Source: a virus
Strand: one strand, 5' to 3'
IMG/VR virus record: IMGVR_UViG_3300006175_000004
Location: 1 to 64,000 of that record
DNA: 64,000 bases
Position 1 is the stretch's first letter. Each line of letters starts with the position of its first letter. Under the pieces are notes generated by a model that worked only from the letters and a program-made list of their open reading frames with translations, was not told where the DNA came from and did no database searches. The translations under genes were made by a program, and so were the position numbers. Below, in pieces: positions 1-64,000 of this stretch.

Positions 1-412
1 TCGCCTGATCAGTCGTGCAAAGGAAAATGTAAATCCACGGCGGTGGCTCTTCCAAGGATTTCAACAGCGACGTGAATGCCTGTCTCGTCAGCGCGTGGAC
101 TTCATCAATGATGACCGCCTTGGTCTGACCGTCCAAAGGCTGATACCGGAAATCGTCGGTGATTTCCCGCATGTCTTCGATGCCGGTATATTTGGCTGCG
201 TCGACTTCCGTCACATCCTGCTTCAGGCGACAGCCCATTTCTACAGCGGCAATCCGGGCAAGCGTGGTCTTGCCCACCCCGGACGGCCCTGACAGAAGGT
301 AGGCGTGATTGAGCTTCTGCTTCAGGGATGCCCGGAATGAGCGAACCAAAACATCCTGCCCGATAACGTCCGCCCAAGTCGCCGGGCGATATTTATTGTA
401 AAGCGATTCCAT
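1..412 (-). CDS. DNA polymerase clamp loader AAA+ subunit, partial (C-terminus outside window)
   Basis: The visible 137 residues are the start of a clamp-loader ATPase (RFC small subunit / DnaX type), which opens the sliding clamp and loads it on primed DNA. The N-terminus MESLYNKYRPATWADVIGQD matches the family opening. A Walker A motif (SGPSGVGKTT, near residue 42), a Walker B (AVIIDEVH) and a sensor segment (IFLCTTD) are in the expected order. The ATG shares one base with the TGA of the upstream small gene (TGATG). It sits downstream of polymerase and clamp genes, which fits its role. Cut by the window edge, not truncated by mutation. Confidence 0.9.
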   Translation of the reverse strand, partial: MESLYNKYRPATWADVIGQDVLVRSFRASLKQKLNHAYLLSGPSGVGKTTLARIAAVEMGCRLKQDVTEVDAAKYTGIEDMREITDDFRYQPLDGQTKAVIIDEVHALTRQAFTSLLKSLEEPPPWIYIFLCTTDQA

Positions 413-600
413 CAAACGTGCTCCATGATTCGGCCATCGGGCGTCAGGCAAACCGATGCGCGGCCCAAATTGACAATGTGCCCGCCTTGGGCGGCGCACG
501 CCTTCTTGTAACGATTAACATCCGCTGACAGATAAAATGCTAACCACACAATGAAACACAACGCAGCAACGGGTATAAAACGCGCGACCCACTTCATCAT
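412..600 (-). CDS. small membrane protein
   Basis: A 62-residue protein with one hydrophobic segment near residues 5-24 (FIPVAALCFIVWLAFYL) and a polar C-terminal part with three cysteines (one in the segment). Function unknown. The start is one of two adjacent ATG codons following a GGGAG ribosome site; the first forms an ATGA overlap with the methyltransferase stop. A longer reading using an upstream start was rejected because it would lie inside the methyltransferase gene. Probably an inner-membrane protein with a short N-terminal anchor; nothing links it to the replication genes except position. Confidence 0.6.
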   Translation of the reverse strand: MMKWVARFIPVAALCFIVWLAFYLSADVNRYKKACAAQGGHIVNLGRASVCLTPDGRIMEHV

Positions 601-1823
601 TTGCTCCCTTCGATGGCTTCTGTTGCTTTGTGCGGGTCGCCCTTGCAGAAGATCAAGCAATACTGGTGGGACCGCCCAAGCTTCCGCGATCCTGAGAATT
701 GCTTTCCTACTCTGATCGACAGCGACCCAACGGCGGTGATCAGCACCGCGTCATTGTAAAGCCGGAGCCCCGCCTGCTCGAAAGCGTAGATCGTTTCAGG
801 CACCAACCCAGCGCAGTAACCATTCTTCTTGTCGCGCACTTCGCCCACCACGAATGCAGCAAAGCGGTTCTTCTTCAGCCGTGAACATGACGCCTTGATA
901 ATCTGCTCGTAGGCATCGCAAAACTTGTTCCACGACAGATTGGACAGGTCGGCTGGATCGTCGCTGTATTGCTCGAGGTTCCAATAGGGCGGGCAAGAGA
1001 AGACAGCGTCCTGACTTTCCTTCGCGACCACATTGGCGACGTCGCGAGCATCGCAGCAAACCCACCCCGGCATGGGCTTTTCGCAGATATCCTTCGCCTG
1101 CTGCTTGTTCGCGTCGATCTGCTCCTTTCGCAGATCACAGCCGAGATACTTGAAGCCCAATCGGGAAGCGACAATTCCGCGCACTGATCCGCCCGCGAAA
1201 GGATCAAGGATTTGCCCGCCCTTGGGAACAAACCACCGGTAGAACATTTCGCACAGCACAGGATCGAAGATCGATGTGCCGGTTTGCGATGCAGCACCAC
1301 CTTCTGTGCCATCATACGGGTGAATGGTCGTGCCGAAACTCAACCCGTTCTTATGCGATGCTGACTGCTTGCTGCGATATGGATCGGTGGTGGTATTGAA
1401 GGTCAGCCCGCCCCGCAGATTTGCGGTCTGTTTGCCCGTGGTGCCATCGCCACGTTTGTAGCCTTTGTCGGTTTTGAAAAGCCACGCAGAATTCTTGCCT
1501 GACCCGCCACCCGGTATGGCCTTCTTGTTTTTGAATTCACCCTGAAGCGTTCCCGGCCCACCAGTGTTGAATGACGCGGCCTTCTTCGCCCGCTTCTTCG
1601 CATCAGGCTCGAGCACCGTATCGGAAAACTTGAGCAAATTTTCGCCTCGCCCGATCTCGCTTCTGATACCCAAAGACAACCACGCAATCTTCCGGGCTTG
1701 CCATTCACCCGATCTGCAATCGAGCACGGTGAATGGCGGCAGGCCGAATCGCTGCGACAAGGCCCCGGCCCCGCCTTCGACGAAGACTTCACCTTCCGCA
1801 AACAAGTCCTTGTATTCGGTCAT
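597..1823 (-). CDS. phage DNA modification methyltransferase
   Basis: A 408-residue protein of the SAM-dependent amino-methyltransferase superfamily. The SAM-binding motif DPFAGGS (about residue 213) precedes the catalytic motif SCPPYW (about residue 278), an order unlike beta-class CcrM. The N-terminal block (RFGLPPFTVLDCRSGEWQAR, then K.AWL.LGI.SE.GRGE) is the one seen in phage DNA-modification methylases with a ParB-like front part. The target base (adenine N6 or cytosine N4) cannot be told by eye. The start was set at the ATG that overlaps the polymerase stop (ATGA) behind GGAAGG. It may protect phage DNA or imprint promoters; the encoded GcrA-like protein makes the second idea worth testing. 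Confidence 0.8.
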   Translation of the reverse strand: MTEYKDLFAEGEVFVEGGAGALSQRFGLPPFTVLDCRSGEWQARKIAWLSLGIRSEIGRGENLLKFSDTVLEPDAKKRAKKAASFNTGGPGTLQGEFKNKKAIPGGGSGKNSAWLFKTDKGYKRGDGTTGKQTANLRGGLTFNTTTDPYRSKQSASHKNGLSFGTTIHPYDGTEGGAASQTGTSIFDPVLCEMFYRWFVPKGGQILDPFAGGSVRGIVASRLGFKYLGCDLRKEQIDANKQQAKDICEKPMPGWVCCDARDVANVVAKESQDAVFSCPPYWNLEQYSDDPADLSNLSWNKFCDAYEQIIKASCSRLKKNRFAAFVVGEVRDKKNGYCAGLVPETIYAFEQAGLRLYNDAVLITAVGSLSIRVGKQFSGSRKLGRSHQYCLIFCKGDPHKATEAIEGSK

Positions 1824-4387
1824 GCTGCTGCCTTCCATGTATCAGTGCGGTAGACCGCCGCTTCCTGTTTCTCGTACAGATTGTTCCATACCGAGCATTC
1901 GACCACCAATGGCACATTCAAGAAATCGTAGTTCACCGACATCAATGTATCGACGGTCTTGTAAGCTAATTTGTCAAAGTGCTCTTCAGGGAAGATCATC
2001 CCGAAGTCATCGTGGATTTCTAGGATCGGCTGCAGGTCCCAATCTTCCTGCTCCGAAAGCTTGTTCATTCCGTCGATCACAATGTCGCACGCGAGCCCTT
2101 GCGGCAGCGTGTTGTAAATTTGATTAGGCGAAAGTGGTGCCCTGCGCCTGCGCCCCATCAGATTCTCTAGGTAGCCGGTCTTCTCATAGAACTTCTTCAC
2201 CCGCTCCTGCCATTTGCGCACCCCGGAGAAGGTGTCCCAAAACTCGTCATACAATGCGCCGCACAATTCCACCGGCACGCCCACCTGCCGGGCAGCGGTA
2301 TCCAATTGCGCCCCGAAGAACAGCGCGAAGACCCACCCGCCTTTCACCTTGGCATTGCGAAAAGTCTTCATCGCCTTTTTGTCTTCCAAGAACTTTTCGC
2401 CACCGACAGCGCGTGGATAGACGTAGGCAAGCTTGCCCGCCCATTCGCCGTGAACATCGTAGCCATCCCAAAGGGACTTCACGAAAGCCTTGTCCTGCGA
2501 TTCCATCGCAATACAGCGAGCTTCGATCTGTCCATAGTCGACCGAGAAACCCACGTAGCCGGGCGGGGCAATGATCTGTTTGCGAACCTTCTTCCCTTCA
2601 TCGTCACGAATCGGAATGTTCTGCTCATTCGGGTCTTCGGATGTCAGCCTTCCGCTTTCCGCGTAGTTGATGTTCAGCAGTGGGTGCAGCCTGCCATCAG
2701 GGTAGACAATCGGGCTGTCCTTGGTCCAAATGTATGTCGATAGCAACTTGTTCGGTTTCTTGTATTCCAGAATGCGCTTCGCAATGGGCCGCTTGATCGA
2801 CAAAAGGACAGCTTCGGTGGCTTTGTACCCGCCATTCTTCTGCCTGCCCTGTGGAAGCTGAAGCACGTCGCGAAACAGCTTCACCGCATCATCAGGCGAA
2901 AGCGGGTTGAATTCCCGCCGGTATTCCTTCTTGAAAAGCTTGGCGTCCGGATCGCCCGCAATGGCAGCGGCAGCGCCGACAAGCTGTGATTCAAGACCCG
3001 CTTTTTGCTTGCGGGCTTCAGCGTCGTCAATCGGCACGCCCTTGATTTGCGTCAGCACCACAGTTGGTGCCCGGCGAATGTGCCACCGGTAGAATTTGAA
3101 CAGCCCTTCGGCCTTCAGTCGCGCGGCCTGCTGATCGAAAAGCAGCCGGTGATATTTCGCATCGACGCCATTATAAAGCAGCACGTCGTCCAACGGCTGA
3201 TCCGCAATCTTGGTGGTATCAACATTGGTCAGCGTTTTGATGTTGACCCCGAAGTATTGCAGCGTGAGAAAGCCCAAGCCTAAACAGCTTCGGTCCTTCC
3301 GCTTGTCCTTCTCGTCGATCTTCGCGCCAACGCGCTCGTCAAGGATCGCGGCCTGCGACATGCTGCAGTCCCACTTCCCTTGCCGCAGCATGAAGCGACC
3401 GAACTTCACCCCGATCCATTCCATCTCGAAGGGCAGGTTGTGGACAATCTTGCGACATTTGGAGATGAAGAATTCGTGCACCGCGTCTTGGATCAGCCGA
3501 AACACATCCTTCGGCCACGGATGCTTTGGGTGATCGAAGGGAAAGGCAATGGTCTTGTCGTGAAGCGATATCGCCATCGTGCAAATGTGCGCACCCTTCC
3601 GATAAGGGCGCAGGACCGATGTCTCAAAGTCCAAGCCCGCCTGATCGGCTGTGCAAGCCCGCTCTAAAAACTTGATGATCCTTTCCGCAGCGCGGGGCAT
3701 ATCGGGGGTAATAATTTCCACATCGTCGAAGACCTGCTTCTTGGAATGCACCGCAGGATCAGGCAGCGATTCCACTTCATCGAATGCGTGTCGCAAATCC
3801 AATCCGAAGACGAAACCTTGCGCGGAATTTTCCCCACCTACCCGAAGCACGCCCGATGGATGCAGCATCGGATAATACCAGCAGGTATGCTTGCCGATCT
3901 GAATTGGCAGCCTGCGGCCCCGCCACTTGACAATCCCGGCCTGTCCTTGCGCCAATGCGTGGCCAATCGCCCAAGACAGGGGCACATTCCCCATTCCGAA
4001 GATCGCTCGGGGCTTGGTCTTCTCGATATCGCGCACAATGGAAGGGCGGCAGCATTCAATGGCGATCTGATCCGGCGTTTCGTTATCGGCAGGCCGAGTT
4101 CGAACGACATTGTTCCAACGGATCGCCACCCCATCCGGCACATGATACCGAAGCAACTGCCCGGATCGCCCTACGAACTGCTTGCCTTCGTAATCCTCAT
4201 CAGCGCCGGGTGCTTCGCCCAAGATATAGACCAAGGGCTTCCCCGATCCTGAAGCGGGCATGTGCGGGTTTGCATTGTCCTTGATCTTGTTCAGCGGACA
4301 CGCCTTGCATTCCATCTTGTGATACAGGTCGATGGATTGCTGCTCTTTGTCGACTTGTGGTTTCACATCAGCAAAGGACCATCCCAT
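1820..4387 (-). CDS. uracil-DNA glycosylase-like domain fused to 3'-5' exonuclease / family A DNA polymerase
   Basis: An 855-residue replicative polymerase with three parts. Residues about 20-205 resemble family 4 uracil-DNA glycosylases: CxxC at 27-30, GEAPGADED at 57-65 with FVGRSGQLL, and the HPS motif at 176-178. Residues about 245-430 are a DnaQ-like proofreading domain (DFE at 253-255, HN at 316-317, D409). Residues about 435-855 are the PolA core: motif A VDYGQIEAR (616-624, Gly where Ser is usual), a motif B block at 677-691 and motif C HDD at 792-794 (HDE is usual). Phage SPO1 polymerase is a known case of such an N-terminal domain. TAATG overlap with the clamp gene suggests co-translation. 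Confidence 0.92.
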   Translation of the reverse strand: MGWSFADVKPQVDKEQQSIDLYHKMECKACPLNKIKDNANPHMPASGSGKPLVYILGEAPGADEDYEGKQFVGRSGQLLRYHVPDGVAIRWNNVVRTRPADNETPDQIAIECCRPSIVRDIEKTKPRAIFGMGNVPLSWAIGHALAQGQAGIVKWRGRRLPIQIGKHTCWYYPMLHPSGVLRVGGENSAQGFVFGLDLRHAFDEVESLPDPAVHSKKQVFDDVEIITPDMPRAAERIIKFLERACTADQAGLDFETSVLRPYRKGAHICTMAISLHDKTIAFPFDHPKHPWPKDVFRLIQDAVHEFFISKCRKIVHNLPFEMEWIGVKFGRFMLRQGKWDCSMSQAAILDERVGAKIDEKDKRKDRSCLGLGFLTLQYFGVNIKTLTNVDTTKIADQPLDDVLLYNGVDAKYHRLLFDQQAARLKAEGLFKFYRWHIRRAPTVVLTQIKGVPIDDAEARKQKAGLESQLVGAAAAIAGDPDAKLFKKEYRREFNPLSPDDAVKLFRDVLQLPQGRQKNGGYKATEAVLLSIKRPIAKRILEYKKPNKLLSTYIWTKDSPIVYPDGRLHPLLNINYAESGRLTSEDPNEQNIPIRDDEGKKVRKQIIAPPGYVGFSVDYGQIEARCIAMESQDKAFVKSLWDGYDVHGEWAGKLAYVYPRAVGGEKFLEDKKAMKTFRNAKVKGGWVFALFFGAQLDTAARQVGVPVELCGALYDEFWDTFSGVRKWQERVKKFYEKTGYLENLMGRRRRAPLSPNQIYNTLPQGLACDIVIDGMNKLSEQEDWDLQPILEIHDDFGMIFPEEHFDKLAYKTVDTLMSVNYDFLNVPLVVECSVWNNLYEKQEAAVYRTDTWKAAA

Positions 4388-5415
4388 TACGGCGTCACCG
4401 CTACGACATAGCCACTGGTCTTATCCGGCATGACGACAAAGCATTCTTCAGTAATCAGGAATCGAGCGCCCTTCGCCAAACCCTTCTGAACCCGCTCGGT
4501 CATCAGGAATACCGACACAGCCGGGTGCTTCTGGTCGAGCGCCATCTTTTCGTTCAGTTCCCCGGCAGCAATGTTGATTGACAGAAGCAACAATTCACCG
4601 GCGATCTCAAACGCGACCTTTTCCGCCGCATCACCGATCAGAACCTTCACCCGATCCAAGGCCGGGCGAAGCTTACTCGGAATATCCACCGACTTGGACC
4701 AAGCCTTGTCAGGCAACAGCCGTTTCAGATTGCCGACAAAATCCGGCGCTGCTTCAGGATCAAGCAGCCGGGAAAAGATGCGGGTGCCATTTGGAGCGAC
4801 CGCCACCACGCTATCGTCATACACAAACAATTCACCTTCATCACCACAAATAGAAATCACCTGCTCGCAGAAGGGCAGCGGCAAAACCAGCTTGTCAGTG
4901 AATGGGTGCTTCTTCCCAAGCGGAAGGTCCGCCCATGCAACAGTCGCCCGATCTGTCGCATAGACCCCGAGCGTGTCACCCTTGGGAATGAAGCAAACAC
5001 CGAAGTCTTCCTTCGCGGCAAGCTTCATGTGGGCCAGAGCAGCCGGAAAGTCAGCCTTAAAGGCCCACGGAGCCGTGTCGTCGCCTTCAGGGAAAGCCCA
5101 ATAGGCGTCAGCCGGGGGAAGGATAGGCAACCGGGAACGATGGCCCGACAATTTCAGCCCCAAATGATCCTTGCCTTCGGTTATTTCGGCCTTCTTGGCG
5201 AGGGACTTGTCGACCAATCCAAGCAGCAGCGTTCCGGTCAACCCGCCCTTGAAATCAGTGGCCAAGGGCACCTCGATCCCGATGACATCATTGTACGCGG
5301 TCACATGCTTCCCATCGAACCAGAAGCACAGAAGCGCGGTAATAGTGGTCTTCGTTCCCAATCCGGCTTTCGCGACCTTCAGGGCTTCCAACAAAACTTT
5401 TCGCTCAATAATCAT
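4387..5415 (-). CDS. probable DNA polymerase sliding clamp
   Basis: A 342-residue protein directly upstream of the polymerase and overlapping it by one base. The N-terminal third has beta-clamp-like strand patterning (CFWFDGKHVTAYNDVIGIEV, then LK.SG.RSRLPI), as expected for a processivity clamp that tethers the polymerase to DNA. The C-terminus is beta-rich and ends in a TP dipeptide. Similarity is by pattern and context, not by a diagnostic catalytic motif, because clamps have none. Clamp, polymerase and clamp loader lie in one operon, which supports the call. Confidence 0.65.
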   Translation of the reverse strand: MIIERKVLLEALKVAKAGLGTKTTITALLCFWFDGKHVTAYNDVIGIEVPLATDFKGGLTGTLLLGLVDKSLAKKAEITEGKDHLGLKLSGHRSRLPILPPADAYWAFPEGDDTAPWAFKADFPAALAHMKLAAKEDFGVCFIPKGDTLGVYATDRATVAWADLPLGKKHPFTDKLVLPLPFCEQVISICGDEGELFVYDDSVVAVAPNGTRIFSRLLDPEAAPDFVGNLKRLLPDKAWSKSVDIPSKLRPALDRVKVLIGDAAEKVAFEIAGELLLLSINIAAGELNEKMALDQKHPAVSVFLMTERVQKGLAKGARFLITEECFVVMPDKTSGYVVAVTP

Positions 5416-5603
5416 TCGTGTTCCCCTATCGAGTCGACTATTTCTTCTGCCAATTTTCCGAACACATCAACCGCATGATGACACGGTCGATTTCGCACTG
5501 GACCAAGTTGGTCAAGGCAAATCGCGGCGCACGTACCTTGGCCCGTTTCGAACTTCCCACTTTTACAAAGCACCAAAGCTACCCGCCTAATTCTGTCACT
5601 CAT
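5412..5603 (-). CDS. small cysteine-containing protein
   Basis: A 63-residue protein of unknown function with four cysteines (one near residue 13, CAAIC, and one in NRPCHHAVDVF). The spacing could suit a metal site, but no known zinc-finger pattern was recognised. The ATG was chosen because it follows AAAGGAACAGGG; a TTG 15 bases upstream is possible but less likely. The stop overlaps the start of the clamp gene (ATGA), so it is probably translated together with the clamp. Confidence 0.6.
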   Translation of the reverse strand: MSDRIRRVALVLCKSGKFETGQGTCAAICLDQLGPVRNRPCHHAVDVFGKLAEEIVDSIGEHE

Positions 5604-5614
5604 CCCTGTTCCTT

Positions 5615-6379
5615 TCAAAGCACGTTAAAGAAAACAGCACCACGTGTGTGGCCGTGCCGCTGCATGAATTCCCAAGCCTTCCGGTCATAGTTGGGACAGG
5701 AATTGAATGGGGCCTCGAACCTGGTCTCCCTAGCAAAGTCATACGGACTGGTTTCCACGGTGACATTGGCCGGGAACTTCTGCGCACCGTGTCGGCTTTT
5801 CAGACCCACAGCTACCGCACGGATTTCAGATTCGGGAAAAGCCTTCCCCAAACAGCGAGCGAGCATTCCCGACCCCATCGCGCACCAGATTTCAGGCGGA
5901 TCACCGCCGAGCCGATTGCAAAGCCGGTGCGATAGAAAATTGACGAACGGTTCTTCCGCATCCGGAACGTCAAAGCCTAAGTGCAGGAATTGAGCGTCGA
6001 CCTTTTCGGCATAGGCCCGCGCCTTGGCCTGAACATTGGTCATGTATCCGGGGCGAACGAACTGCAGATTGGCCCCGTTCCTTCGTGCTGCCGTCTGCCG
6101 GGGGTGCAATTCAGCCCGCGCTGCATAAAACAGCGTCACCTTCTGATTTAATCGCTTCCCGATTTCAGACAGCGCGAAAGCTGCCCCACCGCAGAATGGC
6201 CCGCCATATACCAGTTCACGCCCTTCTTCGATGATGTAGGGAAGGAAGCGCATCTTGGCCCCGCCCGGCAACAGGTCTTCACGAACGACATCAACCCGCC
6301 CCCACTTACCCTTGTGCTCCTGAATGACCGGTCGGGTATCCATTAGAAACCGCAACCGTCGATATGGCTTCTCGCTCAT
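5615..6379 (-). CDS. PLP-dependent fold type II enzyme-like protein
   Basis: A 254-residue protein resembling a shortened ACC deaminase / D-cysteine desulfhydrase / threonine synthase type enzyme. The segment DLLPGGAKMRFLPYII (about residue 36) holds the lysine expected to bind pyridoxal phosphate. YGGPFCGGAAFALSEIGKRL takes the place of the SNHxxA loop, and CAMGSGMLARCLGKAF resembles the glycine-rich phosphate loop. Family members usually have about 320-340 residues, so this is a compact form. It sits among replication genes, which hints at nucleotide or DNA-base chemistry rather than amino-acid metabolism, but no thymidylate-synthase-like partner is in the window. Substrate unknown. Confidence 0.6.
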   Translation of the reverse strand: MSEKPYRRLRFLMDTRPVIQEHKGKWGRVDVVREDLLPGGAKMRFLPYIIEEGRELVYGGPFCGGAAFALSEIGKRLNQKVTLFYAARAELHPRQTAARRNGANLQFVRPGYMTNVQAKARAYAEKVDAQFLHLGFDVPDAEEPFVNFLSHRLCNRLGGDPPEIWCAMGSGMLARCLGKAFPESEIRAVAVGLKSRHGAQKFPANVTVETSPYDFARETRFEAPFNSCPNYDRKAWEFMQRHGHTRGAVFFNVL

Positions 6380-6492
6380 GGCCTACCTTTTCGTTTGAAA
6401 ACAGTTGGAGCATACCCAATCAACCAAAAGAAAAAGAATGATCCCGCAATCCACGCAAATACAACAACCATCACCCAATCGAATGCTGTCAT
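6376..6492 (-). CDS. 38-residue single-pass membrane protein
   Basis: A tiny gene between two larger ones: its ATG overlaps the stop of the upstream gene (ATGA) and its TGA overlaps the ATG of the PLP-like gene. The product starts MTAFDWVMVVVFAWIAGSFF, continues with a hydrophobic run and ends KRKGRP, a clear transmembrane helix with a positive tail. The exact fit of both overlaps is the main support. Function unknown. Confidence 0.7.
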   Translation of the reverse strand: MTAFDWVMVVVFAWIAGSFFFFWLIGYAPTVFKRKGRP

Positions 6493-7247
6493 TTTGGTTT
6501 CTCCATCAGCAGCGACGGTTTCCAATACGCATCCAACCCCTTCTTCAAAGCTGCTAGTGCGGTGCCCCGCTTCAGGCGAAGCATGTAGTCAAGTTGCTCG
6601 GGATAATCATCGAAGATGACCACCTGAACCACCACGCCCGCGATTGATACCACCGAGCCGGTGGAAAGGTGGCCCACGACGTGTTTGCTCGCCGCTGCAT
6701 ACCACGGCGTATAAACATCGCGGTGATGCCGCCAAGTTTCCTCGCCTATCACATCCACCGGCGCTGAAGCCCGACCCCTTGGACTTCCACCTTCCATGCT
6801 GCGATTACCAATCACAAGGAATTTTCCAAAGGCTTCCCACACATCCCTGATTTCATCACAGACGGACTCTTGCTCACCGGACAGTCGCTTCGATCTGTTT
6901 TTGTATTTGGCAATCCATGTCAGCGAATCCAGACGGGGCTCCTTCGGCTGCCATTCATTCCCGGTCTTCTCCAATGCCTTGGTCAGCGCAGCGCATTCGA
7001 TAGACTCGTGGCCGAATTGGGCGAAGGATTCCGCCCGGAAGGCCAAGGCGAAGCGACTGACAAATTCCCGCGATGTAGCGTCTGATTTGACCGCCAAATA
7101 TCGGACGCAAAGTTGCTCGATAAACTCGAACAGCTTAGGCGAAACCACAGCCTGCAGTTCCACTGTGACTTGCTTGGCATTCCGGGCCTTTTTGGCCCCT
7201 TTCAGCAAACGGCGCTCATCGCGCGTCTTGTCCTGATTTGCTTGCAC
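6489..7247 (-). CDS. hypothetical protein, first gene of the leftward operon
   Basis: A 252-residue protein with a basic N-terminus and no motif recognised. The middle is rich in charged helices (RSKRLSGEQESVCDEIRDVW) and the C-terminal half has short beta-like segments (STGSVVSIAGVVVQVVIFDD). The start is GTG, preceded at some distance by GGGAG. As the first gene after the divergent region it is probably expressed early. It could be a DNA-binding or replication accessory protein, but nothing in the sequence proves this. Confidence 0.7.
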   Translation of the reverse strand: MQANQDKTRDERRLLKGAKKARNAKQVTVELQAVVSPKLFEFIEQLCVRYLAVKSDATSREFVSRFALAFRAESFAQFGHESIECAALTKALEKTGNEWQPKEPRLDSLTWIAKYKNRSKRLSGEQESVCDEIRDVWEAFGKFLVIGNRSMEGGSPRGRASAPVDVIGEETWRHHRDVYTPWYAAASKHVVGHLSTGSVVSIAGVVVQVVIFDDYPEQLDYMLRLKRGTALAALKKGLDAYWKPSLLMEKPK

Positions 7248-7295
7248 TTTTGGGACTCCCTCTGTCCTACATACTTTCGGTCACTCAGGCCCCTA

Positions 7296-7301
7296 ATTAT
7301 A
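7296..7301 (-). promoter_or_regulatory. candidate -10 box (TATAAT) for the leftward operon
   Basis: A perfect TATAAT on the minus strand lies about 50 bases upstream of the GTG of the first leftward gene, in the context GCGGTATAATTAGG. A second minus-strand TATAAT (7588-7593) occurs in a similar context (CGTATAATTCGG). No good -35 box is found at 16-18 bases for the first, so an activator or a non-standard -35 would be needed. Confidence 0.35.
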
Positions 7302-7615
7302 CCGCCCGTATGTAGAGGGTGATGGGCGGGAATGGGGTCGTTCGTGAAAACCTCTCCCACCGCCAATCAAGGGATGTCTTCCCGGCCTCGGGAAGCCAAG
7401 TGGGATCGGGTGACGGCCAGCCAACATCCTAGCGTGCGCTACTGGTGGGAATGGGACAAAGCGCGAGACTCGAGACCTGAAAGCGGAAGCGAGGTCCCAC
7501 AGCGGTGAATGCAGCGTTGGCCGCTGATAGCTTGTCCGAGACTCCTACCCGAGCTGCATCGGGGAATGGATGACGGGTGACGTCCGAATTATACGATGTC
7601 GCTTCCGTCTTTGTG

Positions 7616-7660
7616 GTCCGCTCCCATTAGGGTACTTCGGTACTCCAGTGGGAAGCGGAC
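7616..7660 (+). ncRNA. long UUCG-capped hairpin
   Basis: GTCCGC / GCGGAC, then TCCCA / TGGGA, then GGGTAC-TTCG-GTACTC form a nearly continuous stem of about 17 pairs, with one bulged A, a small internal loop and a TTCG tetraloop. No T-run follows on either strand, so it is not a simple intrinsic terminator. It could be part of a structured transcript, a processing site or a replication element. Confidence 0.5.
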
Positions 7661-7673
7661 GCTTTGACGGATT

Positions 7674-7725
7674 CTGAACCGATTGCCGATTGTCAAACTA
7701 GACTGAACCTCAACTGAACTGAACC
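7674..7725 (+). repeat. CTGAACC direct repeats upstream of the rightward operon
   Basis: CTGAACC occurs at 7674, 7703 and 7719, with a near copy CTGAACT at 7714 overlapping the last. The cluster ends about 50 bases before the first rightward gene. Such tandem heptamers suggest binding sites for a regulator or replication protein; no binder is identified. Confidence 0.45.
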
Positions 7726-7774
7726 TCGCGTGCGTGAGGAATACCGAAGTGGAAACAGCAAAGGAGAATTACCT

Positions 7775-8245
7775 GTGGAAAGACGACTACCGAAAACCAG
7801 TCTCGGTCCGACTGTTGCTCAGCAAGACAAAGCAATGGATCGAATGAAGGGTAAGACCAAATCAGTGGTCAAACCCACCTATCTTCAAAAGGTCAGGGAA
7901 AATTATGATCCCGATGACAAACTCGTGTTGCAGGCCGCGAAAGCACCAAAGCCCCAAGATGTGCAATCAACGCCGATGAGCGACGGATACAGCCCGCAAA
8001 GACAACATGTCACATGGTTCGAAGGAATCAAGCTCGGCCTGCAATATCGCAGGAAGAAGCTTTCAGACGGGGAAGCCCGCCGCTATTTCATCGGCTATGT
8101 GCAAGTGGCGTATGTTCGCTTCCATGATGGCGGGAAGATTATGGTCTGCGGGATTCATCAGGATCGCGCATACGACCGGGAATTTGAATCGGAAGAAGCG
8201 GCCCACAAATACATCGTGGCCGAACTGAAAGGGACAGCGGTATGA
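7775..8245 (+). CDS. hypothetical protein, first gene of the rightward operon
   Basis: A 156-residue protein of unknown function. The GTG start (VERRLPKTS) is chosen because AAAGGAG lies 8 bases upstream; an in-frame GTG at 7730 has no ribosome site. The C-terminal half has an alternating hydrophobic pattern (FIGYVQVAYVRF, then GKIMVCGIHQD), which suggests a small beta-sheet domain, and ends in a helix. It overlaps the next gene by ATGA. Confidence 0.7.
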   Translation: MERRLPKTSLGPTVAQQDKAMDRMKGKTKSVVKPTYLQKVRENYDPDDKLVLQAAKAPKPQDVQSTPMSDGYSPQRQHVTWFEGIKLGLQYRRKKLSDGEARRYFIGYVQVAYVRFHDGGKIMVCGIHQDRAYDREFESEEAAHKYIVAELKGTAV

Positions 8246-8490
8246 CCATCGAATTCCCGGCACTAAATGATGACCTGCGAGAAATCTTGGGGAAGCCCAA
8301 TTTTTGGTGCGGTCCCATCGCCCACGCGGCCCGCAACGATGGTGCAGAAATAAAGCCCAAAGCTGAAGACGAACAGGCATTCGTGCTACACCTGATGCTG
8401 ACTTACTATTTTCGCGATCCGATCACTTGGCGTGATGCCTTTGGTGCGGAATTGGTTCGCCTGTCTAAATTGGAAAGGCTGATGAGATGA
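8242..8490 (+). CDS. hypothetical protein
   Basis: An 82-residue protein, mostly helical by composition, coupled to both neighbours by ATGA overlaps. No known domain recognised. The overlap pattern and the phage-like codon use support a real gene in the early operon. Confidence 0.65.
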   Translation: MTIEFPALNDDLREILGKPNFWCGPIAHAARNDGAEIKPKAEDEQAFVLHLMLTYYFRDPITWRDAFGAELVRLSKLERLMR

Positions 8491-9158
8491 CCACGCAAAG
8501 CCCCGGCCACTGCAAGCATGGGTACATCAATATGCCTTGTGGTTTGTGCCGCGAAGAAGAAGACGCTGCCCTGCGGGATTTAATGGCCCGCGATGAAGGT
8601 AAAAAGCACCAGTCCAAACAGGACGGGTGGAAAGCCGGGTGGGATGCTGCCGCGAGCATGTTTTCCGGCATCCTGACAAGTGGCTTGACCGACAAGATCG
8701 AGCAAGCGGTCCACGACATGGTCTACGACCATTTCAATAAAGCCAGCGATGAGATCAGGGCAATGACTCCAGTCCGCGATCTGCGGCAGCAAAAGGTTGT
8801 CGATTGGGGAATCGATGCCTTCGGCAAGGATCACATGACCAGCGTCGAACAGCGCGGCCTGCGAATGGTCGAAGAAGCCATCGAAGCGGCACAGGCAGCC
8901 GGGTGCGACCCCGCTGCGCTGCACCATTTGATCCTGTATGTTTACTCAAAGCCCGTGGGCGATCTAAGGCAGGAAGTTGGCGGCACACAGGTTTGTCTTA
9001 TGGCGCTGGCGAATGCGGCAGGCTTCAGCGCCGACCAAGCAGAGCAGCAAGAGATCGAGCGGGTGATTTCTCAGCCTGCCGAGCATTGGGCTGCCCGCAA
9101 TCGGGTAAAGAACGAAGCCGGATTTGTAGCCGGTGCATGGCAAGGAGAAAAGAAATGA
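8487..9158 (+). CDS. MazG-like nucleotide pyrophosphohydrolase with N-terminal Cys/His cluster
   Basis: A 223-residue protein. The C-terminal part (from about residue 115) fits phage MazG-like enzymes, which hydrolyse nucleoside triphosphates to monophosphates: QRGLRMVEEAIEAAQAAG gives the EExxE metal-binding helix, followed by a GDLRQEVGGTQVCLMALANA helix with the second acidic site. The first 25 residues carry CKHGYINMPCGLC, a possible zinc site. The middle is helical. Its role would be nucleotide pool cleaning or ppGpp control during infection. ATGA overlap on both sides. Confidence 0.75.
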   Translation: MTTQSPGHCKHGYINMPCGLCREEEDAALRDLMARDEGKKHQSKQDGWKAGWDAAASMFSGILTSGLTDKIEQAVHDMVYDHFNKASDEIRAMTPVRDLRQQKVVDWGIDAFGKDHMTSVEQRGLRMVEEAIEAAQAAGCDPAALHHLILYVYSKPVGDLRQEVGGTQVCLMALANAAGFSADQAEQQEIERVISQPAEHWAARNRVKNEAGFVAGAWQGEKK

Positions 9159-9445
9159 CCACTTTGAAAGAACTGCGCGATCAAGGAACTGTCGGTGCCG
9201 ATATGAGCCCCGGCGATCCAGTTTGTGCGTGGGCCGCTGATGAAATCGAGCGCCTGCAGGCCGAGCTCAGAGCGAAGTCAGATGACCACTACCGTGTATT
9301 CCTTCTGCAAAAACACTTGGCAGATGACTACAACAAACTGACGATGAAGTTCCTTGAATGCCGGAAGGAATGCGCGGAACTGCGGGCCTGCCTTCGCACA
9401 ATCGCGACGCTCGCTGCGGAAAATTCGGTTCCCCGCCCATCCTGA
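9155..9445 (+). CDS. hypothetical coiled-coil protein
   Basis: A 96-residue protein starting MTTLKELRDQGTV. Residues about 30-80 are a continuous amphipathic helix (ADEIERLQAELRAKSDD) with two cysteines in FLECRKECAELRACL. This arrangement of a leading short block followed by a coiled coil is common in phage early proteins of unknown function. The start overlaps the MazG-like stop (ATGA). Confidence 0.65.
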   Translation: MTTLKELRDQGTVGADMSPGDPVCAWAADEIERLQAELRAKSDDHYRVFLLQKHLADDYNKLTMKFLECRKECAELRACLRTIATLAAENSVPRPS

Positions 9446-9468
9446 AATACCGAACGTATGTTGAGAGT

Positions 9469-10098
9469 ATGGATGAAAAATTGCTTCAGCAATTGGGGAA
9501 GATGTCTGCCGCTGAACTGGACGAGCTCATTGCGTTCGCCAAGGACAAGCGGAAGGGCAAGAAGCGTCCTGCCAAATTGCAGGGCGATGATTGGCTGTTC
9601 GATGGCTTGGCTGATTTCCTGATCAATCACGGTAAGGTCAACGGCAATTGGCGTTATTCAATTCAGCAGAACGAACGCTACCTGATCTACCTGAAGAAGC
9701 GGGATGAAGCCCAAGCCTTCCTTGCCGAGCTGATACCCGAAGGCGACAGCCGGGCAAGGGCGCAGCTAATGCGTCTTGTGGCAATTGCCCTGTCTGATCT
9801 GCTGACCGAGCGACAAATCTTTTATCCGTCGACCATGTTGTCACGTGTCGATCTAATCCCTGAAGCCATTGACCGTGCATTCCCCGGCTACGTGCAGGCC
9901 GGGCTGTTCCGATCCATCCTTTTACCCGACGAAGAAAGGCCGAAGAAGATGAGCCGTGACCGCTTTGAGTTAGTGAACGGGAATCGCATCCTTGATACCG
10001 AGACGCACGATGATGTGCCAAAGGACAACCGTGACATCGTCCGATTTCTGAATCACCTTGTCGAAGAAAAGGCACAGTCAGATCGTGGCAGAAGATAA
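9469..10098 (+). CDS. hypothetical protein upstream of the helicase
   Basis: A 209-residue protein starting MDEKLLQQLGKMSAAELDEL. The ATG has only a weak GAGAG in front; longer readings overlap the previous gene. The N-terminus is a charged helix followed by a lysine-rich stretch (AKDKRKGKKRPAKLQG). The rest is helical with no recognised motif. Position directly before a DnaB-like helicase suggests a helicase partner or loader, which is inference only. Confidence 0.65.
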   Translation: MDEKLLQQLGKMSAAELDELIAFAKDKRKGKKRPAKLQGDDWLFDGLADFLINHGKVNGNWRYSIQQNERYLIYLKKRDEAQAFLAELIPEGDSRARAQLMRLVAIALSDLLTERQIFYPSTMLSRVDLIPEAIDRAFPGYVQAGLFRSILLPDEERPKKMSRDRFELVNGNRILDTETHDDVPKDNRDIVRFLNHLVEEKAQSDRGRR

Positions 10099-11512
10099 GC
10101 TTACCACTTCCCTTCAGGAATCCGTCCTGACGCTGATCTGTTGCGATGATCGGCGGGGCGCGATTGCGGCCAATCAGATCGATGTAGAATTATTCGAACC
10201 ACCCTACGATGATATCGCCAAGCGGGCGATCAGCTATCGCAAGCGATTCAAGAAGCCACCCGGCCTTGCTCACCTTGACGATCTGTTCGACCATATCCTT
10301 GGCGATCCTAAATCGAAGCGACACCATGTCTACAAGCAGGTGCTTCAGGGGATCAGTGCGCAATCGCAGAACCTGAATGCCGAATATGTTCTGTCTCGGG
10401 TTCAGGATTTCCAAGAGCGGCAAAGCCTGAAGGTCGCTGTCCTTGATGCAGCCGAAGCCTACAAGCGGGGCGGGGATGATCTCGTCACCAATGTCCGCAC
10501 CATTCTGAACGACGCGCTGAAGTTTCGGGAAGACACGAACGACAGCGGTATCTTCCTTGGGGATCGGAAGCAGGTGCTTCGCGTGCTGACCAATCCCCGG
10601 CGCACGTCCTACAAGCTTGGCATCAAGGAACTGGACCGCCTTGGCTTGGGGCCGACACAGGGCGAAGTGCTCGCCTTCATGGCCCCAAAGGGCGGGGGAA
10701 AGACTTGGTTCTGCATCGAGGCCGCTGTCCGATTGCTTCAGCAACAGGCGAAGGTGGTCCACATCAGCTTGGAAATGTCGGAAGAACGGCTGGTGCCCCG
10801 CTACATGCAGCGCATGTTCGCCATCTCGAAACGCAACGAGAGCTTTTCTGTTGCCAATCTCGAGATGGATGATCAGGGACGGGTGGTCGCTCTGAAGCAG
10901 CGGCGATCCCGCGCTCGCCTTTCCCTATCCGACAAGGACATCTACGAAAAGATCGGGGCGAAGCTTGACCGCTTCGGATCGCGTCTGTCCAAATTGGTGG
11001 TCAAGGAATTCCCGACAAGCACCCTGTCCATCGATCAGGTCGAAGCCTACCTTGATGGACTGGAACTCAGCCACGGCTTCAGCCCGGATGCTTTGATCAT
11101 CGATTATCCAAAGCTGATGAAGCTGCCGCGCAATCAGGAATACCGGTTGGCGGTCGGCGGAAACTTTGAGGCACTTCGTGGAATGCTCATCCGGCGCAAT
11201 CTTGCTGGCATCTTCCCGATCCAATCCCATCGCGAAGCGGAAAGCGCGAAGCTCATCACCGGGCAGAATATCGGGGAAGACTACAGCATGGGGCAAACCG
11301 CCGACATTCTGATCACTTACAATCAGACCCGCGCGGAGCACGCTGCCGGATTGGCCCGGCTGTATGTCGATAAGGCAAGGAATGAAGAAGACAAGTTCGC
11401 GGTTCTGATTGCACAGAATTACAAGACCGGCCAATTCTGTCGCGATTCAGCTTGGGTGCCGGGAAACTATTGGCGCAGCCTGAAAGAGCTCACAGGGAAG
11501 GGCGAAGAATGA
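10085..11512 (+). CDS. DnaB-like replicative DNA helicase
   Basis: A 475-residue protein with a DnaB/RecA-like ATPase. The N-terminal third is helical like the DnaB primase-interaction domain. Walker A APKGGGKT is at about 200-207, followed by the H2-like segment VVHISLEMSEERL. Walker B LIIDYPKL is near 338-342. A segment QSHREAE...GEDYSMGQTADI matches the motif that senses nucleotide in DnaB. It should unwind DNA 5'-3' ahead of the phage polymerase. A GTG start is used (VAEDKL), overlapping the previous gene; the AAGG site is 12 bases away, so the start is somewhat uncertain. Confidence 0.85.
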   Translation: MAEDKLTTSLQESVLTLICCDDRRGAIAANQIDVELFEPPYDDIAKRAISYRKRFKKPPGLAHLDDLFDHILGDPKSKRHHVYKQVLQGISAQSQNLNAEYVLSRVQDFQERQSLKVAVLDAAEAYKRGGDDLVTNVRTILNDALKFREDTNDSGIFLGDRKQVLRVLTNPRRTSYKLGIKELDRLGLGPTQGEVLAFMAPKGGGKTWFCIEAAVRLLQQQAKVVHISLEMSEERLVPRYMQRMFAISKRNESFSVANLEMDDQGRVVALKQRRSRARLSLSDKDIYEKIGAKLDRFGSRLSKLVVKEFPTSTLSIDQVEAYLDGLELSHGFSPDALIIDYPKLMKLPRNQEYRLAVGGNFEALRGMLIRRNLAGIFPIQSHREAESAKLITGQNIGEDYSMGQTADILITYNQTRAEHAAGLARLYVDKARNEEDKFAVLIAQNYKTGQFCRDSAWVPGNYWRSLKELTGKGEE

Positions 11513-11793
11513 TCAGTAAGGAAACGATGGACGCAGTCTGCTCCGATTGCGCCTTGTATGGTAAAATTATGATGCACCAAGCGGGCGGGGAACCTATTGA
11601 CCACCTGACAATGGTCACCGCAATATTCCTGAAGGCTGCGTGCGCCTTTGCGGTGCTGCGGAATTGGGATGAAGCCCGCACGCTGAAACGGGCACAGGAA
11701 ATGGTGCGCGATCATCTGCCCACCGCATACAAGGAAGTCAAAGCGGACTACGAAAACCTGATGAAGCAGCAGGCAGGGGAAGCAAAGCATTGA
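11509..11793 (+). CDS. hypothetical protein
   Basis: A 94-residue helical protein (MISKETMDAVCSDCALYG...) with one CxxC pair and no recognised domain. It overlaps the helicase stop by ATGA, so it is translated with the helicase. The tail is basic and glutamine-rich. Confidence 0.65.
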   Translation: MISKETMDAVCSDCALYGKIMMHQAGGEPIDHLTMVTAIFLKAACAFAVLRNWDEARTLKRAQEMVRDHLPTAYKEVKADYENLMKQQAGEAKH

Positions 11794-11984
11794 TCACAGA
11801 AAGACCAGTCGATCCCGGATGGTATTGGGCGAAGTTCAAGCATGAAGGGGCGAAGCCTGAAATCGTGAAGGTTGAAGGCCCGCTCAGTTGGTCGCCAATG
11901 CAGACCACCAAGCGGGCGGGGCGGGGCGGGGCCTACTTCCTTGGGGAATTCGATCTCATCCAAAAGATCGACGATCTGACCTGA
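11790..11984 (+). CDS. hypothetical protein
   Basis: A 64-residue protein opening with a GWYWAKF motif typical of small phage proteins of unknown function. The start is a TTG that overlaps the TGA of the previous gene; there is no better codon nearby. The C-terminus is a short beta/helix block. It ends in a TGATG overlap with the SNF2-type helicase. Confidence 0.6.
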   Translation: MITERPVDPGWYWAKFKHEGAKPEIVKVEGPLSWSPMQTTKRAGRGGAYFLGEFDLIQKIDDLT

Positions 11985-13549
11985 TGCTGCATCCCCTCGC
12001 GATCAAGGAATTCCTGGCTCGCAAGCATGATGACCATTCGTGGCTGAAGAAGATTCCCGAAAAGGAACTGGACCGACAGCTTCGTGACCTTCGCTTCCAC
12101 GCGGTGCGTCGCGACAAGCCCTTGGACATTCACCAGAAGGTGATGATCCTGCTGGGGATTGCCTACCCGCGCTTCGCCTTTTGGGCCGCAATGGGATCAG
12201 GCAAGACCCGCGTGATTCTGGAATTGCTGAACTACTTTTGGCAGCGCAACCAGTTCAGCCGGGGCTTAGTGCTGATCCCATCTGAAAGCGGGGTCTTCTC
12301 ATGGGTCGACCAGATTGAAGAATGGGAAATCGACATCCCCTTCCTGCCGCTCGGCAATGGCGGCACCGATGAAAAGCGCGATCAGATTGAAGACTTCGAC
12401 GAAGGATTGATCCTTGCCACCTACAACGGGGCCATGTGGCTGTTTTCCAAGCGGCACAAGAAGGAGCGCCGCAGGATCAATAACATTTACCGGGCGAAGA
12501 AGTTCGGTGCGACGATTGATGCAATTATCCCCGATGAATCGACCAAGCTCGGCAATCAAGATTCCCTGATCTACCGAATCTGCCGGGCAATGATCCGGGC
12601 CGAAGATGGTCCGAAGTTTGTCTGGCCCTTGGCGGGGCGACCATTCGGACGCGATCCTACGATGATGTGGTCGCAGCAGTTCCTAGTCGATGAAGGCGAG
12701 AGCCTTGGCGACACCTTGGGCCTGTTTCGCGCGGCCTTTTTCGATGAGAAAAAGGGCTGGTTCAAAATGTATGACTACAAATTCAAGGAAGAGCTGCGGC
12801 CCAAGCTGACCGAGTGCATCGGGCACCGCTCGATTTCCTATTCCATCGGTGAGTGCATCACGCTTCCGAAGAAGGTGCCCATCAAGCGACATGTCGAATT
12901 GCCGAAGTCCACCCGATCCTATTACGAAGACGCGGTGAAGGCTCTGTGGCAGGCGCGGGGCGACATGACCAAAGCCGAGAACGCCTTCCTGCGGATGCGG
13001 CAATTGTCGTCGGGCTTCCTTGGTACCAAGGATGACGAGACCGGCGAAAAAGCCGAGCTGACCTTTCCGTCAAATCCGAAGCTCGATCTGTTGATCGACT
13101 TGGTGACTGAAATGCCGGAAGACCGGAAGTTCGTGGTCTTCCATGACTTCACGCACAGCGGTCGAATGATCAGCGCCGCCATGAAGAAGGCGAAGGTGAA
13201 GACCGAGTGGATATGGGGCGGCACCAAAAACACGCAGGATATCCTGCGCCGCTTCAAGCGTGACCCATCGCTCACAGGACTGGTCATCAATTCCCGAATC
13301 GGATCGATGGTGCTGAATTTGCAGATCGCCAATTACATTTTCTATTTCGAGTCACCGGTCGGTGCGATTGACCGCGACCAGTCGGAAGCGCGGGTGTGGC
13401 GCAAGGGTCAATTGCTGCCCTGCTTCATTTACGATCTGATCTGTCGGGGCACCGCTGATCAGAAGATTCTCGACTTCCATTCCGAAGGGACCGGGCTCCT
13501 GAAGGCCCTGCTTCGCCACCCTGAAATCTTGGGGCGCAGGCCCGCCTGA
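11984..13549 (+). CDS. SNF2-family DEAD-like helicase
   Basis: A 521-residue superfamily 2 ATPase. Walker A AAMGSGKTR is at 68-76, the Walker B place is taken by PDES at 183-186 (DEAH or DEAD is usual), and motif VI is DQSEARVWRKGQ near residue 460, typical of SNF2-like translocases. A nucleic-acid-stimulated translocase acting in replication, recombination or transcription is expected. The ATG overlaps the previous stop (TGATG). Last gene before a 535-base gap, so likely the end of this transcription unit. Confidence 0.85.
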   Translation: MLHPLAIKEFLARKHDDHSWLKKIPEKELDRQLRDLRFHAVRRDKPLDIHQKVMILLGIAYPRFAFWAAMGSGKTRVILELLNYFWQRNQFSRGLVLIPSESGVFSWVDQIEEWEIDIPFLPLGNGGTDEKRDQIEDFDEGLILATYNGAMWLFSKRHKKERRRINNIYRAKKFGATIDAIIPDESTKLGNQDSLIYRICRAMIRAEDGPKFVWPLAGRPFGRDPTMMWSQQFLVDEGESLGDTLGLFRAAFFDEKKGWFKMYDYKFKEELRPKLTECIGHRSISYSIGECITLPKKVPIKRHVELPKSTRSYYEDAVKALWQARGDMTKAENAFLRMRQLSSGFLGTKDDETGEKAELTFPSNPKLDLLIDLVTEMPEDRKFVVFHDFTHSGRMISAAMKKAKVKTEWIWGGTKNTQDILRRFKRDPSLTGLVINSRIGSMVLNLQIANYIFYFESPVGAIDRDQSEARVWRKGQLLPCFIYDLICRGTADQKILDFHSEGTGLLKALLRHPEILGRRPA

Positions 13550-14084
13550 AGCGGCCCCGGAAGCCAGTAGGCCGGAAATCCCGGCAGACTGCCGAAAATG
13601 GCCCCGCAAGCTCTTAGGAACACTTCGTAATTTAGCTCTTGCACGCCAATCGGTAACATTCCATATTAACTGCGCTGAACGGCGGGCATGGAAACCCCGC
13701 CCCAAGCACAGGGATCAGAAGGCCCCCAAGCAGCCCCGGAATTGGCATCCGCTTTCTGCACCGCGCCTGCCGCGCGATTAGTCGAAAACGGACCAAGCTC
13801 AGGCAGGACAAGATACCCCGATAAAAGGGCGCGGTCCAAAACCCCGGAAAGGCCGATCAGCAGCGCCGGGAGAAGAACGGAAATCCAGACGGCGAGCAGT
13901 GTCCAAGCGACCGCGAAAGGAATCAGGGAAAGGCCCAAGCGAGCGCCCTGATCAATCGGTAGCCAAAGAGCAGAGATTTCCAGAAATCGAATCACATATC
14001 ATTTGCGGATTCAGCGGGCCGGATTTCCACCCGGCCTGCCCCGCCAATCTTTTGCATTTGGAAACATCAAAAGGATCAAACAAA
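13550..14084. other. intergenic gap, no certain gene
   Basis: Contains a small hairpin (CGGCA-GAC-TGCCG near 13583), a weak promoter-like pair on the plus strand (TTGCAC at 13639-13644, CATATT at 13662-13667, 17-base spacing) and, at its right end, the translation leader of the next gene. Two overlapping open frames exist: a hydrophobic 109-residue frame on the minus strand (13666-13995, GTG start, no ribosome site) and an 87-residue, low-complexity frame on the plus strand (13688-13951). Neither is convincing. The hydrophobic frame is the better candidate if anything is expressed. Confidence 0.4.
14059..14080 (+). promoter_or_regulatory. repeated translation leader, copy A
   Basis: TGGAAACATC directly followed by AAAAGGATCAAA sits 4 bases before an ATG. 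The same 22 bases occur before the gene at 15318, and shorter versions precede the genes at 16381 and 19212. AAAGGA is the ribosome-binding part; the conserved upstream TGGAAACATC is unexplained and may bind a regulator. Confidence 0.6.
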
Positions 14085-14354
14085 ATGAAACGCACCATGA
14101 CGCTTACGCTTTCAATCGAAGTGGAAGATTTGCCTGACAGCGAACTGAAAGAGATCGCGATTGAGCAATTGGGCTGCGACAGTGTCGAAGAAGCCGGGCT
14201 TGGATCGGTCGCGACCTATTCGGCTCGTGAAATTGCTGCGAACATGGTCGACGCCATGAACAACACCGACTGGCAGGCCGAAGGGGTGTGGGCGGGCAGC
14301 GAAATGTTCGCCAAGTTTGGCAAGATCGAATTCACCAAAGTGGAGTGGAACTGA
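14085..14354 (+). CDS. hypothetical protein
   Basis: An 89-residue acidic protein starting with a beta-like strand (MKRTMTLTLSIEVEDLPD) followed by helices. No domain recognised. It has a strong ribosome site within the repeated leader and a TGATG overlap with the next gene, so it heads a small translational unit of five genes. Confidence 0.7.
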   Translation: MKRTMTLTLSIEVEDLPDSELKEIAIEQLGCDSVEEAGLGSVATYSAREIAANMVDAMNNTDWQAEGVWAGSEMFAKFGKIEFTKVEWN

Positions 14355-14614
14355 TGGCCACGAAGAAACCGACAGCGCGAATGGAATTGATGTACGGACG
14401 CTACGTCGACCCCCGGCACGAAAAGCGGGCCTTCCGCAAAATGGGAATGTCCGATCTGATCTACCTTGCTCATTGCATGGGGGAAGCTGCGGCGATGCGA
14501 TCCATTCCGCGCCACCAGATCAATCCCTTCCCACCCGGCGAGCGGCGCGACGCTTTCGACCGGGGCTTCTTGCAGGCCGACCCGATGGGCGAATGGATGG
14601 GGCGCAACCAATGA
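14354..14614 (+). CDS. hypothetical protein
   Basis: An 86-residue protein starting MATKKPTARMELMYGR. It is rich in arginine and aromatic residues and ends in DPMGEWMGRNQ. The composition suggests a small nucleic-acid-binding or interaction protein, but no fold is recognised. Start and stop overlap both neighbours (TGATG and ATGA). Confidence 0.65.
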   Translation: MATKKPTARMELMYGRYVDPRHEKRAFRKMGMSDLIYLAHCMGEAAAMRSIPRHQINPFPPGERRDAFDRGFLQADPMGEWMGRNQ

Positions 14615-14808
14615 AGATCACCCTGACCACAAACGACCCGGCTGAAATCCTGAAAGCCCTTGCCGACGAGGCAAGGCGACAGGCCGAAGGTGAATTCAGC
14701 TTCGCCCGGATGGCCCACACGAAGAAGGTTTCAGAAGCCCGAATGAATCGGGGCTTGGCCCTGAAGGACTTTGCTTCCTTCATCGATCAAATCAAAACCG
14801 GAGAATGA
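14611..14808 (+). CDS. hypothetical protein
   Basis: A 65-residue helical protein starting MKITLTTNDPAEILKALADE. Charged and soluble. Overlaps the previous stop by ATGA. No similarity recognised. Confidence 0.6.
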   Translation: MKITLTTNDPAEILKALADEARRQAEGEFSFARMAHTKKVSEARMNRGLALKDFASFIDQIKTGE

Positions 14809-14809
14809 C

Positions 14810-15061
14810 ATGAAGAATAAAGCAGCCGCCGACATCGAAGCCGATAGGCTGAAGGTGCTTGCACATGCCACCCGCTTTGCGTCGGTGGCATTTCGCGGTC
14901 GCGGCAAATACGACCGCGTCGAATCCGATACCCTTGAGCAAGCGCGGGTGGCAGCATCCGAGCTTTATTTTGACCGGCCTGTCACGATCTACGCCATTGC
15001 CTACAATTTGGATGGCGCATCGATCCGGACAGCCCACATCGAAAATTGGAGCCCAAAATGA
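14810..15061 (+). CDS. hypothetical protein
   Basis: An 83-residue protein with the pattern helix, FRGRGKYDRV, helix, then a strand (TIYAIAYNLDG), an arrangement seen in many small phage proteins. GGAG precedes the ATG by 8 bases. It ends in an ATGA overlap. Confidence 0.65.
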   Translation: MKNKAAADIEADRLKVLAHATRFASVAFRGRGKYDRVESDTLEQARVAASELYFDRPVTIYAIAYNLDGASIRTAHIENWSPK

Positions 15062-15282
15062 CCACTTACCTTTTACTTTGCGGTGGATCGGTCGCGGTGC
15101 CGCAACTTTCTGCAACGGTGCATGAATTCATCAGTCAGAAAGACACAATTGCCCACGCCAAGGAAATGTCGAAGGCGATTGCCGGTCCGAACGTCTACCG
15201 CTTCAGCCTGTGGCTGGGCAAAACTTGCGTTGCTGATTGGCGGGTCGATCAAAAGCCGACCGTTATTGATTGCCCGCACTGA
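15058..15282 (+). CDS. hypothetical protein
   Basis: A 74-residue protein starting MTTYLLLCGGSVAVPQL, which is hydrophobic but short for a membrane segment. Mixed alpha/beta composition. Coupled to the previous gene by ATGA. Confidence 0.6.
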   Translation: MTTYLLLCGGSVAVPQLSATVHEFISQKDTIAHAKEMSKAIAGPNVYRFSLWLGKTCVADWRVDQKPTVIDCPH

Positions 15283-15291
15283 ATTGAATTC

Positions 15292-15313
15292 TGGAAACAT
15301 CAAAAGGATCAAA
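15292..15313 (+). promoter_or_regulatory. repeated translation leader, copy B
   Basis: Identical over 22 bases to the leader before the gene at 14085. The ATG follows after 4 more bases. Exact conservation upstream of the Shine-Dalgarno part is more than ribosome binding requires. Confidence 0.6.
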
Positions 15314-15317
15314 TCAA

Positions 15318-16196
15318 ATGTCGACTTTCAATCTGTCTGAGAAAGCGGTGCTTGCGAACTTCACCATTTCCCGGTGGGGCGGTCAGCGTCTCGACGAAAC
15401 GGTGACCAAGGACACCAATACCCGGCTCGCCAATGGCAACGATGTCGGATCATACCGGAAGAAGCTTCTGCCACCGAAGGCCACCCTGAAGATTGACACA
15501 ATCGTTTATGCGGCCCGCAATTATCACCGGGCGAAGACGCAGCCGTGGCTGGACGACGGCACGCGGGTGCTTCCTTCGACATTGGCAATGGAATACGCCG
15601 CGAAGATTCACGAATTTCAATCCGACTTTGGTTCAGCGGTGGACGAATTCATCACCCACGATTATCCCGCCCACTTGCGGTCGGCACCCCGCCGCATGGG
15701 GTCGATGTTCAAGAAGGAAGATTATCCCACCCCGGAAAGCCTGCGGAACAGCTACAGCTTCAGGTCACTGATCTTGCCGATTCCAGATGCCCGCGATTTC
15801 CGGGTGGGTGGTATCGACCTGAATGAAGCGAAGAAGGAAATTGAATCGGCTATGGGCCAGATTCACGATCAGATGCTGCAAGATATCGGCCTGCGGATTC
15901 AGGATACGGTCGGCCACATGGCTGAGCGTCTGAAGAAATACAAACCCGCAGCCGGTAACAAGAAGGCGGAGAGCAGCTTCAAGAATTCGCTGGTCGAGAA
16001 TGTCCGCGACTTGGTGGCGCTGTTGCCGCACTTCAACCTTGACGCCGACCCGAAGCTTGCCAAGCTGATTGACAGCATCGGGAAGAACTTGTGCAAGCAC
16101 GAAGCTGAAGACTTGCGCTTGGACAGCAGGCTTCGCACCAAGGTCGCCAAGTCGGCGGACGAAGTGCTGAAAGCCATTTCCGACTACATCGCCTAA
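15318..16196 (+). CDS. DUF3150-like protein of the MoxR/VWA module
   Basis: A 292-residue helical protein. The N-terminal half (FTISRWGGQRLDETVTKDTN, then KKLLPPKATLKI and a LPSTLAMEY...FQSDFGSAVDEF region) resembles phage proteins filed as DUF3150, which travel with a MoxR-type ATPase and a VWA-metallopeptidase protein. The same partners follow here. The C-terminal half is a long charged helical region. The name is given from memory of the family pattern and context. It may be an adaptor or substrate of the ATPase. Translation starts behind the repeated leader. Confidence 0.65.
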   Translation: MSTFNLSEKAVLANFTISRWGGQRLDETVTKDTNTRLANGNDVGSYRKKLLPPKATLKIDTIVYAARNYHRAKTQPWLDDGTRVLPSTLAMEYAAKIHEFQSDFGSAVDEFITHDYPAHLRSAPRRMGSMFKKEDYPTPESLRNSYSFRSLILPIPDARDFRVGGIDLNEAKKEIESAMGQIHDQMLQDIGLRIQDTVGHMAERLKKYKPAAGNKKAESSFKNSLVENVRDLVALLPHFNLDADPKLAKLIDSIGKNLCKHEAEDLRLDSRLRTKVAKSADEVLKAISDYIA

Positions 16197-16209
16197 CCAA
16201 AACAAAAAC

Positions 16210-16326
16210 ATGCGCTACATTCTGCAATTTGCGGCAATCGCGTTCGCGGCAAAGTGGGTATTTGCTGCTGCGCACCTTTTCCAATCCATTGCCGACGCGA
16301 TTGCGTCGGTGAATGGCATTCACTGA
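16210..16326 (+). CDS. 38-residue hydrophobic protein
   Basis: MRYILQFAAIAFAAKWVFAA followed by a short amphipathic helix; a likely single membrane or membrane-surface helix. There is no clear ribosome site (an A-rich stretch only), which lowers confidence. It sits between two members of the MoxR module, and a similar tiny hydrophobic gene lies between the next two, so the arrangement may be meaningful. Confidence 0.45.
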   Translation: MRYILQFAAIAFAAKWVFAAAHLFQSIADAIASVNGIH

Positions 16327-16380
16327 TCAACCAAAGCTGGGTTGGAAACCCCGGCTTCGATCTTGAAAGGATCAAATTCA

Positions 16381-17385
16381 ATGTCTGACATGACACTTGC
16401 CATCGCGACAGAGTGCCTTCTCGCCAATGTCGCGGCGAACATTCCCACAATGCTTTGGTCACCACCGGGCGTCGGAAAATCCGACACCGTCCGCTATGTG
16501 GGAAGTCTGCTCAAATGCTCGGTGATTGACTTCCGGGCAGCCCTTCGCGACCCGGTCGATTTGCGGGGCCTTCCCTTGGTCGATGCCAAGTCAGGCACGA
16601 CCCGCTGGCTTCCGCCCGCCGAGCTTCCGCAGGAAGGCCGCGACGGGAAGAAGGGTATTCTGTTCATGGACGAGCTGAATGCAGCATCCCGGATGATGAT
16701 GGCCGCGTGCTTTGGATTGGTCCTTGAACGGAAGGTGGGCGAATATGTCCTTCCCGATGGCTGGGCAATCATTGCGGCGGGCAATCGCGTGCTTGACCGG
16801 GCCGCAGCCAATTCCATGCCGACCGCCTTGCGGAATCGGTTCGCCCATCTGACCATCGTGCCCGATTTACAAAGCTGGTGTGAATGGGCCGCACGGGTGG
16901 GCTTGCACCCATTGGTCACCGCCTTCGTTCGCTTCCGCCCTGAATTGCTGCACAAGATGCCGGAAGGCGAGGAGAACAGCTTCCCGACCCCGCGTGCATG
17001 GGAACGGGTGGCGAAGATTTGCGATGCGAAGGAAGGCATCCGCCAGCATCTGGTATCAGCCCTTGTGGGCGACGGCCCGGCTGCGGAATTCGAGGGCTTC
17101 ATCCGGGTATGGAAGAACCTGCCGTCGATCAACGACATCCTCGCCAATCCCCGGACGGTGCACTGCCCTTCTTACGATGAGCCCGCTCAGTGCTACGCCT
17201 TGGCGACAGGCTTGGCTCGCCGCTGCGACAAATCCAACTTCACAAATGCGGTGGCCTACACGGATCGGTTGCCGCGCGAATTCAGCGTGATGTTCGTGAT
17301 CGATGCCATCAAGAAGAACCCCGATCTGAAGAACACCAAGGCATTCACCGGCTGGTTCGCCCGCAATAGCGACGTCCTGATCTGA
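16381..17385 (+). CDS. MoxR-type AAA+ ATPase
   Basis: A 334-residue ATPase. Walker A PPGVGKSD is at 28-35, Walker B ILFMDELN at 93-100 and a sensor AAGNR follows. The segment FRAALRDPVDLRGLPLVD is typical of MoxR/CobS-like ATPases. Members act as chaperones that remodel or load metals into a VWA-domain partner; that partner is encoded two genes downstream. Translation starts behind a variant of the repeated leader (TTGGAAACC, then AAAGGATCAAA). Confidence 0.85.
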   Translation: MSDMTLAIATECLLANVAANIPTMLWSPPGVGKSDTVRYVGSLLKCSVIDFRAALRDPVDLRGLPLVDAKSGTTRWLPPAELPQEGRDGKKGILFMDELNAASRMMMAACFGLVLERKVGEYVLPDGWAIIAAGNRVLDRAAANSMPTALRNRFAHLTIVPDLQSWCEWAARVGLHPLVTAFVRFRPELLHKMPEGEENSFPTPRAWERVAKICDAKEGIRQHLVSALVGDGPAAEFEGFIRVWKNLPSINDILANPRTVHCPSYDEPAQCYALATGLARRCDKSNFTNAVAYTDRLPREFSVMFVIDAIKKNPDLKNTKAFTGWFARNSDVLI

Positions 17386-17399
17386 AAGGAGATCAAACA

Positions 17400-17591
17400 A
17401 TGTTGTGGATGGTTATTCAAAAACCAAAGCATCGATACGTGATGATTCAGAATATCCGATGCACAGTGATCGAAGCTCGATCAGGAAGGGCCGCGATTCA
17501 CCAAGCCAAGATAAGAAACTTCATCTGTGACAGAGACTACAGGCAACCTAAAGCAGTTCAGATCACAGCCGATTTGGACCTGTGGTTCTGA
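17400..17591 (+). CDS. small basic protein
   Basis: A 63-residue basic protein (MLWMVIQKPKHRYVMIQN...) with strand-like segments and no known motif. AAAGGAG precedes the ATG by 8 bases. It lies between the ATPase and the VWA protein of the module. Confidence 0.65.
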   Translation: MLWMVIQKPKHRYVMIQNIRCTVIEARSGRAAIHQAKIRNFICDRDYRQPKAVQITADLDLWF

Positions 17592-17602
17592 AAGGATCGA
17601 CC

Positions 17603-17716
17603 ATGACTACTTGGATCATTTCCCACCAAACCGCCTTCTCTTGGTTTTGGTATGGCTTCGCAGCAGCGCAAGTGCTGAACCTTTTCTTCGCACTGATCAA
17701 AGGATCAAGAAGATGA
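17603..17716 (+). CDS. 37-residue membrane protein
   Basis: MTTWIISHQTAFSWFWYGFA followed by a second hydrophobic part and KGSRR. It is a plausible single-pass membrane peptide with aromatic residues at the interface and a positive end. AAAGGATC lies just upstream, and the stop overlaps the ATG of the VWA gene (ATGA). Expression together with the VWA protein suggests a membrane anchor for it. Confidence 0.65.
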   Translation: MTTWIISHQTAFSWFWYGFAAAQVLNLFFALIKGSRR

Positions 17717-18957
17717 AACCACAAGCAATCGACCCGCGCATGATCAAAGCGCGGACATCGCTGATTCACCGCCACCCATTTTGGGGAAGCTTGGCGTTGC
17801 ATCTGCAAATCGTGGAAGACCCATCGGTGGAGACAATGGCTGTCGATGGGAAGCATTTGTTCTACGCCCCGAAGTTTCTGGACACATTGACGCAGGCGCA
17901 AATCGAAGCGGTGATCGCGCACGAAGTTTGCCACTGCGCTTACAAGCACCATGTCCGCAGGGGCAGCCGCGATTTTGAATTGTGGAACGAAGCTTGCGAC
18001 CACCCGATCAATTTGGACTTACAACGAGCGGGCTTTGATTTGCCGAAGCCCAATCTGTGCGATCCTCAATATGATCGGATGTCGGCTGAAGAAGTCTTCG
18101 CCATCATTGCCAAGAAGCAGGCCGAGCAACAGAAGCAGCAGGGCCAAGGCCAAGGGCAAGGGCAGGGCGCGGCAGGAAGCCCGCAGCCGGGCGGGCAACA
18201 GCCGGGGCAATCCAAGCCCGGCCAAGGGCAAGGACAGCCCGGAAAGGGCACGATTCGCGGCCCTGCGGGCATGGGAAAGGTGCTTGACGCGGCCCCTGAG
18301 CATGATCAGGCGGCAACGGCCAAGGAAGAAGCCGAGTGGGACGTTCTGGTTCGCCAAGCCCTGTCGGTGGAAGCGGGTCGCAATGCCGGAAAGCTGCCCG
18401 GCAATTTGGCCCGCATGGCTGAAGCGGTGAAGCAACGGCCCGTCGATTGGCGGGAAGTATTGCACCGCTTCGTCGATAGCCGAGCATCGTGGGACTATTC
18501 TTGGTCCCATCCCAACAAGCGCATGTTGGGTGGCGGGATCATTTTCCCCGGCACCGAGCCTGATGGGATCGGCAAGCTTGCGGTGGTCCGCGATACTTCA
18601 GGATCGATTGACCGTCGATTGGCGGGCCGCTTCAATAACGAACTGCAAGCCATCCTAGACGATGGATCGGTATCTGAAGTGGTGATGATCGATTGCGACG
18701 CTTCCGTTCGCGATGTTCGTCATTTTCAGATGGGCGATCAGATCAGCATGGAAGTCAAAGGCGGCGGTGGCACCCGCTTCTCACCCGCCTTGGAATGGTT
18801 GGCACAAAAGGAAACCGACATTGTTGCGATCATCTATCTGACCGATCTGGATTGTCGCGACTTCGGACCTGAACCGAATGTGCCGACCCTGTGGGCTGCC
18901 TATGGTCCGAAGGCCCGCAACAGTGTGCCCTTCGGGGAAAAGATCATTCTAATATGA
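17713..18957 (+). CDS. VWA-like protein with zinc metallopeptidase motif (DUF2201 type)
   Basis: A 414-residue protein. The N-terminal domain has HEVCH at 70-74 in the frame AVIAHEVCHCAYKHH, a zinc metallopeptidase signature. A Gln/Gly/Pro-rich linker covers about 125-180. The C-terminal VWA-like domain has DTSGS near residue 280, part of a metal-dependent adhesion site. Such proteins pair with MoxR ATPases; the pair resembles the CobS/CobT chelatase arrangement. Its job in phage infection is not established. The start overlaps a tiny membrane gene, which suggests coupling. Confidence 0.82.
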   Translation: MKPQAIDPRMIKARTSLIHRHPFWGSLALHLQIVEDPSVETMAVDGKHLFYAPKFLDTLTQAQIEAVIAHEVCHCAYKHHVRRGSRDFELWNEACDHPINLDLQRAGFDLPKPNLCDPQYDRMSAEEVFAIIAKKQAEQQKQQGQGQGQGQGAAGSPQPGGQQPGQSKPGQGQGQPGKGTIRGPAGMGKVLDAAPEHDQAATAKEEAEWDVLVRQALSVEAGRNAGKLPGNLARMAEAVKQRPVDWREVLHRFVDSRASWDYSWSHPNKRMLGGGIIFPGTEPDGIGKLAVVRDTSGSIDRRLAGRFNNELQAILDDGSVSEVVMIDCDASVRDVRHFQMGDQISMEVKGGGGTRFSPALEWLAQKETDIVAIIYLTDLDCRDFGPEPNVPTLWAAYGPKARNSVPFGEKIILI

Positions 18958-18971
18958 AAGGAAGGTAACCA

Positions 18972-19175
18972 ATGACTATTTTTGAAGCCCACAAAAAGTG
19001 GCGGGATGCTTACGCTGCTTGGGTGGACGAAGCCCACGTTGTGCTTGGTCCAAGTGCCCCGGTGAAAGCAATGCAAGGTGAGCCGGGCACCGAATTGCGT
19101 CGTTTGTATGATGAGGTTGAGGCGGCAGCCAATGCGTATGACGCTGTCGCTCGTAGCATTCCTTTGTCTGACTGA
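18972..19175 (+). CDS. hypothetical protein
   Basis: A 67-residue helical protein starting MTIFEAHKKWRDAYAAWVDE. GGAAGG lies upstream of the ATG. Soluble, acidic, no recognised motif. Confidence 0.6.
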   Translation: MTIFEAHKKWRDAYAAWVDEAHVVLGPSAPVKAMQGEPGTELRRLYDEVEAAANAYDAVARSIPLSD

Positions 19176-19211
19176 AGTTTGGAAACATCGAAACCAAAAA
19201 GAAGGCACCCA

Positions 19212-19565
19212 ATGCGTAAAGTTCACGTGACGTTTGAATGCTTGGAGAATGTGCTCGGGCCAATGCTGCTCGATATCACCGAGCGACCAAATACCCGGAT
19301 CATCCAAATGAAGGCGATCAGCGAACGACCGCCGACAGAAAACAAGCCCGCCAAAAACAAAACCGGTCTTTCCACAAGGGAAGTGATCGAAGACCTCGCC
19401 ATGAAGAAGAAGGGAAAGGGCTTCACCATATCGGAAGCGAAAGCGGCCTTGGAAAATCATGGCTTCTCCAAGTCCACCGTCTACCCGCTGATCACAGACA
19501 TGAAGAAGGCGGGAATAATCGGTGACGGTATCGACAACAACTACATTTCACTGATGGGGAAATAA
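19212..19565 (+). CDS. winged-helix-like DNA-binding protein
   Basis: A 117-residue protein. Residues about 55-110 look like a winged helix: GLSTREVIEDLAMKKKGKG, then an ISEAKAALENHGFSKSTVYP recognition-like helix and a short wing (IIGDGIDNNYISL). The N-terminal half is a beta-rich block with a basic linker. GAAGG lies before the ATG, and TTTGGAAACATC of the repeated leader lies further upstream. Could regulate the early operon. Confidence 0.55.
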   Translation: MRKVHVTFECLENVLGPMLLDITERPNTRIIQMKAISERPPTENKPAKNKTGLSTREVIEDLAMKKKGKGFTISEAKAALENHGFSKSTVYPLITDMKKAGIIGDGIDNNYISLMGK

Positions 19566-19808
19566 ATGACACGGAAGATCAACGGCTTTCCGATCTACCG
19601 GACCTATTCCTTCACGGGGCAGGACCCGGCTGTGCGCGAAACGCTGAACTGCGTCAAGGACAAAAAGGATTCATCCAAGAAGTCCGGGGTCGCCCGCAGC
19701 ACCTACCGCAATTGGGATACCCGCAAAACCCGCCGCCCGCAATTCGCAACCCTTCAGGCCACCGCCATCGCCAACGGCAAGCGGTGGAAGCTTGGCGATG
19801 ATGATTGA
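19566..19808 (+). CDS. HTH protein
   Basis: An 80-residue basic protein. A stretch around residues 38-70 (KKSGVARSTYRNWDTRKTRR, then P.FATLQATA) fits the recognition helix and last helix of a Cro/CI-type helix-turn-helix. The ATG follows the previous stop directly, so translation is coupled. Probably a small transcription regulator; the target is unknown. Confidence 0.55.
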   Translation: MTRKINGFPIYRTYSFTGQDPAVRETLNCVKDKKDSSKKSGVARSTYRNWDTRKTRRPQFATLQATAIANGKRWKLGDDD

Positions 19809-19821
19809 AAGGATCACGAAC

Positions 19822-20079
19822 ATGGAAACGGAAACCAAAAAAGTGACGATGGAGTTCGGTCGGCACGATCTTGAAACCATCAAGCGGGCTCTGTCGATTG
19901 CCAGCACCAAGATCAGCGCCGACGTCCGGCGCAAGCAGAAGGCCGCGCAAGAATCCAGGCGCAATCTGCGGCCCGGTGCTATCGCATCGTTGGCGATGGA
20001 AGGCGGTGACTACATAGGGCTGTTTAAGCTGATCGACGCGGTGCTCACCGCCGCATCGAAAAAGGAAGGGGGTGTGTGA
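19822..20079 (+). CDS. hypothetical protein
   Basis: An 85-residue helical basic protein (METETKKVTMEFGRHDLETI...). GAAAGGATC precedes the ATG by 6 bases. The middle is rich in Lys/Arg/Gln. No known domain. Confidence 0.65.
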   Translation: METETKKVTMEFGRHDLETIKRALSIASTKISADVRRKQKAAQESRRNLRPGAIASLAMEGGDYIGLFKLIDAVLTAASKKEGGV

Positions 20080-20396
20080 TGGAACGCAGGCACCCCCGCT
20101 GTTCCCCTGACCATTGGCGCGAATTGCTGGTGGCCATGAATCGGTCCGACGACGAAGTGACTGTCAGCGCGGAAGCCTTCAAGGACGTGGCCAATTGCCA
20201 CGTCCAGAAGGGCGGAAGCATCAGCCGTGACATGGTCCTTCAGGCCGGGCGATCCCGAACTGTGCTGCGCCGGAATCAGCTTTGGACTCTGGTTCAGGAG
20301 CACGGGAAGGTTTGTGAAATGAAGGGCGGGTCTGACAAGCCCGCCGACTTCCATACCACCAACGAGCTAATCCGGGCGGGGATCATTAGGCCATGA
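20079..20396 (+). CDS. hypothetical protein
   Basis: A 105-residue protein starting MERRHPRCSPDHW. The ATG overlaps the previous stop (TGATG) behind AAGGAAGGGGG. Mixed alpha/beta composition; no domain recognised. Confidence 0.6.
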   Translation: MERRHPRCSPDHWRELLVAMNRSDDEVTVSAEAFKDVANCHVQKGGSISRDMVLQAGRSRTVLRRNQLWTLVQEHGKVCEMKGGSDKPADFHTTNELIRAGIIRP

Positions 20397-21265
20397 TGCA
20401 CGCCCACCGAGTGATCGAAGCCATGCGGAAGCGAACGCCCGGCACGCATCCGCCGTTGCGGGAATATCTGTCGGAAGAAAAGATCGACACATTTGCCGAT
20501 CTGATCGAAGCAGCCGAGAAGTTTGACTTCGGCCCTTTGGTTCTGGAAAGAAAGGACGACACAATCCTGCCGGGCGGGTATGGCTACTCCCTGCCTGATT
20601 TCACAGACACCGAATGGGAATTGTGGGGCTTGGGCCTGATCCCGCTTCCTGCCAATCCAAGCTGGTATGAATATCAGCTTGGTACTTCCCGATCCGGGCT
20701 GCTTGTTTATACCCATGAAGAAAGGTGGTGCGTCGTTCGGGCTGAATTGGCCCCATCGATGTATTGGGATGCGGTCATGGTTTCCATTCCCCGGAAATCA
20801 GCAGCCCACCAAACTTATACACAATGCGAAATGCACTCCGACTGGATGGCCCCGCAGCAGCTTACTGAAGAACAGAAGCGAACCTTGTGGGGCGATCAAG
20901 CCCACATATCGATCTATCTGACGCTGATGCTTGGATCGAAGACCACAGAAAAGAAGAATGTGCCTGCCCCGGCCTTCATCAATAAGGCACGAGCCAAGAA
21001 GGGGAAGCCCTTGCTGCCGGAGCATACCGTGGTGCGCATTGTGCCCCATCAATACATCACGGAAAGCCAGCGCGAAGCAGGCCGCACCCATGCAAGCCCA
21101 CGCTTGCATTGGCGTCGGTCCCATTTGCGGGTCTATGATCGGGCCACCCCGGCTTCTACATTCGTGGAAGGGAAGGGATGGTGCGTTGCTATTCCCCGTT
21201 GCTTGGTCGGCGTTGCTGACCAAGGCGAAGTCCACCACGAGTATTTTGTGAGGAATGAGACATGA
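20393..21265 (+). CDS. hypothetical protein
   Basis: A 290-residue soluble protein, rich in aromatic residues (PSWYEYQLG, WDAVMVSIPRK) and ending in a beta-rich region with several His and Trp residues. No motif gives a function. It overlaps both neighbours (ATGA). One of the larger unknown proteins in the early region. Confidence 0.7.
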   Translation: MMHAHRVIEAMRKRTPGTHPPLREYLSEEKIDTFADLIEAAEKFDFGPLVLERKDDTILPGGYGYSLPDFTDTEWELWGLGLIPLPANPSWYEYQLGTSRSGLLVYTHEERWCVVRAELAPSMYWDAVMVSIPRKSAAHQTYTQCEMHSDWMAPQQLTEEQKRTLWGDQAHISIYLTLMLGSKTTEKKNVPAPAFINKARAKKGKPLLPEHTVVRIVPHQYITESQREAGRTHASPRLHWRRSHLRVYDRATPASTFVEGKGWCVAIPRCLVGVADQGEVHHEYFVRNET

Positions 21266-21741
21266 CCAAACCCAAGAGCATGGAGAAGTGGCAACCGCTG
21301 CGTGAGTCAGCGGTTGTCGGACCACCACCTGAAGATTTGATCAAGGCGACAATGGACCAATTGAAGATCGACAGAGACGAAGCAATCAAGACCCTCAACG
21401 ATGACGAAAAGAATGTGCGATATTTCGTCAATGATCTGTATCAGGTGCAGCTCCGCGTTGCGGATTACCCGTTGCTGCAACTGAACATTCGCCGCAGGGA
21501 CGGAAAGCCCATCTTCCGTGATTGGCGGCACTTCCAGCAGATCAAGAATGAAATTGTCGGCCCGGATTGCGAAGCGGTCGAGCTCTATCCTGCAGAAGAG
21601 CGCTTGGTCGATCAGGGGAACAAATATCACCTGTGGGCGGTGGCTGATCCGAAGTTCCGCTTCCCCTTCGGGTGGAAAACACGAACAGTGGATTACAGTT
21701 CGTATGACTCATCTATAAGCGGACTTCGGCAAAGGGCCTGA
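21262..21741 (+). CDS. conserved phage protein (DUF7694-like)
   Basis: A 159-residue protein. The segment LLQLNIRRRDGKPIFRDWRH, then QIKNEIVG, an AVELYPAEERLVDQGNKYHL part and a final FPFGW, follows the pattern of a conserved phage protein family that I recall as DUF7694. Function of that family is unknown. The first 60 residues are a helical charged extension. Confidence 0.6.
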   Translation: MTKPKSMEKWQPLRESAVVGPPPEDLIKATMDQLKIDRDEAIKTLNDDEKNVRYFVNDLYQVQLRVADYPLLQLNIRRRDGKPIFRDWRHFQQIKNEIVGPDCEAVELYPAEERLVDQGNKYHLWAVADPKFRFPFGWKTRTVDYSSYDSSISGLRQRA

Positions 21742-21744
21742 CCA

Positions 21745-22395
21745 ATGGCAATCAATTACGACGAAGCCACCATGAAGAAGTTGCATGATGAAATGTTGAA
21801 GCAGCCTGTATCTGAGTCACTTGTAAAAGACATTATCAGCACTGATGTCAATTTTCTGAAGCTTCAAGATCAGATGCAGGAAGAAATAGCGAAGGCGGTG
21901 GGTATTCCCACCGGTATACTGATGGGGGTTGACCCGGCTTCTTCTTCCCCTTCACCGGGAACGATCTACGTCGATCTTGCGGGTGGGCAATTTACAAGAC
22001 GGTTCCATCGCCTGAACGCTGACCTTGATTGGGTACAGGTTGCGTTCGACAAATGGCGTGGTCGATCACCCCGGCCACCCAACAAGCGGAAGCCTACCCT
22101 GCGGCAACTGGAATTTGTCTACGAGCGCTGCATCCATTCGGACGAATTGGAAAGGCATGGGTTGATTCCGCTGGGTGAACTTCCGTCAGTTTGCTGGTCC
22201 AATCGGACAAAGCCTTTCCGGTGTAACGGATTCTATTTCGTCCCTTCACGATGGGTCATGTCGGTCCTTCGCAGCCGATATCCCAACCCGCTGCTTTCCG
22301 ATCTGGAAATATGTGCAGCGGCGGTCTTCCCTGAAACGCTACCAAAGGACCTCGGCCCTGTGGACTTTCAAGCTCTCAACGAGGGGCACGGCTGA
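21745..22395 (+). CDS. hypothetical protein
   Basis: A 216-residue protein. An N-terminal helical part (about 1-55) is followed by a Pro/Ser-rich turn (GVDPASSSPSPG), then a basic central part (KWRGRSPRPPNKRKP) and an aromatic C-terminal domain. No family recognised. It starts shortly after the previous stop and ends in a TGATG overlap. Confidence 0.6.
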   Translation: MAINYDEATMKKLHDEMLKQPVSESLVKDIISTDVNFLKLQDQMQEEIAKAVGIPTGILMGVDPASSSPSPGTIYVDLAGGQFTRRFHRLNADLDWVQVAFDKWRGRSPRPPNKRKPTLRQLEFVYERCIHSDELERHGLIPLGELPSVCWSNRTKPFRCNGFYFVPSRWVMSVLRSRYPNPLLSDLEICAAAVFPETLPKDLGPVDFQALNEGHG

Positions 22396-22592
22396 TGGGC
22401 TACGAACCCGCCTACTTGATATATCGGTGCCCGAATTGCGGGGCCGACGTTGGCGTGCGTTGCACTGGTAAAAGGGTTTGCCAAGACCGACTGGTGCGAG
22501 CTGCTTCATTGGGCGAAGGCAACGGACAGCCCAAGTGTCTGGATTCAGAAGGAAAGCGCACTGCTGTTGGCGGTCGTCCAAGGAACTACTGA
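22395..22592 (+). CDS. small zinc-ribbon-like protein
   Basis: A 65-residue protein with CPNCGADVGVRC and a following C...R pattern (GKRVCQDRLVRAA), which is the layout of the small phage zinc-finger proteins with CxxC...C motifs. The start overlaps the previous stop (TGATG). The primase frame is also open across most of this gene but has no ribosome site there. Confidence 0.55.
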   Translation: MGYEPAYLIYRCPNCGADVGVRCTGKRVCQDRLVRAASLGEGNGQPKCLDSEGKRTAVGGRPRNY

Positions 22593-22593
22593 C

Positions 22594-23610
22594 ATGGCAT
22601 TTGATTGGCCACGCTTTCTTGACGCCAACCGGATCGAATACATCGACCGGGGTCCATCCACAGCGAAGGGCAATGTCTACGTGCATTGCCCTTTCTGTGG
22701 TGAAGCTGACCAAGGGAATCACATGGGCGTGTCCCTGCTTGGCAAGGGCTGGGGCTGCTGGCGTCAGGACAGCCACCGGGGCATTGCTCCGCACCGATTG
22801 ATCCAGGCCCTGATTGGCTGCTCATGGGCTGAAGCGGAAAGGATCGCCGGAAGCCGGAAGCAAGTGACCACAGGCGATGGCGATTTGCTGAATCAGGTGT
22901 CCGCCTTGGTCGGCATTCCCGCAGCAGCCGGGCAATTCGAACCGGCACTGGAACAGCCGGGCAGTCGCATCACCAGCAAATGCCGACCGCTGTGGGAATA
23001 TCTCCACAAGCTCCGGGGCTTCCTTGAATACACCGACGAAGTGATCGGGCGATTCAAGCTGACCGGGTCATTGGATGGCCCTTGGCGCTACCGGGTGATC
23101 TTCCCTGTGCAGGATTGGGACCGTTCCCTGATTTCATGGACGGGCCGGTCGGTGGTGACCGGGGCCGAGCCCCGCTACCGTTCCCTGACCGTTGAAGCCG
23201 AGAAGGCCATAGCGGGTCAGGTCGCCCGGCAGCCGATATCTGACTGTCTGTTGCGCCTTCCTGAATTGGCGAAGGGCGGAAGGCTGCTTGTGATTGCTGA
23301 AGGCCCCTTGGATGCCGCCAAGCTGTCCCTGCATGAAAGGGAAAACGAAGCGGTGGCCACCTGTCTGTTCGGAAAGCGAATCAGCACCGGGCAGCTCGAT
23401 TTGCTGGCTCAGCTTCGCAGCCGCTTCGACCACATTGCCTTGCTGCTCGACCCGGACGCGTCGATGGACGCCATTGCGTTGGAATCCGGAGCGAGCTTCT
23501 TGGGGATATCTTCAGTCAGAATGAGGGGCCATGACGCGGGCGAAATGAAAAGCCCGCAAATCCGGGGCCTCTATTCCCGCATCAATCGACGAATGGAATC
23601 TTCCCCTTAA
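22594..23610 (+). CDS. DNA primase (zinc ribbon plus TOPRIM)
   Basis: A 338-residue protein. The zinc-binding domain is at the start: CPFC at 32-35, then C55 and H61. The TOPRIM catalytic site follows: LLVIAEGPLDAAKL (about residue 232) gives the conserved Glu, and ALLLDPDASMD the DxD-like motif. It should synthesise RNA primers for the phage polymerase with the DnaB-like helicase encoded upstream. AAGGA lies 10 bases before the ATG. It is shorter than bacterial DnaG because no helicase-binding domain is present. Confidence 0.85.
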   Translation: MAFDWPRFLDANRIEYIDRGPSTAKGNVYVHCPFCGEADQGNHMGVSLLGKGWGCWRQDSHRGIAPHRLIQALIGCSWAEAERIAGSRKQVTTGDGDLLNQVSALVGIPAAAGQFEPALEQPGSRITSKCRPLWEYLHKLRGFLEYTDEVIGRFKLTGSLDGPWRYRVIFPVQDWDRSLISWTGRSVVTGAEPRYRSLTVEAEKAIAGQVARQPISDCLLRLPELAKGGRLLVIAEGPLDAAKLSLHERENEAVATCLFGKRISTGQLDLLAQLRSRFDHIALLLDPDASMDAIALESGASFLGISSVRMRGHDAGEMKSPQIRGLYSRINRRMESSP

Positions 23611-23724
23611 TCTGTGCTTGCTTCAGCCCGCCCACGGGGCTTTGCTTCCCATCCATTTCCAAGTCCGTTGGAAGCCGACGCACGCGAGATCCTTGCGCTG
23701 CGGCAGGCGATGTTTCCACCTATC

Positions 23725-23759
23725 GTCGGGGTAGGTACGGACGACCCGACACCTTTTTT
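23725..23759 (+). terminator. candidate intrinsic terminator after the primase
   Basis: GTCGGG and CCCGAC form a 6-pair stem with a 14-base loop, followed after 3 bases by six T. A second, weaker hairpin (AGCCC...GGGCT) lies nearer the primase stop. The sigma-like gene starts 20 bases downstream, so read-through or an internal promoter is needed. Confidence 0.5.
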
Positions 23760-23779
23760 CTTGTGGGGGTTTCAATCGA

Positions 23780-24337
23780 ATGCAACGACGTCGCCCGCGC
23801 GAATACTTCGACCGTGGTCTTCAGCTATGGATCATCAAGACCGCCCACGCCCACCATTGGCGGGTGGCTTCTTGGGTCGGCCCGGACGATCTAATTCAGG
23901 AAGGGTTCGTCATTGCCGCGCTGTGCCGCCACCGATATTCCGCAACGGTGCGTTCGAATTCCCACTTCATGTCGCTGGTAAAAGTTTGCTTTCTGAATCG
24001 GCTGCACGATTTGGCAAAGCAGCGATCCCGCAATCCCGAGCAAATACCCATTTCTCAAATTGTGGAATTCCGGGGCAGGGAAGAAGCGGCGCTGGAATTG
24101 CTGGGTGGTGTGGAGAACGGCGATCAGGAGTTGGTCGCCGCTTTGCGTTCTGCCCCGGCTGAAATCCAAGCCCTGCTCGTTTTGCTGAATGATCCTGTGC
24201 TGCGCAGGAAGGCCCGCCATCCCCGTCGCCGTCCGAATGGCTGCCGGGAAACCCACAGCGAGCAATTCAATCGTCTGCTCAAGCTTCCCATTGACACCGA
24301 CCTGCCCGGAAAGCTCCGGGAACTACTGGTCACCTGA
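23780..24337 (+). CDS. sigma-factor-like protein
   Basis: A 185-residue protein. Residues about 15-80 resemble sigma region 2: WVGPDDLIQEGFVIAALCRH has the DLIQEG signature, followed by SLVKVCFLNRLHDLAKQ. A region-4-like helix-turn-helix is not obvious; the C-terminal part is helical and basic. It could direct host RNA polymerase to late phage promoters. GGGGGT lies before the ATG. A different plus-strand frame (23614-24162) overlaps it but shows no protein-like features. Confidence 0.6.
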   Translation: MQRRRPREYFDRGLQLWIIKTAHAHHWRVASWVGPDDLIQEGFVIAALCRHRYSATVRSNSHFMSLVKVCFLNRLHDLAKQRSRNPEQIPISQIVEFRGREEAALELLGGVENGDQELVAALRSAPAEIQALLVLLNDPVLRRKARHPRRRPNGCRETHSEQFNRLLKLPIDTDLPGKLRELLVT

Positions 24338-24359
24338 CAGTTCTGTCGATACAGCTATA

Positions 24360-24423
24360 CCTTGCAACGCCAGCACCGGTGCTTTAGTAGCCGGTAGATT
24401 TGGCACGACCAAATCCTTGCAAC
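24360..24423 (+). promoter_or_regulatory. candidate operator: CCTTGCAAC repeats around a palindrome
   Basis: Two CCTTGCAAC copies (24360-24368 and 24415-24423) flank a 7-base perfect inverted repeat GATTTGG-CACGA-CCAAATC. It lies in the 100-base gap before the gene at 24438, just after the sigma-like gene. The layout suits a regulator site or an RNA leader. Confidence 0.45.
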
Positions 24424-24437
24424 CAATGGAGCACCCA

Positions 24438-25037
24438 ATGACCAAAGCATCTGACATCGAAAAAGAATTGACCACCACGCTGAAGATCAAAGCGAAGGTC
24501 GGTGAGAAGCGGCAAGTCTTCCTCAATCGCGTCTACGACGCGGTGCTGAAGTGCGACAAGGATACTTGGGACAATCTGTCCGAAGCGGCGCAGAAATGGC
24601 AAGGCAAGGCGACCGACTGCCGCGACGACGATGAGCCGATGATTGACTTCGATGGATCGGCCCCGGAAGCCCCGGAAGCCAAGGGCAAGGAAGCCGATGG
24701 GGCCAAGGGGAAGGGCAAAGCCCCGGCCAAGGGGAAGCGGGCCGCAGAGAAGGCGGATTCGACGCCTGCAAAGGGCAAAACCAAGGCCGCTGCCAAGGGC
24801 GACGGGGAAGGCCGGGCGGTCGGCCAAAAGGGCATCAGCGCCGGGTGGGTGAAGGTCCTGCGCGATCTCGGCAAGAAGGGCGACGAGGGCCTTTCTCTGG
24901 AACAGATGGAAAGCTTGGGCGAAAAGCACGGGGTCGGCGGTCGGTACTTCGCCCGCTTCATTCGGGCCGGATATATCGCCCGGATCGAGCGCGGCCAATT
25001 CAAGCTGACGCGGGCCGGTGAAAAAGCAATCGACTAA
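24438..25037 (+). CDS. basic linker protein, histone H1-like composition
   Basis: A 199-residue protein in three parts. Residues 1-55 are a helical domain (KIKAKVGEKRQVFLNRVYDA). Residues about 75-130 are a Lys/Ala/Gly/Pro-rich flexible linker with repeated KGK units, like histone H1 tails. Residues about 135-199 form a small domain rich in Gly and aromatic residues (RYFARFIRAGYIARIERGQF). A DNA-binding or compaction role is likely from composition. The start follows GGAG at 7 bases. It is the last rightward gene before a strong terminator. Confidence 0.65.
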   Translation: MTKASDIEKELTTTLKIKAKVGEKRQVFLNRVYDAVLKCDKDTWDNLSEAAQKWQGKATDCRDDDEPMIDFDGSAPEAPEAKGKEADGAKGKGKAPAKGKRAAEKADSTPAKGKTKAAAKGDGEGRAVGQKGISAGWVKVLRDLGKKGDEGLSLEQMESLGEKHGVGGRYFARFIRAGYIARIERGQFKLTRAGEKAID

Positions 25038-25065
25038 GCCATTCAGAACCGAAGACAAGGAAAAG

Positions 25066-25091
25066 GGCGACCTCGCGGTCGCCCTTTTTTG
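25066..25091. terminator. strong bidirectional intrinsic terminator
   Basis: GGGCGACC-TCGC-GGTCGCCC is a perfect 8-pair stem followed by TTTTTT on the plus strand; on the minus strand the same stem is followed by TTTTCC. Flanking GAAGACAA and TTGTCTTC extend the symmetry. It ends the rightward early region and protects it from late antisense transcription. Confidence 0.9.
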
Positions 25092-25148
25092 TCTTCTCAA
25101 TCAAGTGGGAAATGGCTCAGTGGCCAAGCTTGTCTAACGCATTTGGTT

Positions 25149-25289
25149 GCTCCGAATTGTTCCTATGTTCCACGAATCAACATGGCATCCGGAGCTTGCC
25201 GCAAAGGCGGGCCGTTCGCAATCCCAGCAAGCTGACCCATCAGGGGCACCCGGTCCATCCTGATCAGCTTCGGAAAAAGCGAACGGCCC
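25149..25289. ncRNA. structured convergent junction: nested inverted repeats
   Basis: Two folded elements lie side by side. The first (about 25149-25195) pairs GCTCCGAA with TTCCGGAGC-like bases and ATGTT with AACAT inside. The second pairs GGGCCGTTCGC (25209-25219) perfectly with GCGAACGGCCC (25279-25289) and contains AAGCTGA/TCAGCTT and TCAGG/CCTGA inside. This is more structure than a terminator requires, and it could be a stable 3' end or a small RNA. Confidence 0.5.
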
Positions 25290-25296
25290 CCTTCGC
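25274..25296 (-). terminator. intrinsic terminator of the late leftward operon
   Basis: On the minus strand GCGAA and TTCGC form a 5-pair stem with a GC-rich loop, followed directly by TTTTT, just after the last late gene. The upstream arm can also pair with the distant GGGCCGTTCGC copy, so two alternative folds compete. Confidence 0.6.
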
Positions 25297-25302
25297 CCAC
25301 CG

Positions 25303-25464
25303 CTAGTGGGCGACCAAAGTCACGAACCACAGGATCGCAGCGACCGTCCACAGAACCCACGCGACCTTGTTTCCCCATGCCGGGGTCTGTGCGCAAACGA
25401 ACATCGCCATGAACCCGACGCCTATGACGAACAGCAATGCGGCGATTGTCAAAATACTGAACAT
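25303..25464 (-). CDS. 53-residue two-helix membrane protein
   Basis: The last late gene: MFSILTIAALLFVIGVGFMA begins the first membrane helix, and a second (WVLWTVAAILWFVTLVAH) ends the protein. AAGGGAG lies 6 bases before the ATG. Location after the spanin genes and two membrane helices make it a candidate holin, antiholin or lysis accessory protein. Confidence 0.7.
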   Translation of the reverse strand: MFSILTIAALLFVIGVGFMAMFVCAQTPAWGNKVAWVLWTVAAILWFVTLVAH

Positions 25465-25476
25465 GTGCTTCTCCCT

Positions 25477-25917
25477 TCAGTGATGCAGCAGCCAGTTGGC
25501 CACTGCAATTGTCAGCCCCACCATCAATGCGGACAGAGCGGCAAGGATCGCTGCGACGACCTTCCACGCACCCTTCGCGTTATTGATTTCAGCCTGAACG
25601 ACATCAACCTTCTGTTCCAGATTGGTGATCTTTTCATTCAGAGCGACAAATGAATTGCGGCGCTGCTCATCCTGCTTATCTAGTCCGCTGGTGATCTGCT
25701 GCCGCAAAGTGGTGCTGGTCTCCCCGATGATATTGAAGGCTTCCTTGTCCGCGATCTGATGCCCGGCCAAGGATGTCTTCAAGGTTGCCACATCAACTAG
25801 TACCTGACGGGTCAAATCTTCGATCCGCCCAAACGCACGTTCAAGGTCCACGTCGCTCCATTCCCCCTGTCCCTTTGCGGTCCCGTTCCCTGAACCGCTG
25901 TATGTTTCTGGTGACAT
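25477..25917 (-). CDS. coiled-coil protein with C-terminal membrane anchor
   Basis: A 146-residue protein. Residues about 35-115 form a long coiled coil (NEKITNLEQKVDVVQAEINN) and residues about 122-143 form one membrane helix (VVAAILAALSALMVGLTIAV). This layout is like hemolysin XhlA-type lysis proteins and tail-anchored phage membrane proteins. The start overlaps the o-spanin stop (TAATG), and the gene lies in the lysis cassette, so a role in lysis timing is likely. Confidence 0.65.
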   Translation of the reverse strand: MSPETYSGSGNGTAKGQGEWSDVDLERAFGRIEDLTRQVLVDVATLKTSLAGHQIADKEAFNIIGETSTTLRQQITSGLDKQDEQRRNSFVALNEKITNLEQKVDVVQAEINNAKGAWKVVAAILAALSALMVGLTIAVANWLLHH

Positions 25918-26237
25918 TAGTTCCCTTTCGGTGGCCACGAATGAACCAAGTCGCGAATCGTCGTCAACTTGGATCGGCAATCCGCTCCAGCATCGACCGT
26001 CTGGTTCACCCATAAATCAGCCATCACTTCAGTTGAAAGCATCGCCGGTACCGCCGGTTCGGGTAGGCAATTCAAATCGGCTTCTGGAATATCGGGGTAA
26101 ATATTTTTGATCTGGACTTCCGGCACCCTAATGATTTGTGCCGGTGGTGCTTCCGGTGCTGGTTTGGCGGTCGCGCAACCCGCTAAAGAAACGCATAGAA
26201 GCAGGGCCAAGCGGGCGATCTTCCGAAGACAAAGCAT
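25917..26237 (-). CDS. Rz1: Rz1-like outer membrane lipoprotein (o-spanin)
   Basis: A 106-residue protein with a lipoprotein signal peptide: MLCLRKIARLALLLCVSLAGC, where LAGC is the lipobox and Cys21 the lipidated residue. A Pro/Ala-rich stretch follows, as in o-spanins. About 110 bases at its start lie inside the Rz-like gene in another frame, the classic Rz/Rz1 arrangement. It should act with the i-spanin to fuse inner and outer membranes in the last lysis step. Confidence 0.82.
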   Translation of the reverse strand: MLCLRKIARLALLLCVSLAGCATAKPAPEAPPAQIIRVPEVQIKNIYPDIPEADLNCLPEPAVPAMLSTEVMADLWVNQTVDAGADCRSKLTTIRDLVHSWPPKGN

Positions 26238-26625
26238 GATTCAGTTCCGCTGTAAGTTGTGCTGATGTTTTTGCGTGGGCGATCTGCTCGGCTGACAATT
26301 TCGATTGCAGGCCCGCGATGGTGTCCGAATCCTTCCGGGCCTGATCGGCAGCAATAACGTTCGCATCAGCCCGGTCCTTTTCAATCTGCTGCATGGCTGC
26401 GTTAATCTGAGCCGTCAGCGCATTATAACGCGCGACCTGCTTGGAAGTGGCAGCCTGTTCCTTCGCCACATCGGCCTTCAGGCCCGCAATGGTGGGTGCA
26501 TCAATGAAGCCCCGTCCGATCACGCCTGATGCTGCCCCGGCTGCGTAAATGGCCCCGGCCACGATTGCGTAGCCGATCCATCCCCCGCCTGCTGTTGTGA
26601 ACCATTTCAGAAATACCGCCCACAT
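26128..26625 (-). CDS. Rz: Rz-like inner membrane spanin (i-spanin)
   Basis: A 165-residue protein with an N-terminal membrane helix (WIGYAIVAGAIYAAGAASGV, residues about 16-36) and a long periplasmic coiled coil (about 45-130). The end (RDRQTSTGSTTGTNH) is coded in the overlap with the o-spanin gene. Topology and overlap identify it as the inner membrane half of a two-component spanin. Confidence 0.82.
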   Translation of the reverse strand: MWAVFLKWFTTAGGGWIGYAIVAGAIYAAGAASGVIGRGFIDAPTIAGLKADVAKEQAATSKQVARYNALTAQINAAMQQIEKDRADANVIAADQARKDSDTIAGLQSKLSAEQIAHAKTSAQLTAELNHALSSEDRPLGPASMRFFSGLRDRQTSTGSTTGTNH

Positions 26626-26626
26626 C

Positions 26627-26908
26627 TCATTTGCTCTCGGTTCTTCGTTTCACTTCGTGCATTCCCTTGGTGATCGTATGAAAGCCAATCGCCCCGACCA
26701 ACGCTTCCCAATTGGTGTGCGCGATGTCGCCTGATACCGCTTGGATCGATGCAGCAAAACCGGTCGCTGCAGCGCAAATGGTTGAGCACATGACGCCAAC
26801 CTTCGACCAGCTCATTTTGGTGGGCGTAGAGTCTTCCAACAGATCGATGAAATAGAGCGCCCTGATCCGCAGGGATGATCCGGCAGGCGGGGCGACTACA
26901 TCAGCCAT
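26627..26908 (-). CDS. holin candidate
   Basis: A 93-residue protein between endolysin and spanin genes, the usual holin position. Residues about 36-60 (KVGVMCSTICAAATGFAASI) and about 68-80 (WEALVGAIGFHTI) could be membrane segments; the second is weak. The C-terminus is basic (KGMHEVKRRTESK), as in many holins. Sequence alone does not prove pore formation; the 53-residue two-helix protein at the end of the cassette is a rival. Confidence 0.6.
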   Translation of the reverse strand: MADVVAPPAGSSLRIRALYFIDLLEDSTPTKMSWSKVGVMCSTICAAATGFAASIQAVSGDIAHTNWEALVGAIGFHTITKGMHEVKRRTESK

Positions 26909-27338
26909 TGCGAATCAACGCTTCGATACGAACCGCCCGGCTACCGACTTCCTGATACCACTTGGTGGTCTTCAGATCGTCGGCAGCTTCTTCGAACTGG
27001 TCAGCTTCCATCATCCCCATAAAGGTATTGAAGCTTGCAAGCCCGGCGACCCCAAGATTGTAAGCCATGTCGGTCAAGGCCCGCTGCCGGGCTTCGGACA
27101 ATCCTGCCGCCCAAGGGAAGCGGGCCAACACGGCATCGGCGGTCTTCTTGCTTCGCATCGAAAGCACCACCGCCGATTCTTCTTCGGTCAAAAACGTGAA
27201 GCCATATCCGAAGGTGGCAGTGCCTTCGATGGTATCGCCTTTGACAATCCGCTTCTCGGTTTTGTCATCATAGGGGTATGACTCAAAACCTTCGTCGATC
27301 TTCAGATCAGCATCAAGCTTCTGTAGATCAACGGTCAC
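26901..27338 (-). CDS. endolysin, T4-lysozyme-like (GH24)
   Basis: A 145-residue muramidase that cleaves the glycan chain of peptidoglycan. The catalytic Glu is in DLKIDEGFESYPYDD (E16, with acidic residues at 24-25), and GTATFGYGFTFLTEEE matches the Thr-Gly-Gly loop of T4 lysozyme. AYNLGVAGLASFNTFM matches the conserved C-terminal helices. There is no signal peptide, so it needs a holin. The GTG start overlaps the fibre gene stop (GTGA). Confidence 0.85.
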   Translation of the reverse strand: MTVDLQKLDADLKIDEGFESYPYDDKTEKRIVKGDTIEGTATFGYGFTFLTEEESAVVLSMRSKKTADAVLARFPWAAGLSEARQRALTDMAYNLGVAGLASFNTFMGMMEADQFEEAADDLKTTKWYQEVGSRAVRIEALIRNG

Positions 27339-28354
27339 GACGTGCGTCCGTAAATTTGGATGAATGCGTCAGAAGGATCGGAAGCCTGACCACCTGATCC
27401 GCCGCTGTCACCGAAGTGAATTGTGACCAGTGCATTGACCCCACTGAAGCTGGTACCCATTCCCATCGACCCGGCAGACCCCGGATTGACTCCGTGGCTA
27501 TTCACCGCGATGTAGCCGAACGAGTAATTCAATCCATCGTTCATCTGCACGGTATAAATGCCCGTGCCTGTCCGGGCGATTGCCCCGACATTCTGACTAT
27601 CGGCAACCACCACAGCAGCCCCGGACCAATGGAAGCCCGCCCATCCTTTCAAAGCAAGCGGATGGTATAGGAAGTTCGCCGGAGTGACCTGCCGCAACGT
27701 ATCCGTCATCGTTTCCATTTCTGCGGCGGTGGCTGCACCGTTGGTGCGGCTCATCAGAATGAAGACCGACCCGTTGTACATGATTTCAAACAGGCCGGAT
27801 GTGGGCAATTCACCCACCGCCAATGCGCTGCCATCTGCATGTTCAATGACCGTGGCACCGAGCCCGCTGATCGCAACAGTCGGCGTGGTGGTCGCATTTG
27901 GGGAAGCGATTTTCAGAATGCGAACCGGTGCACCAAGCAGATCAGACAAAGCCACCGGAGCCGGGGTGAGTGCGACCACCAAGGCATCGGCGGTGCCGGT
28001 ATCCACTCCATAGTTCGCGGACTGCTGCTGATTGGCATTGTTCAGGGTGGCGATGTAAGCGGCCTGCCCGGCTGTCCATAGCTGGGCCACCACGTCGCCT
28101 GCAAGCCAAGGCAGCGCGGTGGTGCCTTCCTGCGCACGGACGACCGTCAGGGTATCCCCGGATCGCGCGGTGCAGTGCATGATTTCCTTGATCAGCCCGG
28201 TCGCCGCATCCTTCAGGGTGATCACAAACAAATCAGGGGCCGATGGATTCGGGAACAGCGCCCCGGTGCCTGCAGCCACATTCAGGCTGACCGCCACATT
28301 CGTGATCGATCCAGCAAGTACGGTCTTTGCATCATTCGCAAACAAGTAGGCCAT
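27335..28354 (-). CDS. tail fibre or tail tip protein
   Basis: A 339-residue virion protein. The N-terminal 110 residues (SITNVAVSLNVAAGTGALFP... ARSGDTLTVVRAQEGT, then W.AGDVVAQLWTAGQ) match the beta-domain repeatedly found at the start of phage fibre proteins. The rest is beta-rich with a glycine/serine-rich C-terminal domain (GSAGSMGMGTSFSG), suited to receptor binding. It is the last structural gene before lysis genes, a usual fibre place. Confidence 0.7.
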   Translation of the reverse strand: MAYLFANDAKTVLAGSITNVAVSLNVAAGTGALFPNPSAPDLFVITLKDAATGLIKEIMHCTARSGDTLTVVRAQEGTTALPWLAGDVVAQLWTAGQAAYIATLNNANQQQSANYGVDTGTADALVVALTPAPVALSDLLGAPVRILKIASPNATTTPTVAISGLGATVIEHADGSALAVGELPTSGLFEIMYNGSVFILMSRTNGAATAAEMETMTDTLRQVTPANFLYHPLALKGWAGFHWSGAAVVVADSQNVGAIARTGTGIYTVQMNDGLNYSFGYIAVNSHGVNPGSAGSMGMGTSFSGVNALVTIHFGDSGGSGGQASDPSDAFIQIYGRTS

Positions 28355-28366
28355 TTTGGTTTTCCT

Positions 28367-30355
28367 TTATCCGTTGACCACATAAGTGAATTGAAAGGGT
28401 AGTTCTAACGCGCCGGATTCAATCGCTGCCCGCAACAGCGCAACATTAGGAGTTGGCGGAAGCGGGGTAGATGCAACATTCAGTTCGTCGAGTGCGAATT
28501 CATTGAACAGGGCTTCATCGAAGATCAGGCCGTTGATGTCGGTTATCAGCCTTGTCGGGAAATTGATGTTGACGATATTCCCCGGCCCCAGCGTCACGCT
28601 GATCCCGTAGGTGTTGTCGATATTAAGCGGGATACCATTGATCCCGTTCAGGAACTGCACAATCCGCAGCTTCAGCCATCGAATGTTGAAAATCTTTCCG
28701 TAGCGTCTTTCGATGTGCCACGTCAGGATGCGACGGAAGATATCGTCCGTCACCAGAACATTGTCCGCGCTGCTGGTCAGGCGAAGACCGTCGAGCTCCA
28801 ATTCATTGAACAGGTAGGTATCAAATGGGCCGATCCCGGTGGTGCCCATCCCTGAACCAAGGGCAGGCCGGGCCATCCCGTAAAGCCCTTGCGCCACCCA
28901 GTCCAATAATGCCCCGCTGATCGGATCGCCGGTATAGACGGGCAAGTGCAGCGAATTGAACCAGTCCAAGAAGGCTTGTGCGTATGTATTGTATGCTGCG
29001 ACGAATGCCTGCATGTCATCGTCGTCATTGTATTCCTGATACAAATACGACGGGATGACCGTGCCTGCCGCGACGGGGATCGGGGAATTGAAATTGATCG
29101 ATCCAGCCCGCGCCCCTGCGGTGGCCCTTCGCAGCGTGAAGGTAGTCGGTGGCGTCGGCGGCGGATACGTGCCATTCCAAAAGCGCATCCACAACTTCGA
29201 GCTGATCGTGTGGTTGTTCCCCGGCGGTCCCATGTAGCTGCCGAGATAGGTTGGGTGCGTTGAGGTCTCTGACCATGTGCCGTCGACGAATATCGACTGA
29301 CTGACATCATCTGAAACCTGAACACCGCCACCCGATAGATTACCTACGACAGTTAAAACCGCTGTCCCTGCTGTTGTGTCAATGGTGTAAAAATTGGTGC
29401 CGCTGGGACCATAGTAAAGCGTTCCGTTGACGATATTGGCACGCGGAAGATTGGAAGCGTCTGACTGGTTATTGAAATTGCCAACATGACACGCCCATAT
29501 CACGGACGCATCGACAGAACTGAGCTTCACAATGTAGGCTTTATTGGTGACGGACTCGTTCGTTTCACAACTGATCAGAACGTGGCCATCGGTTTGGTCG
29601 TAGCCGCAGCCGATAACGGAACCGAATTTAGTCCACGTCGGATCAACATCAGCCGGATTGAATGTCCCAAGCTTCGCCCATGAGATCACTCCGCTAGTGA
29701 CAGAAATCTTATAAAGGCCCGCTGTGTACAGACTGCCGCCAATGTTGGGAACGCCCAAGACGAAAGCGGTGCCCGTTGTCGCAACAGAACCCGGCCCCGC
29801 ATTCGCGGAGTGCTCATCGACCTGCCCTAGATAAGTATTGTCATTGCCTGATCCGGGGATCGGCAGAACATTCACTGAGCGACCCGCCGTGATGACCATA
29901 TAATCAAGTGGCGTCGGGGTGCCCTGACGCAGCGGTGCCGTATTCGTCGGATTACCGATGTGAGCGTTGCCGGGCGAAGCGATAGAGCGGCTGGGCGATC
30001 CGAACGCCCGATTTAGAGTCAGCGTATCCGCTTTGACTATGTACCACGCGGGCCAATTCGCAGCATCCGCAGTGAATACCAAGTACCCGTTATAACTGAG
30101 GTTCAGCGGTGCCCTGTTAAACAACGCCGTTTCGACATTCGGAATGCCGATAGACGCGCTGCTCTTTTCCAGCAGCTCGGTATCATTCGGCCAATTTCCG
30201 TCAAACTTTGCCCACCCGCTGTCGGTACCGCCGCTGATTCCGCCGTAGCCAATGTAGACAAAGTTATTGACCCAATCGACCAGCAATGGGCCACCGCCAC
30301 TGGTTGTGACGATCTCGCCCGTTCGCTTGTATGCAAGGATGGCCGGTGCTGTCAT
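28367..30355 (-). CDS. baseplate protein with N-terminal beta-propeller-like repeats
   Basis: A 662-residue protein in two parts. Residues 1 to about 390 contain repeated PQQ/WD-like blades (LYKISVTSGVISWAKLG, YIVKLSSVDASVIWACHVG, NFYTIDTTAGTAVLTVVG). From about 410 to the end the sequence looks like a DUF2612/P2 gpI-like baseplate protein (DDDDMQAFVAAYNTYAQAFL, then DWVAQGLYG, then WHIERRYGKIFNIRWLK). The second part would sit at the baseplate edge and the propeller would reach outward for receptor or sugar binding. Large and unusual for this gene position. Confidence 0.65.
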   Translation of the reverse strand: MTAPAILAYKRTGEIVTTSGGGPLLVDWVNNFVYIGYGGISGGTDSGWAKFDGNWPNDTELLEKSSASIGIPNVETALFNRAPLNLSYNGYLVFTADAANWPAWYIVKADTLTLNRAFGSPSRSIASPGNAHIGNPTNTAPLRQGTPTPLDYMVITAGRSVNVLPIPGSGNDNTYLGQVDEHSANAGPGSVATTGTAFVLGVPNIGGSLYTAGLYKISVTSGVISWAKLGTFNPADVDPTWTKFGSVIGCGYDQTDGHVLISCETNESVTNKAYIVKLSSVDASVIWACHVGNFNNQSDASNLPRANIVNGTLYYGPSGTNFYTIDTTAGTAVLTVVGNLSGGGVQVSDDVSQSIFVDGTWSETSTHPTYLGSYMGPPGNNHTISSKLWMRFWNGTYPPPTPPTTFTLRRATAGARAGSINFNSPIPVAAGTVIPSYLYQEYNDDDDMQAFVAAYNTYAQAFLDWFNSLHLPVYTGDPISGALLDWVAQGLYGMARPALGSGMGTTGIGPFDTYLFNELELDGLRLTSSADNVLVTDDIFRRILTWHIERRYGKIFNIRWLKLRIVQFLNGINGIPLNIDNTYGISVTLGPGNIVNINFPTRLITDINGLIFDEALFNEFALDELNVASTPLPPTPNVALLRAAIESGALELPFQFTYVVNG

Positions 30356-30359
30356 GGGA

Positions 30360-30821
30360 TTAGGTCAGCGCAAGAATGGATGATCCCGCCGTGTTGGCAG
30401 GAAGAAGGAGCGTCAGCGTATTACTTGAAACGGGGATGATCCCGCCAAAGTTGCCGACATAGGCCGCTCGGTTCGATTTGGTCTTGTTGTAGATCACGCA
30501 GCCGGATGTGCTGAAGGTCGCGGCGACCCACGATGGATTGACCGACCATGACCAAACGCACTCCGATCCTGAAATCGCTGGCGTGATATTCTGAACGTTG
30601 GTCCAAACAAATCCGCCTGTGACATATCCGCTGCCATTCGGCAGTTCGTCGCTGTTGCCTGTCAGATCGGAATAATTGGTGGTGTCCGGCCCATAGGTGC
30701 CAGTTGGGGCAGCAACCCCCAAAGCAAGGGCAAAAGCATCGCCACCGCTGCTGAAGTCCTGAATCGCTGTCGCGAGCTCAAGCTTCAGGCTGTTTGGAAA
30801 GGCTGTGGTAAATCCGGCCAT
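30360..30821 (-). CDS. tail/baseplate-associated protein
   Basis: A 153-residue protein rich in Thr, Ser, Gly and Asn, with strand-like segments throughout (VTGGFVWTNVQNITPAISG, GCVIYNKTKSNRAAYVG). Composition and position between baseplate genes mark it as a virion protein, perhaps a small fibre or its cap. No family recognised with certainty. Confidence 0.6.
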   Translation of the reverse strand: MAGFTTAFPNSLKLELATAIQDFSSGGDAFALALGVAAPTGTYGPDTTNYSDLTGNSDELPNGSGYVTGGFVWTNVQNITPAISGSECVWSWSVNPSWVAATFSTSGCVIYNKTKSNRAAYVGNFGGIIPVSSNTLTLLLPANTAGSSILALT

Positions 30822-31199
30822 CTAAGTCCCCAAAATGTCAATGTAGCTGCGTGCGTTGCGAAGAAGAACATCCCTGACCGCATCGCGCACGGGCGTAGCG
30901 GTGAACATGAAGGACCATTCTGTCGACTTCACGATTTCCCAAATGACGTACCACATTTCATCCGCAGCCGGGCCGGGCAGGTCCGTCGATTGCAGGCCCC
31001 GGAATTGATCCGCCAAGCGCCACGCAATCTGCCGACGCAAGGCCGCAATCAGCATGACCCTCTCCACCTTGGCTTCAGGGGCCGGGCGGACAATCATATC
31101 CGTTGTGGCCTTCGCCCATGCCAACGGATCAGGCTTCCCCGGCGCTGACAGCATCGGGCGAAGAACCCCGGCTCTAGGACCGGCAGACGCGGGCTCCAT
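30822..31199 (-). CDS. hypothetical protein in baseplate cluster
   Basis: A 125-residue helical protein, unlike its beta-rich neighbours. It may be a virion protein or an assembly factor. Start ATG lies 7 bases after the J-like gene. No motif recognised. Confidence 0.6.
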   Translation of the reverse strand: MEPASAGPRAGVLRPMLSAPGKPDPLAWAKATTDMIVRPAPEAKVERVMLIAALRRQIAWRLADQFRGLQSTDLPGPAADEMWYVIWEIVKSTEWSFMFTATPVRDAVRDVLLRNARSYIDILGT

Positions 31200-31206
31200 G
31201 CTGATT

Positions 31207-32619
31207 TTATCCCTGTGAAACGACGATCTGGCTGGAGTCAGTCAGGAAGAAGCTTTGAGGATCGCCCGGAATGATCGATGTGCCCGCCGTGGGCAGCACG
31301 CCCACGCCATTGATCGACACGGCGAACAGCAAGCGCGTCAGCAATTGCGGCGGAAGGATATCAGCCACCGCTGCTGAAAAGACGCTTTGCAATTCGAGCA
31401 CATTGATTGGCTGCCCCACTGCGATGCCGTTGATGTAAGCCACAATCTCCGGAATCGCCGCTGCCGATATCGCGACCGGTGAAATGAAATTGGTGGCGTT
31501 CGTATTCCAAGTCACCGCAATCGCCACATCCTGCTGCGGCGGATTGACGTAGGTCACCAAATAGGTGTCCGGATAATCGTAGATCGACACGGTGATATTG
31601 CGATTGTTCGGAGTCACAATCCCACCGCCCGTGTATGGGGCATAGGCTGACGTATCAATCCCAATGCTGAAGTGCGTCGAATCGACCACCGTCACCACGA
31701 ATGTGCCATTGTAGCTGGTCACCACGGAATCCGAGATGGTAGCCGATTGCCCGTTCACGAAGCCGTGATCGAGCGAAGTATGGACCACGCCCGGATTGGC
31801 AGGCGTGACATCAAGCACTTCGTTGATCGATCCGACCAGCGTGGATATGTCGAACAGGGCAATGAAGATCGCGTAGGCCACCTCATTCGGATCGCCACCG
31901 CCGCAAAGGATTGACCATCCGCCTGTGGGTTCCTGAACCACCGATATCAGACGGGCTTGCACGCCGGTCACTTTTGCCAGCAGCGTTTTCAGCATCCGGG
32001 CCATACCCTGCGATGCGACCAAGCCCGCCATCAGCACCCGGCTGCGGTAGGCTTCTTCCGTTTCCGCTGCGCTTCCGGGCGTGCCGGTTTCAGGATTGTC
32101 GACCGACAATGTGATCGTCGATGGCACAGATGTGATCAAGCCCGTGACGGAATTCGCTGGCACCGCCCATTCGCCGGTCTGATTGGCGATGCAAAACATG
32201 GGGGATGAAATCCCACCCGATCCAACAATCCCGCCATCCTGCACCACATATTGATGGGTGCCATCCGTGACCGTGAAGCCGACGGAAATCACGAAGCCGG
32301 GTGTGCCGCTGAAGACCACGAAGACCGATGTGTTGGTCGACAGATTGGGGATAATCCCGTAGACGCCCGCACCAAGCTGGTTCAGCAGGAATTCATTGGC
32401 CCCGAATGGCGACAGCGAATTGATAAGGTCAATCCGCATCTGGTCCATTTGAGTTATCGCACCGACATCGGTGCTGCTGATGTCTTCGATCAGCGATCCC
32501 GGCAGCGCGGTGTAGCCGGGGCGGACAGCGGCGACCAATGCCAAAAGCCCCGCAAGCCATACGGCGGGCGGTGTGGGTTGCAATCCTGCGGCGGTGAGTG
32601 TCGTCGGTAACGTGACCAT
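31207..32619 (-). CDS. baseplate J-like protein with inserted beta-module
   Basis: A 470-residue protein of the P2 gpJ / T4 gp6 family, which forms the wedge ring of the baseplate. Family marks are PGSLIEDISSTDVGAITQMD near residue 40, GTPGSAAETEEAYRSRVLMA near 185, and the C-terminal part with VNPPQQDVAIAVTW and NVLELQSVFSAAVADI. Between about 268 and 340 there is an extra segment (HGFVNGQSATISDSVVTSYN with GTFVVTVVDSTHFSI) not needed for the J fold and resembling modules in other virion proteins here. Confidence 0.85.
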   Translation of the reverse strand: MVTLPTTLTAAGLQPTPPAVWLAGLLALVAAVRPGYTALPGSLIEDISSTDVGAITQMDQMRIDLINSLSPFGANEFLLNQLGAGVYGIIPNLSTNTSVFVVFSGTPGFVISVGFTVTDGTHQYVVQDGGIVGSGGISSPMFCIANQTGEWAVPANSVTGLITSVPSTITLSVDNPETGTPGSAAETEEAYRSRVLMAGLVASQGMARMLKTLLAKVTGVQARLISVVQEPTGGWSILCGGGDPNEVAYAIFIALFDISTLVGSINEVLDVTPANPGVVHTSLDHGFVNGQSATISDSVVTSYNGTFVVTVVDSTHFSIGIDTSAYAPYTGGGIVTPNNRNITVSIYDYPDTYLVTYVNPPQQDVAIAVTWNTNATNFISPVAISAAAIPEIVAYINGIAVGQPINVLELQSVFSAAVADILPPQLLTRLLFAVSINGVGVLPTAGTSIIPGDPQSFFLTDSSQIVVSQG

Positions 32620-32991
32620 TTAGTACCCCGGTCGTTGCGATAATTCGGACAGCGGAACATCAATTTTGATCTGCTGCCCCTGATGGGTGATGACGGAAAC
32701 ATTGTAAGTCGGTGTGCGCGATGGCTGCTTGATGATGATCAGGCTCGCGAAGAAGCCCGCAAACAATTGCTGGGTGCGGGTGACATAAAAATCGGGAAAG
32801 ACCTGTTGCAGCACTGATGGCTTCGCCGGAATTCCGTAGTTGGCGTAGAAGGGCGATTCGCCAAGGTTCAGCAGAAGCACTTGGATCAGATTGACCAAAT
32901 AGACCGCGTCATTCGATCCGTTAGCAGCGGTTTCGACGACCGTCCATTTCTTGTTTCCCATCGGGTCGGTATATCGTCCGAAAATTCTCAC
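32620..32991 (-). CDS. baseplate wedge protein, gp25/W-like position
   Basis: A 123-residue protein directly upstream of the J-like gene, where gp25/gpW-like baseplate proteins normally lie. FGRYTDPMGNKKWTVVET, then DAVYLVNLIQVLLLNLGESP and NYGIPAKPS give a pattern used by phage baseplate proteins of this kind. GTG start overlapping the glycosyltransferase stop (GTGA). Confidence 0.6.
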   Translation of the reverse strand: MRIFGRYTDPMGNKKWTVVETAANGSNDAVYLVNLIQVLLLNLGESPFYANYGIPAKPSVLQQVFPDFYVTRTQQLFAGFFASLIIIKQPSRTPTYNVSVITHQGQQIKIDVPLSELSQRPGY

Positions 32992-34103
32992 TGCGACCAG
33001 TCCTTTATCATGGCGTTGCGACGGTAGAATTCGAGATTGGATTTCATCCGGTCATCGTCCGGTGCCAACTCCACCGCAGCTTCAGCTTGGGTCACCGCGA
33101 TGGAATGCAGCCCCAAGTGCCAAGCGGCGATGGATGCAAGGTCGTGCGGCTGCGCACCCCATGACGCAGGATCGTCTGTGTAGAACCCTTCGTGGTTTGT
33201 TATCGCAAGGGCCGACATCGTGGCCCCGAAGCATTCTGCCCAACGAGCCGAATGGTGGGCAAGCATCGCCAAAGCGCACCACGGTTCTCTTGTATGCGGT
33301 GCTTCAGCGGTAGCCCTACGTGCCCACATCAGGGCTTCAGAACGATTCCCCAATTCTTCGTAGCTGCGGGAAATCACCAGCATGGCGTAGCAGACTTCGT
33401 GCGGCCACGCGGACTTCGGAAGCGCGAGATATTTCTTGTAGGCTTCGATGGCTTCCGTCCATTTGCGGTGGAAGCCAAGTTCACGCGCATAGTAGAAGCA
33501 GTTCCGTGGATCATTGGGTTCTTCCCTGACCGACGCTGCAAGCAGGTCAAGGTATTGGCCCCGGCTTTTGGAATTGTCGGGTTTGTGTTCCATCAGCATT
33601 GCGAATGAATCCGCCCACACTTCTTCGATGCGATCCGGCACCAAGTATTCGTGGCAGGGATGGTGCCAACGGTGCCCGTGGCGTGAGTGAATTCTGTCAG
33701 CCCGGAAGGTCAGCCCGCCACCGCAATCGAAACCAAAGCGAAGGCGGGTGGTCTGCCCCAACTTCCAAACCCTTTCGATTTCTTCGCGCCATCCCGGCTG
33801 CAATACTTCGTCCAGATCAAGCGCGATGCACACATCGATGTCGCTCGGGATCAAAGCCAAGGCGGCATTACGGGCGACATCAAATCGCCAAGGCGAAATA
33901 TACACGTCGTGGACAAAGACTTTTGGATTGCCATCCCCGACCCGAATCGCCGGTTCGTTCGCCCAGCGCCACGCCAAGTCTCTCGTTCCGTCATTTGATC
34001 CAGTATCCGCAATCAGAATCACATCGGCTGCCGCTGCGGAATCAAGGAAGCGGTAGACGAACTGCGATTCATTTTTCGCGATGGCGTAGACAGCGATCTT
34101 CAT
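32988..34103 (-). CDS. family 2 glycosyltransferase with C-terminal TPR-like repeats
   Basis: A 371-residue enzyme. The GT-A fold start is clear: MKIAVYAIAKNE, then VILIADTGSNDGT, and ALDLDEVLQPGW gives the DxD metal/sugar-nucleotide motif. Residues about 195-360 hold helical hairpins with TPR spacing (YYARELGFHRKWTEAIEAYK, then AMLVISRSYEELGNRSEALM). It should transfer a sugar to a cell-surface or virion acceptor. Lying inside the baseplate cluster is unusual and hints that a tail protein or the host receptor is the substrate. The ATG lies 8 bases after the upstream stop. Confidence 0.8.
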   Translation of the reverse strand: MKIAVYAIAKNESQFVYRFLDSAAAADVILIADTGSNDGTRDLAWRWANEPAIRVGDGNPKVFVHDVYISPWRFDVARNAALALIPSDIDVCIALDLDEVLQPGWREEIERVWKLGQTTRLRFGFDCGGGLTFRADRIHSRHGHRWHHPCHEYLVPDRIEEVWADSFAMLMEHKPDNSKSRGQYLDLLAASVREEPNDPRNCFYYARELGFHRKWTEAIEAYKKYLALPKSAWPHEVCYAMLVISRSYEELGNRSEALMWARRATAEAPHTREPWCALAMLAHHSARWAECFGATMSALAITNHEGFYTDDPASWGAQPHDLASIAAWHLGLHSIAVTQAEAAVELAPDDDRMKSNLEFYRRNAMIKDWSQ

Positions 34104-34110
34104 GAGGTGC

Positions 34111-34503
34111 TCACGTTTGGACAAAAACAAATGGCCGCGTCGTCACCGATATAACCGCAAGGATCGGCAGGAAGTGGGCACGCAGGATGGCCGGGCTTTC
34201 TAATGACATCGGAGCAGCGCGATGTGTAGGTGGCCAATAGAATGCCTGTATCGGGTAGATCATCCGCCGTGCCCGCCGTGCCGGTGGTTCCACATAGGGC
34301 GGAAATCGCATCGGCCTCGGTGTGTACACCGCGACGTTTACAGGAATGTCCGACATCAGGACTTCGCGAGCGCACTGGGCCAACTGAGCCATCGGCGTGC
34401 CATCCAGCAGCACTTCGCGGGCGACCTGCGCGAATTGCGACTTCGGAGTGCCGTCCATCAGGACTTCGCGGCAAACCTGTGCGAAGCGGGCGAACGTCGT
34501 CAT
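34111..34503 (-). CDS. small protein with three N-terminal repeats
   Basis: A 130-residue protein. Residues about 4-55 are three copies of a roughly 17-residue unit: FAQVCREVLMDGTPKSQ, FAQVAREVLLDGTPMAQ and LAQCAREVLMSDIP. Similar EVL repeats occur in tail-associated proteins of other phages. A Pro-rich middle and a C-terminal hydrophobic segment (ILRAHFLPILAVISV) follow. The start overlaps the upstream stop (ATGA). Confidence 0.65.
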   Translation of the reverse strand: MTTFARFAQVCREVLMDGTPKSQFAQVAREVLLDGTPMAQLAQCAREVLMSDIPVNVAVYTPRPMRFPPYVEPPARRARRMIYPIQAFYWPPTHRAAPMSLESPAILRAHFLPILAVISVTTRPFVFVQT

Positions 34504-36011
34504 GAGTCGATCTTGTAGCCAGACGTTGCAGCATTAAGCGTGGTCGAGGTCCACGGAGTCACGCCACCGCTGTCGGTTTCAAACAACGATACGATGTACG
34601 ACCAGCTTGTGCCGGGTGCCTGCGCTCCGCCGCTGACGTCCACGCCCAACGATTTCATGTGCAAGCTGACTGTCCGCGCCCCTGCATCTGAATTCTGCAC
34701 AAGTCCATAGACGTTGACGCAATAGATCGAATTCGGCGTCGTCGCGATGGCCGGGAAGCCAAACAGGTCTTCGTGATTGACCACTGAATCCTGATTGTAA
34801 TTCAGCGAAGTGTTGGTGCCGTTCAGGTTGCCCGGTGATGGCGGCACCTGATTTTCCTGCGGGTAATTCGCAGCCATCCCGGTCAGGTTGCCGTAGATCG
34901 CCCATGACGCCAGCGAACCAGTCATCGCAGGGGCGGTGCCCGGTGCTCCGGAGCCGTAGGTATTGGCCGCGCTGAAACCAAGCAGGCTGCTATCGCTCTG
35001 GTACAACGACACCGAAGTGTCGGTGATGTAACCGATCCAATACGGTGTTCCGCCCGTTAAAGCTTGCGGCGTGACGAGCGCCAAATTGAAGCGCGTGTTC
35101 GCTGTGGTGCCAACAACTTCTGTACCGGACGAAAGCAGCGTGTGTGCCGCCCCACCGCTGTCGTTGTAAATCACGCCCTTGAACTTTGCAGCAGCGCTTG
35201 TTGCCTGCGGAACAATTCCGATGGAATTGATCGTGCAGTTAACCTGCGGCGTGTATTTCCGCAGCACCAATCTGTTCGCGCCGGGTGCGCTGTTTGCATT
35301 GTTGTTCGAGACATCCCACCGACCGAGAACGCCAACCTGAGCGGTGAACTGCACCGCCGAATCCGAGTTCGGGAAATCGGTCTCGATGCGCGGATTCGTC
35401 AGCAGCAGCGTGTTGTTGAACGAGCCGGAATTGTCATTGATGTAAAGGTCATCATAAATGGTGACGCTGCCGGAGCCGCTGTGCAGCGTGAAATTGTCAT
35501 ATGTCGCTGCGGCCCACGTCAGCCCGGATTGGTTGATCGAGGTGATGAGGCCATTGAGGTAAATCTTGCAGGTGCCGGTGCCGGTGGTGCTGAGTAGAAT
35601 TTCAATCTCAAGCACATTGGTTGAGTTCGCCGCGACCGATTGCGCCGAGGTAAAGAGCGTGCCGGACCCGAACGAGTTGCCGGTTCCAACGGTGACATTT
35701 CCTGACGTGTTGAACGCGACCCAACAGATCGCGGTGCTTCCGAGGGTGAACCAAAATCCCGCGTTGCCGCCGTTGTTCTGCGACATGCGACAACCCAACA
35801 GGATTTTCGCAGTCGGCGCTCCGATGGCTTGGGAGCCAAGGGACTGATTGCCCTGAAGCGCCACCGCGAATCCGGTGTTCGACAGCGGCGCAACGAGGGA
35901 GCCGACTGTCGCGCCATTCCACCGCAGCGCGAGGTTGTTGGCGCTGATGGCGTCGTTCACGCCTGACAACTGGCAGTATTTGTCGAAACCGTCAGTGAAG
36001 CGATTGGTCAC
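34500..36011 (-). CDS. large beta-rich virion protein with concanavalin-like domain
   Basis: A 503-residue protein opening with FTDGFDKYCQL, the usual start of phage LamG/concanavalin-like virion proteins. The first 200 residues (GFWFTLGSTAICWVAFN; LEIEILLSTTGTGTCKIYLN; YDDLYINDNSG) fit a jelly-roll sandwich, and the last 300 are further beta-domains. Function may be sugar binding or tail decoration. Confidence 0.65.
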   Translation of the reverse strand: MTNRFTDGFDKYCQLSGVNDAISANNLALRWNGATVGSLVAPLSNTGFAVALQGNQSLGSQAIGAPTAKILLGCRMSQNNGGNAGFWFTLGSTAICWVAFNTSGNVTVGTGNSFGSGTLFTSAQSVAANSTNVLEIEILLSTTGTGTCKIYLNGLITSINQSGLTWAAATYDNFTLHSGSGSVTIYDDLYINDNSGSFNNTLLLTNPRIETDFPNSDSAVQFTAQVGVLGRWDVSNNNANSAPGANRLVLRKYTPQVNCTINSIGIVPQATSAAAKFKGVIYNDSGGAAHTLLSSGTEVVGTTANTRFNLALVTPQALTGGTPYWIGYITDTSVSLYQSDSSLLGFSAANTYGSGAPGTAPAMTGSLASWAIYGNLTGMAANYPQENQVPPSPGNLNGTNTSLNYNQDSVVNHEDLFGFPAIATTPNSIYCVNVYGLVQNSDAGARTVSLHMKSLGVDVSGGAQAPGTSWSYIVSLFETDSGGVTPWTSTTLNAATSGYKIDS

Positions 36012-36014
36012 GGA

Positions 36015-36488
36015 TCAATCAACTTCTTCAAAGTCCACGCCACCGGAAAGGTGCACTGTTCCAGTCGGAGCGCTGAGCAATTCCCAAACGAAGCCCGCAG
36101 CAGCGGCGATGTTAAATGGCTGCCTGCCTTGCTGAGCGGAATCGTAACCGTTGTAAACGTGGCAGCCCTGTTCATCGACAATTGCTGCGGTGCCGCCTGT
36201 GGTCGCCTTCGATGTATCGTTAACATGGGCGGTAGCCTGAGCCGCAGCATCGGTTTGTGACGCAATCTTCTGTGGCGTTGGAACCGTTCCGCCTGAACCC
36301 TGCGTCACCGTCGCAGGAAGCACGCGGGCACGCATCTGAAGCATTTGCGATACCGGCAGCGAAGTGTCGGTCGCCGTCAGCCAATAGCGTAGGATTTTAC
36401 CCGGCACGGCTGCGGCGAATTTCAATGAGACCAAATCTTGCGCCGCTGAAACGGCCACGCCTTCAAATGTCACGGTATATTTTGGCAT
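36015..36488 (-). CDS. beta-rich virion protein
   Basis: A 157-residue protein starting MPKYTVTFEGVAVSAAQDLV, a pattern common in phage proteins next to the preceding type (VSLKFAAAVPGKILRYWLT). Probably a structural partner of the neighbouring large beta-rich protein. No exact role. Confidence 0.6.
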   Translation of the reverse strand: MPKYTVTFEGVAVSAAQDLVSLKFAAAVPGKILRYWLTATDTSLPVSQMLQMRARVLPATVTQGSGGTVPTPQKIASQTDAAAQATAHVNDTSKATTGGTAAIVDEQGCHVYNGYDSAQQGRQPFNIAAAAGFVWELLSAPTGTVHLSGGVDFEEVD

Positions 36489-36489
36489 T

Positions 36490-37644
36490 TCATCTTGTCC
36501 CTATGAATAGAAAGGAAAGCCCGAAGGCCGATCCATCCGCCACAGCCGGGGCGACGAATTTGAACAGATCACCCGTGAAGTTGATGGTCGAAGGAAAAGT
36601 GATAACCCCGGTGGTCAGCCCTGCGGGAACTGTCACCGATCCGATATTGACCGCCCCATTGAGAAAGTTGGCCGTCCAATCCGCAGCGGGCGGACCTTCG
36701 AACTCAACAATGCTGCCCGGCATTCCCGCCGCGATCTGATACCCAACCTTGGTAGGCAGGGCGAAGACTTCATTGTTGGGCGATGCAAGCGGCAGGTACC
36801 ACGATCCTTGGGGCTGCCAAGCATTGACAGAAGTGGCGATTGCGGTCGCCACGCCGCCGATGATCCGAATGGTGACCCCGTCACCCATAACGATTCCGAA
36901 TTGCGCGTCGTCGCCAAGCTGCACAGCCGGGGCCGCATTCGCCCGCATGTATTGTGTGCCGCTGCCATTGATCGCAATCGGCCCCGCAAGGGCTGTAGGA
37001 TTGCCCGGCTGCGGGCCACCGCCACCCCCGCCCCAATTGACCGAGAAGACACCCCCAATGCTTGTGATCGACGAATTGTCAGGCGAAGCCAAGCCAAGCA
37101 AGCCCGGCAGGGCGAAGGGCGACCCATTGATGATGACTTCCCCCGTCATCCCAATCGTAGGGGCCGTGGCTTGCACGCCAGCATTGTTCACAAGCAGGGA
37201 TGACCCACCGCCTATCGTCCGGAGCAAGGCCCCGTCCGGGCCGTAAATCACGACCTGATCGGGGCTGTCCGCCACCGTCCAGTTCTTGTTGGCCAGCGGC
37301 ATGAAGAACAGCGTCGACAGATTGGCAGCCGGGGCCAAGCTTGCTGTCCCTACCCCAAGCCCTGTCTGACCGCCCAAGCGGGCATCCACAGCGACCACTG
37401 TGCCCTTATCGCCGGGCCTGATGGGATACCGGATATACTCCGGGCCGAACATCGGAACCGTGACATTCGGCAGCGTGAATGGCGTGTTCGTCAGTTCGAA
37501 CTTCACCGTCACAATTGATCCGTCGACCGACACCACAGATGCGGGCAGGGATTTTCCAAGGTTCTGAATCGCGTTCGCTGCCTTCTTCGCAGCGAATTGG
37601 TTCATCGAAACTTGGAACGGGGTCTTTTGTGCATTGTTCGCCAT
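36490..37644 (-). CDS. baseplate spike protein (Gp138/gpV-like)
   Basis: A 384-residue protein. Residues about 30-115 form the OB-fold of phage spike proteins: LPASVVSVDGSIVTVKFELT, PMFGPEYIRYPIRPGDKGTV and VVAVDARLGGQTG. The middle is a Gly/Asn-rich beta region with the run WGGGGGGPQPG, then a C-terminal beta-domain. The spike closes the tail tube and punctures the cell envelope. Placed next to the hub gene, as usual. Confidence 0.75.
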   Translation of the reverse strand: MANNAQKTPFQVSMNQFAAKKAANAIQNLGKSLPASVVSVDGSIVTVKFELTNTPFTLPNVTVPMFGPEYIRYPIRPGDKGTVVAVDARLGGQTGLGVGTASLAPAANLSTLFFMPLANKNWTVADSPDQVVIYGPDGALLRTIGGGSSLLVNNAGVQATAPTIGMTGEVIINGSPFALPGLLGLASPDNSSITSIGGVFSVNWGGGGGGPQPGNPTALAGPIAINGSGTQYMRANAAPAVQLGDDAQFGIVMGDGVTIRIIGGVATAIATSVNAWQPQGSWYLPLASPNNEVFALPTKVGYQIAAGMPGSIVEFEGPPAADWTANFLNGAVNIGSVTVPAGLTTGVITFPSTINFTGDLFKFVAPAVADGSAFGLSFLFIGTR

Positions 37645-37650
37645 TGCTGG

Positions 37651-38646
37651 CTACCCGGTCTTTTGGGCGGAAGCGTCGATCACGGTCACCCAACTATCAG
37701 CGTCAGGCTGCCGGAAGTTTCCGACATGGCGAACCTGCTGCACCAAGAATGATCCCTGAAACGCGGTCTTCAGATCGACTTGCCCGGATTCCGCTGCCTG
37801 CGTCGTGGTGGCGAATATCCCCTGTGGCATTTTGACAATGTCGCTCAATTTGATGTCGGCCCGCATAGGGCACTTGAACTGTATAAGGTTCGGCCCGATC
37901 CATGTTGGCTGCCCGATCAAATCCTTGAACAAGATATTCGTGGGTATCTGATTCACTGTCCCATCGAAGACCGAGAAGACCTTTTCCGTCAGCGCGATTC
38001 TGACCCCGCTATAAGCCCCGCCGATCAGATCGGCAGACATGCCCTGAATGTATGTCGCGTATTCTTCGATGGTTTGGTAGTAGCCGGTATCCGCAACATC
38101 CTGCGTGAAGACCAGATCAGGCGATATCTCGATGTCGGCGGTATATCCGGGGAAGGCTGTCGAAAGCGTTTGAGCGATTGCATCCTTGAGCAGCGTGCCC
38201 TTGGCCCATGAATGGACGATGTTCTTGGGCTTCGCAATTGTGCCAGCATCGACATTCAGGATCAGATCGAGCGACATTTCTGTGCCGATCCAGTTGCCGA
38301 AAGCCTGAAAGACAAAACCCGAAAACAGCAGCCCGGACAGCAGCGGATTGGCGAGCGGCAAGCCCTTCTGCATTCCGCCATAGACCGCAACCTGAAACCC
38401 GTTCAGATCATGCGCCTGACTGATTTCCTGAAGACTGATTCCATGTATCTTGATGAATGACCCGCCCGCAGGCGTGCCGAATGAGGACACGATGATGTCC
38501 ATTTCAACATTCAGTGCGCCGGGCAGCGTCTTCCCGGCCACGAAGCTGGTATACGAAGTATCAAACGCCTGAAGCCTTGCGAGCGACTGCGGGATGAATA
38601 TCTGCCCGGTCGCCGTGTTGGTAAGCCTGATCGAATAGTACCGCAT
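37651..38646 (-). CDS. baseplate hub protein (gp27/gpD-like)
   Basis: A 331-residue protein. MRYYSIRLTNTATGQIF followed by alternating strands and a middle part GTLLKDAIAQTLSTAFPGYT fits the hub family, which forms a ring between tube and spike. IKIHGISLQEISQAHDLNGF corresponds to the first hub strand pair. Position directly before the spike gene supports the call. Confidence 0.7.
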   Translation of the reverse strand: MRYYSIRLTNTATGQIFIPQSLARLQAFDTSYTSFVAGKTLPGALNVEMDIIVSSFGTPAGGSFIKIHGISLQEISQAHDLNGFQVAVYGGMQKGLPLANPLLSGLLFSGFVFQAFGNWIGTEMSLDLILNVDAGTIAKPKNIVHSWAKGTLLKDAIAQTLSTAFPGYTADIEISPDLVFTQDVADTGYYQTIEEYATYIQGMSADLIGGAYSGVRIALTEKVFSVFDGTVNQIPTNILFKDLIGQPTWIGPNLIQFKCPMRADIKLSDIVKMPQGIFATTTQAAESGQVDLKTAFQGSFLVQQVRHVGNFRQPDADSWVTVIDASAQKTG

Positions 38647-40023
38647 TCATGGCAGCCCAAAGCCGGTGCGTAATTTCTTGACTTGCGAGTAAAGGTTGTC
38701 GAATTGCGCAGCGGTCAAAGCAAAATCCCACCCGGCTGAAAATGCGAAGCGACCGTCAAGCGTGAAGGGCTGCGTTGCATCGCCGGTGCCAAGCACGGTG
38801 TCGGACGGGTTGCTGTCGGTATCCCCAAGGAAGATACCGGCAGAAGTTTGGTTCAGCCCATTCACGAAGAAGGTCGACACCCCTGAACTCTGATTGATCG
38901 ATGCGCCGACGAAATACCAACCGGGCGGGGTCGGGGTGGTTGAAGTCAGATACCACTCAACTCCGGCCTGATAATCATCGGCCCCGGCCAGCAGGAATTT
39001 GTCCGCTTGGAAATGCCCGGTGTAGTAATTCACCCCACCGGAGAATTGCAGCCAGCTATAGAATGCGACCGCGATGCCTTCATGCTGAAGCGTCGTGGTG
39101 GTATTGAAGATCGACATCCACCGGAAATCAGAAGCACCCGGCGCTGCATGACCCGGAAAATAGATCAGGCCCGCGCAACTGAAGCTCGCGTTCGACTGGT
39201 GGATTGCTTCTACCCACGCCGGATTGGCTTCGGCAATGCTGAGGAAATCGGTGCCGTCGCTGCTGAAGTATTCGTTGGCAGACAGCCCGCCCGATTGCCC
39301 GTGGAATGTCATGGCGTTCTTATTGAAGTTCAACCCATTGCCCGTCAGATCGGTGACCGTGCCACCGCTGCCCGGATAACTCGCGCTCGATCCTGCATCG
39401 ATCACAAACTTCGCGGGCGGAATGCCTGCCGCTGAGATGATGAAATTGAAGTTCTGATTCGTGGGAAGCCCGCCACCGCCACCGGTATTGGTATTGACTA
39501 CCCCACCAGTCGGCGTCGCTGTCAGAATTTTGATGTCGCTGACTTCGAACTGCTGGCTTGATTCGCGGAAGACCAGTGACGTGCTCGAGAAATATCCGGC
39601 TGTTATATTGATGTTGTAATTCACGATGCCGAGCTTCGTCGGATCGCCGGGGTCCGCATTCAAGGGGAATTGGAATTCGTTCTGCCCGGTGATCAATGCC
39701 TGCGTGGTGCCATTGTAGGCATCCGGGGCCATGCCCGACAGGGTCAGTTCTACCGTATCGTGCAGGATATATCCGTGTGGCTGTTCTGTGACCACAGTCA
39801 CAAAGCCATTCGCCCACGATGCGGACTGCACCGGGATCGCGTCCACCGATCCGATCACAGGCAGGGTCAGGATGCGAATTCCGTTCAGCGCGAACAAGCT
39901 GATGTAATATCGCCGTCCCACCATGTTCCATGTGACGACAGCGGTGTATTGTTGCCCGTCCAAGGTGGGCGTGAATTGGAAGGCCGCAGTCGCCGTCGGC
40001 AGAAAGTGGGTATATGTCGTCAT
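38647..40023 (-). CDS. baseplate plug (Pam3 gp18-like) fused to a lectin-like domain
   Basis: A 458-residue protein. The first 110 residues follow the small baseplate plug seen in cyanophage Pam3 (AAFQFTPTLDGQQYTAVVTW, RRYYISLFALNGIRILTLPV). Residues about 65-135 contain a beta insert with HGYILHDTVELTLSG and DAYNGTTQALI, like modules in other virion proteins here. After a GGGGG linker, about 195-458 form a concanavalin/LamG-like domain (SFSCAGLIYFPGHAAPGASD; FYSWLQFSGGVNYYTGHF). The plug is usually a stand-alone protein, so the lectin-like extension is unusual. Confidence 0.7.
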   Translation of the reverse strand: MTTYTHFLPTATAAFQFTPTLDGQQYTAVVTWNMVGRRYYISLFALNGIRILTLPVIGSVDAIPVQSASWANGFVTVVTEQPHGYILHDTVELTLSGMAPDAYNGTTQALITGQNEFQFPLNADPGDPTKLGIVNYNINITAGYFSSTSLVFRESSQQFEVSDIKILTATPTGGVVNTNTGGGGGLPTNQNFNFIISAAGIPPAKFVIDAGSSASYPGSGGTVTDLTGNGLNFNKNAMTFHGQSGGLSANEYFSSDGTDFLSIAEANPAWVEAIHQSNASFSCAGLIYFPGHAAPGASDFRWMSIFNTTTTLQHEGIAVAFYSWLQFSGGVNYYTGHFQADKFLLAGADDYQAGVEWYLTSTTPTPPGWYFVGASINQSSGVSTFFVNGLNQTSAGIFLGDTDSNPSDTVLGTGDATQPFTLDGRFAFSAGWDFALTAAQFDNLYSQVKKLRTGFGLP

Positions 40024-40784
40024 GGACTGACCGGGGAAGGCGGTTGCGGCACTGATGTATTCGATGCGTTGCCAGCTTGCGCTGCCGGGATCACAGATGA
40101 TCCTGCGAGCGTCGGCGGGAAGCCCAAGGTATTCTCAACGCTTGACCACGCGGGTGGCCCGTTGAAAGCTGTGCCGTTGGTGGCCTTCTGCATGAAGCTG
40201 CTCAAAGCCTGTTCCGCCTGTTCTTCGGTCAGCAGCGGTATCTCAAAGTCCAATTGCCACGCCCAATTCGCCTGCTTGCTTTCCCCACTTGATACATCGC
40301 GGAAGGAGAGCATCAGCGCGTTTGCATAAATGAAAGACGGAGTGGCAAGCGTATATGTGCCGCCCGACTGGTTGTGCTGGTCAAGCGACGCTTTCAACGC
40401 GGTAATAATTGCGGGCTTGTTGCCATATCCGCCCGGCTCGCGCACAGGGCAAACCATCCGGAAGGAGACCTTCAACGGGCTTTGAATGACCGCGTTTGCA
40501 GCCACCGCCTGATTGGCGAAGGGGTAGTGGCCCACATCCTGATTGATCAATTCGGAACCGGGCAGCGGAATGTATTGGGCGAAGAAGTCGTTCAGATCGA
40601 TGTTGGTATCCGCATTTTCCAAAATGCCATTGTTGCCGAAGACCGGGTTCCCAAAGGATGCAGCATCGGTCAGCGAAATGATCGGCAGTATCCCACCCGG
40701 AAGATTTGTGGCGATGCCGTTGGTCAAGATGATGGGGCTGACCTGATAGGCCAACTGAAAGCGGGAGATTCCTGGGCTGACCAT
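40020..40784 (-). CDS. tail/baseplate protein next to tape measure
   Basis: A 254-residue protein. SRFQLAYQVSPIILTNGIAT, then KVSFRMVCPVREPGGYGNKP and FIYANALMLSFRDVSSGESK show strands typical of inner baseplate proteins that bridge tube and hub. The C-terminus is Pro/Ser-rich. Position after the tape measure fits that role; a stricter identity is not possible by eye. Confidence 0.6.
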   Translation of the reverse strand: MVSPGISRFQLAYQVSPIILTNGIATNLPGGILPIISLTDAASFGNPVFGNNGILENADTNIDLNDFFAQYIPLPGSELINQDVGHYPFANQAVAANAVIQSPLKVSFRMVCPVREPGGYGNKPAIITALKASLDQHNQSGGTYTLATPSFIYANALMLSFRDVSSGESKQANWAWQLDFEIPLLTEEQAEQALSSFMQKATNGTAFNGPPAWSSVENTLGFPPTLAGSSVIPAAQAGNASNTSVPQPPSPVSP

Positions 40785-40785
40785 G

Positions 40786-42561
40786 TCAGTGTGGGAGTTG
40801 GGAAGAAGCGACCACTGCGCTTCCGCCTGTGTTGTTCAGAATGTTGATGATCACTTCCTTTGAGAACCCCGCGTTCGCTCTTCGATTTTCCTGCAACGCC
40901 ATCGCTGACAGGATTGAGGCCAATTGGTCCTTGTTGGCTGGATCAAGCGGATCGTTCGCACCGATCTTCGTGCGTTCCGCCACGGCCTTGATGTAACCTG
41001 CGGTATCGTTTTCGTTTGGCGGGGCAAACTTTGTGATGATCCCCGCAATGGTGTTCAGCTTGTCGCGATTTTCGTACAATTGCAATTGATGAGCCGCAGC
41101 CTTCACGCCTTCGGCATCCGATCCAAAGGTTTGAAATGCGGTCGTCGATCCGGGCACCCGAAGGTTGAACGGATTGTGCCTGCCGCCACCCGCGCTTGCG
41201 AATGGAATTCCGCTCGAGCGCACACCGCCACCGCCACCGCCGCTACCACCGAAGAAATAACGAAGCAATTGAGCGCCGGGCTCCATGACCATGTTTGATC
41301 CGTGGCCCGCTGCGGATGCTTCCCGCTGCTTCTCGAAGCTGTAGCCAAAGCCTGCCCCGGCAACCGCGCCAACCGGCCCACCGACAGCGAAACCGCCGAC
41401 AGCCCCGCCACCCGCCGCTGCTGAAGCCTTCAGGCCCGTGCTGGTGACGAGCCAATGGATTGCCCCGGCCAATGCACCGACGTCTTCTGTGAAGCCTTTG
41501 ACCTTCGCCTTGAAATCGGACCCGCCCAAATAGGTGGCCCACTCACCCAGTGTCTTACCGAAGTCCTTGATGGCTTCCTTGAGCTTTGGGGTCTCAAGAA
41601 ATGCCTTGACCGTATCGGCAGCCGATTCGGAAAGGTCGCCAAGCTTGTCAGCCACATCGGTCAGATCATCGACCAAAACATTTTCGATGCGATCCCCGGC
41701 CCGCTCGAGTTTGATCAGAAAGTTCTGCCACTTTTCCTGCGTGTCACCGCCAAGATCGAATGACTTGACATCCTTCCCATATTGCCCGGCGACGGTATTA
41801 AATGTGCCCGCACCCGTGCCCCTGATCCGGTTGGCTTCCTGAATTCCGATACCAAAATTCTCAAGGCCCAAGGCTCCGATGCGATTGCCGAGCTGTGCTT
41901 GCGGAATGCTGTCAAGCAGGGGCTTCAGCTTCTGGAACAGCAGCGGAGCCACATCACCCGTCGTCTTCCCAGCGATATCGGATTCAGTCAGCCCGGCATT
42001 ATAAAGGAACCGCCGCTTGGACACATCGCTCAGAGACTCGTTCACGCCCGACAGGAAGCTGTTGGGATCGACGTAGCGGCTGTAATTCAGGCCGAAGGCT
42101 TGCCGCTGCCCGTATGTCGCATTCAGCCCCAGCGAAGCCCTGCGGCCCGATGACACGGTCTGAGCAAGGCGGTCAAGCCCGAACAGCGATCCCCCGCCAA
42201 TCAGCCCGGTGGCAAGCGTCCCAAGGCCCGTCCATTTGGCGATGGTCCGCAGATTTTCACCAACGCTACGGGCTGCTTCCTTGGTGTATCGCGCGATGTT
42301 CTTCCACGCGGTTTCGGTCTTCTTGATCTCCTTGGTCTGATTTTCCTCAGACTTGGCGAGCTGCTTTGATATCGCATTCCACGTATACAGGGCCTTCACA
42401 ATGTCGGTGAAGGTATCGCTTTGCGCGTCGACCTGACCGCCGATCTTCTTCCACGCGTCGCCCTGCTTCTTGAGAGCTTCAGTGTACTTTTGGAACAGCG
42501 CGTGAAACCGTTTGAATTCGGCGTCATTGACGTCGATATCGATGACAGATTTGACGGTCAT
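40786..42561 (-). CDS. tape measure protein with C-terminal muramidase-like domain
   Basis: A 591-residue protein. Residues 1-110 are coiled-coil, then a hydrophobic segment (TLATGLIGGGSLFGLDRL) and long helical parts; a glycine-rich hydrophobic region lies near 385-405. The C-terminal domain (about 470-580) matches structural muramidases: GGGRHNPFNLRVPGS, FGSDAEGVKAAAHQLQLYEN, KFAPPNENDTAGYIKAVAER. It should set tail length and help DNA pass through peptidoglycan. At 591 residues it is short for a tape measure, so a short tail is expected. Confidence 0.8.
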   Translation of the reverse strand: MTVKSVIDIDVNDAEFKRFHALFQKYTEALKKQGDAWKKIGGQVDAQSDTFTDIVKALYTWNAISKQLAKSEENQTKEIKKTETAWKNIARYTKEAARSVGENLRTIAKWTGLGTLATGLIGGGSLFGLDRLAQTVSSGRRASLGLNATYGQRQAFGLNYSRYVDPNSFLSGVNESLSDVSKRRFLYNAGLTESDIAGKTTGDVAPLLFQKLKPLLDSIPQAQLGNRIGALGLENFGIGIQEANRIRGTGAGTFNTVAGQYGKDVKSFDLGGDTQEKWQNFLIKLERAGDRIENVLVDDLTDVADKLGDLSESAADTVKAFLETPKLKEAIKDFGKTLGEWATYLGGSDFKAKVKGFTEDVGALAGAIHWLVTSTGLKASAAAGGGAVGGFAVGGPVGAVAGAGFGYSFEKQREASAAGHGSNMVMEPGAQLLRYFFGGSGGGGGGVRSSGIPFASAGGGRHNPFNLRVPGSTTAFQTFGSDAEGVKAAAHQLQLYENRDKLNTIAGIITKFAPPNENDTAGYIKAVAERTKIGANDPLDPANKDQLASILSAMALQENRRANAGFSKEVIINILNNTGGSAVVASSQLPH

Positions 42562-42863
42562 GATTGCCCCAAGCCCCGCAAGTAGCGGTGGCGAAAGTCC
42601 TGCGCGTCTGCGAAGTCAAGGCCGGGCATTTTCTGCGCGGCGATCAATTCCGCGAAGCCTTCAGTGACGACCCATTCCAAAACTTCGTGCACTACTGTGC
42701 TGCCTTCTTGGTAATATCTTCGTCCTTGGTCGGTGTCCGCAAGGAAGCTGCGAATTCCGTAGAGTTCGATGACACGATTCGCGCTTCCCATAGATCGCAG
42801 GCCATCCCAAGCACCCCCGGCAGTTGGGTCTTTCGGTGCATGAGCGAGACTACAGTAAAAAAA
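42558..42863 (-). CDS. tail assembly chaperone, frameshift extension (T part)
   Basis: This frame is open from the slippery site to just before the tape measure. It would be read only after a -1 shift from the upstream chaperone frame, giving a fusion of about 234 residues in total. The extension reads through FYCSLAHAPKDP and continues into GSANRVIELYGIRSF and VHEVLEWVVTEGF. An internal ATG at 42791 exists without a good ribosome site, so independent translation is unlikely. The stop overlaps the tape measure start (ATGA). In lambda-type tails the longer product (GT) recruits the tape measure. Confidence 0.75.
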   Translation of the reverse strand, partial: FFYCSLAHAPKDPTAGGAWDGLRSMGSANRVIELYGIRSFLADTDQGRRYYQEGSTVVHEVLEWVVTEGFAELIAAQKMPGLDFADAQDFRHRYLRGLGQS

Positions 42864-43261
42864 GCCAGTGCGTTTTCGACCTCGCTGGCTTCGTCCTGAT
42901 CTAACATGTTTTTGCGGAGCGCTTCATCGAAGGGGATCGCTTCCCAACCTTGCTCGGTCAGAAGGATCGCAGACGTCAGGCGATGGATTTCTCCCACAAG
43001 CCCGTGCTGCACTTCGGCAACATATTCGTCGCCACCCATCTTCTTGGCTTCCTGCTTCAGAAGCAGGGCAGCGACAGCGGGTCCGCTGCTGACCCCCAAA
43101 CCTTCCCCGTAGATCGCGGCGAAGGTTTTGGCGATGACCATGAAATAGGCGTCGAATACCACCCGATTGATTGGCGTCGAATGGATATGGATGGTCTGTC
43201 CATTGTCGCGCGGCAATGGTATGACCAGATTCAACTTTCGATTGATGTGAATTGCTTGCAT
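42692..43261 (-). CDS. tail assembly chaperone (G part)
   Basis: A 189-residue helical protein lying between tail tube and tape measure genes, the fixed place of tail chaperones. MQAIHINRKLNLVIPLPRDN starts it; a TTG 18 bases upstream is a poorer start, since GAGG precedes this ATG. It continues in its own frame to a stop 165 bases after a T_TTT_TTT heptamer (codons 133-135), where a part of the ribosomes may shift to -1. Confidence 0.75.
   Translation of the reverse strand: MQAIHINRKLNLVIPLPRDNGQTIHIHSTPINRVVFDAYFMVIAKTFAAIYGEGLGVSSGPAVAALLLKQEAKKMGGDEYVAEVQHGLVGEIHRLTSAILLTEQGWEAIPFDEALRKNMLDQDEASEVENALAFFTVVSLMHRKTQLPGVLGMACDLWEARIVSSNSTEFAASLRTPTKDEDITKKAAQ
42857..42863 (-). promoter_or_regulatory. 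programmed -1 ribosomal frameshift site
   Basis: Seven T on the minus strand are positioned as GC T_TTT_TTT in the chaperone frame, a perfect X_XXY_YYZ heptamer. After the slip, the -1 frame is open for 99 codons to the stop that overlaps the tape measure start. Both frames overlap by about 170 bases. Confidence 0.8.
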
Positions 43262-43304
43262 TGGTGGGTGCCTCTGCAATGGTGGAAGGGATCAGGCCAA
43301 GCTC

Positions 43305-43748
43305 TTATTCACTCCACAGATCGTTGTTGATCAAATAGTAACCGCCGATGGTTATCCGATATCCCGCGTCCTTCCCGTTCATCGCAAGCGGGGCCACCGA
43401 TTGAATGGCCGTGTTGATGAACTGGTAGGGCGGGAATGAACGCGTATCAGGCCGCACCGTTATCGTGCCGATCCGGGCGTCCGCTTCCATTTGCTCCTTG
43501 TACAAGCTCGACAGGAACTGCGATTTGAGCAAATGAATGGTGACCTGCACCGGCATATAAGGCTCCGGCGAAGTCACCGCCCCGGTCAGTGTTGGAATGA
43601 ACAGCACCGCGTCGCCTTGCAAAGCGACCCCGATTCCGTCTTCCCCAAGGAAGCCAGCGGTGACATTCAGTTCGGGAAAGTCGGGGATCACAACAGACGC
43701 AATCAGCCTGTTGAGCGTGCCCTGATCAATAAGCGGGTTTCCTGCCAC
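43305..43748 (-). CDS. tail tube protein
   Basis: A 147-residue protein directly after the sheath gene. The opening (LIDQGTLNRLIASVVIPDFP, then LNVTAGFLGEDGIGVALQGD) and the C-terminal pattern of strands fit the tube fold of contractile tails; about 140-150 residues is the usual size. It stacks in rings inside the sheath. GTG start. Confidence 0.8.
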   Translation of the reverse strand: MAGNPLIDQGTLNRLIASVVIPDFPELNVTAGFLGEDGIGVALQGDAVLFIPTLTGAVTSPEPYMPVQVTIHLLKSQFLSSLYKEQMEADARIGTITVRPDTRSFPPYQFINTAIQSVAPLAMNGKDAGYRITIGGYYLINNDLWSE

Positions 43749-43786
43749 GGTCTATCTCCAATCTGGAAGTAAAAGGTTTCGGTATT

Positions 43787-45403
43787 TTACAGGGCGACGA
43801 AGTTGCTGACGTTGATGTTGAAGACGATCTGCGTGAAGCCCCGCGCGGGCACATAGGCGACTGTCAGACCGGCATACCTGCCAATCTTGTAGTCGCCCGG
43901 ATTGGCAAGGCTGTAGGGAATGAAAGGCACAGCGTTGATGACCGTCTTCCCGGCGTATTTCCCGCTGTCCAAAGCTTGCTGGAATGCGACGGCGTCAAGC
44001 TGCGTCTGAACGATGTCGCCAAGCACAAGGCCGAAGGAAACGCCGTCAGTCATCAGATTGACCACAACCGCTTGCAGGCGATTGATTCCATCCTGATTGT
44101 AATACAGCGGGTTCTGCGGGTTGTTCGATCCATTGATTATGGCGTTGGCAATCCGCAGGTCGCCATTGATCTGCACCCAATCCACCGAGTACCAAAAGGT
44201 GAAGTCGTTGCCGTCCTTGGTGGTGCCCCAAAAGATCACGGCGTTGCTGATCCCGCCTTCAGCACCGGTGCCAACCCAGTTCGTGAAGGATGCCTTCAGG
44301 GCCGCGAGCAGAACATTGTTGCCCACGATGGGATATGGGGTAACCCCGAACAGATAGCTGAAGGCGAAGGGCGTGACCTTATTGGTCGATGATGGGGAAT
44401 AATTCAGCGCCACCCAAAAGTCTGCGGCAAGACTGAATTCCGTGACCGGAATGCCCGGTGCTTCCACCGCCACGATGGCGCACTTCATCAGGTCGGTGAA
44501 GCTGGTGTAATTCGATGTGGTGGCCGTGATCCAGAAGTAGGTCTTGGCGGTCAGGGATTCATACCCGGCCATGAATGACAAGAATGTGCTTTCAGCAGCC
44601 CATGACCTCGGCACCAAATATCCGTAGAAGAATTGCGGGCTCGCTGCGATAAAGGCACCAAGCTCGGTCACGCCTTGCGCCGGAGTGCCCGGCCCCAATT
44701 CAAGCACGTAGACCGCTTGCTGCGATCCCATCCCGAAGAAGGTGGTCGCCATCGCCACGAGTTCGGACGAATTGCCCGGCGTATATTTGATGGTGCCAGT
44801 AGCCGGACTGGTCAGCGTGGATGGAATTGTATACGTGAATGTGCTCGCGGATGCTACGGTCGCCAAGAATGTGCCGTTGTATCCGGCAGGCGTAGCTCCG
44901 CTGATGGTGGTCAGGAATGAGCCGGAAGCGGGCATGTTGTCCAATTGGACATCTGCCGTTGCAATGGTCATGGTCAGCGAAGTGGCGACGGTATAGATCA
45001 GCGTGCCGCCCGTCGATCCTGCTTCGGCAGTGAATGTGCCGTCAATCGAAGCGAAGCTGCCTGTTCCCGTTGCCCCGGACACAGTAACCACTTGGCCCGG
45101 AAGAATTCCGATGTTGGCGGTCAAAGTCAGCGTGACTTCTCCCGTCAAAGTGTCATAGCTGCCTGCCGATATGGTGGTCGAAGGCAACGTCGCCGTCGCT
45201 GTGGTGCCTGAAGAAGTCAGGCTCGCCAGCGTGATCGCGGTAGCCAATTGTGCCGTCAGATCGGCAAGCTGCGTCAGCAAAGCCGTTGCACCAACCGCAA
45301 GCTTGGTGCCGCCTTGGCTGATCAATGCCCCTGTCTTCTGAAGTGTCGACGGGGTAGGGGCCACCGTCTCCGTGACATTGGTAATGACAATGTTATTGGT
45401 CAT
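43787..45403 (-). CDS. tail sheath protein with inserted beta-modules
   Basis: A 538-residue protein of the DUF3383-like sheath type. Family marks lie in the C-terminal two thirds: VYVLELGPGTPAQGVTELGA, TYFWITATTSNYTSFTDLMK, NALINGS-like INGSNNPQNPLYYNQDGINR and the final VAYVPARGFTQIVFNI. Residues about 80-210 carry two extra beta-modules (VTVSGATGTGSFASIDGTFT; ISGATPAGYNGTFLATVASA), probably exposed on the sheath surface. The ATG was chosen because GAGGGAA precedes it; 26 codons further upstream are open but overlap the next gene. Confidence 0.88.
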   Translation of the reverse strand: MTNNIVITNVTETVAPTPSTLQKTGALISQGGTKLAVGATALLTQLADLTAQLATAITLASLTSSGTTATATLPSTTISAGSYDTLTGEVTLTLTANIGILPGQVVTVSGATGTGSFASIDGTFTAEAGSTGGTLIYTVATSLTMTIATADVQLDNMPASGSFLTTISGATPAGYNGTFLATVASASTFTYTIPSTLTSPATGTIKYTPGNSSELVAMATTFFGMGSQQAVYVLELGPGTPAQGVTELGAFIAASPQFFYGYLVPRSWAAESTFLSFMAGYESLTAKTYFWITATTSNYTSFTDLMKCAIVAVEAPGIPVTEFSLAADFWVALNYSPSSTNKVTPFAFSYLFGVTPYPIVGNNVLLAALKASFTNWVGTGAEGGISNAVIFWGTTKDGNDFTFWYSVDWVQINGDLRIANAIINGSNNPQNPLYYNQDGINRLQAVVVNLMTDGVSFGLVLGDIVQTQLDAVAFQQALDSGKYAGKTVINAVPFIPYSLANPGDYKIGRYAGLTVAYVPARGFTQIVFNINVSNFVAL

Positions 45404-45416
45404 CGATTTGATTCCC

Positions 45417-45605
45417 TCAAGGATAATCGGTGCATGGTTCGAACAGATCGTCAGCCGGTGGCCAAGGCCGCATCCGCCCAACCGCCGTCCTGATTTTCTT
45501 TACCAGATCAGGACGGCGTTCGCTTTCCAGCAGCTCGATCAGAAACGCTGCCTCATCCCGCGATAGCTGGATGTAAGCGACCGGGGGTTGATAACAGCGC
45601 GACAT
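45417..45605 (-). CDS. hypothetical protein before sheath
   Basis: A 62-residue protein that fills the space between the collagen-like and sheath genes. AYIQLSRDEAAFLIELLESE is a helical motif of small phage proteins of unknown function. No clear ribosome site, so expression depends on coupling. Confidence 0.5.
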   Translation of the reverse strand: MSRCYQPPVAYIQLSRDEAAFLIELLESERRPDLVKKIRTAVGRMRPWPPADDLFEPCTDYP

Positions 45606-45611
45606 CTGATC

Positions 45612-45908
45612 TTACGGACCAGTTGGCCCAGTCGCTCCGGTTGCTCCGGTTGCTCCGGTTGGCCCGGTAGGTCCGGTCGCTCCGGTTGCTCCGGTTGCTC
45701 CGGTTGGCCCGGTAGGTCCGGTCGGCCCCGCTACTCCGGCACCGGTCTGGTGCCAAGCTCCGGCCCGCCAAACGTAGGAAGCATAAGGCGTGGTGTCGAT
45801 ATTGTAGTAAATCTGCCCGATGGACAGCGCCACTCCGGGCGTGGAAACTCCAGTCGGTGCGCCATGCCCGAACAAAGGCTGTGGTGTCCAGATGGGATTC
45901 TGCGGCAT
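45612..45908 (-). CDS. collagen-like virion protein
   Basis: A 98-residue protein. The first 60 residues form a small beta-domain ([29 protein letters not shown]) of the type found at the attachment end of phage fibres. The rest is an uninterrupted Gly-X-Y collagen tract of about 12 triplets made of GPT and GAT units up to the stop. Collagen tracts form triple helices and usually connect a base to a tip domain; here no tip follows. Confidence 0.75.
45631..45720. repeat. perfect 45-base tandem duplication in the collagen tract
   Basis: Two identical 45-base units (45631-45675 and 45676-45720) code for five Gly-X-Y triplets each. The identity at the DNA level shows a recent duplication or ongoing copy-number change by slippage. 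Confidence 0.85.
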
Positions 45909-45919
45909 TGAATTTTCTC

Positions 45920-46954
45920 CTATGGGTCTGGTACAGCGTAATTGATGATGACCGTCTTGATCAATTGCCGGGCGATATCCCGCGCAACACTCTGGTAGTA
46001 AGACACTTCAAAGTCGACCGACTTGCGCTGTGCAAGTATTCCGAATTCGACCTGCGGCCTTTTATCATCCCTGATCACAGGCATGTTCAGCAGGCCGATG
46101 CTGTCGTAATTGACGCTGAACTGATTGACGAAGTCCATGAAAGTCAGTGCCGCGTCGTTGTCGATCCCGTACATCACCACCCGCACAAGGTCTTTGCATA
46201 GCTGTGTGTGACCGTAAGTTCGATCTAGTCGCGGCGCTGACCCAATCGCCACAGTCCCCGTTGGTTCGATGTGAATCGTAGCAAACGGTGGCACTTCGTT
46301 CTGTGGCGAAAGGAATGACGGAAACAGCGGGAAGGTATCGTTGGAAAAGACTTCCCACGGCTGCGCTTTATAGTTGTTCATCGACAACCAAATCGGCAGC
46401 GAATTGGATACGATCAGCCGGTTGCGAAGCTGCTCCGGATCGTCGATCAATTGCGAGGCCATGATCGAATAAATGGCCCGCCCCACATAGTGGTATATGT
46501 CGGCCTGACGGTAGAAGCTGCCCCGGCTGCCGAAGGCGAACTTGATTCCGTCGAAGGTGCCCACATACATCAGGCTGGGATTGACCTCATTCAAATCCTT
46601 CACTTCGTTTTCGGACGTGAAGATCACCCGGTTGGACACGAAGGTTTCCGACTGATCCTGCGACAGATCGCTGATGTAATGCAGGCTTCCCTTCACCCTG
46701 ATGAATTGCGCCGGGGTATCCACGGACGCCAACTGGTCCAATTGGGCGGTATCGAACGGCGACGTATTGAACAGGGCGGACGGAGAAAGCTGATCGGCCT
46801 TCACCCAAAAGACGAAGCCATCAAGCGGAAGGACCACCCGCTTGTAGAGCGTAAAGTCGACTTCCTGCACATAGGATAACGTCTCGATCCCGGCAGCGAG
46901 CGCTGCATTCAGGAACGAGTTGTCGGTGCCGGTTGATTCCGCTGCGTTCGCCAT
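45920..46954 (-). CDS. neck/tail completion protein
   Basis: A 344-residue protein between head and sheath genes. [20 protein letters not shown], then [20 protein letters not shown] and a C-terminal part with [20 protein letters not shown] show a mixed fold. Position suggests a tail terminator or neck protein; no family could be named with confidence. The ATG overlaps the upstream stop (TGATG). Confidence 0.6.
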
Positions 46955-47319
46955 CACTCATCCCTTGGCGGAAAGTCGCCTTGGTCATAATCCGCAAGCT
47001 TGATAAAGACGTGCCATCCACATCCGGGCGGATGGTGGTATTTCTTTCCCTTGTGGGTGAATTCCGCTTCCTTGGAATCGAAGAAGCTTTGTGTCACCCG
47101 ACCATCTGCGTGAACATGGTGCAGACCGATCCCGGTTGTGATCCCGCACTTGCATCGCACCAAGGGCTTTAACTGCTTGCCCGCCATATCCTGAACAGGA
47201 AACCAGCCCGGCGCTGTGGTTTTGTCGTACCCATCCAACTTGGGTATCAGGATGGGGTTGTTCGCATCACAGCGGTCGATCCCGCTCACAAGCGACATTG
47301 GGTGCGGTTGGAAAGCCAT
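46954..47319 (-). CDS. head-tail region protein with Cys/His cluster
   Basis: A 121-residue protein. CKCGITTGIGLHHVH and HHPPGCGWH give a group of cysteines and histidines that could hold a metal. The rest has strand-like segments. It is coupled to both neighbours by TGATG overlaps and lies in the neck gene group. Confidence 0.6.
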   Translation of the reverse strand: MAFQPHPMSLVSGIDRCDANNPILIPKLDGYDKTTAPGWFPVQDMAGKQLKPLVRCKCGITTGIGLHHVHADGRVTQSFFDSKEAEFTHKGKKYHHPPGCGWHVFIKLADYDQGDFPPRDE

Positions 47320-47789
47320 CAGTCAACCCACGCCTTGAATGCTGCCTGATATTGTCCGGTGTCGATGAAGGAAGGCCGACGCTTGTTGGCCTTCGCATAA
47401 GGATGCAGCAGGCGATGGTTCACACCCGCCAATGCAGCAGCGGTTGGCACACCGGGGTAGCCGATCTTTTCCGGCCCGCCCATTGACAGCCATTGCTTGA
47501 AACGGTCACCGATATCATCGCCCGCCGATGCAAACGGATCGCCTGAAGCCGGTGCGCCTTGCAGCAAGTCTTCCAGCGCACCCGCCAAGCCCTGCTCGAG
47601 CGACCGCAGCACGAACAATTTGTCGATCTCGAAGAAGTTCTGCATGACGTGGTATTTGGCTTCCAAGATTTCAGCCACGTCATAGGTGCTGATCGACGGC
47701 ACCGACTTCCGGGGCTTCCGCTTGCCCTTGCGCGGGGCGGGCTGTGGATAGGCGTAGGGATGGTCGATTACCCCGAGATGCAGCTTCAT
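47319..47789 (-). CDS. neck-region protein
   Basis: A 156-residue protein starting MKLHLGVIDHPYAYPQPAPR, with a basic N-terminal region (KGKRKPRKS) and a helical C-terminal part (TYDVAEILEAKYHVMQNFFE). Such proteins occur between capsid and sheath genes in myoviruses and may be tail completion proteins. A start further upstream is open but the ATG behind AAGG was preferred. Confidence 0.6.
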   Translation of the reverse strand: MKLHLGVIDHPYAYPQPAPRKGKRKPRKSVPSISTYDVAEILEAKYHVMQNFFEIDKLFVLRSLEQGLAGALEDLLQGAPASGDPFASAGDDIGDRFKQWLSMGGPEKIGYPGVPTAAALAGVNHRLLHPYAKANKRRPSFIDTGQYQAAFKAWVD

Positions 47790-47898
47790 TTTTAAGCCTT
47801 GAGGGGCCGCAGGCCGGGCTTCCAAGGGGCCGGAAGGGCCGGAAGCCGAGGTATGCGGCCAGAATCGCCGGAATTCACGCCTGCCAATGGCCCCGGCT

Positions 47899-48393
47899 TC
47901 ATGGGGTTAGGCCCCAAATGGACGTGCCATAGTCCTGCGCGAATGCAAGATATTGACGGCCCCACGGCGTCTTCAGGTTTTGCAGGTTCGCCATCGTGAA
48001 GTCCTTGGCCGCTTCGATGTTCAGATAGCTGCTGCTCGTCCCTTCATCGCTTGCCGATTGGATCACGCCCGGAATGAACTTCAGGCAATTGTACTGGTTG
48101 CGTGAGTATTTGAAGAAGGGTGCAGGCGGATCGCTTCCGGGGATGGTCGCAGCGCCGGGAAGATCGGCGGCGTAATTGATGAGATTATCACCGCCGAGAT
48201 TGTAAACCGCCAAGACGTAAATGTCAGGAATGACATTCAGGGTAAGGTTCACAATGTCGACCGAGATTTGCAGCGCAAACGGGATCGCCGGGGAATTGTC
48301 CGGCAGCACGGTGGTGTCGATCCCCATGTTCAGGCGAATGAAGTTGGTAAAGCCTGCAACAGACACGGGTTGGATTGTGAAGAACTTACCCAT
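47899..48393 (-). CDS. head-tail connector region protein
   Basis: A 164-residue protein with strands at the start (FFTIQPVSVAGFTNFIRLNM) and a helical end (FTMANLQNLKTPWGRQYLAF). A structural or completion protein by position. A 109-base gap follows it before the next gene, containing GGCCGGAAG repeats. Confidence 0.6.
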   Translation of the reverse strand: MGKFFTIQPVSVAGFTNFIRLNMGIDTTVLPDNSPAIPFALQISVDIVNLTLNVIPDIYVLAVYNLGGDNLINYAADLPGAATIPGSDPPAPFFKYSRNQYNCLKFIPGVIQSASDEGTSSSYLNIEAAKDFTMANLQNLKTPWGRQYLAFAQDYGTSIWGLTP

Positions 48394-48398
48394 CGAGG

Positions 48399-48932
48399 TC
48401 AGCCCTTGCGGTTGCGCTTGCGGGGCGGTGGCGGGGCTTGCCCGTCAATCTGCTTATTGGTCACCCGGATGCCTTCAGCCACCATGTCGACATTTTCCTG
48501 ATTGGGCTTCTCTTCCTGCACGACCGACATCTCGAGCGTTTCAAGCGTCGAAGGGTTGTTCGCCTCGGCAAGATGGTGATCAATCAGATTGCTGGCGCTG
48601 ACCGCTGCCTGCTTGCGGAATTCCTTTCCGCGCTCGACCAAAATACGGGTGTTGCGGTCCATTGCGAGCATGATGTTGTCAATGCTGATCGGGCGGTCGA
48701 CCGAATAGCACAGCCCGGTGAAGGTGCGAATGTTCTTCACTTCCGATACGGGGATCAATCCGTACTTCTTGTGCTGCTTGACAATGGCGTCAATGTCCGG
48801 GGTATTCAGATCGCCCGCGACCTGGATTTGTCTGCCGATCCCGATCCGTTGAATACGCATGGACACCTCTTCAGGCACGCGGTAGGGCAATTCGATGTTC
48901 TGCTTCGTCAAGTTTGCGATGTAAAGTTTCAT
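48399..48932 (-). CDS. head-associated protein after the capsid gene
   Basis: A 177-residue protein starting MKLYIANLTKQNIELPYRVP, a motif known from phage virion proteins of unknown role. The C-terminus ends in a Pro/Arg-rich tail (PPPPRKRNRKG). GGGAGAA lies before the ATG. First gene after the terminator-like region that follows the major capsid gene. Confidence 0.65.
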   Translation of the reverse strand: MKLYIANLTKQNIELPYRVPEEVSMRIQRIGIGRQIQVAGDLNTPDIDAIVKQHKKYGLIPVSEVKNIRTFTGLCYSVDRPISIDNIMLAMDRNTRILVERGKEFRKQAAVSASNLIDHHLAEANNPSTLETLEMSVVQEEKPNQENVDMVAEGIRVTNKQIDGQAPPPPRKRNRKG

Positions 48933-48941
48933 GAGAATTCT

Positions 48942-49027
48942 CCCAAGGGTCAAAAGGTGGTGTCCGCTACTTTCCCGGACTGGTCACAGTGCGATTTTAT
49001 TCTCCTGTTTTCCTGATGACCCTTGGG
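48942..49027. repeat. 11-base inverted repeat between capsid and next gene
   Basis: CCCAAGGGTCA (48942-48952) and TGACCCTTGGG (49017-49027) are perfect complements 64 bases apart. In the minus-strand transcript this would close a large loop just upstream of the gene at 48932, overlapping its ribosome site region. A control of translation or RNA stability is possible. Confidence 0.55.
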
Positions 49028-49073
49028 TTGGATATCCGTCGGGGGGTATGGCTTCGACGGTTCAAGAAACGGG

Positions 49074-49100
49074 GTGGGGATCGCTTTGTTACATCCCCAC
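49074..49100 (-). terminator. terminator-like hairpin after the major capsid gene
   Basis: GTGGGGAT and ATCCCCAC form a perfect 8-pair stem with an 11-base loop, 24 bases after the capsid stop, followed by CCCGTTTCTTG. The U-run is weak, so it probably causes partial termination or stabilises the capsid mRNA 3' end. Confidence 0.55.
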
Positions 49101-49123
49101 ATCGGAAGCGGATAGTCTTCCGA

Positions 49124-50146
49124 TTACTGATACTGCATCGAGACTCCGGTGATTGCTTCCGGACGAACGCCCCAACCCGATGTCGAACGAAGTTCGCTGA
49201 CAATATCAATCGCGCCACCGGGGATCGGTGTCGGGATTTCTTTTGGCGCAGCCATGTCGTTCAATTGCAGCGTGCAAGCTTCCAAGCCCGGCGACAGCTT
49301 GGCGAACTCGTTGGTATTGATCTTCCCGCCTGCGGGCTTCTGCACTTCAGGCATGACGATGAGGACCAAATCGGTGTTGCCGCCGAGTCCCTGATTGATC
49401 AGGGTATCGTCATAGCACCACAAGATTTCATCCTTGTTGTCGCTTGCCACGGATTTGACCACGCCTGCGGTCGAAGTCGTGCCTGCGCCGGGCCGCTGGA
49501 ATTGCACAAGCTGAACCACGTTGTATTCGAACGTGCCAAGCGTGCGCTGCGGTCCAAGGATGGTGAACTTCCTGCCGATCCCCAATTGATTGGTGCGGGA
49601 TTTGATCTGCTGGATCTGCGACAAAATGAACAACGCCATTTGCCCGTTGTCATAGGTGACGACGGTATCGTTGTTGTTCGAATCAGGCGGCAGCGGGATT
49701 GCCGTCGAACCATTGGTATTGACAATGCCTTCGCCGTTCGCGGGGTTCATCCCGTAAAGCAGCATATTCCGAAGAAGCTGGAAGTGGCCTTGGCGCATAC
49801 CCAACCGCTGGGCTTCGACGATGGAAACATTCCACCGGCTCATCGCAGCGGTATCATGGTGGTCGTATTCAGCCCGGACCCGAAGCAAGTAGGACGCGGT
49901 GCTGATCATCGACATCGCAATGCCGACCGATGGCAGTTCATTGTAAGCCGATTGCCCGCCCGCCATCTTCGTGCGGATATCCGCGCGGCGGATGTAAGCA
50001 ACCAAATCACCTTCGCCCAAGCGGGTCAGCGGTTCGCCACCCCCAAGAAGATCGAAAGCCCCGGAAGCCTGCGAGTAAGGCAGCAGGATTTCCGGCATTG
50101 TGTATGACGGGTTGAGCGTCACATAAGCCGGGGCAATGTTACCCAT
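49124..50146 (-). CDS. major capsid protein
   Basis: A 340-residue HK97-fold type capsid protein, judged from position and pattern. The N-terminus (LLPYSQASGAFDLLGGGEPL) and the central helix SIVEAQRLGMRQGHFQLLRN, with LLYGMNPANGEGIVN, fit phage capsid proteins; the C-terminal half has the strands of the A-domain (VLIVMPEVQKPAG). It follows the decoration protein and the protease-scaffold gene, the usual order. A hairpin and inverted repeat follow the gene. Confidence 0.8.
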   Translation of the reverse strand: MGNIAPAYVTLNPSYTMPEILLPYSQASGAFDLLGGGEPLTRLGEGDLVAYIRRADIRTKMAGGQSAYNELPSVGIAMSMISTASYLLRVRAEYDHHDTAAMSRWNVSIVEAQRLGMRQGHFQLLRNMLLYGMNPANGEGIVNTNGSTAIPLPPDSNNNDTVVTYDNGQMALFILSQIQQIKSRTNQLGIGRKFTILGPQRTLGTFEYNVVQLVQFQRPGAGTTSTAGVVKSVASDNKDEILWCYDDTLINQGLGGNTDLVLIVMPEVQKPAGGKINTNEFAKLSPGLEACTLQLNDMAAPKEIPTPIPGGAIDIVSELRSTSGWGVRPEAITGVSMQYQ

Positions 50147-50191
50147 TTAGAAAATTCCTTTCTGTCAGTGATTGATTGGACGCCCAATCGG

Positions 50192-51100
50192 TCAGATTTG
50201 AACGAGTGCGCAGGAACCGGAACGGTTCCATGTGGCGAAGCCGGTGACCGGGTCGTAGCTGACCACCATGCTGTTGCCGATCTGCACGTTCAGAATTTTG
50301 ACCGGCAGAATGGCAGCGGCTGCACCGCCAACAAGCAGCGATCCACCAGTGATGGTGGAAGCACCAAGCCCGGACCCGGCATTGTAGACCACTGTCGATC
50401 CGGTCGTCCCTGCCAAGGCGGTGAATGTGCCGTTCAGGGAAGCGAATGCCCCGGTGCCGGTCAGCGATGACACCGTGACCGAGTCGCCCGGCCCGAATGT
50501 GATCGGGGCGGACATGGTCAGTGTGACCACACCCGTGCCGTCAACATAAGTGCCGGATGAAATGGTCAGCGCAGAAGCGATGTAGGGCACCAACCGCTGA
50601 TTGGTGAAGTCCCATGACACCGCTTGCGTGATGATATTCCCCTCAAGATCGACCAGTGCAGGATCGATGGCCAGCGCAATGCGGGCGTTCGATCCAAGAC
50701 GGTAGAAATTGACGGTCATGCCGGAAGCGGCAAGTGGGACCGGCGATTGCGGCGTATTGATCATGGAATGGTCCTGATCAAACACCGAGAAGCCGGTCAG
50801 ATCGCCAGCGTCGCCACCGTCAGGCGGGTTCTCCGTATCGGCAATCTGCGTAGCGCGGGTGATCTTCCCGCCATTGACGCCGTTTGCCGATCCGCCAGAA
50901 TATGGCGAAGTGGTTTCACTGATTGCGACACCGCCCCACATGGGAATGGTCTCGCTGTCAGCAAGTACGCCACCGGCCAACCGATAGCGGGCCGAAGGAT
51001 CGTCCATCGCCTGACCCTGAATGTAGCCATCCGACTGGACATTGAATGAACCCGCACCATTGGTGGTAACAAGCGGGTTGAAGGCAATTTGAGCAGACAT
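50192..51100 (-). CDS. capsid decoration/cement-like protein with beta-module
   Basis: A 302-residue protein just upstream of the capsid gene. The first 180 residues (GYIQGQAMDDPSARYRLAGG, VLADSETIPMWGGVAISETT) fit a structural protein that binds the capsid surface. Residues about 190-258 hold an extra module (GDSVTVSSLTGTGAFASLNG with TFTALAGTTG) closely like one in the tail sheath. The last 40 residues are a final beta-segment. Confidence 0.65.
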   Translation of the reverse strand: MSAQIAFNPLVTTNGAGSFNVQSDGYIQGQAMDDPSARYRLAGGVLADSETIPMWGGVAISETTSPYSGGSANGVNGGKITRATQIADTENPPDGGDAGDLTGFSVFDQDHSMINTPQSPVPLAASGMTVNFYRLGSNARIALAIDPALVDLEGNIITQAVSWDFTNQRLVPYIASALTISSGTYVDGTGVVTLTMSAPITFGPGDSVTVSSLTGTGAFASLNGTFTALAGTTGSTVVYNAGSGLGASTITGGSLLVGGAAAAILPVKILNVQIGNSMVVSYDPVTGFATWNRSGSCALVQI

Positions 51101-51174
51101 TGTTTCTAGTTCCTTTCCGCCGGTTCATTCAATGCCCCGGCTGATGATGCGAAAGTGAATTGACCCCTGATCGA

Positions 51175-53118
51175 TCAGCGGCCCTGTTGTGCCGATGGCG
51201 TCAGGAAACCGCCTTTGTCCCAATCCACCTTCTGCACCGGGGCTTTGAAGTCGCGCACGAAGCTGTGCTTGCCGACAAAGCTGATCGTGCGCTGACCGGT
51301 CGCATGGTCAGTGCGGGTAATCTGACGAAGCTCGTCTTCCGGCAGATCGACAGGATTGTCCGCAGCCTTGAACGCGTCTGCGTAAATCTGCCCTTCAGCC
51401 ACATCGAAGGCCGCGTCCGCAATTGCGGCGACATCAACCTTCGACCATGCAGGCGAATGGACCTTCAGCGCGGTAGCCAACCGGCGCTTGTAGGCTTCCA
51501 ACGTTTCCCCATCCAAGGGGCGCGGCGCTGAATCACCAAAGGCTTGGAAGACCGTGTCCGCCTTCGCCTGCACTTCTGCCCGCTTGCGGAAATCCGCATC
51601 GGACATCTGCAACGGCATCCGGCGTTTCAGATCGGCAATTTCGCGCTTCATGGCTTTGACATCGACGCTGTCCTTGCGGGCATCATCGTCATCATCGTCG
51701 TCCTTCTTCGCGTCCTTGCGACCCTTCTTTTTGTCGGCAACGGCGACCTTTTTGTCTTCTTCTTCGTCTTCGTCATCGTCGTCGTCATCGTCGTCGTCTT
51801 TTTTGTCTTCCTTCTTCCCCTTCATGTCTTCAGGGAAGTCGTCCTTCTTGGCCGCATCCTTTTTGTCGGCCTTTTTGTCTTCCTTCTTTTCTTCTTCTTC
51901 GTCGTCGTCATCGTCGTCGGCCTTCTTGGCTTCGAACGCATCCATGCGCGACGACATTGAATCGACCTTCGCTGCGTACTCGTCAAAACGCTGACGATCA
52001 TCGGCCCGGCCTTTCGCCAAGCTGTCAAGACCCGTCAGGATTTTGTCGAGTTTGTCTCCACCTTCCGCATCTGCTCGCACCTTCGCTTCTGCGGCCTTTC
52101 TTTCTTCATCCGTCACTGTACTGTCTCCTTTCACGAGAGTAGCCACACCGGCTGGATCGCCACCTTTGTCCCAAACACCCTTCTCGCAGATGGCGATATG
52201 ATCGAGCAGAGAAGGTTTACCTTCAATCAGTAATTGTTCACCTGTATCCAATTCCACTTTCGTATTGACGCTTGGATCGCGGAACACCACCGCAGGCGAC
52301 GTGGAAAGCTGTGTGTTCCGCATTTCCTTGATTGCATCTGCATCGTAGATTTTAGCGATGCCCCAAACTTCGCTCGCTTCCGGCTTCAGGTACGGCAGGA
52401 AGACTGATCCAACAACGCGGTCGTTGAATTCCTTGCTGTTCAACATCGCGCTTTTGGGATGCTCGAAGATTACCGACAAGCCCATGCACCGCTGCACGAA
52501 GTCTTCATTCATGTACAGCGATGGATCGCGCCACACATATTCGTTGTGCTTGTGGCGATAGGCCATTCCGGTGCCGGTAATGCGGATATTGAACAGCCAC
52601 ATGTTGTCATAGGGCTGCGGGCTGACCAGAAGCCCGGACATCATCGCGCGGGCGACAGCGAGTTCGTCCATGCCAAGGCGGTCGAGCGCAATCTGACAGC
52701 CGGGGTGCATCGGCTGCGGTGGCTGATCGATGGGTGCCCAAGCCCATCCGACATGTTCGCCATTGACCGTAGGCGTGAATTCTTCCTTCACCCGCTGAAT
52801 GAATGTGGTGAAGTCGACTTCTTCCCCCGGCGCTGCTTCGCCCGGTAGCAAGGCAACGCTGCCATTCAGAGGTGCAGGGGCAAGCGGGGTTGGATCACGG
52901 GGCCTGATTTGCCGCGTCCATTCGGCCCGTGGCCCTGCGGGTATCTTGCCACATTCTTCGATGGCTTCGCGCTCAGCTGCTTCCAGCTCGGTCTCGTCGC
53001 CTTCGATATGGCCACCGGGGAAGCACCAGAAGCCGGGGTAATCACCGCCCGGCCCGCGCTTCAGATACAGGGCCTTGCGATCCTGCGTGATGAAAAGAAT
53101 TCCGGCAGCGCGGATCAT
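51175..53118 (-). CDS. Nudix hydrolase / capsid maturation protease (DUF2213-like) / scaffold fusion
   Basis: A 647-residue protein with three parts. Residues 1 to about 160 are a Nudix domain with an almost complete Nudix box: GHIEGDE at about 36-42 and REAIEECG at about 50-57. Residues about 165-340 resemble DUF2213-type capsid proteases (MWLFNIRITGTGMAYRHKHN, LSVIFEHPKSAML, QLSTSPAVVFRDP). Residues about 340-480 are a coiled coil and a very long Asp/Glu/Lys tract, and about 485-647 a helical scaffold-like end (DDRQRF-type and VDVKAMKREIADLKRRM). Protease plus scaffold is common; the Nudix part at the front is unusual. TGATG overlap upstream. Confidence 0.8.
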   Translation of the reverse strand: MIRAAGILFITQDRKALYLKRGPGGDYPGFWCFPGGHIEGDETELEAAEREAIEECGKIPAGPRAEWTRQIRPRDPTPLAPAPLNGSVALLPGEAAPGEEVDFTTFIQRVKEEFTPTVNGEHVGWAWAPIDQPPQPMHPGCQIALDRLGMDELAVARAMMSGLLVSPQPYDNMWLFNIRITGTGMAYRHKHNEYVWRDPSLYMNEDFVQRCMGLSVIFEHPKSAMLNSKEFNDRVVGSVFLPYLKPEASEVWGIAKIYDADAIKEMRNTQLSTSPAVVFRDPSVNTKVELDTGEQLLIEGKPSLLDHIAICEKGVWDKGGDPAGVATLVKGDSTVTDEERKAAEAKVRADAEGGDKLDKILTGLDSLAKGRADDRQRFDEYAAKVDSMSSRMDAFEAKKADDDDDDEEEEKKEDKKADKKDAAKKDDFPEDMKGKKEDKKDDDDDDDDDEDEEEDKKVAVADKKKGRKDAKKDDDDDDDARKDSVDVKAMKREIADLKRRMPLQMSDADFRKRAEVQAKADTVFQAFGDSAPRPLDGETLEAYKRRLATALKVHSPAWSKVDVAAIADAAFDVAEGQIYADAFKAADNPVDLPEDELRQITRTDHATGQRTISFVGKHSFVRDFKAPVQKVDWDKGGFLTPSAQQGR

Positions 53119-54407
53119 CAGGATACCACTTTCACTTTGCCTTCGGGGATCATGTAGTTGGTATTTTCAGATGGGGCCGATTGGATTTGCAGGTGGCCGT
53201 CGCGGGCAGACAGAACCCGACCGGTTTCGCCGTGGCCACGAATGCCCGGCGCATTGATCTTCACCTGCTTGCCGATCATCGGGTGCTTGTCAGCATCGGT
53301 CCTCGTCTTTGACCTAGGCGGAACAACCGTCACTGATTTGACGTTGCTCTGCGCCTTCATTTCCTTCTCCATGTGACGAGCTTCACTTTCGTGAGTGTAA
53401 ACATAGGTGTCAAAGTCACCGGTCTTCCAATAGACTTTGACTTCCCAATAGCTGGAAGCATCACCACGAACGGCCTTCTTCTTGTCAGGGCCTTCCATCA
53501 TCTTCGCGATGTCGCGGTCGATGTCGTCGATCTTCGCAGCCAATTCCCCGGCCTTGGCAGGATTGCCTTCCGATTTTATCAAGCGGTCAAGCTGGCTCTG
53601 AAGCTCGGTACGCAAGGCCCGCAGGCGAACCAGTTCACCTGCTGTGCTGTCGGCCTTTATTTCGCTGACATATATTCCGGTGCAATCCGGGTGCTTTCGG
53701 TGGGCAATCTTCGCCGCTTCATCTTTGGTAGCTGCCTTGATGTCCAAATCGGCCACGTGCTTTGACGATTGCGGGGTCTTGAATACTTGTACGTGCCATT
53801 CCCGCTCGGCTGCATCAGCCTTCGTGCCCTGATTGGGTTCACGATATGATGCAGCAATGGAATCGATCTTCACCATTGCTTCATCCATCAGGCACGCGTC
53901 CATCTTGGCGCAGATCGCGTCAAGCATCGATGAAGCGGGCGATACCGCGCTGTCGCTGCGCGGTTCCCACTCAAGGGCACCTTCGTCGTTTTCGACATAG
54001 GCCCCTTTGGTCTGTTTGGCCTTGGCGACCGCTTCCTTGAAGCTGTCGATCTGCCCGGAGATTTTACGGCCGTCTTTCACGACGAAGAAGGTCTCCGGCA
54101 CATTCTGCTCAATGCGTGAGTCGGCCCGATTTGCCCCTTCCAATTCCTTGGTCAGATCACGGACGTTCTGCTCGAGCTTTTCCTTGCTCGGGATATTGAT
54201 GGTGTTGAACCGACCGCCCGCCAGCAACTTCTTGGCTTCGGCAAGTTCTTGTTGGATCGCTTCACGTGGCCTGCCTGCATCCGCCCGATCCACGCCCGAT
54301 ATCTTCCCGGCATTCTTGGAAGCGTAGAAGACTTGCTTCCCCTTGTCGCCACCGTATTCCTTTTCCATCGCGGCAAGGATTTCCTCACCTTTTGCTGTCA
54401 ACGGCAT
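53118..54407 (-). CDS. prohead-associated protein
   Basis: A 429-residue protein. The first 40 residues (MPLTAKGEEILAAMEKEYGG, then GKQVFYASKNAGKI) are a conserved motif found at the start of many phage proteins next to capsid proteases. Two internal ferredoxin-like segments follow (REWHVQVFKTPQSSKHVADL; YWEVKVYWKTGDFDTYVYTH) with long helices between, and a C-terminal KOW/SH3-like part (IGKQVKINAPGIRGHGETGR). Probably a capsid assembly or core protein. Confidence 0.65.
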   Translation of the reverse strand: MPLTAKGEEILAAMEKEYGGDKGKQVFYASKNAGKISGVDRADAGRPREAIQQELAEAKKLLAGGRFNTINIPSKEKLEQNVRDLTKELEGANRADSRIEQNVPETFFVVKDGRKISGQIDSFKEAVAKAKQTKGAYVENDEGALEWEPRSDSAVSPASSMLDAICAKMDACLMDEAMVKIDSIAASYREPNQGTKADAAEREWHVQVFKTPQSSKHVADLDIKAATKDEAAKIAHRKHPDCTGIYVSEIKADSTAGELVRLRALRTELQSQLDRLIKSEGNPAKAGELAAKIDDIDRDIAKMMEGPDKKKAVRGDASSYWEVKVYWKTGDFDTYVYTHESEARHMEKEMKAQSNVKSVTVVPPRSKTRTDADKHPMIGKQVKINAPGIRGHGETGRVLSARDGHLQIQSAPSENTNYMIPEGKVKVVS

Positions 54408-54419
54408 TTGCGTAACCCC

Positions 54420-54758
54420 TTATTGCAGGATGATCGCGTTGTTGATGACAGCGGTGCTGCCGGAAGCATTGGCAAGCTTGATCTTGAACCACCCGAACAG
54501 CTTCCCGTCCGCGATGGCCTTGTTGGTCAGGGTATTGGCGCTGATCGCCTGCGTGGTTTCTTGCACAAGAATATCCCCGGCAGGATCGGCGTATTGATCG
54601 ATGGTCAGCGTCAGGTCGTGGGTGGCCTTCGCCCAAACCGAAATGTTCGCGCCGTGGCTGATTATGATACCGGAGTCATAGGTGACACCGGTAAGAATTT
54701 GTGCCGGGAATGGATTGAGCGGCGGAACCGGGCCTGCAGCATTCGGGTACGGAACCAT
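54420..54758 (-). CDS. head-associated protein
   Basis: A 112-residue beta-rich protein (YDSGIIISHGANISVWAKAT, DLTLTIDQYADPAGDIL) with the features of a small virion protein, maybe a capsid fibre base or decoration. No family named. Confidence 0.6.
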   Translation of the reverse strand: MVPYPNAAGPVPPLNPFPAQILTGVTYDSGIIISHGANISVWAKATHDLTLTIDQYADPAGDILVQETTQAISANTLTNKAIADGKLFGWFKIKLANASGSTAVINNAIILQ

Positions 54759-54770
54759 TGGTTGTCCCTT

Positions 54771-55163
54771 CTATTGAATGGGCGGAAATTTCAGGCGAAG
54801 GCGAATTATGTTGACCTGATCCTTCAGGGCCTGGATCGTTTTCTGCTCTGTCTTGTTCGGCCTTGGCCCTGCGTCCGCTTGCGCCTGCTGCAACTGGAAC
54901 TGGTACCATTCCAAGTCGCGCTGATCGCTGCGGTTTTCGGCTGCATCCAAACGCTGAAGAATTCGGTCGTTATTCTGCTGAAGTGTTTGTAGCTGCTTGC
55001 CAAGCTGCACCAAGGCAATTTCGCCGGGGATTGGCAGCGGGCCGCTCTGAATGATCCCGTCCACAATTGGTGCAGCCCATGACACCACAGTAACACCCAT
55101 CATCAGCCCGCCACCGACAGCAGCGACCCACTTTGCCAACCGGATGATCTGAATTCTGTCCAT
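54771..55163 (-). CDS. membrane-anchored coiled-coil protein
   Basis: A 130-residue protein with an N-terminal membrane helix (WVAAVGGGLMMGVTVVSWAA, about 12-32) and a coiled coil (about 55-120; QLGKQLQTLQQNNDRILQRL). It is out of place among head genes and looks like a lysis or superinfection-exclusion type membrane protein. The ATG at MDRIQIIRL was chosen over an upstream start that would overlap the next gene. Confidence 0.6.
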   Translation of the reverse strand: MDRIQIIRLAKWVAAVGGGLMMGVTVVSWAAPIVDGIIQSGPLPIPGEIALVQLGKQLQTLQQNNDRILQRLDAAENRSDQRDLEWYQFQLQQAQADAGPRPNKTEQKTIQALKDQVNIIRLRLKFPPIQ

Positions 55164-55189
55164 GACTGCACCAATCGCTTTAGGATGAT

Positions 55190-55453
55190 TTATTTCTTCC
55201 CGGCCTTCTTCGCCTTCCATGCCTTCTGTTTGGCGATGGCTGCGTCGCCTGCCGGATGACCCGCAGGAGCGTGCTCGTAGATCGTCAGCGATCTACCATC
55301 TGACATTGCCAGTTGGTAGGCGTCGATGATCCCTTCCTGATCGGTCATCAGCATGTTGGTGCCGTGAGCAATCGATTCCTGCAGCTTGTCCAAATCCAAG
55401 CTGCCGTCCGGCGCGTGCGGGTCGTGATTCCATGTGGTAGGTTTATGTGCCAT
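55190..55453 (-). CDS. hypothetical protein
   Basis: An 87-residue soluble protein starting MAHKPTTWNHDPHAPDGSLD and ending in a Lys/Ala-rich tail. Overlaps the upstream gene by 11 bases. Function unknown. Confidence 0.6.
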   Translation of the reverse strand: MAHKPTTWNHDPHAPDGSLDLDKLQESIAHGTNMLMTDQEGIIDAYQLAMSDGRSLTIYEHAPAGHPAGDAAIAKQKAWKAKKAGKK

Positions 55454-55742
55454 TGGGTGCTCCTTTGCTTTGATCGCCGGTTTCCAATTCGGTGGGCGAT
55501 ATCACCGGTTCCATTCCATTGCGGACCCATTCCAAGGCTGCATCCCGCGCGGCGATTGCGTGGGTCACCTCTTCCTTGAAATGCTGCACGCTATTGATCG
55601 CCGGGTGCCTGACGAACAGCAGCATCACAAGAGTGCCTACCCGCTCACCAAAGCCTTTGTGGATTGCACCTTCGTAGTAAGCGATCCGCCTGATTTTCAA
55701 CTCGCGCTGTGCCGCAGCGGCAAGGTCTTCAGAAGCCGTCAC
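55443..55742 (-). CDS. hypothetical protein
   Basis: A 99-residue helical protein (MTASEDLAAAAQRELKIRRI...). The GTG start overlaps the stop of the MuF gene (GTGA), so it is translated with it. May be an early-late assembly helper; no motif recognised. Confidence 0.6.
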   Translation of the reverse strand: MTASEDLAAAAQRELKIRRIAYYEGAIHKGFGERVGTLVMLLFVRHPAINSVQHFKEEVTHAIAARDAALEWVRNGMEPVISPTELETGDQSKGAPNGT

Positions 55743-56593
55743 AATCCAGCCACCATTTCGCGCACCTTGGCCTGCGCTTCCTTCAGGCTCTTCTCGCCTT
55801 TCGCGGTCAGCATCGACTTCGGCAGATCGCGCACATGGTAGACATATTGGCCGTAGCAGCGACAGAATGGTTCTTCAGCGGGCTGCGTGATCTTGTCGAG
55901 AAACCCCGCGTTGCCTTGCCGCATCAATCCCTGCTCGAGAGCCCAGTTGCCCCGAATGGTATAGACCAGCATGTCGCGCTCCTTGTGGTCTTCGCGATAA
56001 TTGTAGCCCGGCTGCCGCCAATGGCTGTGCCAGATCATCGCAAGCGCGTTGTTGTCTTTCGCCACGATGTCATTGATTGCCGATGTCAGCTTGTGGCCCT
56101 GATCAATCAGCACGCGGCGTTCTTCAAATTTGGTCCGCGCCAGCGACTTGCGTATATCCTGCTTGGCTGCGGGCTTCTGACCGGCCACTTTCGTTCCGCC
56201 CTTGGGGATCGATGTGGCCCAACCACTGAAGCGTTGCAGCGTCTTCTCGATGGATTGCTGACGGTTCAATCTGATGAGATTGGCCGATGCCAGTATCCGG
56301 CGATCCAATTCCGCCCGAAGATGAGGCCGCAACCGTTCAATGGTAAATCTTCCGACCCCGGCATGATACCGAGCGATGCCGCCCTTCTCGACCATGCGGG
56401 TATAAATCGCGATCAACCCGCCCCGCAGCATGGCCTCGAGCACATGGGGCTGGGTGAATTCCTTTTCGGCTGCTTCCTTGATCTTCTTTTCCCACATCAC
56501 CAATCGTTCAACGGTGTCGAAGCCGTGGGTGAGCAAGTCATCCACGGCTTCAGTGACAACGTCGTAGAAGGAATTACCCTTCTGTGATGGCAT
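55739..56593 (-). CDS. MuF-like minor head protein
   Basis: A 284-residue protein. The C-terminal block has WHSHWRQPGYNYREDHKERD, then NWALEQGLMRQG and PAEEPFCRCYGQYVY, the pattern of SPP1 gp7/Mu gpF minor capsid proteins. The N-terminal part is helical. Such proteins lie at the portal vertex and help head assembly or go out with DNA. TAATG overlap with the upstream gene. Confidence 0.72.
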   Translation of the reverse strand: MPSQKGNSFYDVVTEAVDDLLTHGFDTVERLVMWEKKIKEAAEKEFTQPHVLEAMLRGGLIAIYTRMVEKGGIARYHAGVGRFTIERLRPHLRAELDRRILASANLIRLNRQQSIEKTLQRFSGWATSIPKGGTKVAGQKPAAKQDIRKSLARTKFEERRVLIDQGHKLTSAINDIVAKDNNALAMIWHSHWRQPGYNYREDHKERDMLVYTIRGNWALEQGLMRQGNAGFLDKITQPAEEPFCRCYGQYVYHVRDLPKSMLTAKGEKSLKEAQAKVREMVAGL

Positions 56594-56955
56594 TAGGGTG
56601 CAGGGGCTGCCGGGGTATTCGCAGTGACCGCTGCCGCAAGCGAAGTATCATTCGCGGCAAGCGTGGTTTGCAAATCGGTCAGCGATTGAAGCTGAGCCGG
56701 GGTGGCTCCTGCCGCTTGTGCTGCGGCAACTGCATCCGCGATCATTTTCGGGATGCCATTCAGCAGGGCGACAGCCGATTCTTCGACGGTGGTTTCGTTG
56801 GCGACTTCAGCGGTAAGCGCGGCAATCTTGTCGTCAAGTACTGACATCTTCACTTCCTCTTGTTTCAGGGTGCGTAGGATTTGGCCGAGCAGTCTTTCGA
56901 TGCGATCAAGTCGGCCTTGGCAATGATCGCAAATACAACAATCAAATCTGTTCAC
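56593..56955 (-). CDS. small helical protein with optional Cys-rich N-terminus
   Basis: A 120-residue protein if started at GTG, with CCICDHC near the N-terminus and a helix LDRIERLLGQILRTLKQEEV. A second in-frame start, ATG at 56847, has the better ribosome site (GAGGAAG) and gives an 84-residue protein (MSVLDDKIAALTAEVANETT...) with an Ala-rich end. Both starts have reasonable sites, so two products are possible. Confidence 0.6.
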   Translation of the reverse strand: MNRFDCCICDHCQGRLDRIERLLGQILRTLKQEEVKMSVLDDKIAALTAEVANETTVEESAVALLNGIPKMIADAVAAAQAAGATPAQLQSLTDLQTTLAANDTSLAAAVTANTPAAPAP

Positions 56956-57157
56956 GGCGTCCCCTTCTGCACATGTGCATAACTAGGGTTTCAGGATCGG
57001 CTCCGAACTTCTTCGCCACGGCTTCCTTCAGCGATTTGAAGGCCCGCTGGGCAGCCGCTTCCTTGGCTTGGCGGGCCTTGGCCGCTGCTTCCCGCTCAGC
57101 CCGCTGCCGGGCCGTAAACGACGCCTGCTTGGCCCTATTTGAAGCGATGGCGGGCAT
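56942..57157 (-). CDS. small basic protein
   Basis: A 71-residue, highly charged Ala/Lys/Arg-rich helix (FTARQRAEREAAAKARQAKE) and a C-terminal CRRGRREQI. Nucleic-acid binding or simple coiled coil. ATG overlaps the upstream stop (TGATG). Confidence 0.55.
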   Translation of the reverse strand: MPAIASNRAKQASFTARQRAEREAAAKARQAKEAAAQRAFKSLKEAVAKKFGADPETLVMHMCRRGRREQI

Positions 57158-57387
57158 CAGGGCCACCTAATCGGGCCGGGCTTGGCCCTGCGGGCAAGCT
57201 TCGCGGCCTTCCGGCGCTCGTGGCGGTTCTGCGGAAGCTGATCTTCAGGTGTGGTTGCCATTACTTCAAACCCATAAATGACCGGTCCTTGATCCAAGTA
57301 GCTATCCACCGAAGACGCGGTTTGATCGCTGCTCGTCAGATAGGAACAGCAGCCTGATGTATTGGTCCTTGATAAGCCGGGCACCAT
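57157..57387 (-). CDS. small protein with basic C-terminus
   Basis: A 76-residue protein. The ATG follows directly on the stop of the tiny membrane gene (TGAATG). The C-terminal 34 residues (MATTPEDQLPQNRHERRKAA...) resemble short basic phage peptides and could also be made from an internal ATG at 57261. Function unknown. Confidence 0.5.
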   Translation of the reverse strand: MVPGLSRTNTSGCCSYLTSSDQTASSVDSYLDQGPVIYGFEVMATTPEDQLPQNRHERRKAAKLARRAKPGPIRWP

Positions 57388-57519
57388 TCAGCGACCCCAA
57401 ATCCATACGGGGGTCAGGATTACCAACATGACCAGCGTCAAGAAGGCCCCAGCGATAATCAAGGCACCGACGAAGGCTTGCGCGATCTGACCGGCGATCT
57501 GAAACGATGCCGATATCAT
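57388..57519 (-). CDS. 43-residue membrane protein
   Basis: MISASFQIAGQIAQAFVGAL, followed by a second strongly hydrophobic run ending in IWGR. One long or two short membrane helices. It overlaps the upstream stop (TGATG) and its own stop is followed directly by the next ATG, which fixes the frame. A longer open frame here (57302-57550) is a shadow. Confidence 0.65.
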   Translation of the reverse strand: MISASFQIAGQIAQAFVGALIIAGAFLTLVMLVILTPVWIWGR

Positions 57520-57701
57520 CAGGACGGGTCCACTTGGACGACTTCGCCATTCGACAACGTCACGATTGCCCCGGCAGGATAATCCCGCGAATTCAGCGTG
57601 ACCACCGCTGTGCCCTTCTTGGGGTGAATGAGGATCATTTGCTGCGTCAGCGCCGCTGCCCCAGCGGTGTGCATTAGATATCCACGAAGCCGCTTCTTCA
57701 T
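57519..57701 (-). CDS. small beta-rich protein
   Basis: A 60-residue protein with a basic N-terminus (MKKRLRGYLMHTAG) and a beta pattern (GTAVVTLNSRDYPAGAIVTL). ATG preferred over a GTG nine bases upstream. Function unknown. Confidence 0.55.
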   Translation of the reverse strand: MKKRLRGYLMHTAGAAALTQQMILIHPKKGTAVVTLNSRDYPAGAIVTLSNGEVVQVDPS

Positions 57702-57725
57702 CAGTCCCACCGCCCGTTCTTCACT

Positions 57726-57914
57726 TCATTTGCTGAAGTCAGCGCGAAAGTCGCAGCCTTCCCATGTGGCGTTGACATTGTATTTCGATTTGCACCTGAC
57801 CTTGATATCGGCAGGCACAAAGACAGTTTGCCTACCGCTTTTCGCGGTCAGGTAATCAGCCACAATCTGTTTCAGTTCAGCAGCATCGATGCTGCCGGAA
57901 ATTACGATTGACAT
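57726..57914 (-). CDS. small hypothetical protein after portal
   Basis: A 62-residue protein (MSIVISGSIDAAELKQIVAD...) with two cysteines and strand-like C-terminal half (TVFVPADIKVRCKSKYNVNA). Phages often have such a gene next to the portal; role unknown. Confidence 0.6.
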   Translation of the reverse strand: MSIVISGSIDAAELKQIVADYLTAKSGRQTVFVPADIKVRCKSKYNVNATWEGCDFRADFSK

Positions 57915-57926
57915 AATCAGCCCCGT

Positions 57927-59510
57927 CTAGGCAGCGCGATCCATTTTCTTGCTTTGACGCAGCAACTTGGTCAACACATTGACCATTGCAGAGTCAGCCC
58001 TTGGCAGCTTCGGCTGATGCTCTTTCGGTGCCGCCTGCTTGCCCGGCTGCTTGTCGCCGTCTTCTTCGTCATCGCCTTCGCCGTCATCTTCGTCGTCGCT
58101 CTGATCATTCCCGCCACCGCCACCGTTCTGCATCATTGCGGCCTGCGGGTCGAAGTTCTCCAAGGCGTCGAAGTCGAGCATCAATTCGTTCGGGAACAGC
58201 AGCTTCAATTCGTTGAAGTTGTCCGCCAGCCATTGAATGATGATGTTGCGATTGTCGGGATCGACCGCAGGAAGCAGGACTTCGACCGCTTCGATCATCG
58301 CATCCAATCGGGTCTTGTCGACCTTCTGCTGTTCCGATGGCGGTTCGGTCAGCAGCGAAGGCCATTCAAACGCGAACGTGTTCACCCAATCGTAGAAGGC
58401 TTCGGTATAGGATTTGGTTTCGTATTCAGGGAAGTCAGCCTTCAGCGTTTCGTAGAATTCCGGGGTCCACGCCTTGTACATGCAGACCTTGTCACAGAAC
58501 TGATACAGGGGCCGCAGCCATGTGCGAACCCCGTCAATGTATTTGGCGATGTTCTTGGCGTCTTCGGTGCCTTCCGCCATCCCGCCGACCATTGTCTCAT
58601 TTTCCAGAAGCTTCGCGGGCATGTCAGCAGCGGTCGCGATGTTCTTCAGGATATTGGTGCGCACCACCTGATAGGGGCCGTCGAGATTGCGGAAGTTCAG
58701 GCTTTCGATTGCATCGTCCGGGCCGATAGAAATGACCCCGCCCGTCGATGCTTCCCTGATCATTCCGCGCTTCTGGCCCCACACCAGTTGCATCATGTTG
58801 TTGATGATCGACCCCGGTGCTTTGATCTTGGCAATCAGAACGCCGACCTTCACCGTGACCAAGTCATCGGTCAGAAGCGTTTGCAGAAACGACTTCAGCG
58901 GGAACAGCGCTCGCTGGTAGACGCTTCTGCCGACGAAGCCGAAGGCCGATTGTGTGAACGCGATATAGATCGGCTCTTCGTTCAGCACCACAACGCTTCG
59001 GCTGCGATGGAATGCGCTGCCCTGAACGCTGACCTGATCGGGTTTCATAAAGTCGATTGACAGCGGGTTCTGGTTCAGCACCAGCGATCCGGCTGTATTC
59101 AATGGATCGTAGACGTTGAAGCTGGTCTTCAGCTTCGACAGCTCTTTGTAATCGAGCGGCCTGCCGGGTGGCACGCCTTCCGCCATCAGGGTCAGCGTGG
59201 CGATCCCGTAGACGCGCGACAGGGATGCGACATTCTTGATTGCGCCATCGCAGCCAAGCTTGGTCCACATTTCCTCAAAGGCATTCTTCACGCGGTCTTG
59301 CGGCGATTTGCTGACCACAATTTCGCGCTTCTGCGATTGGGCCATTTTGATCGGGGCTTCCGCCATCTTGGCCCCAAGCGGGTGGTACAGGTAGATCGTC
59401 TTGCAAAGCTGATACGACGGATCGTCGCCCGGCTGTATATCTTCGGCCTGCAACAGATCGGACAACTGGTTGCCCAGCGACGATCCATTGATGCTGATGC
59501 TTGCTGGCAT
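57927..59510 (-). CDS. portal protein (DUF1073-like)
   Basis: A 527-residue portal, which forms the ring through which DNA enters and leaves the head. The pattern SYQLCKTIYLYHPLGAKMAE, LSRVYGIATLTLMAEGVPPG and YQRALFPLKSFLQTLLTDDL, with ADMPAKLLENETMVGGMAEG, matches DUF1073-type phage portals. The C-terminal 60 residues are an acidic Asp/Glu/Gly tract followed by a basic end. Its place after the large terminase is canonical. Confidence 0.85.
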   Translation of the reverse strand: MPASISINGSSLGNQLSDLLQAEDIQPGDDPSYQLCKTIYLYHPLGAKMAEAPIKMAQSQKREIVVSKSPQDRVKNAFEEMWTKLGCDGAIKNVASLSRVYGIATLTLMAEGVPPGRPLDYKELSKLKTSFNVYDPLNTAGSLVLNQNPLSIDFMKPDQVSVQGSAFHRSRSVVVLNEEPIYIAFTQSAFGFVGRSVYQRALFPLKSFLQTLLTDDLVTVKVGVLIAKIKAPGSIINNMMQLVWGQKRGMIREASTGGVISIGPDDAIESLNFRNLDGPYQVVRTNILKNIATAADMPAKLLENETMVGGMAEGTEDAKNIAKYIDGVRTWLRPLYQFCDKVCMYKAWTPEFYETLKADFPEYETKSYTEAFYDWVNTFAFEWPSLLTEPPSEQQKVDKTRLDAMIEAVEVLLPAVDPDNRNIIIQWLADNFNELKLLFPNELMLDFDALENFDPQAAMMQNGGGGGNDQSDDEDDGEGDDEEDGDKQPGKQAAPKEHQPKLPRADSAMVNVLTKLLRQSKKMDRAA

Positions 59511-59533
59511 TTTCTACCTTCCCTGAATGCGGC

Positions 59534-59564
59534 GGGGTGGCGGGGGTTCACTCGCCACCACCCC
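59534..59564. other. hairpin in the portal leader
   Basis: In the minus-strand transcript GGGGTGGTGGCG can pair with CGCCACCCC with one bulge, about 25-55 bases before the portal ATG, within a 105-base gap. No T-run follows. A leader structure that may protect or control the portal mRNA. Confidence 0.4.
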
Positions 59565-59615
59565 TATCGCCTGCGGTCTTCCGGTGAACTCGGATCGCGG
59601 GCGAATGAGAATTGA

Positions 59616-59741
59616 TCAGCCCGTCCAGTCCGTCCAAGGCGGGTCCTTCGGCAACATGCGATACCGGCTCAGCGCCCATGCCAAGTGGCAGAACCAACCC
59701 GATCCGAAGGCTGCGATCAGCGACCAGTAAAGGTGGTTCAT
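59616..59741 (-). CDS. 41-residue membrane protein
   Basis: MNHLYWSLIAAFGSGWFCHL, followed by a short polar tail with a Trp and Pro-rich end (PKDPPWTDWTG). One membrane helix. The ATG overlaps the upstream stop (ATGA), which fixes the start; a longer frame upstream is a shadow of the neighbour. Confidence 0.6.
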   Translation of the reverse strand: MNHLYWSLIAAFGSGWFCHLAWALSRYRMLPKDPPWTDWTG

Positions 59742-59974
59742 GGGGCTGCCGCGTGGTGAATGTCGTTCAGCTTCGCGCGAATGGCAGCGGCATCCGATTC
59801 CGACATTCCTTCTTCCGGCCTTGGCTGATGCCCGGCCTGATGATCCATCAGCCAATCAAGGTGCAACGCCGCAAAGGCTTTGTGGGCAGCATTGTCCAAG
59901 GTAGCGAAGTATGCGTCGCCTGCTTCGGTCATTTTCTTCAGCCGTAGATCGGCAGCGGCCTTCTTGATATCCAT
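59738..59974 (-). CDS. hypothetical protein after terminase
   Basis: A 78-residue helical protein starting MDIKKAAADLRLKKMTEAGD. The ATG lies 18 bases after the terminase stop. No motif recognised; small genes of this kind often follow terminase in phages. Confidence 0.6.
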   Translation of the reverse strand: MDIKKAAADLRLKKMTEAGDAYFATLDNAAHKAFAALHLDWLMDHQAGHQPRPEEGMSESDAAAIRAKLNDIHHAAAP

Positions 59975-59991
59975 CAACCATTCTCCATTGG

Positions 59992-61314
59992 TCAGTATCC
60001 CGACGAGTCACCCAACGCCAACGATATGCCATAGCAGAAGCAATCCAACAGATCGTCGGCCCGCTTGTTCGCATCCGGATCGGCAACCCTGAAGCCCAAT
60101 ATCTGCGACATCATTTGATTGCGGGTGCTGCCCTTGAACGTGGTCACCTTGTCATAGGCTTGCTCGGTCACCTTGACCAAACCCTGATAGACATAACCGC
60201 TGACATTGATCGCCCGCTCGTCCTTGCCCTTGCTCACCAGCTCGGTGTCAATGGCTTGGGCTTTCCATCCCCGCTTCACCGCTTGCTGAAGCAGGATCGT
60301 GCCGCTGTTTGTATCTTCGATGAATGCACCCAACGATCCAGCGCGGGCCTCGTATTCCTTTGCGAAGGATTCCAGCAGCCGGAACACATTGGGCAGCCAT
60401 GCTTCAAGGCTTGCGCCTTCGATCTGTACAAGGTCCCAATCCAGAATGTAGAGTGTGTTCCCCTTCGATTTGGTGAAACCGAAATAGATCACGCCGGTGC
60501 CGTCATTCTCCTTTCCGGTCTTGATGGCCGTATCAATGACCGCGAAGACGCTGTCGATCCGCTTGGGACAGACCGCAGGCTTCCCATTGATGAGCAGCTT
60601 GTCCTTGCCGAAGAAGGCGATACCCGACCAGTCGACGAATTCGGCCAAGTATTCCTGCTGATAAACCAACGGGTGGTTTTCAGCTTCCAGCTCCTTGAAA
60701 ATGACTTCCCTGCGGGCCAGCCACTCGGCTTCGGTCTCATGGGGATCGCGGATCGGGATGAGGGGATTGTCGAACGTGGGCGCGTGGAATTCTACAAAGC
60801 CCAGCTTCTTCTCATTGCAAATCTTGTAAAGGAAATTGTCGGGATCGTTTCCGTTGGTGTTCGACAGAACAATCGCGCTGCCCTGATAATCCAACAGCGT
60901 GGGCCTGATCGATTTCTCCCAAATCCCCAACATATTGTTCTTGGTGAATGCACCTTCGTCGATGATCACCTTGTGATAGTGCCGGGATCGCCCGGCTGAC
61001 TCGTTGTCCAATGTCCAGAAATCAATCCGGCCACCGCCTATGGTACGAATGACCCCTTCGACCTTGCTGCTACTGGTCCGGATCGGCAGAAGCATGGCAG
61101 CCAGATCGTTGAAGGCTTCCGATGATTTCTTGTAATCAGGGGCGAACCATCCGATGCATTCCTGATTGATTGCGCCATCAGCGGCAATCACTTCACCGAA
61201 TGTGGTCTTCCCCCATCGCCTTCCGCACCTGATGGCTTTGAAGCGGGCCGGGTAATCGAATGCTGATACCTGCCCGTCATGCAGGGTCGGCAGTGACACA
61301 TGGACATCAGGCAT
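59992..61314 (-). CDS. terminase large subunit
   Basis: A 440-residue packaging motor. ATPase domain: Walker A GRRWGKTT at 31-38, Walker B VIIDE at 116-120, followed by a coupling motif (LSNTNGND). The nuclease domain starts with SVFAVIDTAIKTG and has further acidic sites (FIEDTNSG; ADDLLDCFCYG). It cuts and pumps concatemeric DNA into the prohead. Starts inside the end of the zinc-ribbon gene by 8 bases. Confidence 0.92.
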   Translation of the reverse strand: MPDVHVSLPTLHDGQVSAFDYPARFKAIRCGRRWGKTTFGEVIAADGAINQECIGWFAPDYKKSSEAFNDLAAMLLPIRTSSSKVEGVIRTIGGGRIDFWTLDNESAGRSRHYHKVIIDEGAFTKNNMLGIWEKSIRPTLLDYQGSAIVLSNTNGNDPDNFLYKICNEKKLGFVEFHAPTFDNPLIPIRDPHETEAEWLARREVIFKELEAENHPLVYQQEYLAEFVDWSGIAFFGKDKLLINGKPAVCPKRIDSVFAVIDTAIKTGKENDGTGVIYFGFTKSKGNTLYILDWDLVQIEGASLEAWLPNVFRLLESFAKEYEARAGSLGAFIEDTNSGTILLQQAVKRGWKAQAIDTELVSKGKDERAINVSGYVYQGLVKVTEQAYDKVTTFKGSTRNQMMSQILGFRVADPDANKRADDLLDCFCYGISLALGDSSGY

Positions 61315-61495
61315 GGGGATTTGCCTGAACCCACGCCCGCATGGCCCCGCGCAAATCGCAGTATCCGCAGAATTCCCGAATGGTCTTACCGCGCATATCG
61401 CACCGCGTCAGAACAGCCACCGCATCGCGGGCAAGTGTGAAGGCGGTACAACCATATAATCGGGCACCGCACAGGAAGCATTTTCTGTCAGGCAT
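61307..61495 (-). CDS. zinc-ribbon-like small protein
   Basis: A 62-residue protein. CFLCGARLYGC and CGYC make a four-cysteine set of CxxC pairs about 35 residues apart, with extra cysteines at 17 and 33. A longer start (ATG at 61528) is open, but the ATG at 61495 overlaps the stop of the zinc microprotein (TGATG). Probably a regulator or terminase partner; no direct evidence. Confidence 0.6.
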   Translation of the reverse strand: MPDRKCFLCGARLYGCTAFTLARDAVAVLTRCDMRGKTIREFCGYCDLRGAMRAWVQANPHA

Positions 61496-61587
61496 CAGCG
61501 AGGCGAATTGCAGAACCAGCAATCCCATGAACTGTCGTTATTTCGCCCGCCGCAGAACGAGCATAGCCACTTGCAGATCGCACGCAT
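61495..61587 (-). CDS. 30-residue RanBP2-type zinc-finger microprotein
   Basis: A 30-codon gene whose product contains W-x-C-x2-C-x3-N-x6-C-x2-C (KWLCSFCGGRNNDSSWDCWF and C), the exact spacing of the RanBP2-type zinc finger known from RNA- and ubiquitin-binding proteins. Almost the whole protein is this finger. Its TGA overlaps the ATG of the next zinc-ribbon gene. No strong ribosome site; it lies just after a terminator, so a local promoter is needed. Confidence 0.5.
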   Translation of the reverse strand: MRAICKWLCSFCGGRNNDSSWDCWFCNSPR

Positions 61588-61603
61588 CGATTGGGGTCCA
61601 TAT

Positions 61604-61659
61604 TGGGGAAAAGGATCAGGGGCAGCCGTTGTTGGCCTAACGGATTTCCGCCCCTGATC
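61604..61659 (-). terminator. intrinsic terminator ahead of the packaging genes
   Basis: In the minus-strand transcript GATCAGGGGC pairs perfectly with GCCCCTGATC, an inner CCGTT/AACGG stem closes the loop, and CTTTTCC follows. Termination here would separate the upstream small genes from terminase, so the packaging genes would need their own promoter between 61600 and 61590 or read-through. Confidence 0.6.
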
Positions 61660-61661
61660 AG

Positions 61662-61853
61662 TTATCCCGTCCGGGCTCGGGTGAGTACCGGACGGTGAGG
61701 AGTCTGATTGGTGATCTCGGTCAAAGCATCGTCCCGCATGACATGTGCATTCTCTGTGGGCGATCCATTAGGCCCGAAGCAAAGCTGCCCGGCGACAGCC
61801 CCGCAATAGGGACAAGGGATTTGGTAAAGCATTCTGCCGGTCTTCTGTGTCAT
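61662..61853 (-). CDS. small zinc-finger protein
   Basis: A 63-residue protein with CPYCGAVAGQLCFGPNGSPT and a following H..R pattern, typical of the small phage zinc fingers of the CxxC..C...H type. ATG overlaps the upstream stop (ATGA). Function unknown. Confidence 0.65.
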   Translation of the reverse strand: MTQKTGRMLYQIPCPYCGAVAGQLCFGPNGSPTENAHVMRDDALTEITNQTPHRPVLTRARTG

Positions 61854-61942
61854 CGCCTGATCTTCACATAGACATGACAGCCAAGCACCACGATCCAGAA
61901 GCCAATGATCCCGCCCGCAATGCCTTCAAGGAAACAGACCAT
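61850..61942 (-). CDS. 30-residue membrane peptide
   Basis: MVCFLEGIAGGIIGFWIVVL, then a short polar end KIRR. One membrane helix. The ATG overlaps the small-terminase stop (TGATG) and the TGA overlaps the next ATG (ATGA), which exactly fills the space. Function unknown. Confidence 0.6.
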   Translation of the reverse strand: MVCFLEGIAGGIIGFWIVVLGCHVYVKIRR

Positions 61943-62427
61943 CAATGCACCGTGGTTATCCCGGTCGGCGCTGGGGCCGGTAATGCAGGCCTGCGACGTG
62001 GAAGCCCGCCTTCGACAATGATGCGGGTATCCCGATTGTCGGGCACATCGGCTTCCCTTGGTATCTCACGCCAACCCGCACGGCATTTCAGGTAGAAGCA
62101 AATGGCCCAAGGCTGCCCCTTCTTCAGTGCATCATAAAGCTTTCCCACCGCCATTCCTGTGAAGCTGTTGACCGCCTGATCGAGCTCGAATGCAAAGTGG
62201 TCCTGAAGGGTGGTCAGGCTCATGTGATAATACGAGGCAATTTCTGTCTGCTTGACGCCTGCTACGACCAATGCCCTGACACCCGCTTTCAATTCCGCTG
62301 TCGGTTTGAATGTCGGCCTGCCGGTCTTCTTCCATTTCTTGTTCGGATCGATGGATTTGTTGACCAATCCTTTGGTCGTCAGGACCGGCTTCTTGGTTCT
62401 GCTTGGCTTTGGTTTCTTGCGGGGCAT
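61942..62427 (-). CDS. small terminase subunit candidate (HTH protein)
   Basis: A 161-residue protein with a basic N-terminus and a helix-turn-helix in GVKQTEIASYYHMSLTTLQD. The part after it (FAFELDQAVNSFTGMAVGKL, then FYLKCRAGWRE) matches phage small-terminase or HTH proteins that recognise packaging sites. Its place just before the large terminase gene supports that role. Confidence 0.68.
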   Translation of the reverse strand: MPRKKPKPSRTKKPVLTTKGLVNKSIDPNKKWKKTGRPTFKPTAELKAGVRALVVAGVKQTEIASYYHMSLTTLQDHFAFELDQAVNSFTGMAVGKLYDALKKGQPWAICFYLKCRAGWREIPREADVPDNRDTRIIVEGGLPRRRPALPAPAPTGITTVH

Positions 62428-62463
62428 CGTTTCTCTTTGTGTTATGGTATCGGGTACTTTGGA

Positions 62464-62895
62464 TTATGCGGCCTTTTGCTGGGTACCGCTGAAGACCACG
62501 CGCTCATGGTAAGCGCACCACGGGTTGTCGATGCCGCTGGTCTTATGGCCGCACATTCTGAAGTTGTGCTTGGCCGGGTCATCGCGGGTATATTTGCACC
62601 GCGCTCCGGACGGAAAATCGTTCAGCGGGCCGATGGGTGCTGGCTCAACTGTGGGGATTGGCTCTTGTGATTTCATGGGTTGGGATTTCTTCACAGGCTT
62701 GGTGGTGAAGTAGCTTTTCACCTTTTGCCCGGATCGCTTTAATCCCATGCGATCTATAATTCCGCCTACCGCATTGCGCGACAGATCGACCTTGAATGCT
62801 GATTGTAAAAGCACCGAGATGGATTTGGGCGAATAACCTTCTTCGAACTTCGCCTTGATAAATTCGCGGTGCTTGTCAGAATGAGGACTTGGCAT
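62464..62895 (-). CDS. GcrA-like cell cycle regulator homologue
   Basis: A 143-residue protein. The N-terminal part (REFIKAKFEEGYSPKSISVL, then SRNAVGGIIDRMGLKRSG) aligns with GcrA's DNA-binding start (a host GcrA has SRNAVIGKVHRLGL). The C-terminal part (CKYTRDD, MCGHKTSGIDNPWCAYH) matches GcrA's Cys/His block that binds sigma-70. Host GcrA activates promoters with CcrM-methylated GANTC sites. The phage version could redirect host transcription; a Lys/Pro-rich linker joins the two parts. Confidence 0.78.
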   Translation of the reverse strand: MPSPHSDKHREFIKAKFEEGYSPKSISVLLQSAFKVDLSRNAVGGIIDRMGLKRSGQKVKSYFTTKPVKKSQPMKSQEPIPTVEPAPIGPLNDFPSGARCKYTRDDPAKHNFRMCGHKTSGIDNPWCAYHERVVFSGTQQKAA

Positions 62896-62974
62896 GGTAT
62901 TCTAATACCCCCCGGTATAATCGCGATGTTTGGATTGGTGCGCGGTAGTGACAGTTCTGGCGCGATTTGGGGAA

Positions 62975-63307
62975 CTAATGTGATTCGGGGTCTTCGGCAA
63001 GAGGGTCTGAAGGCTTCAGGTTGGGGATAATCTCGCCCTGCCGGGCGGACAGCCAATCGACCATTCTATGCACACAATCCATTGCCTCATTGATTTTCCT
63101 GATGTCTGGCGCGGGTTTGTGCTTTCCAATCTGAGAAGCTGTCATCACGCAGTGGATTGCCTGTTGAGAATTTCCCATCCGGGCATGAGCCCAAGCCAGT
63201 ACCAGTAAATGAGCGGACTCGTCGCGGGCAAGCAGCACAAACATGGGTTCGTCGGGCTCGGCTTTGCTGTAGCAGTCCCATTCACCGGGATTGTTCTTGG
63301 TGCTCAT
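62975..63307 (-). CDS. conserved phage protein of unknown function
   Basis: A 110-residue protein opening with MSTKNNPGEWDCYSKAEPDE and LLARDESAHLLVLAWAHAR, a conserved phage pattern (NPGxxDCYxKAxPDEP). Helical C-terminal half. Function unknown. The start lies inside the end of the upstream small gene. Confidence 0.7.
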   Translation of the reverse strand: MSTKNNPGEWDCYSKAEPDEPMFVLLARDESAHLLVLAWAHARMGNSQQAIHCVMTASQIGKHKPAPDIRKINEAMDCVHRMVDWLSARQGEIIPNLKPSDPLAEDPESH

Positions 63308-63461
63308 TTGCTAATACCTTTTCACGTTCAAGAAGGTGGTTGTCGGCATGGGCTTTGATAACTTCGTAGGCTTCCACGCACATGGCATATTTCACATTGT
63401 TGCTCGCCAGTGGGATCGGAGACCACACGATCCAAATCGCGATTGCGGTTTCGAGATCCAT
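63282..63461 (-). CDS. 59-residue hypothetical protein
   Basis: MDLETAIAIWIVWSPIPLAS begins a short, partly hydrophobic protein with a charged helical C-terminal half. AAGGAAG lies 7 bases before the ATG, and the start overlaps the upstream stop (TGATG). It overlaps the next gene by 26 bases. Confidence 0.65.
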   Translation of the reverse strand: MDLETAIAIWIVWSPIPLASNNVKYAMCVEAYEVIKAHADNHLLEREKVLANEHQEQSR

Positions 63462-63628
63462 CAGCGTAACTTCCTTTCTGTAAACTTCTTCATGGCATCA
63501 TGCAGCTTCATCCACAGGTCGCGGTCGCACATTTCCTGCGGTACATAGTTCATCAGATCAATCAACCGCTGCAATTCCCTGCGATACAATCGAAGGTTGA
63601 TTTGCTGCCCCTGCACCGGCCCCAGCAT
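63461..63628 (-). CDS. 55-residue hypothetical protein
   Basis: MLGPVQGQQINLRLYRRELQ begins a basic helical protein. Both ends are fixed by TGATG overlaps with the neighbours. Function unknown. Confidence 0.65.
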   Translation of the reverse strand: MLGPVQGQQINLRLYRRELQRLIDLMNYVPQEMCDRDLWMKLHDAMKKFTERKLR

Positions 63629-63918
63629 CAGTGGATCTCGCTCTGCTTCAGGATGGCGTCGATCTTTTCGTCGACCTTGCCGATTTCCGCGATCACATAA
63701 TCTTCGAGCACCCTGATCCGCTGCTCAGCCCGCTCATATTCTTCGTCATATTCTTCTTCGGGCGGGCACAGCTCTTCCCTTTCGAGCATCAGGCCGTCCC
63801 TGTTGCATTTCAGGGTATGGCGTTCCTTGATCAAATCGATCAGCGTGCGGTCTTCGGGCAGCGCTTCTTCTGATTTGCGCTTCAACAAATCGGCTATGTG
63901 CTTGGTGGTAGTCGTCAT
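63628..63918 (-). CDS. acidic coiled-coil protein
   Basis: A 96-residue acidic helical protein (PEEEYDEEYERAEQRIRVLE...). Starts with ATGA overlap and ends in TGATG. Likely a soluble dimer; no function assigned. Confidence 0.65.
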   Translation of the reverse strand: MTTTTKHIADLLKRKSEEALPEDRTLIDLIKERHTLKCNRDGLMLEREELCPPEEEYDEEYERAEQRIRVLEDYVIAEIGKVDEKIDAILKQSEIH

Positions 63919-64000
63919 TTGGATTTCCCTTTGCTGAACTTGCTGGTTTCGTCACCCATGCAATCCCACCGGGGCCATTTCTGACGGGCGAACATTTCCA
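63915..64000 (-). CDS. partial gene at right edge (C-terminus only)
   Basis: The frame that ends in the ATGA overlap with the next gene reads ...MFARQKWPRWDCMGDETSKF and SKGKSK before TGA. Only the C-terminal 27 residues are in the window; the start is either an ATG at 63995 or outside. Confidence 0.5.
   Translation of the reverse strand, partial: EMFARQKWPRWDCMGDETSKFSKGKSK

Follow-up and report, generated by a model that had tools for sequence, protein, structure and literature searches.

A phage Nudix-capsid protease-scaffold gene with a predicted nested start for its scaffold

Our study reports on a virus gene in which a Nudix hydrolase domain, a capsid maturation protease and a scaffold-like region share a single open reading frame (ORF); the window, the whole stretch of DNA analysed, comprises 64,000 nucleotides of a 74,108-base virus record. 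The sequence signals make us confident that this gene yields two products, the long form and a free scaffold. The account that we favour as a whole, in which a scarce long form loads an active Nudix enzyme into the prohead for delivery as cargo, is more tentative, and we place its chance at a little under even.

Results

Gene and genome setting

The ORF runs from 53118 to 51175 as a continuous frame with zero internal stops in the 64-kb window, and sits in a head operon of terminase, portal, MuF-like, Nudix-protease-scaffold, 302-aa and capsid protein genes:

59992-61314: terminase, head operon
57927..59510, minus strand: portal protein (Pfam Phage_portal_3, 5.5e-16), sharing the operon with the Nudix ORF
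55739..56593, minus strand: MuF-like head morphogenesis protein (phrog_324, 3.6e-26)
53118..54407, minus strand: 429-aa gene upstream of the Nudix ORF, with a 1-nt overlap with its start (TGATG)
51175..53118, minus strand: Nudix-protease-scaffold ORF, 647 aa, ATG start (PHROG 6216, E 2.8e-136)
Between the Nudix ORF and the capsid protein in the operon order: 302-aa gene (phrog_6268)
49124..50146, minus strand: major capsid protein, downstream (phrog_6671, E 4.8e-139; weak match to phrog_264, major head)

The PHROG 6216 profile matches the ORF in two stretches, the best of which covers residues 4-455. The ATG is without a Shine-Dalgarno (SD) sequence and overlaps the upstream stop, so that initiation probably occurs by coupling to the upstream gene.

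About 40 N-terminal residues of the 429-aa upstream gene (MPLTAKGEEILAAMEKEYGG...GKISGVD) are common to genes in 68 loci, where the gene mostly lies directly upstream of the Nudix-protease gene; the remainder of the protein is variable. The slot between MuF and the Nudix-protease gene is occupied in relatives by ADP-ribosyltransferases (loci L010, L058 and L125) and by a zeta-toxin-like kinase (L009). PMC5512222 and PMC9503650 discuss enzymes of these kinds, located on MuF or close to it, as effectors delivered from the head.

Several further features of the relatives' loci were observed. A motif, [WF]xExxHPR[DA]xDG[KR]F followed by Gly/Ser, occurs in 22 of 238 loci in differing head-operon proteins, its carriers being ADP-ribosyltransferases, the zeta-toxin-like kinase, Nudix-topoisomerases and protease N-termini (sites L010:6448, L058:4330 and 5430, L009:6166, L125:3915, L221:1248, L142:7335 and L209:3662). 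Its [WF]xE part resembles xxE maturation cleavage sites, and from its sequence the motif is possibly a head-cargo tag; the window contains no HPRD..GKF motif. Intein splicing domains are found upstream of the Nudix-protease gene in L096, L103, L106 and L111, in head or packaging genes that include the L111 terminase. A 1375-aa protein with zero Pfam matches precedes a portal-sized gene (L012:1173-5297), and the flank of the phage Rac-SA53 locus carries an annotated enterotoxin subunit gene (L006:1-356).

Nudix domain

An earlier note, made from the sequence, had assigned Nudix, capsid protease and scaffold parts to this protein, and all three assignments are borne out by HMM searches, structure prediction and relatives. 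The near-complete Nudix box that it saw at the N-terminus proves to hold all the catalytic letters:

52669..53118, minus strand: Nudix domain, aa 1-150, including the last helix HPGCQIALDRL (Pfam E 3.2e-15; AF2 model)
52945..53013, minus strand: Nudix box, aa 36-58 (sequence; conservation in 65 non-redundant relatives)

The Pfam NUDIX match spans residues 3-138 and, at E 3.2e-15, is far past chance. The box is spelled G36-x5-E42-x7-R50-E51-A52-x-E54-E55-x-G57-K58, in which every metal-binding and catalytic letter is kept and the 'hydrophobic' (U) positions of GX5EX7REUXEEXGU are relaxed to A52 and K58. Structure prediction of residues 1-160 gives a Nudix fold, modelled confidently by AlphaFold2 from an alignment of 25 relatives; the best PDB match is MutT 4dyw (VIA Z 17.3, rmsd 1.8 over 124 residues). 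A Pro/Ala-rich loop near aa 75-98, predicted with low confidence, is extra relative to the PHROG 6216 proteins.

This fold is uninformative about the substrate, because MutT, NudI, NudB, Ap4A hydrolases and Dcp2 all match the model within a few Z units. A PDB profile search places MutT and CTP pyrophosphohydrolase at the top, and the best NCBIfam models are of NudG/MutT type, at 20-28 bits against cut-offs of 98-245. Assignment of the domain as NudE, MutT or NudG failed by curated models and by the tree: the curated NudE model gave no match to the window Nudix, and the NudE of PEi26 sits on a long branch of unsettled placement. The sole match in a defence library was PDC-S07, a generic Nudix-box match.

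Among 65 Nudix-protease sequences less than 70% identical, E42, R50, E51, E54 and E55 show 97-98% conservation, which places them beside structural glycines and prolines among the most conserved positions; two exceptions, seen by eye, are R to S in L063 and EE to EK in L153. Over 60 related pairs, dN/dS has a median of 0.097 in the Nudix domain and 0.070 in the protease domain. Conservation of the catalytic residues and low dN/dS are in keeping with an enzyme rather than a relic, and we conclude from these patterns that the domain is probably catalytically active.

The same conservation bears on the suggestion in the earlier note that the Nudix might be a simple shell-binding module, which becomes less likely given nearly invariant catalytic residues. 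A broader version of this idea, in which the domain is a structural or regulatory module that anchors the protease on the shell or portal, or keeps it inactive pending a change in a ligand or packaging signal, with catalysis secondary, is weakened by the same residues and by phages in which the Nudix is absent or located elsewhere although the protease is the same. In its favour, the distance from the Nudix to the RITGTG motif is about 40 residues for half or more of the relatives (25th-75th percentile, 40-41), and the last Nudix helix (HPG..AL.RL) stays on the protease where the Nudix has left or been split off. We regard such a module as improbable as the main explanation; the near-fixed spacing nevertheless hints that the two domains are related structurally rather than joined by a loose linker for cargo, and the Nudix may have a structural role as well as a catalytic one.

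Protease domain

52129..52668, minus strand: capsid maturation protease domain, aa 151-330 (AF2 pLDDT 95; VIA Z 10.3 to T4 gp21 5jbl)

Modelled alone with 54 relatives, residues 149-330 give a pLDDT of 95, and the model aligns with T4 gp21 (5jbl; VIA Z 10.3, rmsd 2.7, 130 residues) and with the herpesvirus proteases 4v08 and 1vzv (Z about 7.5). On this model, the region is a protease with the fold of T4 gp21 and herpesvirus assemblin. Conservation points to a candidate catalytic set of H220, S272/S274 and D306/H307: H220, S272, S274 and D306 are invariant and H307 is kept in 98% of 65 non-redundant sequences. Plain Foldseek with the protease model returned no match below E 0.001, and a PDB sequence-profile search with the protease alignment returned zero relatives. 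An MCE domain, suggested by weak plain-Foldseek matches only, was rejected when realignment gave gp21.

The region had been likened to a DUF2213-type protease. The capsid protease fold stands, whereas a link from the window protein to the Pfam family comes only by way of relatives: Pfam DUF2213 gave no match to it up to E 0.1, and the DUF2213 cut-off of 22 is passed by L058 and L006, which are about 50% identical to it in the protease domain.

Junction of the Nudix and protease domains

The possibility that the Nudix part is made from its own start was checked, and no SD-led start was found in the window where the Nudix and protease parts meet, nor any separate SD-led start for the Nudix or for the protease inside the ORF; the Nudix and protease are therefore made as one chain. 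An SD-led start at this junction is likewise absent in 8 of the 9 other scaffold-fused Nudix carriers examined. Weak 4-nt SD matches occur there in 21 of 61 loci, including L012, L025 and L041 of the split-scaffold group.

These data also bear on an artefact, in which a separate Nudix gene was joined to the protease by sequencing error or annotation choice. In a few relatives (L116, L121 and L172) the frame does stop and restart at the junction, but it is continuous in 67 of 80 loci ranked by the protease, from many samples, and in isolate phages, and we judge this explanation extremely improbable.

Scaffold region and internal start

51178..52116, minus strand: scaffold part, aa 335-647, with a free protein of about 313 aa also predicted (relatives' separate scaffold genes)
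52125..52130, minus strand: strong SD sequence AAGGAG, 8 nt before GTG codon 335
52114..52116, minus strand: internal in-frame GTG, codon 335, predicted start of the free scaffold
51682..51918, minus strand: Asp/Glu/Lys tract, aa 401-479 (sequence)

The C-terminal part of the 647-aa ORF is acidic, helical and scaffold-like. The Asp/Glu/Lys tract and scaffold-like end described in the earlier note are present in the sequence, and relatives back the scaffold identity: where they carry a separate scaffold gene, its start falls at the position matching GTG codon 335. The note had described a protease-scaffold fusion; the long ORF is real, but the scaffold very probably also initiates separately at this GTG, as its sequence context indicates, and 'fusion' then very probably describes the long form only.

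The start signal recurs across the family. In a first set, all 11 of 11 fused relatives have an SD-led start 18-26 residues past GVWDK. Extended to 59 non-redundant fused relatives, 58 have an SD-led start within 10-45 residues, where other windows of these genes would lead one to expect 9.3. In a narrower 15-26 window, 53 of the 59 have a start, against 25.7 expected under synonymous codon shuffles (codons exchanged among synonyms, with the protein kept), a count that 0 of 100,000 such simulations reached; SD matches of 5 nt or more number 22 against 11.2 expected. Part of the signal lies in the protein sequence itself, where the junction carries a Met or Val, as would be the case for a start. 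The conserved nested start makes a clear prediction on how the amounts of scaffold and protease are set.

Two other interpretations of the split-gene relatives were rejected. They are not frameshifts, having clear SD-led scaffold starts in another frame; and about 45 contigs (L012-L061) taken as a two-gene exception gave way to a protease-ranked scan with 59 fused and 18 split loci.

Distribution and mobility of the Nudix domain

Scans of IMG/VR recovered at least 580 and at least 573 stretches encoding relatives, and the Nudix-protease pair is thus common in environmental tailed phages, with several hundred contigs at least. Whole-protein confirmation in these first scans favoured Nudix carriers, and 80 loci were ranked by protease similarity alone: the Nudix is in frame in 67, another nearby ORF in 6, and not detected in 7. 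Among 14 phage-collection records with this protease, the Nudix is matched in 12; in Rac-SA53 and pPE4 the match begins only at the protease, and the Rac-SA53 genome has no Nudix at all. The existence of phages without it indicates that the Nudix is dispensable for assembly.

The domain has moved among head genes. In L058 and L221 it is the N-terminal domain of a topoisomerase IB-like protein encoded by the same operon (identified by Pfam in L058, and in L221 by sequence likeness to L058):

L058:3943-5241 and L221:789-2159, phage head operons: Nudix-topoisomerase IB (eukaryotic-type) genes

Only supported groupings of the Nudix tree, which has few columns and many open forks, were used. L058 and L221 fall in different parts of the protease-fused group and zero bootstrap trees join them; by this phylogeny, the topoisomerase fusion has two independent origins. 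L116, L121 and L172 encode the Nudix in an ORF of its own, directly upstream of the protease. The HPG..AL.RL helix still opens the protease in all five of these loci, and also in L203, in which no Nudix was detected; this leftover suggests that fusion is the ancestral state and that the Nudix departed later. A related Nudix forms the C-terminus of the portal of Burkholderia phage Bcep781, and in phage Bm1 the Nudix is a free gene between MuF and the protease; both group with the PdC23/Chronis branch (95/84).

Ahead of the Nudix, two unrelated short N-terminal mini-domains alternate, SEKQ...GIPxxVGxEFV (L002, L007, L090 and L120) and MPLEKGSS...AIAY..AG.SKAD (L104, L111, L144 and L199). The former also precedes some Nudix-less proteases (L148, L157 and L202).

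This mobility weighs on an alternative in which the Nudix is not delivered by the virion and acts late in the producing cell, within the protease chain or cut from it, in tasks such as nucleotide cleaning or removal of alarmone or NAD-derived signals. A late head operon, a conserved active site and the occurrence of the Nudix as a free gene adjoining the protease all suit such an enzyme; its recurrent fusion to portal, protease and head-operon topoisomerase IB, which a cytoplasmic enzyme would not need, argues against it, and we consider this alternative unlikely, if far from negligible.

Discussion

Our data suggest a model in which the scaffold started at GTG codon 335 would be the abundant product, while the full Nudix-protease-scaffold chain, started at codon 1 through coupling to the upstream gene, would be scarce. 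By virtue of the common scaffold sequence, the scarce chain could co-assemble into the prohead, carrying protease and Nudix inside. During maturation the protease would digest the scaffold and release itself, while the compact Nudix domain would be retained as head cargo and enter the next host with the DNA. There it may hydrolyse a nucleotide-type molecule (NTP or NDP-X), for which an alarmone or defence signal is a candidate. We infer each of these steps, from the synthesis of both products and their amounts through prohead entry, cleavage, retention and injection to the substrate. The earlier note had likewise suggested that the Nudix enters the prohead or is released by cleavage; the nested scaffold start, how common the architecture is and its published precedents go beyond that note.

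The cargo reading draws support from the effector-type neighbours in relatives (ADP-ribosyltransferases and the zeta-toxin-like kinase) and from the relocation of the Nudix among head-operon proteins. Against the model stand the split-scaffold relatives, whose Nudix-protease chain is without the proposed tail, and the phages that carry no Nudix. A bolder proposal, somewhat unlikely in our estimation, is that the long protease-scaffold form is a general loading vehicle, by which a few enzyme copies per prohead are cut free and injected and, as infection begins, degrade the nucleotides that signal host stress or defence. If the Nudix is packaged, the gene would represent a simple route for loading enzymes into phage heads, and would offer a testable means of countering nucleotide signals by delivery from the head.

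Comparison with known systems

In phage lambda, the gpC/Nu3 gene encodes a protease together with a scaffold that is made from a nested in-frame start. The window gene resembles it in its predicted nested scaffold start with a ribosome site; the lambda C protease, however, belongs to another family and is without a Nudix. The T4 head carries enzyme cargo, Alt and IP, which is matured in the prohead and targeted by its own short sequences; gp21 has the fold of the window protease, but the T4 cargo is not fused to it. The Bcep781 portal (gp17) is a head protein with a homologous Nudix, placed at the C-terminus of a portal and not on a protease.

The Nudix-protease-scaffold architecture is not new, since PHROG 6216 already holds it in full: Klebsiella phage Chronis gp4, Pantoea phage PdC23 gp4 and the Shewanella phage QDWS protein likewise join the three parts in one ORF, lie between MuF and capsid genes as in the window, and are about 38-46% identical to the window protein over matched pieces. 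They are annotated only as NUDIX hydrolase or hypothetical. The open-licence literature yielded no study of the virion proteome of either Bcep781 or PdC23; for the Nudix-protease pair, it yielded neither virion proteomics nor evidence on cleavage, and nothing on substrate, packaging or phenotype.

A 2022 survey described phage Nudix domains fused to MuF, portal or a capsid-processing serine peptidase, and already proposed their packaging and injection (PMC9503650). It files these domains as T4 NudE-like, whereas the window sequence is nearest to MutT/NudG models, and its accessible sections make no mention of the scaffold part, to which the nested start is an addition here. A DUF2213 + PF00293 architecture has been listed from Pfam (PMC8770471), with the same two domains as here but without the context of phage assembly. 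In the open-licence literature we found no report of the family-wide nested start, of the two moves to topoisomerase IB with their leftover helix or of the protease-ranked frequency of the Nudix.
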